Assembly (NCBI GenBank): GCA_005889495.1 | Contig: VBHA01000161.1 | Coordinates: 1 to 34,191, forward strand | DNA from: Chloroflexota bacterium | GTDB lineage: Bacteria > Chloroflexota > Dormibacteria > Dormibacterales > Dormibacteraceae | Direction of reading: 5' to 3' | Length of the DNA stretch: 34,191 nucleotides | In this document: in pieces, positions 1-34,191 of the stretch | How positions within the stretch are numbered: the first letter of the stretch is position 1 | Layout: each line of letters starts with the position of its first letter | The notes under the pieces: model-generated | The model's input: the letters and a program-made list of their open reading frames with translations, nothing else | Databases searched by the model: none | Told to the model about the DNA's origin: nothing | Program-made: the position numbers and the translations under genes

Positions 1-480
1 CTTGGCCAGGTCGTTGCCGTAGCGGTCGAGGTTGTTCTTCAGGATCGCCGTCCCCATGTCGATGTTGTCGCCAGGGTCGTACAGGTTCACCTGCCGGTGC
101 AGCAGGGCAGGGCCGTCCGCCGCAGCGGTCGCGGGCATGACCTGCATGATCCCCACCGCACCCGCCGACGACACAACCGACGCCTGCCAACCGCTCTCGT
201 GCCACGCGAGACCCATCACGAGGTAAGGGTTGACGTGATGCTTCAAGCCGGCCGCGTACAGCATCGACCTGATGATCATCATGTCGAGCGACGGCCCGAT
301 CGGGCTCGTGCTAGGGTCGGCCGACGGCCAGGACGTATCCGTCGATGCGATCACCGGCTGAAATTCGGTGGGCGGGGCGATCGGAAGCTCCTGACTTCCG
401 TTGCCTGGATTCGAACCGCACGACTGCACTGCCAGCAACGCTGAAGACACAACCAGCGCGAAGCTCGAGCGCCAGCCCAT
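1..480 (-). CDS. Lytic transglycosylase (SLT-fold), putative lipoprotein, partial (3' end outside window)
   Basis: Predicted peptidoglycan lytic transglycosylase acting outside the membrane. The 160 visible codons begin with a hydrophobic signal (residues 7-18) ending in VQSC, a plausible lipobox with Cys21, then a Pro/Ser/Thr-rich linker to about residue 65. The SLT core follows: YLVMGLAWHESGW with the expected catalytic Glu at residue 95, then GAVGIMQVMPATA, then the NLYDPGDNIDMGTAIL helix, which are the hallmark motifs of the family. The gene runs off the left edge after 'RYGNDLAK'. Two ATGs (486 and 480) are in frame. The ribosome site AAGAGGT touches the first and sits 6 nt before the second, so 480 is preferred. 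It is divergent from the Liv operon. Function is secure at family level; the exact enzyme class is not. Confidence 0.88.
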   Translation of the reverse strand, partial: MGWRSSFALVVSSALLAVQSCGSNPGNGSQELPIAPPTEFQPVIASTDTSWPSADPSTSPIGPSLDMMIIRSMLYAAGLKHHVNPYLVMGLAWHESGWQASVVSSAGAVGIMQVMPATAAADGPALLHRQVNLYDPGDNIDMGTAILKNNLDRYGNDLAK

Positions 481-531
481 CCGCATACCTCTTAACGCTT
501 CTCCACGTCCCGTTCGGCGACCAGTCGCTCT

Positions 532-549
532 GAGTACAAATCGGTACTC
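532..549. promoter_or_regulatory. Inverted repeat, candidate operator between divergent genes
   Basis: GAGTAC at 532-537 and GTACTC at 544-549 form a perfect 6-bp inverted repeat with a 6-nt spacer. It lies in the 113-bp gap between the divergent transglycosylase gene and the Liv operon, 44 nt before the first operon ATG. A TATTAA at 555-560 could be a -10 element for the plus strand, but no convincing -35 partner is visible. The symmetry suggests a dimeric repressor or activator site. Binding protein and regulation are inference. Confidence 0.35.
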
Positions 550-593
550 GCGCGTATTAATCAGGAATACACGCTCAAGGGAGATTGCCTGTG

Positions 594-1973
594 ATGTCGC
601 AGCGTGGCTTCCGAGAACGCGTTGCCGTCGCCTTGCTCGGAGCGGCCGTCGTGGTCGGCACGGTGCTGGGCGTGATGACCATCAAGTCGTTCACGCAGCC
701 CTCCTCCACCGCACTGGCCGTGCAGCAAGGCGGAGTCTCCGCCGCGCAGGCGAACGGCAACGCGAGCCCGGCGTCGATGCCAGGAGCGCCGGGCACCGGC
801 GGCTCTACCACCTCCTCCGGGGGCGGAGGAGGCGGGGTTGCCGGCGGCAACATCACGATCGGCGGCTTCTTCGACATCACAGGCCCCGTCGACTCGTCGG
901 TCGAGCGCGACACGGTGCGCGCCTACATGCAGGCGATCAATCAGTCCGGCGGTATCAACGGTCGCAAGGTGCAGTACGTCTGGTGCGACTCGAAGTACGA
1001 CGCGAGCTCGGCTCACGCATGCGCCCAATACCTGATCGCGCAGAACGTCCTCGCCGTCGTCGGGCTGACGGCCCCGCTGGGCGAGAACAACGAGATCAGG
1101 ACCCTGACGTCGGCCGGCATCCCGGTGATCGGCGGCCTTGGCACGCCCGCGGAATACGCCGACCCGCTGTCGTTCCCCGTGTCCGCCAACTTCTACAGGT
1201 ACGGGGGTGCCATCGCGGACGAAGCCAAGCGGCTCGGCGTGAAGCATCCCGCGGTCGTCGTCCTGGGGGACGTGCCGTGGGTGCACCCGGTCGAAGCCAA
1301 CCTGCTCAACCGCCTGGCGGCGGACGGGGTCGGCTACACGGACGTGGAGGAGGTCTCCGCGACCCAGGCCAACTACACCTCGACCGTCTTCAACCTGCAG
1401 CACTCGCACCATGGCCCGAGCGGGGGCGGCGCGCAGCCGAACTACCAGTGCGGGGCGTCGGATCGCTCATGCCCTGATTACGTGATCGCGGCGCTCGATC
1501 CCTTCAGCTACCACCGGCTCTTCGACGCGATGGAGGCCGCGAACTGGTACCCGGGCGTGCTCGGCGCGGGCCTCGACAAGTTCAACGTCCAGAGGTCGTA
1601 CGACGGAGAGCTTCGTAACGCCCATTCGCTCGTGCCGTTCCTGTCGCCTTACGACCACCAGGGGAACGCCACGGTGCGCCAGTACCTCGGCACGGTCCAG
1701 CACTACTACCCAGGCCAGTTCCAGGCGCTCGACATCTACACCCAGCATGCGTGGACCGCCGCGATGGTGTTCGCGGAGGCGGCGCGCAAGGCGGGCAGCA
1801 ACCTGTCCCGCGCGTCTTTGATCCAGGCTCTGCAGGGGATGCAGGGATTCCAGACCGGTTGGTCGGTTCCTCTCTCCTACGGGTCCGGCAGCCACGATCC
1901 AAATCGCTGCTTCACTTACACGGCCAACAGCGGGAGCGGGTGGCACACCACCAGCAGCTGGATCTGCTCTTGA
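594..1973 (+). CDS. Branched-chain amino-acid-type ABC transporter substrate-binding protein, N-terminally membrane-anchored
   Basis: Extracytoplasmic receptor of a HAAT/Liv-type importer, about 459 residues. An N-terminal membrane segment (about residues 10-30) is followed by a Gly/Ser-rich linker (about 65-80) and a periplasmic-binding-protein type I fold. That fold starts at NITIGGFFDITGPVDSSVERD and continues with INQSGGINGRKVQYVWCDSKYD, VVGLTAPLGENN and GIPVIGGLGTP, all typical of the LivK family. Four C-terminal-half cysteines could pair. There is no lipobox, so anchoring appears to be by the uncleaved helix, as in many single-membrane bacteria. ATG 594 and GTG 591 are both served by AGGGAG (578-583); TTG 585 is too close. 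The stop precedes livH by 4 nt. The substrate is not readable: branched-chain amino acid, amide or another small ligand. Confidence 0.88.
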   Translation: MSQRGFRERVAVALLGAAVVVGTVLGVMTIKSFTQPSSTALAVQQGGVSAAQANGNASPASMPGAPGTGGSTTSSGGGGGGVAGGNITIGGFFDITGPVDSSVERDTVRAYMQAINQSGGINGRKVQYVWCDSKYDASSAHACAQYLIAQNVLAVVGLTAPLGENNEIRTLTSAGIPVIGGLGTPAEYADPLSFPVSANFYRYGGAIADEAKRLGVKHPAVVVLGDVPWVHPVEANLLNRLAADGVGYTDVEEVSATQANYTSTVFNLQHSHHGPSGGGAQPNYQCGASDRSCPDYVIAALDPFSYHRLFDAMEAANWYPGVLGAGLDKFNVQRSYDGELRNAHSLVPFLSPYDHQGNATVRQYLGTVQHYYPGQFQALDIYTQHAWTAAMVFAEAARKAGSNLSRASLIQALQGMQGFQTGWSVPLSYGSGSHDPNRCFTYTANSGSGWHTTSSWICS

Positions 1974-1977
1974 GGCG

Positions 1978-2874
1978 ATGACCGAGTTCGCCGCGTACAC
2001 GATCATCGGCCTGAGCCTCGGCGGCATCTTCTCGCTGGCCGCGCTCGGGATCGTGTTGATCTACCGCACCACCGGGGTCCTGAACTTCGCGCACGGCGCG
2101 ATGGGCATGTTCTCGACCTTCGTCGCCTGGCAGGTGTTCTACGGGGTTTCGCATCCATTCTGGCCCGCGTGGCTCGCGACCCTGCTGGCGGTCATCGCCG
2201 GCCTCACGTTCGCGGCGGTGATGGGCCTGGTGCTGGAGCTGGCGGTCTTCCGCTGGGTCAGGACCCGGGAGCCGGTGGTCAAGGCGGTGATCACGATCGG
2301 CGTGCTGCTGGCGCTGCAGTCGGCGGCCTCCCTTATCTGGAAGAACAACCAGTACCACCTGCCGCTCTACCTCGCGCCGCAGACGGCCACGATCCAGGTC
2401 GCGGACGTGCCCATCGGCGCGAACTACATCGTCATCGTGGTCGCCGCGCTCGGCCTCGCCTTCGGCCTCGGCGCCTTCCTGCGCTACACCAGCTTTGGTC
2501 GCGCGATGCGTGCGGTCTCGGACAGCCCGACGTCGGCGTCGCTCTGGGGTGTGCCGGTGAACCGGGTCAGCGCGGTGAGCTGGATGCTGGGCAGCCTGGT
2601 CGCGGCCCTGGCCGGGATCCTGATCACCCCCTTCATCAACTTCGACACCACGAGCTTGACCCTGCTCATCATCGACGCCCTCGCGGCGGCGCTGATCGGG
2701 GGCCTGGTCTCGCTGCCGCTGACGGTGCTCGGCGGCTTCTTGCTCGGGCTGCTGGAGACGTATCCCACCATCTGGATCCAGTCCCTCGGCTTTCCGCGCC
2801 TGGTCTCGCTGCTCGTGATCCTGGTGGTGCTCATAGTGCGCAATCCACGCGGTTTCGCGGTGGCGGCGAAATGA
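1978..2874 (+). CDS. livH: Branched-chain amino acid ABC transporter permease LivH
   Basis: First integral-membrane subunit of the Liv-type importer (298 residues, normal length). It opens with the family signature, a short N-terminus followed by a glycine-rich helix and RTTGVLNFAHGAMGMFSTFVAW, and has about eight hydrophobic segments. The cytoplasmic coupling region is ALGLAFGLGAFLRYTSFGRAMRAVSDSPTSASLWGVPVNRV, where the RAMRAV-D-P-A-LGV pattern is the LivH contact with the ATPase. The ATG begins 4 nt after the binding-protein stop. The 3' end overlaps livM by ATGA, so translation is probably coupled. It should pair with LivM to form the pore. Substrate specificity cannot be inferred from the permease. 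Confidence 0.93.
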   Translation: MTEFAAYTIIGLSLGGIFSLAALGIVLIYRTTGVLNFAHGAMGMFSTFVAWQVFYGVSHPFWPAWLATLLAVIAGLTFAAVMGLVLELAVFRWVRTREPVVKAVITIGVLLALQSAASLIWKNNQYHLPLYLAPQTATIQVADVPIGANYIVIVVAALGLAFGLGAFLRYTSFGRAMRAVSDSPTSASLWGVPVNRVSAVSWMLGSLVAALAGILITPFINFDTTSLTLLIIDALAAALIGGLVSLPLTVLGGFLLGLLETYPTIWIQSLGFPRLVSLLVILVVLIVRNPRGFAVAAK

Positions 2875-3908
2875 CGTCCCGGCTCGCTTTTCGCATCCTT
2901 TTGGCGCTGGTCGCCTTCGCGGTGCTGGCCAGGATTCCCGTGGGCTTTGACGTCGGCTTCAAGTTCGACGCCGCGCTCGCGGTCATCTGGGCCTTTGGGC
3001 TGCTCAGCCTGGTCTTGCTCACCGGATACGTCGGTCAGATCTCGCTGTGCCAGGCAACGTTTGCCGGTGTCGGCGCCTATGGCGCGGGGATGATGGTCTC
3101 CAGCCTCCACGCCGACTACGCCGTGGCGGTGATCGCCGGCGTCGCGGCCGCCTTCGTCCTCGGCGTGCTGGTCGGTCTGCCCGCGCTGCGCCTGCGCGGC
3201 ATCACGCTCGCGATCGTCACCCTGGGCATCGCCCTGGTGTTCGAGCGCTACGTCTTCCAGGACCACGCGTTCGAGTGGTTCACCGGCGGCTCGGGAGGCT
3301 GGCGCATCGACCACGCGACCCTGTTCGGCCTGCAGATGGACTCCTCGACCCACCTCATGGGCGCGTATGTCGTCCTGCTCGGACTCTTTCTGGCGGTGGC
3401 GCTGCTCATGGTCAACCTCCACGATTCCGGGGCTGGACGCCGATTTCGAGCCATCCGCGACTCCGAGGTCGCGGCGACGACCATGGGCGTGAACCTGACC
3501 CGGTACAAGCTCCTGGCTTTCGGCATGTCCGCCGCGATCGCCGGCCTGGGCGGGGCGTTCTATCCACTGGTCGCCGGGTCGGTCAGCCCGCAGCCGTTCT
3601 GGCTGTTCACCTCGCTCCAGTTCGCCGCGATCGCGGTGCTGATGGGCGTGCGCTACGTGCCCGCGGCCGCGCTCGGCGGCGTCTTCATGGCGGTGGTGCC
3701 GGACGTCCTCACCCGGTTCGGCCACGGCACCTTCATGGGCCACGCGTACGAGATCTCGTACGACTGGTTCCAGATCGCGGTCGGCGTGCTCCTGATCGTG
3801 CAGCTCATCGTCCTACCCGACGGCGTGTGGGGCGACCTGCGAAGCCGCGCGGCGCGCATCTGGTCGGCGGCCGCCTTCCTCGGCGCCAGGAGGGTGAAGG
3901 TCGCATGA
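2871..3908 (+). CDS. livM: Branched-chain amino acid ABC transporter permease LivM
   Basis: Second membrane subunit of the importer, 345 residues with about nine hydrophobic segments. Family motifs are visible: GYVGQISLCQATFAGVGAYGA near residue 52, LPALRLRGITLAIVTLGIA near residue 105, and the ATPase-coupling loop RRFRAIRDSEVAATTMGVNLTRYKLLAF near residue 190. The GGSGG loop before the mid-protein segment is also usual in LivM. The start ATG (2871) overlaps the livH TGA in ATGA, and its own TGA overlaps the ATPase ATG in the same way. The reading frame is open much further upstream, but the LivM homology and the overlap fix this start. It forms a heterodimeric pore with LivH. Confidence 0.93.
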   Translation: MTSRLAFRILLALVAFAVLARIPVGFDVGFKFDAALAVIWAFGLLSLVLLTGYVGQISLCQATFAGVGAYGAGMMVSSLHADYAVAVIAGVAAAFVLGVLVGLPALRLRGITLAIVTLGIALVFERYVFQDHAFEWFTGGSGGWRIDHATLFGLQMDSSTHLMGAYVVLLGLFLAVALLMVNLHDSGAGRRFRAIRDSEVAATTMGVNLTRYKLLAFGMSAAIAGLGGAFYPLVAGSVSPQPFWLFTSLQFAAIAVLMGVRYVPAAALGGVFMAVVPDVLTRFGHGTFMGHAYEISYDWFQIAVGVLLIVQLIVLPDGVWGDLRSRAARIWSAAAFLGARRVKVA

Positions 3909-5503
3909 CGATGCTGCGCGTGCGCAATCTCACAGTCCGCTTCGGCGGCATCGTCGCGCTCGACGATGTCTCTCTCGACCTCAACCGGGGCGAGATCCTC
4001 GGCCTGATCGGGCCCAACGGCGCGGGCAAGACCACGCTGTTCAACTGCCTGTCGGGGGTGATCCGGCCGGACCGGGGCTCGGTCTACTTCGAGACGCACT
4101 CGCTGACGTACGCACCGCCTCATGTGCGGGCCGGCCACGGCATCGCACGCACGTTCCAGAACCTGCAGCTGTGGGGCTCGATGACGGTCGAGGAGAACCT
4201 GATGGTCCCTATGGACGCGCTCGGCCGCCGCAACACCTTCAGCGACGCGCTCTACCTTCCGTTCTCGTCCTACGCCGAGCAGGCGTCGGCCGAACGGGCG
4301 CGGGCAATCCTCCACGTCCTGGACCTGTCCCGGTACAGGAACACGCTCGCCGGCGACCTGCCCGCGGGAATCCAGCGCCGCGTCGAGATCGCGAGGGCTC
4401 TGGCGATGCGGCCGAAGCTGCTGCTCCTGGACGAGCCGGCGGCTGGGCTCGACGCGCAGGAGACCTCGCGGCTCGCCGAGCTCCTGCACGCGGTCCGCGA
4501 CCGGTTCCACGTCTCCATGCTGCTGGTCGACCACGACATGAGCCTGGTCATGCGCGTCTGCGATTACGTGTACGTCCTCGACTTCGGCAAGCTGCTGGCC
4601 CGCGGCCGGCCGGATGCGATTCGGAGCGACCCCAAGGTCATCGCCGCGTATCTCGGCGAGGAGTCGAAGAACCTGCCGGGCGCGGTCGAGACACTGGCTG
4701 CACCGGCCCGCCACGAGCCTCCTCTGCTCGAGGTCAAGGGCCTGGCGGCGGGCTATGGCGGACTCGAGGTCATTCGCGACGTCGAGCTGTCCGTGCGCCG
4801 GGGCGAGGTCGTCGCATGCATCGGGCCCAACGGCGCCGGCAAGACGACCACCCTGCGCGCGATCTCCGGCATGATCCGCGCCCGCCGCGGCCATATCAGC
4901 GAGGACACGCTGCGGCTCGTCTCCGTCGCGGCCGGGCATGAAGTCGACATCACCGATGCGTTCGAGCTGTTTCCCAAGCTGCGCGAGCGGCGCCGGCAGC
5001 AGGTCGGCACCCTCTCGGGCGGCGAGCAGCAGATGGTCGCCCTGGCGCGCGCGATCCTGTCCCAGCCCACGCTGGTGATGATCGACGAGATGTCGCAAGG
5101 GCTGGCGCCCACTGTCGTGCGCCGGCTGTTCGAGACCATCCGGCTGTTTCGCGAGCAGGGCATAGCCGTCCTGCTGGTCGAGCAGTTCGTCGAGTCCGCG
5201 CTCGACGTCGCGGACCGCGCCTACGTCTTCGAGCACGGCACCATCGGGATGAGCGGCGCGGCGGCGGAGCTGCGCCGCAACCGGAAGCTCGTCGCGGGCT
5301 CTTACCTCGGGAGCGCGGCCGACGCCCCGGCGATGGTCGCCGCCAACGGCAACGGCCACCGGCCCGACCCCGCGCTCATGGAGGTCGTGTCGGTCCGTGT
5401 GCCGCCGAAGCTCAAGCGTGCGCTGGAGCAGCGCGCGGAGTCAGAAGGCCGGCCGGCCGGCGCGGTCGTGGTCGACCTGCTGGAGAAGGTGGACCAGCAA
5501 TGA
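3905..5503 (+). CDS. Fused LivG-LivF ABC transporter ATPase with C-terminal ribbon-helix-helix-like tail
   Basis: A 532-residue protein carrying both nucleotide-binding domains of the importer. Domain 1 (LivG-like, residues 1 to about 250) has Walker A at 36-44, Q-loop Gln85, degenerate signature LPAGIQRR at 152, Walker B LLLLDEP with Asp176/Glu177, and switch His210. Domain 2 (LivF-like, about 270-475) has Walker A at 307-314, LSGGEQQ at 370-376 and Walker B VMIDE with Asp394/Glu395. Only 57 residues separate its Walker lysine from the signature, roughly 35-40 fewer than in normal LivF. The missing part is the Q-loop and VPEGR/TVEENL region, lost after residue 331. Residues 492-532 resemble a CopG/Arc ribbon-helix-helix (VSVRVPPKLKRALEQRAE followed by GRPAGAVVVDLL). 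The gene overlaps both neighbours by ATGA. The fusion fixes 1:1 stoichiometry of the two halves. Confidence 0.9.
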   Translation: MTMLRVRNLTVRFGGIVALDDVSLDLNRGEILGLIGPNGAGKTTLFNCLSGVIRPDRGSVYFETHSLTYAPPHVRAGHGIARTFQNLQLWGSMTVEENLMVPMDALGRRNTFSDALYLPFSSYAEQASAERARAILHVLDLSRYRNTLAGDLPAGIQRRVEIARALAMRPKLLLLDEPAAGLDAQETSRLAELLHAVRDRFHVSMLLVDHDMSLVMRVCDYVYVLDFGKLLARGRPDAIRSDPKVIAAYLGEESKNLPGAVETLAAPARHEPPLLEVKGLAAGYGGLEVIRDVELSVRRGEVVACIGPNGAGKTTTLRAISGMIRARRGHISEDTLRLVSVAAGHEVDITDAFELFPKLRERRRQQVGTLSGGEQQMVALARAILSQPTLVMIDEMSQGLAPTVVRRLFETIRLFREQGIAVLLVEQFVESALDVADRAYVFEHGTIGMSGAAAELRRNRKLVAGSYLGSAADAPAMVAANGNGHRPDPALMEVVSVRVPPKLKRALEQRAESEGRPAGAVVVDLLEKVDQQ

Positions 5504-6891
5504 AGCGGCTCTTCATCGCGCTGAACTGCGCGGTCGTGGGAATCGCAGCGGTGGTGCTGCTCCCGGCCTTCGCGCTGGCGGACGTGCCGGCCAGCTACAC
5601 GAGCTTTGGTTACGCGACCGGCGTCCACGGCATCGCCGGGAGCAACGCGTTCCCGAACTTCCAGAACGGCGCGGTCAACAACCGCTACCCGATGGCGGAG
5701 GTGCAGCAGGACGCGAGCCCGTCCTCCACCGCCAAGGCCACTTACTCGGACAGCGGCCCGGCCGCCGCGACCGCGGGGTCGCAGTACAACCAGGGCTGCA
5801 GCCAATCGGGCAACCAGCCGCCCCCGCCCCAGGTCTGCCAGAACCCCAACAACCAGGTCCCATACGCGACCGCCACCTATCCCGGTCCGTCCCACAGCCA
5901 CATCGACCAGTGCAACGGATGCGGCAGCGGTCCGAGCGCCGATGCCGATGCTGCCCAGCTCAGGGCGAACGCGTCGGGCTATTACTCAGGAGGCGGCACC
6001 CAACCCTTCAAGGGCGCGTCGGGTCAGACGAGCACGGTCATGGACTCCGGCGGGACCCTGACGGTGACGACGCATTCAGAGGTCGACAGCTTTGCCATCG
6101 CCAACGTGCGGGTGAGCAAGGTCGTGGTCGACATCACCGCGACCAGCACCGTGTCGGGTGGTGGCGGCGACGCGCACGTCACCGGGGGACAGGTGACCGC
6201 CAACGGACAGCCTGTGGCGGTGAACGACCAGGGGGTGACGGTGCAGGACAAGCACACCGTCCCATGCCCGTCCGCGCCGAGCGCGCCAGGCGGCGTGAAA
6301 CCTCCGCCGGTGCCATCTCCGTCGACGGGACCTCTGCCGCCCCTGCCGGTGGGTGGAGGGACCGGGTCTGGCGGCGGCTCCAGCAGTGGGGGAGGCTCGC
6401 GGGCGGCCAGCTCGTCGGGATGCGTGCCGGTAATCGACGTGACCTACATCACGATCTTCACGGTCGCGCCCACCAGGACCGTCGACGGGAGCCACGTCAC
6501 GATCTGGGCAACCGGTCTCCACATCAAGGTGACGCAACCTTCTCCAGGACCTGGCGTGCCCAGCCAGAGCGCCGAGTACATACTCGGTGAGGGTTTTGCC
6601 GACCTGCAGGCCGGCGCCGGCGGCGCAGGGTTTGGTGCGTTCGGAGGCTTCGGCGGGTTTGGCGGCGGCTTCGGCGGTGGCGACTTCGGTGGATTCGGCG
6701 ACCAGGGCGGTGGCGGCGGGGGCGTCGGTTCGGCGGCGAGTCAGCTCGGCGCGGCGCTGGCGGCGGACCGGGTGCCGCTCGCGTTCATGTTCCTGACTCT
6801 CGAGGCATTGCTGCTTGCCGCCGCCGCGGCGTGGGTGTGGTCTCGCAGCGCGCCCTCGGACAAGGTGCCGCAAGAGGTGCTCGAGCCTTGA
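5500..6891 (+). CDS. Secreted, C-terminally anchored Gly/Phe-rich protein of unknown function in the Liv operon
   Basis: A 463-residue exported protein with no function I recognise. It begins with a signal peptide (MKRLFIALNCAVVG, hydrophobic core, cleavage near ALA-DVPAS). A beta-rich middle region follows (about 190-250, TLTVTTHSEVD...VVDITATSTVSG, then repeated valine/threonine strands). Next come a proline-rich then glycine/serine-rich linker (nt 6296-6420) and a second beta segment with VIDVTYITIFTVAPTRTV. A disordered GFGG/GGFG tract (nt 6630-6730) leads to a final transmembrane helix (VPLAFMFLTLEALLLAAAAAWVW) and a short charged tail. The layout suggests a surface protein held by a C-terminal helix. 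ATG 5500 overlaps the ATPase stop (ATGA), so it is co-translated with the importer. It may help present substrate or link the importer to the envelope; that is inference. Confidence 0.8.
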   Translation: MKRLFIALNCAVVGIAAVVLLPAFALADVPASYTSFGYATGVHGIAGSNAFPNFQNGAVNNRYPMAEVQQDASPSSTAKATYSDSGPAAATAGSQYNQGCSQSGNQPPPPQVCQNPNNQVPYATATYPGPSHSHIDQCNGCGSGPSADADAAQLRANASGYYSGGGTQPFKGASGQTSTVMDSGGTLTVTTHSEVDSFAIANVRVSKVVVDITATSTVSGGGGDAHVTGGQVTANGQPVAVNDQGVTVQDKHTVPCPSAPSAPGGVKPPPVPSPSTGPLPPLPVGGGTGSGGGSSSGGGSRAASSSGCVPVIDVTYITIFTVAPTRTVDGSHVTIWATGLHIKVTQPSPGPGVPSQSAEYILGEGFADLQAGAGGAGFGAFGGFGGFGGGFGGGDFGGFGDQGGGGGGVGSAASQLGAALAADRVPLAFMFLTLEALLLAAAAAWVWSRSAPSDKVPQEVLEP

Positions 6892-7145
6892 TCGCGCGTC
6901 TTCGCCTTGCATCGACGAGGCCGGCACGGGTGATGTGTGATACGGACGGTTGGAGCTTCGACCCGCGCTACACGCAGGGGCGCTGCCCGATCTGCGGATG
7001 GACACCGGAAGGAGCGCCCGACGCGCCGCGGTGGCTGGCCCTGGCCAACCGCCTCGACTGGCAGATGGTCGGCCTCTGGGCGCTGGTCGACGTCCTCGTC
7101 TTGCTCGGCCTGATCGTCGCCCACGGCGCGGGCCTGCTGCGCTGA
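6888..7145 (+). CDS. Small zinc-ribbon-like membrane protein
   Basis: An 85-residue protein predicted to have a short metal-binding head (Cys17, then CPIC at 33-36, with FDPRYTQGR between) and one transmembrane helix near the C-terminus (WQMVGLWALVDVLVLLGLIVAHG). Only three cysteines are present, so a fourth ligand would have to be Asp or another residue, or metal binding is lost. TTG 6888 is favoured because AAGAGGTG (6872-6879) sits 8 nt before it and TTGA overlaps the upstream stop, continuing the overlap chain of the operon. ATG 6933 (MCDTDGW) is the alternative and lacks a good ribosome site. It is the last operon gene before a strong hairpin. Function unknown. Confidence 0.65.
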   Translation: MIARLRLASTRPARVMCDTDGWSFDPRYTQGRCPICGWTPEGAPDAPRWLALANRLDWQMVGLWALVDVLVLLGLIVAHGAGLLR

Positions 7146-7155
7146 GCCGGCTGAG

Positions 7156-7185
7156 ATTCGAGGAGGGGTTGCCCCCTCCTCGAAT
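7156..7185. terminator. 13-bp hairpin between convergent genes, likely bidirectional terminator
   Basis: A perfect 13-bp stem (ATTCGAGGAGGGG at 7156-7168 pairing with CCCCTCCTCGAAT at 7173-7185) closes a TTGC loop. It lies between the last operon gene (stop ends at 7145) and the convergent gene whose stop is at 7189-7191. There is no T-tract on either side, which is common in GC-rich genomes. The position between convergent genes makes termination in both directions the natural reading. Confidence 0.7.
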
Positions 7186-7188
7186 TGA

Positions 7189-7686
7189 TCAGTGACCGGG
7201 GCAGAGCTTCACGTTGGGGTTGTAGTTCGCGAACATCCCGAGCGGATTCGGACGCCAGATCCAGGCGTGCAGCGCCCACAGGTGCAGCGACGTGTTGCTG
7301 AAGAACGACCGGCCGTAGAGCTGCGGCGGTGTGGTCGAGACCCACGCCGACCACGGAACGATGTACTCGACCGCGACGAGCTGCAGCCGATTGCCGTCGA
7401 CCTCGTAGACGAGGGCCTCAGGCCGGCTGGCCTCGACTGTTGCGTCCAGCAGCGAGAGGTTGACGTAGTGCTGTCCCATGCCGCCCGTGCCGGGCAGGTC
7501 GAAGCACGGGAGCAAACGACCGTAATTCGCCGCGGTCGCCGCGTCGAGGTTGTGATACGCGGAGGTCGCCTGCCTGACCCCCGCGACCGCGCTCTCGTCC
7601 GCACCGTTGGAAGCCTGCGCGGCCGGCGCGGAAAGGACGCTCACCGCGAGCGCGAGTGAAGCGATCGCCGTCATCCACCTCTTCAT
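7189..7686 (-). CDS. Secreted conserved hypothetical protein (GGMGQHYVN family)
   Basis: A 165-residue exported protein with a clear signal peptide (MKRWMTAIASLALAVSVLS, cleavage near AQA-SNG). The mature part contains VRQATSAYHNLDAATAANYG, LLPCF, GGMGQHYVN, RPEALVYEVDGNRLQLVAVEYIVPW and a final LHAWIWRPNPLGMFANYNP. I recall this motif string from uncharacterised secreted proteins of Actinomycetota and Chloroflexota, with no assigned function. The His/Tyr/Trp-rich conserved positions could form a ligand or metal site, but that is a guess. ATG 7686 is chosen because it starts the signal peptide and has GGAGG 9 nt upstream. It begins one base after the stop of the DUF4242 gene, so the two are probably co-transcribed. 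Confidence 0.8.
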   Translation of the reverse strand: MKRWMTAIASLALAVSVLSAPAAQASNGADESAVAGVRQATSAYHNLDAATAANYGRLLPCFDLPGTGGMGQHYVNLSLLDATVEASRPEALVYEVDGNRLQLVAVEYIVPWSAWVSTTPPQLYGRSFFSNTSLHLWALHAWIWRPNPLGMFANYNPNVKLCPGH

Positions 7687-7687
7687 C

Positions 7688-7975
7688 TCAGCGCGCCTCC
7701 GCCGCAACGTAGAAGTAGGGATCCAGGACACGCACCGGCGTGATGCTGTCAGCGGGCAGCTGGTTCAGCTTCGCCGCCTTGCGGATCGCGTCGGGGCTTG
7801 GAGCGTCGTAGATGCAGAAGGTCTTCTTGTGGTCCTCGGTGACGTAGGAGTGGACCCAGGTCACACCCAGCTCGGCGTTGGTGTCGACCACCGACAGGCA
7901 TGCCTGCACGCCCTTGCCCGTGATCGGGATCTCGAGCCCGTCGGGAAACGTGCGCTCGACCATGAAACGCGCCAT
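7688..7975 (-). CDS. DUF4242 family protein (small ferredoxin-like fold)
   Basis: A 95-residue cytoplasmic protein matching the DUF4242 pattern. It has an N-terminal RFMVERTFPDGL strand, a central helix, WVHSYVTEDHKKTFCIYDAP and a C-terminal helix with IRKAAKLNQLPADSITPV. Members include the Streptomyces nickel-binding protein SCO4226; no enzymatic role is established. The Cys in KKTFCIYDAPS is the usual family position. ATG 7975 is chosen because AAGGAGG lies just upstream; the frame is open slightly further but without a better start. It is co-directional with the secreted protein that follows after 1 nt. A GC-rich 7-bp hairpin (7996-8013) upstream could attenuate or terminate read-through from the regulator. 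Confidence 0.88.
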   Translation of the reverse strand: MARFMVERTFPDGLEIPITGKGVQACLSVVDTNAELGVTWVHSYVTEDHKKTFCIYDAPSPDAIRKAAKLNQLPADSITPVRVLDPYFYVAAEAR

Positions 7976-7995
7976 CGCATCCTCCTTGCGCAATC

Positions 7996-8013
7996 GCGGC
8001 CCGTGGGGGCCGC
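7996..8013 (-). terminator. Small GC hairpin upstream of the DUF4242 gene
   Basis: GCGGCCC at 7996-8002 pairs with GGGCCGC at 8007-8013 around a GTGG loop. It lies in the 112-bp gap between the regulator stop (8088) and the DUF4242 start (7975) on the minus strand. It could be a weak terminator for the regulator gene or a leader structure. No T-tract follows. Confidence 0.3.
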
Positions 8014-8087
8014 ATCGCAGTCAGGCTAGGTTTGCGTCAGCGCGCTGCCATCCGTGAGAAGGCTCATCGGGTGCTCAATCCGGATGC

Positions 8088-9641
8088 TCATTTCCGCGCC
8101 ACCCATGTCGCGACCTGGACCCTCGAGTCGAAGCCGAGCTTGGCGAGGATGTGGTGCACGTGGTTGTCGACCGTCCGCTCCGAGAGGTAAAGGCGTTCGG
8201 CGATCTCGCGGTTGCTCAAGCCCTGGGCGAGGAGCTGCGCGACCTCCCGCTCGCGCCGGCTCAGGGCCGCGGTCACGACCGGGTGCGGCAGCTCGACCGG
8301 CGCGGGTTGGTCACCGCCCGCCGCGAACAGGCTCCATGACCCCGGGACGCCGGAGAACTCATGCGTGCCGCGCTCGGCGAACTCCAGGCCCGAGCCCACC
8401 ACCAGGTCCTTGACCGTGCTCGACACGACCACCTCTCCCGGCCTGGCCGCGGCCATCACGGTCGAGGCGACGTGCAGGGCCATGCCGCGAGGGCGGCCGC
8501 CCGCGACCTCGCACTCGCCGGCGTGGACCCCGGCCCGGATCCGCAGGCCGAGGTCGAGCAGCTCATCGCGGATCTCGAGAGCGCACCGAATCGCGCGGGC
8601 CGTGCCGTCGAAGACGGCCGTGATGCCCTTCTCTCCGGCCTCGATCTCGCGGCCGGAATATCGCGTGAGGGCTTTGCGCACCACCGAGTGGTGCCGGTCG
8701 ACCAGGTCAGTCCACTGCTTGCCGCCAAGCCACACCGCATGCGCGCCGGCCTGGGTGACCTGGGTGCAGAGGACGGTCGCCAGCATCGTCTCGGGGGCGG
8801 CGCTGCTCCGGGCCCCGGTCAAGAATTCCTCGATCTCCCCGAGCACCAGGTCGGCATCGCCGAAATATGGCCAGTGGTCGATCGAGTCGAGCTCCATCAT
8901 CCGCGCCCCGGGAATGTGCTCGGCGATGTAGCGGCCCGCCTCGATGGGGGCGACCTTGTCCTGGTTGGCGTGGATGACCAGGGTCGGCACCCGGATCGAC
9001 GGAAGGATGTCGCGGATGTCGATCAAAGTGTTCATGCGCAGCAGGTCCCGGGCGTCGCCGGGACTCGCGCTCATCTGCGTGAATTTGCCCCACCATGCCG
9101 CCACTTCCGGGTTGGCCAGCTGGCTTGGCGCATAGGCATCCATGCCGGCGCCCGTGCCCCAGATCTGCGGCACCCCGGCCGTCCGTTCCTCGAATTTCGC
9201 GGCGGGCATGCCCCACGGGAAGCCGGGACGCTGCAGGCGCGACGGGTAGCTGCCGTTGATGATCAGGGCGGCGGTCCGCTCCGGATAGGTGGCCGCGAAC
9301 AGCGCGGACATCACGCCGCCTTCAGAGATGCCCATCACCGCGGCTCGCTCCGAAGCGACCGCGTCCAGCACCGCGCGGACATCGTCCATCCGCTGCTCCA
9401 GGGTCGGCAGGGGGTGGACCCGGTCCGACATGCCGGTGCCGCGCTTGTCGAAGAGGATGAGGCGTGAGAACGAAGCCAGGCGTTCCAGGAACCTGGCCAT
9501 GGCCGGCAGCTCCCACACATACGCGAGGTGCGAGACCCAACCCAGGACCAGCACGAGGTCGATGGGCCCGTCACCGACCACCTGGTAGGCGATGCTGACC
9601 TCGCCGCTGCGCGCGTAACGAGCCCCTGTGAACAAGTCCAC
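8088..9641 (-). CDS. Alpha/beta hydrolase - degenerate class III cyclase - LuxR HTH regulator
   Basis: A 517-residue three-domain protein. Residues 1 to about 275 are an alpha/beta hydrolase with the nucleophile elbow GISEGG (Ser106), LFDKRGTGMSDR, a likely acid in HANQDK and a likely His in DSIDHWPYFGD. Residues about 285-445 match the adenylate/guanylate cyclase homology fold (AGEKGITAVFDGTARAIRCA, IRAGVHAGECEV). However, the usual FTDIVGST metal Asp is Gln in TVLCTQVTQAG, and the second GDG Asp is also gone, so catalysis is probably lost. Residues about 460-517 are a LuxR helix-turn-helix (LSRREREVAQLLAQGLSNREIAERLYLSERTVDNHVHHIL). The likely role is a ligand- or ester-sensing transcription factor. 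It starts at GTG 9641 with a weak ribosome site; a TTGACA on the minus strand at 9712-9707 may be its -35. Confidence 0.88.
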   Translation of the reverse strand: MDLFTGARYARSGEVSIAYQVVGDGPIDLVLVLGWVSHLAYVWELPAMARFLERLASFSRLILFDKRGTGMSDRVHPLPTLEQRMDDVRAVLDAVASERAAVMGISEGGVMSALFAATYPERTAALIINGSYPSRLQRPGFPWGMPAAKFEERTAGVPQIWGTGAGMDAYAPSQLANPEVAAWWGKFTQMSASPGDARDLLRMNTLIDIRDILPSIRVPTLVIHANQDKVAPIEAGRYIAEHIPGARMMELDSIDHWPYFGDADLVLGEIEEFLTGARSSAAPETMLATVLCTQVTQAGAHAVWLGGKQWTDLVDRHHSVVRKALTRYSGREIEAGEKGITAVFDGTARAIRCALEIRDELLDLGLRIRAGVHAGECEVAGGRPRGMALHVASTVMAAARPGEVVVSSTVKDLVVGSGLEFAERGTHEFSGVPGSWSLFAAGGDQPAPVELPHPVVTAALSRREREVAQLLAQGLSNREIAERLYLSERTVDNHVHHILAKLGFDSRVQVATWVARK

Positions 9642-9732
9642 CGGCCAGTCTAGAAGGGGCCATTCAACCGGTGGCCGTCGCTTTCAGGTGAGACCCGGTG
9701 ACGTGGTGTCAAGTGGCCGGATTTACCGACGC

Positions 9733-9762
9733 TTGACCTGGAGGTCGGGCGGCTGCTATATC
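9733..9762 (+). promoter_or_regulatory. Sigma-70-type promoter with palindrome, upstream of mini-gene
   Basis: TTGACC (9733-9738), an 18-nt spacer and TATATC (9757-9762) form a good housekeeping promoter pointing at the 31-codon gene, with an expected start near 9770. The palindrome GACCT-GG-AGGTC (9735-9746) overlaps the -35 box and is a candidate operator. The gap is shared with the divergent hydrolase-LuxR gene, so one regulator could act on both. Confidence 0.5.
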
Positions 9763-9779
9763 GCGTTCAATCGCCGGCA

Positions 9780-9791
9780 TGAGCCGGCTCA
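9780..9791. promoter_or_regulatory. 12-bp perfect palindrome in the mini-gene leader
   Basis: TGAGCCGGCTCA (9780-9791) is fully self-complementary and lies between the predicted transcription start and the ribosome site of the mini-gene. It could be an operator or a small leader structure. Function is inference. Confidence 0.3.
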
Positions 9792-9810
9792 CTTCACAGG
9801 AGGCGCTGCC

Positions 9811-9906
9811 ATGCGCAAAATCGGTTTCGCTTCGATCCTGTCCTTCGCTCTATTGCTCTTGAGCGCGCTGTCGGTCCTGGCTGACAGCACGGGACCGGGC
9901 GTCTAG
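9811..9906 (+). CDS. 31-residue signal-peptide mini-protein, candidate secreted peptide precursor
   Basis: A very short gene with strong expression signals: promoter upstream, AGGAGG (9798-9803) 7 nt before ATG 9811, and a TAG stop at 9904-9906. The product has a textbook signal peptide (MRKIG, then a Leu/Ala/Ser hydrophobic core). A signal-peptidase site after VLA at residue 24 would leave only DSTGPGV. A signal peptide with a 7-residue tail is the form of many exported peptide pheromone precursors. The next co-directional gene is an XRE-TPR regulator, the architecture of RRNPP receptors. Nothing here proves secretion or signalling. It could instead be a leader peptide or a chance short frame, though the ribosome site argues against the last. 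Confidence 0.5.
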   Translation: MRKIGFASILSFALLLLSALSVLADSTGPGV

Positions 9907-9919
9907 GCGAATGTAAAGT

Positions 9920-10005
9920 CCCGCGTGGCTTGACTGGGACGTCACCGACGGCGAGGCTGCGATAAACTCGCCGCCATCAGGCGTCTTCAGGCAAAGCCAC
10001 GCGGG
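9920..10005. repeat. 12-bp inverted repeat spanning the 5' end of the TPR regulator
   Basis: CCCGCGTGGCTT (9920-9931) and its exact reverse complement AAGCCACGCGGG (9994-10005) are separated by 62 nt. They straddle the region where the regulator's true N-terminus should begin. They may form a long-range RNA hairpin in the leader or two half-sites for DNA looping. A separate self-complementary GTCGACGTCGAC lies at 10018-10029. Confidence 0.45.
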
Positions 10006-10071
10006 CGTAACCCGGGGGTCGACGTCGACACCCATCTGATCAGGCAGGCGCGTCTGGAGGCCGGCCTCAGC

Positions 10072-11334
10072 ATGGCCCAGCTGGCCGGCACAGAGATCAC
10101 GCGCCAGGCCATCTTCCTGATCGAGGCGGGCAAGATGCGCCCCTCGATGCGCACGTTGAAGATGATCGCCGCGAGGACTGGCAAGCCAGTCGAGTTCTTC
10201 ATCGACGGGCCCAGCGGCCGGCTTGCCGCCGATGAGATGGCCAACGACCCCCGCGTCGACCAGCTCCAGGCGCTGTGCCTTCAGCAACAGTTCGGTGACG
10301 CCATCGAGCTCGCCGTGCAGCTGTTGAACGAGAGATTGCCGAGACGCGTCGAGGCTCACGTTCGCCACTACGCCGGCCAGGCTTTCGTGCGGTCTTCACG
10401 GCCTGACGAAGGTCTCGAGCAATTGCGCCGAGCCCAGGTTCTCCTGGAGGCCGAGCCCGACCCCTGGCTCGCGGTCGAGTGCGCCGACTGGGAGGCGAGC
10501 GCTCTCTACTTGAAGGAAGACGAGCGGGCATTGGCGGTGGCCGAGAACGCGCTGCGGTTGTGCAGGTTGACGTCGCCTCGGCTGCCGGGCACCGAGGCGC
10601 GGATCCTGGAGCACATCGGCGCGATCCACGTCAAGAACCATGACTTCGACCGGGCCGTGGCGTGCTACGAGCAGGCGCTCGAGGCCGCCGGCGCGGTCCG
10701 TGACCTCGCCCGCGTCAGCAGGACCTACCACGGCCTCAGCATCGCCTATCAGGAACGCGGAGAAATCTCGCGAGCGATCGAGTTCACGCACAAAGCCCTG
10801 GCCCTATACGCGCTCGAGAACGACAACGCCCTCCTCGCTCGCGGTGAGAACGAGCTGGGCCTGCTGCTGATGAAACAGGGTCAGGTCGCGCGAGCCGAGG
10901 CCACGTTCCGTTCCGCGCTCGAGCATTTCGACCAGTCGGGCACCCAGCCCGCGAAGAGCCACGTGCTCCTCAGCCTTGCGGAGCTCTTTCTCAGAACCGG
11001 CCGGCTCGACGAAGGGGTCGACACTGCGGACACGGCCATCAACCTCGCTCGGGAGCTTGGCGAGGTCATGGCCGAGAGCACGGGCCATCAGCTGCTGGGT
11101 CAGCTGCACGAACGCGGAGGCAAGCCTCAGCTCGCGGACAAGGCGTTCGCGACAGCGATCCGCGTGCTCAAGGAGCACCACCTGCGCGCCAGGCTCGCCG
11201 AGGTGCACGCGTCTTACGCCGAGGTTCTCGAGGCGCGCGGCGAATCGCGGCGCGCGGCCCGCCACTGGAAGGACGCGGCCCTGCACGCGCTTCCAGCGCG
11301 CGACCTGGGCACACCGCGCGCGGGCGCGCGCTGA
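10072..11334 (+). CDS. XRE-family HTH / tetratricopeptide-repeat regulator (RRNPP-like architecture)
   Basis: A transcriptional regulator of at least 420 residues. The N-terminal helix-turn-helix reads AQLAGTEITRQAIFLIEAGKMRPSMRTLKMIAARTGKPVEFFI, the XRE pattern. It is followed by about seven or eight TPR helix pairs from residue 80 to 400, for example FDRAVACYEQALEAAGAVRD and ISRAIEFTHKALALYALEN. TPR-XRE proteins commonly bind a short peptide in the TPR superhelix and switch DNA binding. ATG 10072 is the only canonical start. The frame is open back to 9934, and the upstream codons encode HTH helix 1 (DVDTHLIRQARLEAGLS), so translation probably starts at a non-standard codon such as CTG 10036 or ATC 9976. 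It is co-directional with the mini-gene 165 nt upstream; the C-terminus is Arg/Ala-rich. Confidence 0.82.
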   Translation: MAQLAGTEITRQAIFLIEAGKMRPSMRTLKMIAARTGKPVEFFIDGPSGRLAADEMANDPRVDQLQALCLQQQFGDAIELAVQLLNERLPRRVEAHVRHYAGQAFVRSSRPDEGLEQLRRAQVLLEAEPDPWLAVECADWEASALYLKEDERALAVAENALRLCRLTSPRLPGTEARILEHIGAIHVKNHDFDRAVACYEQALEAAGAVRDLARVSRTYHGLSIAYQERGEISRAIEFTHKALALYALENDNALLARGENELGLLLMKQGQVARAEATFRSALEHFDQSGTQPAKSHVLLSLAELFLRTGRLDEGVDTADTAINLARELGEVMAESTGHQLLGQLHERGGKPQLADKAFATAIRVLKEHHLRARLAEVHASYAEVLEARGESRRAARHWKDAALHALPARDLGTPRAGAR

Positions 11335-11396
11335 CAGCGGCGGACCATGATTTCGTCTTCATAACCGCTTACACCGCGCCCTTAAAAACGAGCCGC

Positions 11397-11425
11397 TTGA
11401 CATCTCGTTAAGCCGGGTCCACAAT
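11397..11425 (+). promoter_or_regulatory. Near-consensus promoter of the giant gene
   Basis: TTGACA (11397-11402), a 17-nt spacer and CACAAT (11420-11425) match the housekeeping consensus in 10 of 12 positions with ideal spacing. The expected start is near 11432. The in-frame ATG at 11424 lies inside the -10 box, so it cannot be the start of a transcript from this promoter. A leader of about 140 nt would then precede the giant gene. Confidence 0.65.
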
Positions 11426-11431
11426 GCCCGC

Positions 11432-11573
11432 CTCGACCTGCCGGAGAGGAAGGACGGCGTGGTCATACGACCTGAGGTGGGGAGACCCTTGGCCTGGATT
11501 GGGTGTTGTGCGGTTGGTGTCTGCCTACCTTTTGCGCGCGCCTGCCCCACCTGCTGGGGGAGCCGCTAGGAGG
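11432..11573 (+). other. Leader region of the giant gene with possible 36-codon upstream frame
   Basis: Between the predicted transcription start and GTG 11574 lies a 36-codon frame at 11459-11569. Its GTG start follows AGGAAGGA, it is Cys-rich, and it ends in a TAG that overlaps the AGGAGG ribosome site of the giant gene. Such an overlap can couple translation of the two frames. I see no riboswitch consensus here. The frame may also be chance. Confidence 0.25.
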
Positions 11574-14500
11574 GTGTCAGTCGCCGCTACATCGTGGAAG
11601 ACTGTCGCCCTCAAGCTCGGCGCCGTGCCGGTTGTGTGGGCGGTCTCCTCGGTCGCGGTGGTCAGCATCGTCGCGCAGTCGTTCAGCAGCGGAGTACTGA
11701 CAGGCCCCACCTCCAGCACTTCGTTGCAAGCGTCGAGGCCGTCGAGCGTCTGGCCTTCCGGCCCGATCTCGATGGATCAATTCCCCGGCACCAGCGACGT
11801 CAACATCCGCTTCGCACCGTTCACCTCGGCCGCCACCGTGCAGGGTTGGGGCGATCGGTACGGTCTCGACATGGTCGGCTATTCACCCGCCTTCGGCCGC
11901 TCCACCTTCTCCCTGCCGCGGGTGACCATCTCCCAGCTCACCAGCGACACCGCGCTCGTCACCTTCCCACCGCTTGCGCAGTCGAACGACGTCAGCACCT
12001 TCATCGCCGACAACCACCTGTCGGTGATCCGCTGGGTGCGCGAGCCTCGGGCCGACGCGATCGCCAACGAACGTGTCGCGCTCGTTCAGCTGCCGAAGCT
12101 CAACCTCCGCCGTCTCGACCCGGCCGCGGGTACGTGGGCCGCGCAGCTGCCCGCGCATCTCGACGTGGAGCGGGTCAAGAGCTGGGCCCAGGGGGCGGGG
12201 CTTCGCTATATCTCCTACGACCAGAACACTGGCGAGACCCACGTGTATGCGCCCGGCACCGCGGTGCAGCCGTACGCTTCGGCTGCGGCGGCGGCCATCG
12301 CTCTGCTCCGGCAGCGGTTGCAGGACGCGCTCTCCAAGATCCACCCTGTCTCGCCAAGCTCCAGTGTGCCGGGCGGACTGAGGGTCACAGCAGGTTCCTC
12401 GGGCATCCTCATGACGTGGTCCGCCGCCCGGGGTGCATCCGCGTACGCGATCTACCGCGGCACATCGGTGAACGGTCCCTACTCGTACATCGGACAGACG
12501 ACCACGCTGTCCTTCTCGGACAGCTCTGGAACGAGCGGCACCCTGTTCTACCGTGTGATGTCGCTGCGCGCATGCGCCGCAAGCGTCACCGACCGCGGCG
12601 GCTGCCAGACGGCGAGCCCGGCGCTAGACACCCGCTACGCGAGCGCCCCCAGCGCAGTGGTGTCGATACCGCAGTCCGGTACCTCCCCGGCCGGGGCTCC
12701 GTCCGGACTGACGGGCGTCTCCGCGTCCCCCGGCGCGCGCCTGACCTGGAACAGCGTGACCGGCGCGACCGCGTATGCGATCTTCAGCTCCCCGACATCG
12801 GGAGGCGCGTACACGTATATCGGCCAGACGACGACAACGGGATTCACCGACACCGCGGCTCCCGATGGAGCCACGAGCTACTACCGCGTGATGGCGATGC
12901 ACACCTGCCCGGCAGGCACGACCGACCTCGGCGGTTGTCAGGCATCGCAGCCGTCTTTCGACCCGCGCTACGCGACCGTGCCACTTCCGGTGGCCGTGCC
13001 CGCGTCAGGTGGAACGACGACAGGCGGCGGTACGACGCCGCCGCCCGCGCAGGTCACGGTTCAGGCGACGGCGAGCGACGGGCACGTCACCTTGACGTGG
13101 ACGGCGGTGCCCGGCGCCTCGGCATACCACGTTTTCCGGTCGGCGGCGGGCGGGCAGGCGGTCGCCGTGGGCACGACGACCGACACCAGCCTCGTCGACA
13201 CCGGCGGCCAGGCCGGCGTGTCCTACTCCTACGAGGTCGACCCGGACATGCCCGCGGGCAGTCCAGCCGTCACGCCGGCGACGGCGACGGCCGTGTGGCA
13301 GGCGGCGTCGAGCAAGCCGACCGTCACAACGATGGAGCCCTCGACCGGAACGCTCACGGGCAGCGTCCAGCTCACGCTCAGGGGCCGCAGCGGCGACGGT
13401 GCGGCGGTGGTGACGTGGCTCATCGGCGGCAACGGCGGCTGGACCCCGATCGGCACCGTGACCGCGCAGCGCGCGGGCGGCGACCCGCTCGCATGGACCT
13501 CCACGCTGACGTGGAACACATCGGCTGTCGGCGACGGCGCGGTCTCGCTGCGCGCCACCGCGGCGGACGGCTCCGGCAACACGACCCAGGTCGACCAGAC
13601 CTACGAGATCGTCAACGGACGGCCGCCCGCCCCCACAGCTTTTGCCGCCACACCTGAGGCGGGCGCGGTCGCCCTGTCGTGGCAGCAACCCTCCTACACC
13701 GACGCGGCGTCGTACGCGCTGTACCGCGACGAGACGGCCGACCCGCTGGCGGTGCTCAACCCCGACGCGAGGTCATACGTCGACGCTCAGCCGAGTCCCG
13801 GGCAGCACACCTACCGGCTTGTGATGCGCGGGTCGCAAGGTCAGCTGAGCGACACGGTGTCGGCGTCGGCCGCCGTGCTGTCAGGAATGGCGGCCCCGAC
13901 GGTCATCGACTTCCAGGCCAAGCTGCCGACCGGAGCGGACCTGGACTCCGAGGCGACGGTGTCGAGCCGCCTGCTGCTCACGGCGAAGATCGCGCCGAGC
14001 GGGGCCCTCGTGTTCGAGTACCAGATCGACGGCGGCGTGTGGACTCAGGTGGACGCGACCACCGTGTGCCAGACCGGTCAGTGCGACGCCGACTGGGACA
14101 CGGCGCTGCTGCCTCCCGGCCACTACAAGGTCCGCGGTCGCGCCGGCAGCACGACGAGCAACGGCCATGGCTTCCACCGCGGTGCGCCGAGCGTGCCGCT
14201 TGCCCCGTCGGGCATCTCCGTGTCGATGGCGGGCGGCGGTGTGCTGATCCGCTGGTCGGCGCCCCCGGCGTCCGAACCGGTGGCGTACTCGGTCTGGAGG
14301 CGGACCGGCGTGAGCTGGCAGCTGCTCGCGCGCGTCGCCGGCCGGGAGTTTCTCGACAACGCATACCTGCCGGGCATCGCGACCGACTACCGCATCGAGG
14401 CGATCAACTCCGACGGCCAGGAGGGCGCGCCCTCGCCCACGGCCCACATCACGCCGCTCGCGCAGGCCGCCGCCGCGCCGGCCGCGGGCGTCGGCACGCC

Positions 14501-17500
14501 GCACGGCCTGGCCGCGCTGTCCGCCCCGGGCGCGGTGACCCTGTACTGGATCGCCGCCACCAACGCCCACGGCTATTCGATCGAGCGCGCGCTCGCGGCC
14601 GGCGGCCCGTTTGCGATCGTCGCGACCACCTCCGAGACCTCGTTCGTCGACCGCCCGGGCCCGATCGGCGGGCAGGCGTACTACCAGGTGCGGGCGACCT
14701 CCGGCTCGCAGACGAGCGAAGCCTCGAGCGCGGTCCCGGCAGTTCTGATCCCTGTCGCTGCCGTCTACGTCAACTCCTCGAAGCTCTCCGTCGCAACCGG
14801 CGCGCCGCCCAGCCTGGTGCTGGCCAAGCCCGAGATCCTGCTCGGCGGCACGGATGGGTCGCCTCCGAACGCGTCCACTCTGGTCGGCCGCGCGGTGCAG
14901 ACGACCGTTCAAGGCACGTCCACAGCAAACATCAGCGCCGCCCGCATCGAGACGCAGACCCTGGGCGGAAGCTGGCAGCCACTCGCGGTTCTGGTCGCGG
15001 TCACGACCGGCAGCGGATGGACTGCGATCGGCGACGTCGTCACGGCCGGGCTTCCCGCGGGGACCTACAGCGTCCGCGCGGTGGCGATCGCGCCCAACGG
15101 CTCGACCGTCGACACGACCGCGACGCGGCAGCTCGACGTCGTGCACTCGGTGCCGGCCCCAGTCGCGCTTGACCCGCAGATCGACGGGTCCGATGTGTTG
15201 CTGTCCTGGACCGCCCCCGTCACCTCCACGGCGGTCACCTACTCCGTCTACCGGAGCGTCGGGACCAGCGGATTCGTCCAGATCGCGAGCGGCGTCACCG
15301 GCACCACCTACCGAGACAGGTACCTGGGCAACGCGACCGCGATGCGCTACCGCGTGAGCGCGGTCGACCTGGTCGGCAACTCGAGCCCGATGTCCCAGGC
15401 CGCGTCCATCACCACCCCGTTGGCATGGGACGCGCCCTCGATCATGCTCATCTCGCCGCTGCCCGCCGAGGCGGCGGCGCTCGAGTCCGCGATCCTGGAG
15501 ATCGAAGCCCGGACATCGGCCCGGGCCGGGGTTGCGTCCGTGACGATGTCCTACATGCCGTCGGGCGGCACCGCCTGGATCGGCCTTCCCGCCTTGCCGC
15601 TCCCGAGCTCCGTCGGCGGCGGCGCTTCCCTCAACTTACAGGGCGGCACGCTGTGGGCGGCCGTCTGGAACACCAGTGCGCTGCACGGCAACTACAGCGT
15701 CCGGCTCGATGTGACCGACTCTCGGGGACGGACCTCCGAGCAGATCACGACGTTCACCTTCATCGGGTCCGCCCCGCGCGGCCCGCCGCTGGTGAACCTC
15801 ACCATCACACCGCTGCTCGGCGGCTTGCGGCTGACCTGGCCCGCCGACGGCGTCAACTATCAGGTTCGGAGGTCAGCCAACGGCACTTCTGGAGTCGTGA
15901 GGTCGATCGGTCGATCTTCGAACGGCTCCCTCGACGACACAGACGTCGTCCCCGGCCTGACCTACGCCTACCAGCTGTGGACGCTCGGCGGGCCGGCAAG
16001 CCGGTCGGTCACGGCTTCGGCATCGTCGGGATCGGGCGTCGGGGTCGTCACTCCGCAGGCAGGCGGTTCGGCGAGCAGCGCCGACGGCAAGGCGACGGTG
16101 ACCTTCGCGCCCGGCATGGTCAACTCCTCGATCGCCGTCTCCGTCAAGGCCGCCGCCGGCCAGGCCTCCCTCGCCTACGACCTGAGCGCCATCGACACGG
16201 AAGGCGCCGCGGTCCACAACTTCAACGGCCTGCCGATGCTGACGATCCACTATCCGACGAGCGGCGTCGCGCCGGCGGCGATCTACTACCTCAGCCCAGA
16301 CGGCCGCTCTCTGCCGCTCACGTCGTCGGTCAACACCACCGCCCACACGATCAGCGCCGCTCTGCCGCACTTCAGCACCTACCTGGCCGGACTTCCGGCC
16401 GCGATCGACCTGGCCGCGAACCCGGCGACACCCGTGGCCGCGGGCACGAGCGTGACCTTGACCGCGACCGTCACCGACGCCTCCAACAACGCCGTCGAGC
16501 AGGCGCCGGTGACCTTCACGAGCGATGGCGGGAGCACCCTGGACCAGGCGAGCTGCACCACCGACGCCGGCGGCCACTGCTCTGTACACGTGAGTGACGC
16601 GGCTTTCGAGGTCGTGAACGCGACGGCCACGGTCGACTCCCTGAGCAAGACGGTGTCGGTCACCTTCCAGCAGGACTGGGCGGTGGCGCTGGCCAACGGC
16701 ACCGGCCACAACGTCTCGCTGACGGCATCAGGGTCCGATGTCACCATCACGGTCGACGGCACCCCGAGCACGCGCCCGGCCGCGACCATCTCGAGCCTGA
16801 CCGTGAGCGGCGGTGACGGTGATGACATCTTCTCGGTCGACGCCTCCGTAAGCAGCCTGGCGTTCCCGATCACCTTCGCCGGCGCCGGCGGCAGCAACAC
16901 GATCACGGGACCTGACGCCGACAGCAAATGGGCGCTCACCGGGGTGAACGCGGGCAAGCTCGCGTTCGGGACCACGGCCGTCTCCTTCACCGACACCGAG
17001 AACATCCAGGGTGGAACCGCCAAGAACGCGTACACGTACGGCGACTCCGCGGGCGTTACCGGGTCGATCACCAACGCGACCGGGTCGACGGTGAAGGACC
17101 TGACCCTCGGCGGCTTCATCCATCTGAGCGGCGACTACTCGTTCGGCACGCCGCACCAGGTGACGGTCGTCGTCAAGACCGACGCGAACCCGACCGGCTC
17201 ATCGCTGTCCGGCGTGTGGATGACCACGTTCGGCGTCAGCGGCGGCACCGCCTTCATCGGCGCCGGCCCGGGCACGGCCGGCGCGGCTGGACTCCAGGGT
17301 GCCCTCGACAGCTTCGCGGTCGCACTGTTCGTGCACCTGGACACCGTGACCCCGAGCAACAGCCTGGCGTGGGAGGCGGCCGGGATCCACATGGACGCAT
17401 CGATCGTCGGCATCCCGGGCGTAACGCTGGCGGCGAAGGGCATCGGCGTGAGCTTCAACGGGCGGGCGTCCGACGGCAGCTTCCTCGACCTGTCGCAGGT

Positions 17501-20500
17501 GACGGACGGTGGCGTGCCAGGGCCGGTCGTGGTCCCGACCGGGTTGAGCTCATCGCTGACCCTTGATTTCCCAACCGCCAAGGAGCACGCGGAAGTCCTG
17601 TCCGCGAGCGTCGGTGTGGGCAGCTTCGTGCTCGCCCACGGCCAGTTCAGCACCGACAAGAGCACGGTCGACGTGACCGACCCCGCGTACACGGGCAGCG
17701 CTTCGCTTCTGGCTGTGTCCGTCAAGAACGCCGAGGTGTTCGTCGGCTCCGGGGCCTCATTCGACACGACGACGGGCGCGATCGTGAGGACGGGAGCGAT
17801 CGGGTTCTACGCGACCGGGATCGACGTCGACGTGGCGACGGTGAAGCCGGCCTCCACCGACCCCGCCGACCAGACGAGCTTCACCGGAGTGCAGGCGAGC
17901 GTCACGAGCGCGGGCCTGCAGGGGATCGACCACCTCATCCTGACCGTGGACAGCGGGACCGTGAAGGTGAACAGGGCGACCGACTCCACGGGCGCCGACT
18001 CCTCGACGCTGCTGACATGGGCCAACGTCAAGGACTCCGTCGGCGGCGCAGCGGTGCCGGCTCTGACGCTTGCCTCGACCGACACCTACAGCATCGCGGG
18101 CGACGTCACGGTCGACCTCGCCGGGCTTGTGAAGGGATCGGCAAGCGTGAGCCTGAAGCAGACGCTCTTCACCTCGGCCGCGCTTTCGTTGAGCAACGCT
18201 CCGCTCCTCGCCGGCAGCGTGACCGTCGACTCGACCAAGGGCCAGCAGGTCACGCTGGGCACAGCGGAATTCGGCGCGACGGTGAACAACGCTTCGATCA
18301 GCTTCGCCTCCCTCAGCGACCCTTCGACGGGTAAGAGCTGGTTCGGCCTCGACGGAAAGAGCATCGGCGCGAGCCTGGTCGGGCCGCAGCTCAGCGGCTC
18401 GGTCACCGACGGTCAGGTCCAGCTGAACCAGGAATCCGGCACCGGCGCGACGGCGATGAACTGGGGTGATGTGACCGGGTCTGGCCTGACACTTTCCGGG
18501 GAGCTAGCGGTCTTGGCCGGGGACGTGACCGGATTGAGCGCCCTGAGCGTGCTCGACGGTTCGGCGACTTTCAAGTTCACACGCTCGATGGTCTCGACCT
18601 CGGGGCCGAACCCCGTGGTCACTGACGGTGCCATGCTCGCGGGTCAGATCACCGTCAGCGTGGCGAAGTCGCAGGCGATCACCGTCGGCACCACGGCCTT
18701 CGGCGTGCGGATCACGAGCCTGACCCTTGACTTCGCATCCCTCTCGGATGCGACCGGACACAACTGGTTCGCCCTCAGCGCGACGGGCCTTGGTGGGACT
18801 CTGACCGGACCGAGTCTCAGCGCGACCGTGGGCGGCGGCCATGTGACCATCAACGAGGCGCCAGACGCCATGCCGGTGATGGATTGGGGCGCGATCACGG
18901 GCTCCGGACTCACCCTGAGCACCCCCGGCGCCGAGATCGCAGGCGACCTGACCGGCTTGAACGTATTCGACGTCCTGAGCGGCTCGGCGAGTTTCCTCGT
19001 GGCGAGGACGGTGGTCAGCACGAGCAGTCCCAACCCGAACCTCGCAGGGGCTGTCCTCCTTTACGGTCAGCTGAACGTCAACTCAGCGACGCAGCAGCTC
19101 ACGCTGGGTAGCGAGGCTTTCGGCTTCACGGTCAAGAACGTCTCGTTGAAGTTCGCGGTCATGTCCGAGCCTGGAAGCGCGGCGAAGAGCTGGTTCGGCC
19201 TCGACGCGGAAGGACTGACCGGCCAGCTCAACGGGCCCGGCCTCCAGGGAGGGATCACAGGCGGGTCGGTCAAGCTGAACGAGGTCTTCGTCAACGAGGA
19301 CAGGCTCCAGATCGACGAAGAAGCCGACGCCGAACCGCTCGACTGGTCCCGATCCGGCCTGTCAAGCGCGGGTCTGACGCTGAGTGGCAACGTCGCCGAG
19401 GTCGCCGGCGACATCACCGGGCTCAACGCCTTCGACGTCGTCACCGGAGGGGCGACCTTCAGCGCCAGCCGCACGTACGTCACCACTTCCGACCCGCAGC
19501 TGGTCAACGCGCCTCTCTACACGGGCACGATCAGCTTCAGCGGCTCCCAGCACCTGCGACTGGGCACGACAGCCTTCGGGGTCGCGGTGACGGGTGGAAG
19601 CCTCCACCTGGCGGCGCTGAAGAGCGCGGGTCAGACGTGGTTCGGTCTCGACGCCGACAACGTGATGGGCACGCTTGACGCCCCGGGGCTTCACGCCACG
19701 GTGGGCAACGGTGTCATTCAGATCAACGAAGCATCGGGCGCGGCCACGCCGCTGGACTGGCGCCAGGACGGCCTGCAGGCCGCCGGCCTTTCGCTGCATG
19801 GCGAGCTGATCAGCGTCGGGGCCGACATGATCAACCTCGACGCGTTCGAGCTGGTGACCGGCTCCGCGAGCTTCAAGGTGGCCAAGACCCTGGTCACGAT
19901 CTCGAGCCCGTCGCTGAACGGCGCTCCCCTGCTCTCCGGAAGCGTGACCATCAGCGGCGGCCAGCACCTCCAGTTCGGCGCGGCCGCGTTTGGGGTCAAC
20001 GTCACGGGCGGAAGCCTGGCCATCGCGGCGCTGACCGATCCCGCCACCGGGCGATCGTGGTTTGGCCTTCACGCCACCGCGGTGGCCGGCCACCTTGTTG
20101 GGCCCGGCGTGTCCGCGGACGTGTCGGCCGGTGAGGTGAAGCTCAACAAGGCATCAGGCACTGGTGCCACCGCGCTGAACTGGACCCAGACCGGCCTTAC
20201 CGACACCGGCCTGAACCTGAGCGGGCCTGCAGCCTCGGTCTCGGCTGACATCAGCAACCTGGACGTCTTCAAAGTTGTAGGTGGGGGCGCCAGCTTCAGC
20301 GTCACGGAGGAGCCGATCAGCACCAGTGCCCCGAATCAGGTTCTGAGCAACGCACCGCTGCTCTTCGGCTCGATCACCATCAGCCCCGCGAAGCACCAGG
20401 AGCTGACGCTCGGCAACGACGCATTCGGCATCCATGTGACCGCGGCAATCGTCAACTTCGCGGTCTTGAGCGACCCAGCGAGCGACCACAGCTGGCTGGG

Positions 20501-23500
20501 TCTTTCCGTCAGCGGCCTCTCCGCCGCGGTGGTCGCGCCGCAGGTCAACGCTGGCGTGACGAACGGCTTCATCCTCCTCAACCACCCTTCGGGTACTGGC
20601 ACCCCGGCCCTCAACTGGACGGATACAGGGCTCGCGGACGCGGGGCTGACGATGAAGGTGACCACTGCACGCGTCGGCGGCGACATCAACCAGATAGACG
20701 TGTTCGGCGTGGTCAGGGGATCCGCCAGCTTCAGCGTGGGATGGAGCCTCGTCACCACCACGGATCCGTCGCTCACCGATGCTTCGCTGTTGACGGGTAG
20801 CCTCAGCGTCGATCCGACCAAGAACCAGCAGCTTCAGCTGGGGACATCGGGCTTTGGCATCACGCTGACAGACGGCACCATCAACCTGGCGTCGCTCACG
20901 GACCCCGCGCCAAAGCCGACCGAAGTGCCGAGGGTCCTTCCGGTCGTCGTCCAGCCTGGACCCAGGGTGGACGTCATCACGACCGCCAAGGGCGGCAAGG
21001 GGGCGACAGTCCAGGTGCTGCGCACGGTCAACGCCAATGCCACGCTCGGCCAGGTCGAGACGCTGACGGTGCTCGCCTCCGCCGGCTCTTTCACGCTGCG
21101 CGGAGCATCTGGCGATGTGCCCGCCGGCCTGGTGTGGAACGCGTCATCCACGGCGGTGCAGGCTGCTGTCGCCGGGCTTGCGAGCGTCAAGGCGCTCACG
21201 AACGTCGCGGCATGCGGGACGACCTGCGTGACGGTCGCGCCCATGTCGGTCGCCCCCGAGGGCAACGTCTACACGATCACCTTCGACGCGAGCCTTTCGA
21301 ACGTGCCGACGCTCACGACTGACGCGAGCCAGCTGGTCGCGCGTAACGAGCAGCAGCAGATCTCAGTGTGGAACGCCAACGCCGGAACGTTCACGATCAC
21401 CGACGGCGCCCACTCCGCCACGATCAAATTCGACCTCAGCGACCTGAGCACGGCGCTTGCAAGCATGTCGGCGGACGTGAAGATCGCCGGGGATCCACCC
21501 GGTACCGCACCGCACAACGGCTTTTTCACCGTCGAGTTCAACGGCGCCTCAGTCCGCGGTGCGCACGTCAACCCGCTGGTCGCCGACCCGGCTCGCCTGA
21601 CAGGCGCCCTGAATAATGGCCAGCTGGCCGGTGACGTGCACTTCGGGGCCACGATCTTCAACAACCCGTCGTCCACCGGGGTGATCTCTCGGCAGGGTGC
21701 TGCGGCGGTCAACATCCGGGTGGTCGACCCGGGCAGCGCCACCGCCAACGGCGTGCAGGCGTACGACGTCAGCGGCGCCGTCGGCGGCTATTACCAGCTC
21801 CAGTACTCGTTCGGCACCATCGCGCCGTTCATTGTTGAAGTCTCCAACCCGATCTCGGCTTTCGCGAGCGCCGCCGAGGTCGAGTCGATCCTCGCGGACA
21901 TGCCATTGATCGGTGGTCCCACGCGAGCGCACAACGTCTCGGTCTCGCAGACCGGCAGCACATACGTCGTCGTCTTCGTCGGCGCCCTGTCCAACAGAGC
22001 GATCAACCCGCTTACGTGGGCTGATGCCGCGTCGAACCACCTGATCGCCCAGGACCAGCAGCAGATCTTCCAGATCCTGAACGCGACCAGCGGGTCCTTC
22101 ACGCTGAGCCTCGGCCTCCAGGTCGACGGCAGCCCGATCAGTGTCTTCACCAACGCGATCAACTACCCCGCGACGTCGGCCGCCGTGAAGGCTGCGCTCG
22201 AGGCGGCGTTGACCAAGGTGACGATCGGAGGCATGCCGCTGCCCGCCACGGCGACCGTCGCCCAGGTCGGGACCACCTACATCGTCGACTTCAACCTGAG
22301 CGGTCCGCTGGACGCAAACGCCCACGACACCTCGTTCGACAACATCCAGCCGATCGCGGTCGACCGCCAGCTGTCGGCCATCGACAGCAACATCGCCGAC
22401 TGCGGCAGCAGCCAGCCCGGCGGCACGTCGCCGCACTGGGCCTTGATCCCTGGCATCAAGACCGGAACCCTCGCCGCCGCGACCAGCGGCCTGACCTCTC
22501 TCGTGTACACGGCGGTGAACGGTGACGCCCCCGTCGCGGGCGATGTTTTCGTCATCGATACAGGTGGAAATCAGGAACAGTTCACCGCCAACACGGTCAC
22601 ACCGACGGGCACCGTCACCAAGCAAAACGACCCGAAGGGTCCGACGCCGACCTTCCGTCTGGACATCGCCGGGCTGATCAAGAACCACGCGGGCGGCATC
22701 ACGGCGACGGCGGCGGCGCAGGGCCAAAAGCTCGGCGTCTTCTCGGCTCCGGTGAAGGCCGGCGACAGCTCGTTCCTCGATAGCCCGATCGTGGGCGGCC
22801 AACCCTTCGTGCACGAGACCCTGATCCTGGACACTGGGTTGGGCGTTCGAGAGCCGGTCATCGTGTCTGCCGTCCAGACCTCTGGATCGGACTACCTGGT
22901 CACGATCATCGGCCAGTTCCAGTTCAAGCATGCGGTCGGCGCCCTGGTCTCCACTGCTCTCGACCCGACGACTCTCGAGGGCACGGTCACCTACTCCAAG
23001 CTCGCGTGGGACGACACCTTCTGGGATCACTACGCCGGTGACGGGAACTTCTTCGTCTACCCGGACGCGAACTTCGTCCAGCTGCTCGCCAACCCCGGCA
23101 ACTGGGACCACGGCGACGGCAATGAGAAGGGACGGATCGAGGTCGAGTGGGACCGCGCGCCGGCGAACGGCTCGGGCGCAGACCTCGCATCGGGCGCGTT
23201 TCCGACCTGGGCTCTTCCGGTCGTCGGTGACTGGGTCCACGTCGTGGGCGCCCTGATCTGCGACTGCGGACACCCCGAGGGCGGCTTCCGACGTCGCCTG
23301 GCACTGCCGCGGTGGTTCCGGGCTACGCGGCGCTGGGCACCGTGCAGACCACCCGGGCCGACATCTTCGGCTCCAGCGTGGGCAGCAAGGCGCGGCTGCA
23401 GGAGAACTGCTTCCTGCCGATCTTCGCCGGGGTGCCCGGTGCCGTGTTCGGCAAAACCAACCCCACCGACAAGTGCCTCAACAAGCTCGACTGGTACCAG

Positions 23501-23588
23501 CCGCTGGCCTTCGACGAGAACGGGCAAGCCGCCGTCTACCACCTGTTCGTGCCGGCGCCGGCGAAGCCGGCCGGCAACTTCAACGTGA
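11574..23588 (+). CDS. Giant modular surface protein, part 1 (5' part; frameshift near 23290)
   Basis: N-terminal half of a giant exported protein (about 3,905 meaningful codons, then an out-of-frame Arg-rich tail to the stop at 23588). GTG 11574 directly follows AGGAGG and opens with an uncleaved-type membrane segment (LKLGAVPVVWAVSSVAVVSIVA). Modules in order: an unnamed alpha/beta region to about 12350; FN3 and Ig-like domains (12360-16030); a ZU5-like segment (16045-16395); a Big_1-like domain (16400-16675); a GGDGDDIF...WALTG...ENIQGG module (16740-17120); an array of about 140-residue repeats (17330-20909); FTL modules (21051-22370); and the first half of a WDHY/DCGH domain (22960-23290). 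The likely role is adhesion or cell-surface scaffold. Nothing enzymatic was recognised. An open frame further upstream to 11424 is rejected because of the promoter. Confidence 0.85.
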   Translation: MSVAATSWKTVALKLGAVPVVWAVSSVAVVSIVAQSFSSGVLTGPTSSTSLQASRPSSVWPSGPISMDQFPGTSDVNIRFAPFTSAATVQGWGDRYGLDMVGYSPAFGRSTFSLPRVTISQLTSDTALVTFPPLAQSNDVSTFIADNHLSVIRWVREPRADAIANERVALVQLPKLNLRRLDPAAGTWAAQLPAHLDVERVKSWAQGAGLRYISYDQNTGETHVYAPGTAVQPYASAAAAAIALLRQRLQDALSKIHPVSPSSSVPGGLRVTAGSSGILMTWSAARGASAYAIYRGTSVNGPYSYIGQTTTLSFSDSSGTSGTLFYRVMSLRACAASVTDRGGCQTASPALDTRYASAPSAVVSIPQSGTSPAGAPSGLTGVSASPGARLTWNSVTGATAYAIFSSPTSGGAYTYIGQTTTTGFTDTAAPDGATSYYRVMAMHTCPAGTTDLGGCQASQPSFDPRYATVPLPVAVPASGGTTTGGGTTPPPAQVTVQATASDGHVTLTWTAVPGASAYHVFRSAAGGQAVAVGTTTDTSLVDTGGQAGVSYSYEVDPDMPAGSPAVTPATATAVWQAASSKPTVTTMEPSTGTLTGSVQLTLRGRSGDGAAVVTWLIGGNGGWTPIGTVTAQRAGGDPLAWTSTLTWNTSAVGDGAVSLRATAADGSGNTTQVDQTYEIVNGRPPAPTAFAATPEAGAVALSWQQPSYTDAASYALYRDETADPLAVLNPDARSYVDAQPSPGQHTYRLVMRGSQGQLSDTVSASAAVLSGMAAPTVIDFQAKLPTGADLDSEATVSSRLLLTAKIAPSGALVFEYQIDGGVWTQVDATTVCQTGQCDADWDTALLPPGHYKVRGRAGSTTSNGHGFHRGAPSVPLAPSGISVSMAGGGVLIRWSAPPASEPVAYSVWRRTGVSWQLLARVAGREFLDNAYLPGIATDYRIEAINSDGQEGAPSPTAHITPLAQAAAAPAAGVGTPHGLAALSAPGAVTLYWIAATNAHGYSIERALAAGGPFAIVATTSETSFVDRPGPIGGQAYYQVRATSGSQTSEASSAVPAVLIPVAAVYVNSSKLSVATGAPPSLVLAKPEILLGGTDGSPPNASTLVGRAVQTTVQGTSTANISAARIETQTLGGSWQPLAVLVAVTTGSGWTAIGDVVTAGLPAGTYSVRAVAIAPNGSTVDTTATRQLDVVHSVPAPVALDPQIDGSDVLLSWTAPVTSTAVTYSVYRSVGTSGFVQIASGVTGTTYRDRYLGNATAMRYRVSAVDLVGNSSPMSQAASITTPLAWDAPSIMLISPLPAEAAALESAILEIEARTSARAGVASVTMSYMPSGGTAWIGLPALPLPSSVGGGASLNLQGGTLWAAVWNTSALHGNYSVRLDVTDSRGRTSEQITTFTFIGSAPRGPPLVNLTITPLLGGLRLTWPADGVNYQVRRSANGTSGVVRSIGRSSNGSLDDTDVVPGLTYAYQLWTLGGPASRSVTASASSGSGVGVVTPQAGGSASSADGKATVTFAPGMVNSSIAVSVKAAAGQASLAYDLSAIDTEGAAVHNFNGLPMLTIHYPTSGVAPAAIYYLSPDGRSLPLTSSVNTTAHTISAALPHFSTYLAGLPAAIDLAANPATPVAAGTSVTLTATVTDASNNAVEQAPVTFTSDGGSTLDQASCTTDAGGHCSVHVSDAAFEVVNATATVDSLSKTVSVTFQQDWAVALANGTGHNVSLTASGSDVTITVDGTPSTRPAATISSLTVSGGDGDDIFSVDASVSSLAFPITFAGAGGSNTITGPDADSKWALTGVNAGKLAFGTTAVSFTDTENIQGGTAKNAYTYGDSAGVTGSITNATGSTVKDLTLGGFIHLSGDYSFGTPHQVTVVVKTDANPTGSSLSGVWMTTFGVSGGTAFIGAGPGTAGAAGLQGALDSFAVALFVHLDTVTPSNSLAWEAAGIHMDASIVGIPGVTLAAKGIGVSFNGRASDGSFLDLSQVTDGGVPGPVVVPTGLSSSLTLDFPTAKEHAEVLSASVGVGSFVLAHGQFSTDKSTVDVTDPAYTGSASLLAVSVKNAEVFVGSGASFDTTTGAIVRTGAIGFYATGIDVDVATVKPASTDPADQTSFTGVQASVTSAGLQGIDHLILTVDSGTVKVNRATDSTGADSSTLLTWANVKDSVGGAAVPALTLASTDTYSIAGDVTVDLAGLVKGSASVSLKQTLFTSAALSLSNAPLLAGSVTVDSTKGQQVTLGTAEFGATVNNASISFASLSDPSTGKSWFGLDGKSIGASLVGPQLSGSVTDGQVQLNQESGTGATAMNWGDVTGSGLTLSGELAVLAGDVTGLSALSVLDGSATFKFTRSMVSTSGPNPVVTDGAMLAGQITVSVAKSQAITVGTTAFGVRITSLTLDFASLSDATGHNWFALSATGLGGTLTGPSLSATVGGGHVTINEAPDAMPVMDWGAITGSGLTLSTPGAEIAGDLTGLNVFDVLSGSASFLVARTVVSTSSPNPNLAGAVLLYGQLNVNSATQQLTLGSEAFGFTVKNVSLKFAVMSEPGSAAKSWFGLDAEGLTGQLNGPGLQGGITGGSVKLNEVFVNEDRLQIDEEADAEPLDWSRSGLSSAGLTLSGNVAEVAGDITGLNAFDVVTGGATFSASRTYVTTSDPQLVNAPLYTGTISFSGSQHLRLGTTAFGVAVTGGSLHLAALKSAGQTWFGLDADNVMGTLDAPGLHATVGNGVIQINEASGAATPLDWRQDGLQAAGLSLHGELISVGADMINLDAFELVTGSASFKVAKTLVTISSPSLNGAPLLSGSVTISGGQHLQFGAAAFGVNVTGGSLAIAALTDPATGRSWFGLHATAVAGHLVGPGVSADVSAGEVKLNKASGTGATALNWTQTGLTDTGLNLSGPAASVSADISNLDVFKVVGGGASFSVTEEPISTSAPNQVLSNAPLLFGSITISPAKHQELTLGNDAFGIHVTAAIVNFAVLSDPASDHSWLGLSVSGLSAAVVAPQVNAGVTNGFILLNHPSGTGTPALNWTDTGLADAGLTMKVTTARVGGDINQIDVFGVVRGSASFSVGWSLVTTTDPSLTDASLLTGSLSVDPTKNQQLQLGTSGFGITLTDGTINLASLTDPAPKPTEVPRVLPVVVQPGPRVDVITTAKGGKGATVQVLRTVNANATLGQVETLTVLASAGSFTLRGASGDVPAGLVWNASSTAVQAAVAGLASVKALTNVAACGTTCVTVAPMSVAPEGNVYTITFDASLSNVPTLTTDASQLVARNEQQQISVWNANAGTFTITDGAHSATIKFDLSDLSTALASMSADVKIAGDPPGTAPHNGFFTVEFNGASVRGAHVNPLVADPARLTGALNNGQLAGDVHFGATIFNNPSSTGVISRQGAAAVNIRVVDPGSATANGVQAYDVSGAVGGYYQLQYSFGTIAPFIVEVSNPISAFASAAEVESILADMPLIGGPTRAHNVSVSQTGSTYVVVFVGALSNRAINPLTWADAASNHLIAQDQQQIFQILNATSGSFTLSLGLQVDGSPISVFTNAINYPATSAAVKAALEAALTKVTIGGMPLPATATVAQVGTTYIVDFNLSGPLDANAHDTSFDNIQPIAVDRQLSAIDSNIADCGSSQPGGTSPHWALIPGIKTGTLAAATSGLTSLVYTAVNGDAPVAGDVFVIDTGGNQEQFTANTVTPTGTVTKQNDPKGPTPTFRLDIAGLIKNHAGGITATAAAQGQKLGVFSAPVKAGDSSFLDSPIVGGQPFVHETLILDTGLGVREPVIVSAVQTSGSDYLVTIIGQFQFKHAVGALVSTALDPTTLEGTVTYSKLAWDDTFWDHYAGDGNFFVYPDANFVQLLANPGNWDHGDGNEKGRIEVEWDRAPANGSGADLASGAFPTWALPVVGDWVHVVGALICDCGHPEGGFRRRLALPRWFRATRRWAPCRPPGPTSSAPAWAARRGCRRTASCRSSPGCPVPCSAKPTPPTSASTSSTGTSRWPSTRTGKPPSTTCSCRRRRSRPATST
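12360..16030 (+). repeat. Eight FN3-like and four Ig-like domains in the giant protein
   Basis: Recurrent fibronectin-III units start near nt 12360, 12700, 13050, 13630, 14200, 14500, 15150 and 15780. Typical strands are VTLTWTAVPGASAYHVFRS, a middle Val-Gly-Thr-Thr strand and YYRV/YSYEV. Interleaved Ig-like units near 13310, 13890, 14800 and 15430 carry W-T-x-x-G...WNTSAVGDGAVSLRATA-type strands, resembling Big/Ig domains of bacterial surface proteins. These would form a long rod that moves the distal repeats away from the membrane anchor. Confidence 0.8.
16045..16675 (+). other. ZU5-like plus Big_1-like domains of the giant protein
   Basis: Nt 16045-16395 reads VVTPQAGGSASSADGKATVTF, then APGMVNSSIAVSV, and ends LPHFSTYLAG, the strand pattern of ZU5-like segments in bacterial surface proteins. 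Nt 16400-16675 reads ANPATPVAAGTSVTLTATVTD, APVTFTSDGGSTLD, CTTDAGGHCSV and ATVDSLSKTVSVTFQ, a Big_1 (invasin/intimin-type) domain with two cysteines. Together they form the junction between the FN3 rod and the repeat array. Confidence 0.65.
17330..20909 (+). repeat. Repeat array A: about eight units of a beta-rich ~140-residue module
   Basis: A repeated unit with the landmarks FGVxVTxGSL, SLSDP, SWFGLDATGL, GxLxGPxL, VxLNxASGTGA, LxWxxxGL, VAGDLTxLxVFDVVxGSASF and APLLxGS. The Trp of the WFGL motif lies at nt 18339, 18765, 19191, 19638, 20058 and 20493. This gives periods of 426, 426, 447, 420 and 435 nt (140-149 residues). Two longer, more divergent units precede (near 17360 and 17880). I recall similar unnamed modules in other giant bacterial surface proteins. 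The last unit stops after SLTDPA at 20909 and resumes at 29120. Confidence 0.85.
21051..22370 (+). repeat. FTL-module cluster 1 (about four copies)
   Basis: Four diverged copies begin near 21051, 21345, 21780 and 22047. The consensus is QQQ-x-I/L, AxxGSFTL, an inserted loop, SAAxVxAALExL, NVxVxQxGxTYxVxF and VGALSNRxIxPLT. The same pattern occurs, as I recall it, in giant planctomycete-type proteins and in tail or capsid-associated proteins of actinobacterial phages. It is probably a small alpha/beta carbohydrate- or surface-binding module. The named function is unknown. Confidence 0.65.
23286..23292 (+). other. Apparent 1-nt deletion / frameshift in the giant gene
   Basis: Up to about 23289 the meaningful frame has codons starting at multiples of three (…DCGHPEGGF). 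From about 23291 the meaningful frame is one base earlier (…SPGTAAVVPGYAALG) and stays open to the window end. Adding one base after TTCCG restores GGF-R-T-SPGTAAVV, which continues the domain smoothly. The original frame instead becomes Arg/Pro/Ser-rich and stops at 23588. This is either a sequencing or assembly error, or a real mutation splitting the gene. Confidence 0.85.
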
Positions 23589-26500
23589 CGTGCGCCAGCC
23601 CGCACTCCGCCGCACCGACCGGCACAGACCCGACGCTGCCGGTGGACGTCATCCCGGCCAGGCACAGGGACGGGACCTCGGTCATCTCGGTGACGGTGCA
23701 CAACGACCCCCTCAACCCTGGGTGCGACGTGACCATCGACTTCCGCAACTTCGACGAGCCGCCGAGCTACATGTACGGTGTCGGCACCCAGGTTTACGCG
23801 TTCTGGAACAAAGCAGTCACCGCCCGCCATGTGCGCGTGGTTTTCGACAGCTACACCGCCACGCACACGCTGACCAACGGCGACTGGTCGATCTCCGCGC
23901 TCGTCAACGACCAGTTCTCGTACGAGATGCAGCCCGACAGTGCGGTGTCGAACGGGTGGTCGAAGGTCTGCATGCCCTACAACACCGGCGTCACGACGGG
24001 TCAGAGCTACCCGATCACCAACGGGACGCTCCACGACACCCGCTGCGGCGACTTCACGATCAGCAACTCGATCATCGTCCCGCTGCTCCCGGGGCAGCCG
24101 CTGCGAGTCTTCGCCCGCGCCGTCCAGTACCAGATCTTCGATCCCGCCCTGTTCATCAGTTCGGGCTTCAGCTTCGGGACGGCTTCGGAGAACAAAGAGC
24201 TCGGGATGGTGGAGCACGTTTTCACTGCGGCTGAGAATTACGGCATCGGCCGCAGTTACGGCGAGGTCTTCCAGGACCAGACCTCGAGCGGCAACGAAGC
24301 CCGATTCCGCGACTGCGGCAACGGGTGTGGCTACATCACATTCCATATCGAAGATGCGGACCTGGCCGTCCAGCCGCCAGCGATTTACCACCCCAAGCGC
24401 TTCGTCAACTTCACGCAGCCGCCAAGCAAGATGGTCGTGAACGTCACTCAGCTGCGCAACACGCTGCCGCTGGGCACGATCAACGTCACCCTGCCGGCGA
24501 GCGCGACGCAATCGTTCACCTCTCCCGAGGACCTTGCGCTGGCCCTGCAGAACCAGACGGCGGCGGCGCTGCTGCAGGCAGGTCTGACCCCCGGCTTCAC
24601 GACCACCGGACCGTTGGCGGCCGGCCAGACCTACACCGCGCAGCAGACCCCTTACGGCGCTCCGGTCTTCGTCCCGCAGGGCAACCACATCCACTTCGGC
24701 CAGACGGGCAACCTGTCGTGCGACACCACTCGCAACCCGGTGTGTGACAACCCGGTCAACGGCGCTCTCTCCGCCGTGGTGGCACATCCCAACACCGCCG
24801 ACGTGTTGTGGGTGGGCAGCGTGAACGGCGGCATCTGGCGGACCCAGTCGACCGCCGGTGTCGGAATCACCGAGTGGCAGCCGCTCCTCGACCTCGGCCC
24901 GAGCCTGTCGATCAGCGCCCTCGCGATCGACCCCACCGTCGCGCCGGACCCGACAAGCGCCAGGAACGCGGTGCTCGTGGCCGGATTTGGCGTGGTCAGC
25001 AGCTTCTCGGCCGGCGGAGCGCTCGCGGGACTGATACGGACAATCGACGGCGGTGACACGTGGACGCCGCTTGGCTCCCAGGAGCTGGCTGGGCAGAAGG
25101 TCATGGCCATCGCGCCACGGGGAAGCAGGATCGTGGTCGCCACGCAGGGGACCAACGGAGGCGTCTGGCGCAGCGTCGACACCGGCGCGACCTTCTACCG
25201 GGTTTCCGGCAACCAGCTCGGGTTTGGCCTCCCGGCGGGTGACGCGTTCGACCTCGTCGGCGACCCAGGCAACAACGGTCGGCTGTACGCGGCCATCTCC
25301 GGAAGCGGCGTGTACACGAGCGCGGACTTCGGTGCCACATGGACGGCCACCGGCGGCCCGGCCAACGTCAGTGCTCAAACCGTGCTCGGCGCCCCAGCCT
25401 CATGGGTCGTCGGCCAGACGGTGAAGGTTCTCCTCGCCGTCCACAGCGACGCGCTCAACACGTCCGTGTTCGCGGCCGTGATGAACACGTTCCAGGACCC
25501 GAACCCCAACGCGCCCACGCACGTCGGCGGCGCCCGCATGACCGCCCTCTATCGGTCGGCCAACGGCGGCGCCTGGCAGCGGATGGACGATCCGGGGACC
25601 TGTGAAGGCAACGCGGCTTCAACCGACCCGCGCTGCCCGCAGGGCGTCTTCCTTGGGATCAACCCGGGCGGCTATCTGACGCCGAACTTCCTCTCCATCG
25701 CCGCCGACCCGGACCACGACGGCGTCGTCTATCTCGGCGGCGATCTCCAGCAGAACAACGGGGCCTGGCCCAACCAGACCGGCGCGCGGAACTTCTCTGG
25801 ACGCCTCTTCCGGTGCGACGCGGGGCGGACGCAGTACTCCGAGTGCTCCTGGATCACGGGATCCCACGCGCTCAACCCCGCGTCGACCCAGGCTCTGCCC
25901 CTCGGCGGTGCTCCGCATGCCGACTCACGCGGCATGACCTTCGACGCTGCGCACCATCTGCTCGAGATCGACGACGCGGGCATCTACAGGCAGTCCGCCC
26001 CGTACACCAACACCGGCGTGTGGACCTCGCTCAACGGCGGCCACCAGGGACCTCGGCTGCAGGTCACTGAGTCCTACTCGTGCGGTTACGACAGCATCGC
26101 CGACATCATCATCTGCGGCAACCAGGACACCGGCACGGCCGAGCAGACCTACGCCAACGACAGCCAGTGGCGAGAGATCTCGCAGGGCGATGGTGGACTG
26201 GTGGCGGTCGACGACAACGCCGCTGGCAGCGTCCGGTACTCGGGCAACCCGGGGCTGGCGAGCCTGGTTCGGCGCACGTGTGACGTCAACAACTTGTGCA
26301 CGCCCGCTCCGCAGTCGTGCCCGGACATCAGCGTCCACTCCGACTGCTTCCCGCCGCCCGGCACGCTCGTACCCCTCATCGACACCAACACAGGCCGTGA
26401 CATACGTGATCCCGGCCAGGTCGGGCCGCCAGTTGTGCCTCCGGTCGACCCGGGCATCCAGCCGTTCGGTCCCATCGCGACGGACGCCAACAACGACACG

Positions 26501-29500
26501 GCCGACTGCACGGCCCCGCAGCTGGTGGGGATCCCGGGACGGCTGGTGATCGGCACGTCGTACCAGGTCTGGGAGAGCTGCAACCGCGGCGACACGGTCA
26601 CGGCCGTCCAGCTGAGCAACCAGGCGGGTGCCGTGACAGCACTCGCGTACGGCGGCCGCTTCCAGAACGTGAACAGCGGCAGGGTGTTGTATGTCGGGGC
26701 GGCGTCCGGACTGTTCGTCAGGCCGGCGGTAGGTCCGATGGCCGCCAGCGCGACGTATCCGGGAGGGCCGCCGAACGCGATCGCCCTCGACCCGAACAAC
26801 TGGCACGTCGCCTATGTCGCGGACGGCGCGGCCGTCTACGCCACCAACGACGCGGGCGTCGCGAACTGGACCAACGTAACCGGCAACCTCTTCACGCTCG
26901 GTCCGAGCCGGATCGTGAGCATGGTCTACGTCCCGAATGGAAACGGTGGCGGGGCCGCCATCCTGGTCGGCACCGACATCGGCATCTACGCGATGTCGAC
27001 CAGGACGCCCGGCCTCTGGGTTCCGTTCGGCACCACGCTGCCGAGGACCTACGCGTACACCATGGTCTACAGCCACAAGAACGGCAGGGACGTGCTTGTC
27101 GTCGGCACGCTGGGACGCGGCGAGTGGAAGCTGAACAACGCCTCCCAGTCGCTCTTTGGCGGCAGCGGTCTCTACGGGGCGGCGCCGTCAGACCAGCCGT
27201 TCGAAGTCGACCTCCCGGTGCAGGCGACCGTCAGCACGACGAACGCCAACGCAGCCAGCTTCACGGTCGACGCGACCGCCGGTGCGTTCACGGTGTCCTT
27301 CGACGCCAACGGAAACGGCACCGTCCAGGGGTCAGAGATCACGCCCCCGCAGAGCGTTGGGGTCGACGAGAACACCCTGAAGGCGGCCCTCGAGCTGCTG
27401 CCCGCGATCGGGCCGGGCAAAGTGGCTGTCACCAAGAACGGGCCCGACTGCCCGACGAACACCTCGGGCTACGTCTGCTACACGGTCACCTTGAGCGCTC
27501 CTCCCGCCGGCCGCGGCGCGAGCGACCTTGCGGTCAACGTCGTGGTGACCGGTGTCGTGCCACGGACCACACCGACAGCCGCCACGACAATGAGCTCGGG
27601 GTTTGTCGCCACCGATGTGACGCAAGGCGGGGCTGGCAAGGATGCGCAGCAGCTGTTCTCGGTGGTGCACCTTGTCGGAACCTTCGTCGCGGGCAGCTTC
27701 ACCATCACGGTCGGTTCGACAACCACCGGGCCGATTCCCGCGGGCGCTTCTGCCAGGCAGTTCGAGGACGCGCTGGCCGGTCTTGCGAACATCGGCGCCG
27801 GCAACGTCCTGGTAGTGCGCAACGACGAGGGCGCCAAGCCTGAAGACAGGAAGTGCCTCGCGGCCCACGACTGCTACCTGGTCACCTTCACCAACGCCCT
27901 GGGCAACCGGCCCATCACCACGTTCACGGGCGCCATCAGCTACTCGCGCCTCGACCTTCAGCCCACGACGCCGCTGTCCGTGGTGACCGTCAACAACGGC
28001 ACCGGCCCGGTCAACGCGCAGCAGCGATTCCTGGTCGCGCCCACCGCTGGCAGCTTCACCCTTACGTTCCAGTTCGACCTAAACGGCGACGGGGCCATCG
28101 AGGCGAACGAGCAGGCGTCCACCGCTCCGCTGCCGTTCGGCGCGACCGCGGCGCAGGTGCAGGCGGCGCTGGAGGGCCTCAACGTGATCGGCGCCGGAAA
28201 CGTCACCGTCACCAAGGACGATGCCTCTTGCCCCGCGGCGCGCGGGCCGTTCAGCTGCTACAACGTCAACTTCGTCAACGGACGCGGCAACCAGTTCATG
28301 CCTTACGTGCTGGGCGGTTCCGTGACATACGCCGCGGTCATCGGCGCGACGCCGACGCCGGCCGGGTTTGCCGCTGCACTGCAGAAAGCCGTCCAGGATG
28401 CCCTGGCCGCCGCCGGGCGCGCCGAGTCGATCACGGTCGGCATCGTCTCTTCCGAGATCTTCGACACCCCGGACGTCCAGGGCGATGCGGCAGTTTCGAC
28501 CGTTCACAACCCGACCTCGGACCCGGATGGCGGCAAGCTCCAGGTCACGGCAGTCGGCGGCCCGCTGACACTTCGCTTCCCCGCACTGGTCACGGCACGC
28601 GACCCGCAGCAGCAGATCACCCTGTCAACGACGAACGACCGCCGGCTCGTGGTCAGCACCCCGTGGAGCGACTCGTCTTCCCAGGAGCTCGCGCTGAACC
28701 CCACTCCGACCCCGTTCGATCCGAACGGCAGTCAGCTCGACGCCATCAAGTTCTCTCTGATCGTCAATCACGTCGACGTGCCGGTCGAGCTGCCGGGGAG
28801 CAGCAGCTACGCGTCGCTGGACGACTTCATCGCGGCGGTCCAGGGAGCTGTCGACTCCGCTCTCACGAACTTCGGCGGCGGAACGTTCAGCGCGGGCGAT
28901 GTCAAGGTCTGCAGGCTCGACCCGACGGCCGACCCGAGCTCGCCTGACGCGTGCGGCGGTCAGGGCAACGCGATCGCCTTCTTCGGCAGGCAAGGCAAGG
29001 TGGACACGCTCGGCGTCGACGTTCCGTACTTCGTCAACGCGACGGCAATCGACCCCGGACAGGTCAACGGCGCGATCACCGAGCTCGGCCTCAAGGCGGG
29101 TCGCAGCGACGCCCCGCGCCGGACTTGGTTCGGGCTCCAGGCCACGGGCCTGAGCGGAACCCTGGTCGGCCCCGGCATCCACGCCACCCTGACGATGGGC
29201 GAAGTTCAGCTGAACGAGGCCTCCGGGCGCGACGCGCTTGCCATGGACTGGACGCAGCCGGCGCTCGCCGACGCGAACATGACGATGAAGAGCTCGGTGT
29301 TCATGATCGCGGGGGACCTTTCAGACCTGAGCGTGTTCGGCGTCATCAGCGGGGCGCTCAGCTTCAGCGCCAGCCGGACCCTGGTCACAGCGACGGGCGT
29401 TTCGGGTCCGGACGCGGTGCTGCTCACCGGCAGCCTCAGCGTCAACGAGGCGCCGCACACAGGCCAGCACCTCCAGATCGGCACCACGGCCTTCGGCGTG

Positions 29501-32500
29501 AACATCACCAGCGGCACGCTCCACGTCGCCTCGCTGACCGATCCCTCTGGATCCGGCCAGAGCTGGTTTGGGTTGGACGCCTCGAACATCAGTGGTGACC
29601 TGGCGGGTGTGATCATCTCGGCCCACGTCGACGGCGGCGTCGTCCAGGTCAACCAGGGCTCCGGCGGCGCGGCCCCGATGGACTGGACCCAGTCCTCGCT
29701 CGCGGCGGCCGGTCTGAACCTCAAGGCGAGCATCGCCAGGGTGGCCGGCGACCTGACCAACGTCAATATCGTCGGAGTCGTCACCGGTGATGCGAGCTTC
29801 GACGTGAGCCGTACCTTGGTGAGCCCGACGAGTCCGGCGCTCACCGATGCCGTGCTTCTGGCCGGCAAGCTCACGGTCGACGCCACCAAGAATCGAAAGC
29901 TGCGTATCGGCGTCCCTGGGTTCGGCCTCGAGATCACGGGCGGCACTGCCAGGGTGGCGTCACTGACCGACGGGGCCACCAGGTGGGTCGGCATCGAGAC
30001 CGCCCAGCTGGCCGGCACGCTCGCGGTCGGTAATGGCTTCGTCACCGCGACGCTGGCGGACGGTGTCATCAAGATCAACCAGGCATCTTCCGGCCCCGCC
30101 ATCGACTGGACCCAGAGCGCACTCGCGGCCTCTGGTCTATCTCTCACGGCAACGCAGCCCACGAAGTTCGCGGGTCGGCTCGTGACCCTGCAGATCGCGA
30201 ACGTCCTCAACGGCTCGACCGGATTCGATGTGACGCTGACGCATCACGTTGCCGTGAACAGCGTGTCCGTCACCGACGGCAACCTGTTGACCCTCTCTTT
30301 CACGAACCTGTTCCTGGCGGCGGGGACCACCTCGGTCGGTGTCGTCATCACCGGTTCGGGCATCGACGTCGCCGTCCTGAGCGATCCGGCGAGCTCCGCC
30401 ACCTGGGTCGGCGTCTATGGCACCGGGCTGGGCGCCAACCTCGCCGCCCCGGGGGTCGTCGCCGACGTGTCGAACCTGGTGCTCAAGCTCAACAAGGCCG
30501 ACGGGACGACCATTGCGCTGGATTGGAGCAACGTCTCCGGAGCTTCCGCGACTGTCCAATCGCTCCCCGTCGACGTGAACTTCTTCAGCGTCGAGGGTGA
30601 CCTCTCCAACCTCAGCGTCGCGAGCCTGATCACCGGCTCCGCGCACTTCACCGTCGGCGTGCAGACCGTCAGCCTCACCCTCTCCGACGGTTCGACGGTC
30701 GCCAGCGCGACACTCCTCACGCTGTCGCTGAGCAAGCTTCAGCTCCGGGTCGGCATCGGCTCGTTCGGCCTCACGATCGGGGACGGCACCGCGACCAGCG
30801 CCACGGTGGGCATCGCCACCATCGCGCCCAACGACGCGGCCGACACCCGGCGCTGGCTCGCCATCGTGAGCTCGAACCTGAGCGTCTCGCTGACCTTGCC
30901 GGTGGTCAGCGCGAACATCGGCGGCGTCGCCATCCAGGCCAACCGCGCGTCGGGCACCGCCATCCTCCTCAACTGGAAGACAGACGTCTTCGCGAGCAGC
31001 CAGCACCTCGACGTCTTTGCCGGTGGCGTGAAGGTGGAGCTCACGCCGACCACGCCGCTGTCGATCTCCGGCACGATCACGCTCGACTTCCCGAACCCGG
31101 CGAACCCCTTCCTCCACATCCACGGCGCGTTCGACCTCACCCAGGGCACCGCCTCGGTGAAGGTCAGCGCGACCGAGACGCTCGTGGGGGCCAGCCTTCT
31201 GACATTCGGTGTCCACGACGCCGACATCACGCTCGGTTCGACGAGCGGCCCGAACGTCTTCGTGCAGAACGGCAGCATCGCCATCGCGCTGCTGCGTGCG
31301 CCCGCACCGACCACAGGCACAGACAACCGCAGCTGGCTCGCGTTCGAGGGCTCGCTGGGCGCGGCAGGCCTGCGCGGCGTCGACCAGAGCCTCTTCACCC
31401 TGACCGCGAGCGACGTCAGCGTCCAGGTCAACAGCGCGGACGGGACGAGCGCGAGCGGGGCGGCGGCAAAGGCCCTCGACTGGACCACCCAGCTCGACCT
31501 CGACCCCAACGGCACGTTCGGCCAGAAGCCGAGTGACCAGGTCGCGGTCGGCGGCACCACGATCGACATGACCGGCCAGCTCGTGGCGGTCAGCGGCATG
31601 GCCACCCTTTCCCTGGCCGGCGGCCTGATCAACGGGGACGTCTCGTTCTCGTTCTCGCAGACCCAGGCCGGCGTGCTCGTCGCGGGCGTGACCGTGCCCG
31701 CCACCCTCACGACGTTCGGCCTGCGCACGGTCAACGGCGGCATCTCGATCGGCCCGGCGAGCCTTGGCTTCGCCATCACGAACGGGTCGCTCGCGCTCGC
31801 CTTCCTCAACGCGACGGGCACGGGCGACACCCGTGAGTGGATCGCTGTGACAGCGCAGCTCTCGGGCGTGACGTTCAACGGCGGCGCCTTGCTGAAGATC
31901 ACGGTCGACCGCTTCAGCGTCGACGTCAACACCGCGAGCGGCGCCCTCGGCACGACCCAGGCCCAGGCCATCGACTGGACGACCAAGGTGCTCGACCAGG
32001 CCGGCGCGGTGCAGCAGGTCTCGGTGACGGTGAAGACACCGGCCGGCCCGGTGACCTTGAACATCGCCTACAAGAAGGCGTTCGTCGGCGCCAGCGGCCA
32101 CATCACCCTCGACCTCCTTGGCCTGATCACCGGCGGCCTCGCCTTCACCTTCCAGGTGGACACGGGCATCGACGCGGTGATCGGCACAGCAACGGTCAAG
32201 GCGGACCTGGCGCGGCTGTCGCTCTCGCCCGACGCGCTCTTCATCGGCGCGGGCAAGGTCGGCTTCAACGTCAACGGCGGCTTCGTCGACATCGCCGCGC
32301 TGCGGCCGCAGTCTGGCGGCGATCCCTACATCGGGGTCAAGACGAACATCACCTCAGGGTCCTTCACGGGGATCCCGTTCATCTCCATCAAGCTCGACAA
32401 CATCAACGTCCAGGTGAACGTCGGCCCGAGTGGGGGCACATCAGACGCGCTCGACTGGAAGGCGGCGCTGGGGGCGAACGGAGCACAGGTGACGAACCCC

Positions 32501-34191
32501 GACAACTCGACCACCAACATCGACTTCGTGGCCGGCCTGGTCACGGCGCACGGCGTGGTCGAGCTCCAGAACCTCTTCGGCCTGGTCACGGGCGCCCTGA
32601 CCATCGACTTCTCGACCGAGAAGGTCGATGCGAAGCTGGACGCGACCACGACCCTGCAGAACGCGACCCTGACGATGATCGCCCTGAGCCTCGACCCGGC
32701 GGCAACGCCCAGCCAGAGCCTGTTCTTCGGCGTCAACGGAATCGGCTTCAGCATCACCGGCGCCAGCAAGGTCGCCGTGGCGATCCTCACGCCGAACGAC
32801 CCCGCGGACAACAGGAGCTGGACGGCGGTGAGCGCGACCGTCGGTAGCGCCCAGTTCGTCGGGCCGTCGTTCGTGCAGATCTACGTGCGCACGTTCGTGG
32901 CCAGGATCAACCAGGCGAGCGGCACCACCGCCCTCAACTGGCAGGGCGCGATCTCGCCCGCGGGCAAGAACACCTTTGCCACGCCCAGCATCGCCGGGGT
33001 TCCCATCGACTACACCGACGCGTTCATGCAGCTCGAGGTCGCGGCCACGGTGAGCTTCGGCTCGTTCATCTTCGCGAGCGCCACCTTCGTCTTCACGACC
33101 GGCCCGGACATCCAGATCACCCCGCACGGATCGAGCAGCACAGAGCGCGTGTCGGTGATGGAGTTCGCGGTCTCCAACGGCACGCTGTTCGCGGGCGCGG
33201 GCGCGTCCGTCGACGCGGGCAAGAACCTGGTCGACGGGACGGGCATCAAGCTGACGAGCATCAACATCGCCGCCGTCCTGCTTACCGACGACGACCCGGC
33301 GATCGTGCAGCCCAGGACCTACTTCGCGCTGAAGGCCAGCGGCACGGCCCATCTGGTGGGCCTGAGCGGATTCGAATTCGACGGCAGCGTCACGGTCGAG
33401 GTCAACGACGCCACGGTGAACGGCGCCCGCGGGCCGCCGGCCGCCGACTTCACCAGGCTCGCCGGCGGCGGGCTGTCGGTGCCAACCGACCTGCTGGCGC
33501 AGAAGAGCGTCCTGGTCGACTTCTCGGACGCCGTCCTGAAGGTGACGGGTTCCGTGACAATCGCGATCCAGAAGTTCGCGTTCATCACGGGAAGCTTCAC
33601 CCTCGAATTCTCGGCGTTCGAAGGCAAAGGTCCGACGAACATCGCCCTCGACAACGGCGACACCGGCCCCGCGACCGTGATCACCTTCGGGCTCTCCAAC
33701 GCCTACGCCTTCTTCGGCACACGCGGTCCCTACTGGGTGATGAACCAGGACGGAAGCGTGACCCAGGTGGCGAACAACAACGCCATGGGCCTTGCCGTCA
33801 CGAACGTGTCGTTCGCCCTCGCCCTGGTCGACCCGACCGCGGGGTCGTCTCTCGGCAGCGTCGACCACGTCCAGAGCGCCTTCGGCCTGAAGGCGTCCGG
33901 CAGCGTCGCGCTCGTCGGGATCAGCGGCTTCAACGCCTCGATCCAGAACGCAACCATCGTCGTCGACCAGTCGACGCCGACGCTGGGCCACCCCTCCGCG
34001 CCTGGCATCAACTTCAAGGGCGGCGACTACGCCCCGAACGGCCTCACCATCGGGTCGACCACGCTCGACATGACCGGCACCGACCTGAGCGCGTCTGGCC
34101 AGGTCACGCTGAGCATCGGGAACTTCTTCTACCTCTCCGGCGCGGTCACCTTCCGCAAGCAGCCGCTGGCGAACATCCAGCTGTCGAACGG
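23291..34191 (+). CDS. Giant modular surface protein, part 2 (frame after the shift; 3' end outside window)
   Basis: About 3,633 further codons with no stop to the right edge, one base out of phase with part 1 but plainly the same protein, since the ~140-residue repeats of part 1 recur here. Modules in order: the rest of the WDHY/DCGH domain (TTRADIFGSSVGSK... to about 24720); a beta-propeller with Asp-boxes (24740-27140); FTL cluster 2 (27190-28340) with two EF-hand-type loops; a linker with FFGRQGKVDTLGVDVPYFV (28340-29119); and repeat array B (29120-34191). As an isolated gene its first usable start would be GTG 23312, but no ribosome site or signal peptide is present, which supports continuity with part 1. 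The C-terminal anchor, if any, is not in the window. Confidence 0.85.
24740..27140 (+). other. Asp-box (BNR/sortilin-like) beta-propeller domain of the giant protein
   Basis: Repeated 'D-P-x-N-x-x-x-L-W-V-G' blade strands alternate with Asp-boxes: TIDGGDTW at 25040-25063, SVDTGATF at 25172-25195, SADFGATW at 25319-25342 and a variant SANGGAWQ near 25556. Blade-like strands continue to LVVGTLGRGEWKL near 27120. Asp-box propellers occur in sialidases, sortilin and xyloglucanases. Catalytic sialidase arginines were not identified, so binding rather than catalysis is the safer reading. A DPDHDG motif at 25706-25723 may bind calcium. Confidence 0.75.
27190..28340 (+). repeat. FTL-module cluster 2 (three copies, two with EF-hand-type loops)
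   Basis: Copies start near 27219, 27640 and 28012 and share AQQxFxV, AGSFTLTF, AxxxQxALExLxxIGAGNVxVTK, an inserted Cys pair (for example CLAAHDC at about 27854-27874) and YxVTFxNxLGNR. In the first and third copies the beta-hairpin after FTV/FTL carries DANGNGTVQGSE (27302-27337) and DLNGDGAIEANE (28076-28111). Both fit the 12-residue EF-hand loop D-x-N-x-[DN]-G-x-[IV]-x-x-x-E. Confidence 0.75.
29120..34191 (+). repeat. Repeat array B: at least eleven units of the ~140-190-residue module
   Basis: The module of array A resumes in mid-unit at RTWFGLQATGL. Landmark positions (W of WFGL or its equivalent) are 29126, 29564, 29984, 30404, 30854, 31334, 31838, about 32327, 32819, about 33320 and about 33881. 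The spacing lengthens from 420-450 to about 500-560 nt toward the C-terminus, while WFGL decays to WLAF, WTAV, YFAL and AFGL. The late, longer units resemble the two longest N-terminal ones of array A. The array runs off the window. Confidence 0.85.

Follow-up and report, generated by a model that had tools for sequence, protein, structure and literature searches.

Gene content of the locus

The window, by which we mean the whole 34,191-nucleotide stretch of DNA that was analysed (contig VBHA01000161.1), has a GC content of 66-71% and comes from a Chloroflexota bacterium whose draft genome totals 2.73 Mb over 201 contigs. Here, a 31-codon gene lies directly ahead of, and co-directional with, a gene for an XRE-TPR regulator (Table 1). 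A preliminary description of this DNA had read the small gene as having a promoter, a strong ribosome site, and a signal peptide that would release only DSTGPGV. The sequence confirms these features, with a predicted signal-peptide boundary of VLA/DSTGPGV, and the promoter boxes are kept in the close orthologues L006, L007, and L008. The regulator call was likewise upheld by Pfam matches to HTH_3 (2.6e-8) and TPR_12 (1.5e-20). Moreover, the AlphaFold2 (AF2) model of this putative receptor (mean pLDDT of 92.9) consists of an HTH and a TPR superhelix of nine helical hairpins. The non-Firmicutes setting is also supported, as Spo0A_C is absent in all 81 sampled genomes of the host phylum (Bacillus subtilis control positive), and we infer on this basis that the host is non-Firmicutes.

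Table 1. Positions of the features of the peptide-receptor pair in the window.
Feature	Position	Strand	Basis
Peptide-gene promoter, sigma-70-type: TTGACC (9733-9738), 18 nt, TATATC (9757-9762)	9733..9762	+	Sequence
Inverted repeat GCCGGC-N4-GCCGGC, between promoter and Shine-Dalgarno	9773..9788	.	Kept in clade A
Shine-Dalgarno AGGAGG of the peptide gene	9798..9803	+	Sequence; GGAGG kept in orthologues
Prepropeptide gene MRKIGFASILSFALLLLSALSVLADSTGPGV (stop after)	9811..9906	+	31 codons; conserved family, coding constraint
Predicted mature heptapeptide DSTGPGV, after signal-peptidase site VLA	9883..9903	+	Ala at -1 invariant
Inverted repeat around the receptor start, left arm CCCGCGTGGCTT	9920..9931	.	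Arms kept in three further orthologues
Receptor, XRE-HTH and nine TPRs	9976..11334	+	Pfam, alignment of starts, AF2; AUC start at 9976 inferred
Inverted repeat around the receptor start, right arm AAGCCACGCGGG, within the opening codons of the receptor	9994..10005	.	Arms kept in three further orthologues
Codon of Asn280 (numbering from 10012), sixth TPR, helix A	10849..10851	+	Invariant in the tabulated receptors with a peptide

When the neighbourhoods of orthologues and of two more distant loci were compared, the pair alone was common with the window. The divergent gene at 8088-9641 (-) encodes an alpha/beta hydrolase with a cyclase-like part and a LuxR-HTH, and is LipJ-like (NCBIfam 1.3e-113, below cut-off). 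Its suggested sharing of control with the pair found no support, since the gene is not conserved beside it; with only the pair conserved between neighbourhoods, we rejected this gene as a part of the system. A phage origin of the pair was also rejected, with no match in a phage collection. Downstream, a 36-codon GTG frame (MVIRPEVGRPLAWIGCCAVGVCLPFARACPTCWGSR; 11459-11569), which has a Shine-Dalgarno and a TTGACA/CACAAT promoter-like pair upstream, stops just short of the GTG (11574) at which a giant gene starts; it is possibly a second signal-peptide mini-gene or a leader. The giant gene (11574-34189) specifies a secreted-type protein with one Big_1 domain, and its frame shifts around 23300-23588 before staying open to the window end, which could reflect a frameshift (real or from assembly) in a gene of more than 7000 codons or else two overlapping genes.

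Conservation and evolution of the pair

Receptor homologues were collected from 61 genomes, and the DNA upstream of them was inspected. As the preliminary description had anticipated, a mini-frame with a conserved signal and a variable end stands ahead of most homologous receptors. The four close orthologous peptides are MRSFILSSVLALAALMLTVVTVLADSTGPGI, MRRFGLASILAFCLLVLTALSVLADSTGPGV, MRRFILSSVLAAAMFVLTLATVFAGSTGPGI, and MRKIIFSALFAFALLVANLGTVLADSTGPHI, and ahead of more distant receptors the signal architecture is unchanged but the tails differ (GSWPPGT, GPIGPTP, DTICHCS, GGVAPCCS, DGIGPCC, and more), many of them ending in Cys-Cys. In the peptide alignment, M1, R2, and A24 (position -1) are invariant, and position -3 is occupied by V, A, or S. 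The predicted cut leaves tails of 6-10 residues, a prediction for which no peptide was measured; because the cleavage site was picked by an A-x-A-like rule, only the invariance of A24 counts as independent. Another family (L073-L076), whose receptors are 28% identical, carries MRRFL[NT]PW..CAEVWPNP[TM] at the same position. The host genome itself has a second peptide-receptor pair on contig C126 (tail DGIGRCC) and an orphan receptor on contig C155.

A search of the 61 whole genomes with the peptide profile gave 42 matches below 1e-5, the next match being at 1e-3, and 41 of the 42 are located directly ahead of a receptor; the exception (G021:C154) is at a contig end. Most of the 42 had themselves gone into the profile, so what is informative is that matches elsewhere are nearly absent. 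In held-out genomes, which did not enter the profile, eight of nine new matches precede a receptor, and the ninth (L110) precedes a regulator of a different type. A fixed filter for signal, Shine-Dalgarno, and cleavage site passed 42 of 67 receptor upstream regions versus 8 of 6000 random control windows, with one real orthologous peptide among these eight. Among 300 genomes from the phylum, peptides linked to a receptor turned up only in the host's own family and in one genus of a second family, and a scan of named genomes for the receptor found just three relatives, all distant and partial (a Chloroflexi bacterium, an actinomycete, and a Ktedonobacteraceae bacterium). In G209 and G135, which belong to other families of this phylum, the peptide matches were rejected as signal peptides of larger frames without a receptor.

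About 19 receptors lack a peptide, nearly all of them in one subclade, and this counts against a pheromone function. The LGKGHVTAP-type subclade comprises 16 receptors, including a paralogue in the host genome, with no upstream peptide (the upstream DNA is missing for two of the 16), and here either the peptide was lost or the receptor senses that of another locus. L002 and its relatives in this subclade represent a second receptor paralogue that is widespread in its genus, peptide-less, and sometimes without the otherwise invariant Asn280, and that may be an orphan listener. In another genus, L033, L047, and L069 (genomes G027 and G036) have upstream mini-frames with unrelated signals and the tails SWTAFPPCC, GSWSPFAP, and ANPWYGP. 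L110 itself (G362:C168, reverse strand from ~325) is a family peptide, MRRFGLALLLATIGMLSTAAIALADYIGPHVPTS, ahead of an ORF that, judged by eye, is SARP/BTAD-like and not XRE-TPR; a swap of receptor type is possible, and the case counts against pairing of a pheromone with an XRE-TPR receptor.

Want of coding constraint on the mini-frame had been set beforehand as a possible refutation, as had its absence or lack of conservation beside orthologous regulators. Neither was seen, and the constraint turned out to be clear. Among 37 compared peptide-gene pairs, which are not independent, pS is 0.43 and pN 0.19, with pS exceeding pN in 35, and the differences by codon position are 278/168/438. In clade A, conservation is higher in the predicted mature tail than in the signal (tail pN of 0-0.07 versus pS of 0.36-0.91), and several pairs of the Cys-Cys clade show faster change in the tail than in the signal. 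DSTGPG[VI] is nearly fixed within its clade, while other clades carry other tails that track the receptor tree: STGP and IGPT tails each form one clade with 100% support, and the tail labels need 8 changes on this tree versus 30 when shuffled.

These patterns bear on two other explanations. We think it unlikely that the mini-gene yields a small secreted effector of an antimicrobial, adhesive, or metal-binding kind, its production controlled by an XRE-TPR regulator that senses something else, though the linkage, export signal, and tail diversity would suit a secreted product equally, as would the Cys-Cys endings of many tails. With 6-10 residues, the tails would be very short in this role, the tail type is bound to the receptor phylogeny, the clade A tail is under strong purifying selection, and no conserved immunity, maturation, or exporter gene was found beside the pair in the compared neighbourhoods. 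We give least credence of all to a small hydrophobic toxin with an XRE antitoxin, a proposal which draws on a small hydrophobic peptide adjoining an XRE protein. Against it, the A-x-A-type cleavage site with its invariant Ala does not fit a toxin retained in the membrane, which would lack a cleavable signal, conservation in clade A is highest in the tail and not in the hydrophobic part, nine TPRs are unlike small antitoxins, and the peptide matched no toxin or defence family.

Intergenic repeats and the receptor start

The HTH of the receptor starts 5' of its first ATG (10072), such that a start there would cut this domain, and no in-frame ATG, GTG, or TTG occurs between the stop at 9931-9933 and 10072. 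In clade A, four of five receptors lack these codons ahead of the HTH. Moreover, clade A orthologues share aligned AUC or AUA codons (AUA in L009) situated 6-9 nt past a conserved -10-like box. Given the missing standard start and these aligned codons, the receptor mRNA is probably leaderless with an AUC start at 9976, although this is an inference from sequence comparison.

Palindromes around the promoter had been put forward as hints of autoregulation. The one at 9780-9791 survives as part of the conserved GCCGGC repeat, and the other (9735-9746) is not conserved; part of it is absent in most orthologues, and we rejected it as an operator. In L009, the GCCGGC repeat reads GCCAGC..GCTGGC, which constitutes a compensatory change, and the element could be either an operator or a 5' UTR hairpin. 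At the place of the CCCGCGTGGCTT/AAGCCACGCGGG repeat, L010 has an unrelated 13-bp repeat, and loci of the IGPT clade have a 15-bp hairpin with a 6-nt loop at the receptor start. Mean folding z-scores at the receptor start are -2.8 in loci with a peptide and -1.2 in those without, and control stretches within these genes give -0.3 to -0.4. Covariation in the hairpin is weak for the CC clade and modest for the IGPT clade, where two pairs changed on both sides and 39 of 500 shuffles reach the cell count. No known RNA family was found in 9500-10300, and whether the CCCGCGTGGCTT/AAGCCACGCGGG repeat acts as RNA or as an operator remains undecided.

With a repeat between the mini-frame and the receptor HTH, and with the frame upstream and co-directional, one could suppose a leader ORF whose translation controls the receptor in cis (by attenuation or coupling) and whose product has no later role. 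We consider this quite improbable, and the reasons are conservation at the amino-acid level with third-position changes, the cleavable-signal pattern, a peptide-to-receptor distance that varies between loci, and the receptor's own upstream promoter-like box. Compared with a pheromone and its receptor, the leader ORF, the effector, and the toxin-antitoxin pair each account for fewer of the facts.

Proposed signalling mechanism and relation to known systems

The recurring linkage, conserved signal, variable end, and coding constraint support the original proposal of an RRNPP-like pheromone and receptor, and we put the probability that the pair is a self-contained peptide-signalling cassette, RRNPP-like in its working and outside the Firmicutes, at roughly 0.72. 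As the two genes recur together in dozens of related genomes and the end of the peptide varies, the host bacteria probably use short peptides to communicate in a Bacillus-like manner. The 31-residue prepropeptide would be exported by Sec and cut after VLA by signal peptidase I, and this cut alone would free DSTGPGV, which would accumulate outside the cell. An Opp-type oligopeptide permease would then re-import the heptapeptide for binding in the concave TPR groove of the adjacent XRE-TPR protein, and the altered DNA binding of the receptor would affect how the two genes, along with unknown targets, are expressed. Every dynamic step is inferred here, from secretion through re-import and direct binding to autoregulation, and so is the sign of the regulation. 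As for the machinery, the host genome has 11 SBP_bac_5 matches with linked permease genes, several Opp-type loci (genes only), one signal peptidase I, and peptidase genes. When DSTGPGV was tethered to the receptor by readthrough translation, which is a weak test, AF2 left the peptide disordered (pLDDT of 27) and undocked.

Taken jointly, and with only slightly more belief than doubt, we would see here a large family of pheromone/TPR-receptor cassettes in a non-Firmicutes phylum, in which signal peptidase alone frees a pheromone of 6-10 residues, a genome holds several specificity groups (here, two pairs, with DSTGPGV and DGIGRCC, besides an orphan receptor), the inverted repeat over the leaderless receptor start adds a second control layer, and the origin may be independent of the Firmicutes systems. 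The papers on RRNPP signalling that we located treat it as a trait of the Firmicutes (Bacillota), the group that large surveys cover (PMC10075063, PMC9765709). In the literature on RRNPP, quorum sensing, and peptide pheromones in Chloroflexi, Actinobacteria, Dormibacter, and Limnocylindria, we found no earlier report, with subscription papers and preprints being outside the scope. A conserved and diversified peptide-receptor family in this high-GC lineage, known here from fragmented genomes only, would extend short-peptide quorum sensing beyond the Firmicutes. Concrete heptapeptides are now on hand for testing, and common descent versus convergence with the Firmicutes systems becomes addressable.

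Among known regulators, those of the AfsR/SARP type share TPR similarity with the receptor (NCBIfam AfsR model at 3.9e-18, far below cut-off), and one family peptide (L110) precedes a probable SARP-like gene. However, their DNA-binding domain is a different one, and we know of no adjacent peptide ligand for such regulators.

Foldseek placed LGN and designed TPRs first for the receptor, followed by phage Phi3T Rap, RapF, and plasmid pLS20 Rap, and a profile search had generic TPRs on top with Rap at 4e-11. Among the PDB matches, no bacterial pheromone receptor does better than the Rap chains; that they rank below unrelated generic eukaryotic and designed TPRs counts against the RRNPP-like reading, as does the lack of a match to any RNPP-specific Pfam model, and the overall similarity is of the generic TPR kind. 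Like Rap proteins, the receptor has a conserved Asn in a TPR helix (Asn280 here, Asn225 in RapJ). The RapJ residue touches the backbone of Phr, and the Rap proteins of B. subtilis conserve it (PMC3601965). Asn280 is invariant in 25 of 25 tabulated receptors with a peptide, versus 13 of 18 peptide-less ones, and falls near RapF residue 226 by offset. As a superposition could not be made, its likeness to the Asn of the Rap groove is suggestive only. Unlike the receptor, Rap lacks a DNA-binding domain, and the phr genes are located downstream. With no RNPP-specific Pfam model matched and a generic fold similarity, common descent with Rap, Rgg, NprR, PlcR, PrgX, or AimR is not established.

There is also a parallel with RRNPP(A) systems that have a DNA-binding receptor (PlcR-PapR, NprR-NprX, ComR-ComS, and AimR-AimP), where a small exported propeptide is likewise encoded beside a cytoplasmic HTH-TPR receptor, with a short, variable C-terminal peptide and with specificity groups. 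Differently from these, the pair described here has a non-Firmicutes host, a receptor of nine TPRs, and a peptide gene upstream of it, from whose product signal peptidase alone should free the final peptide.
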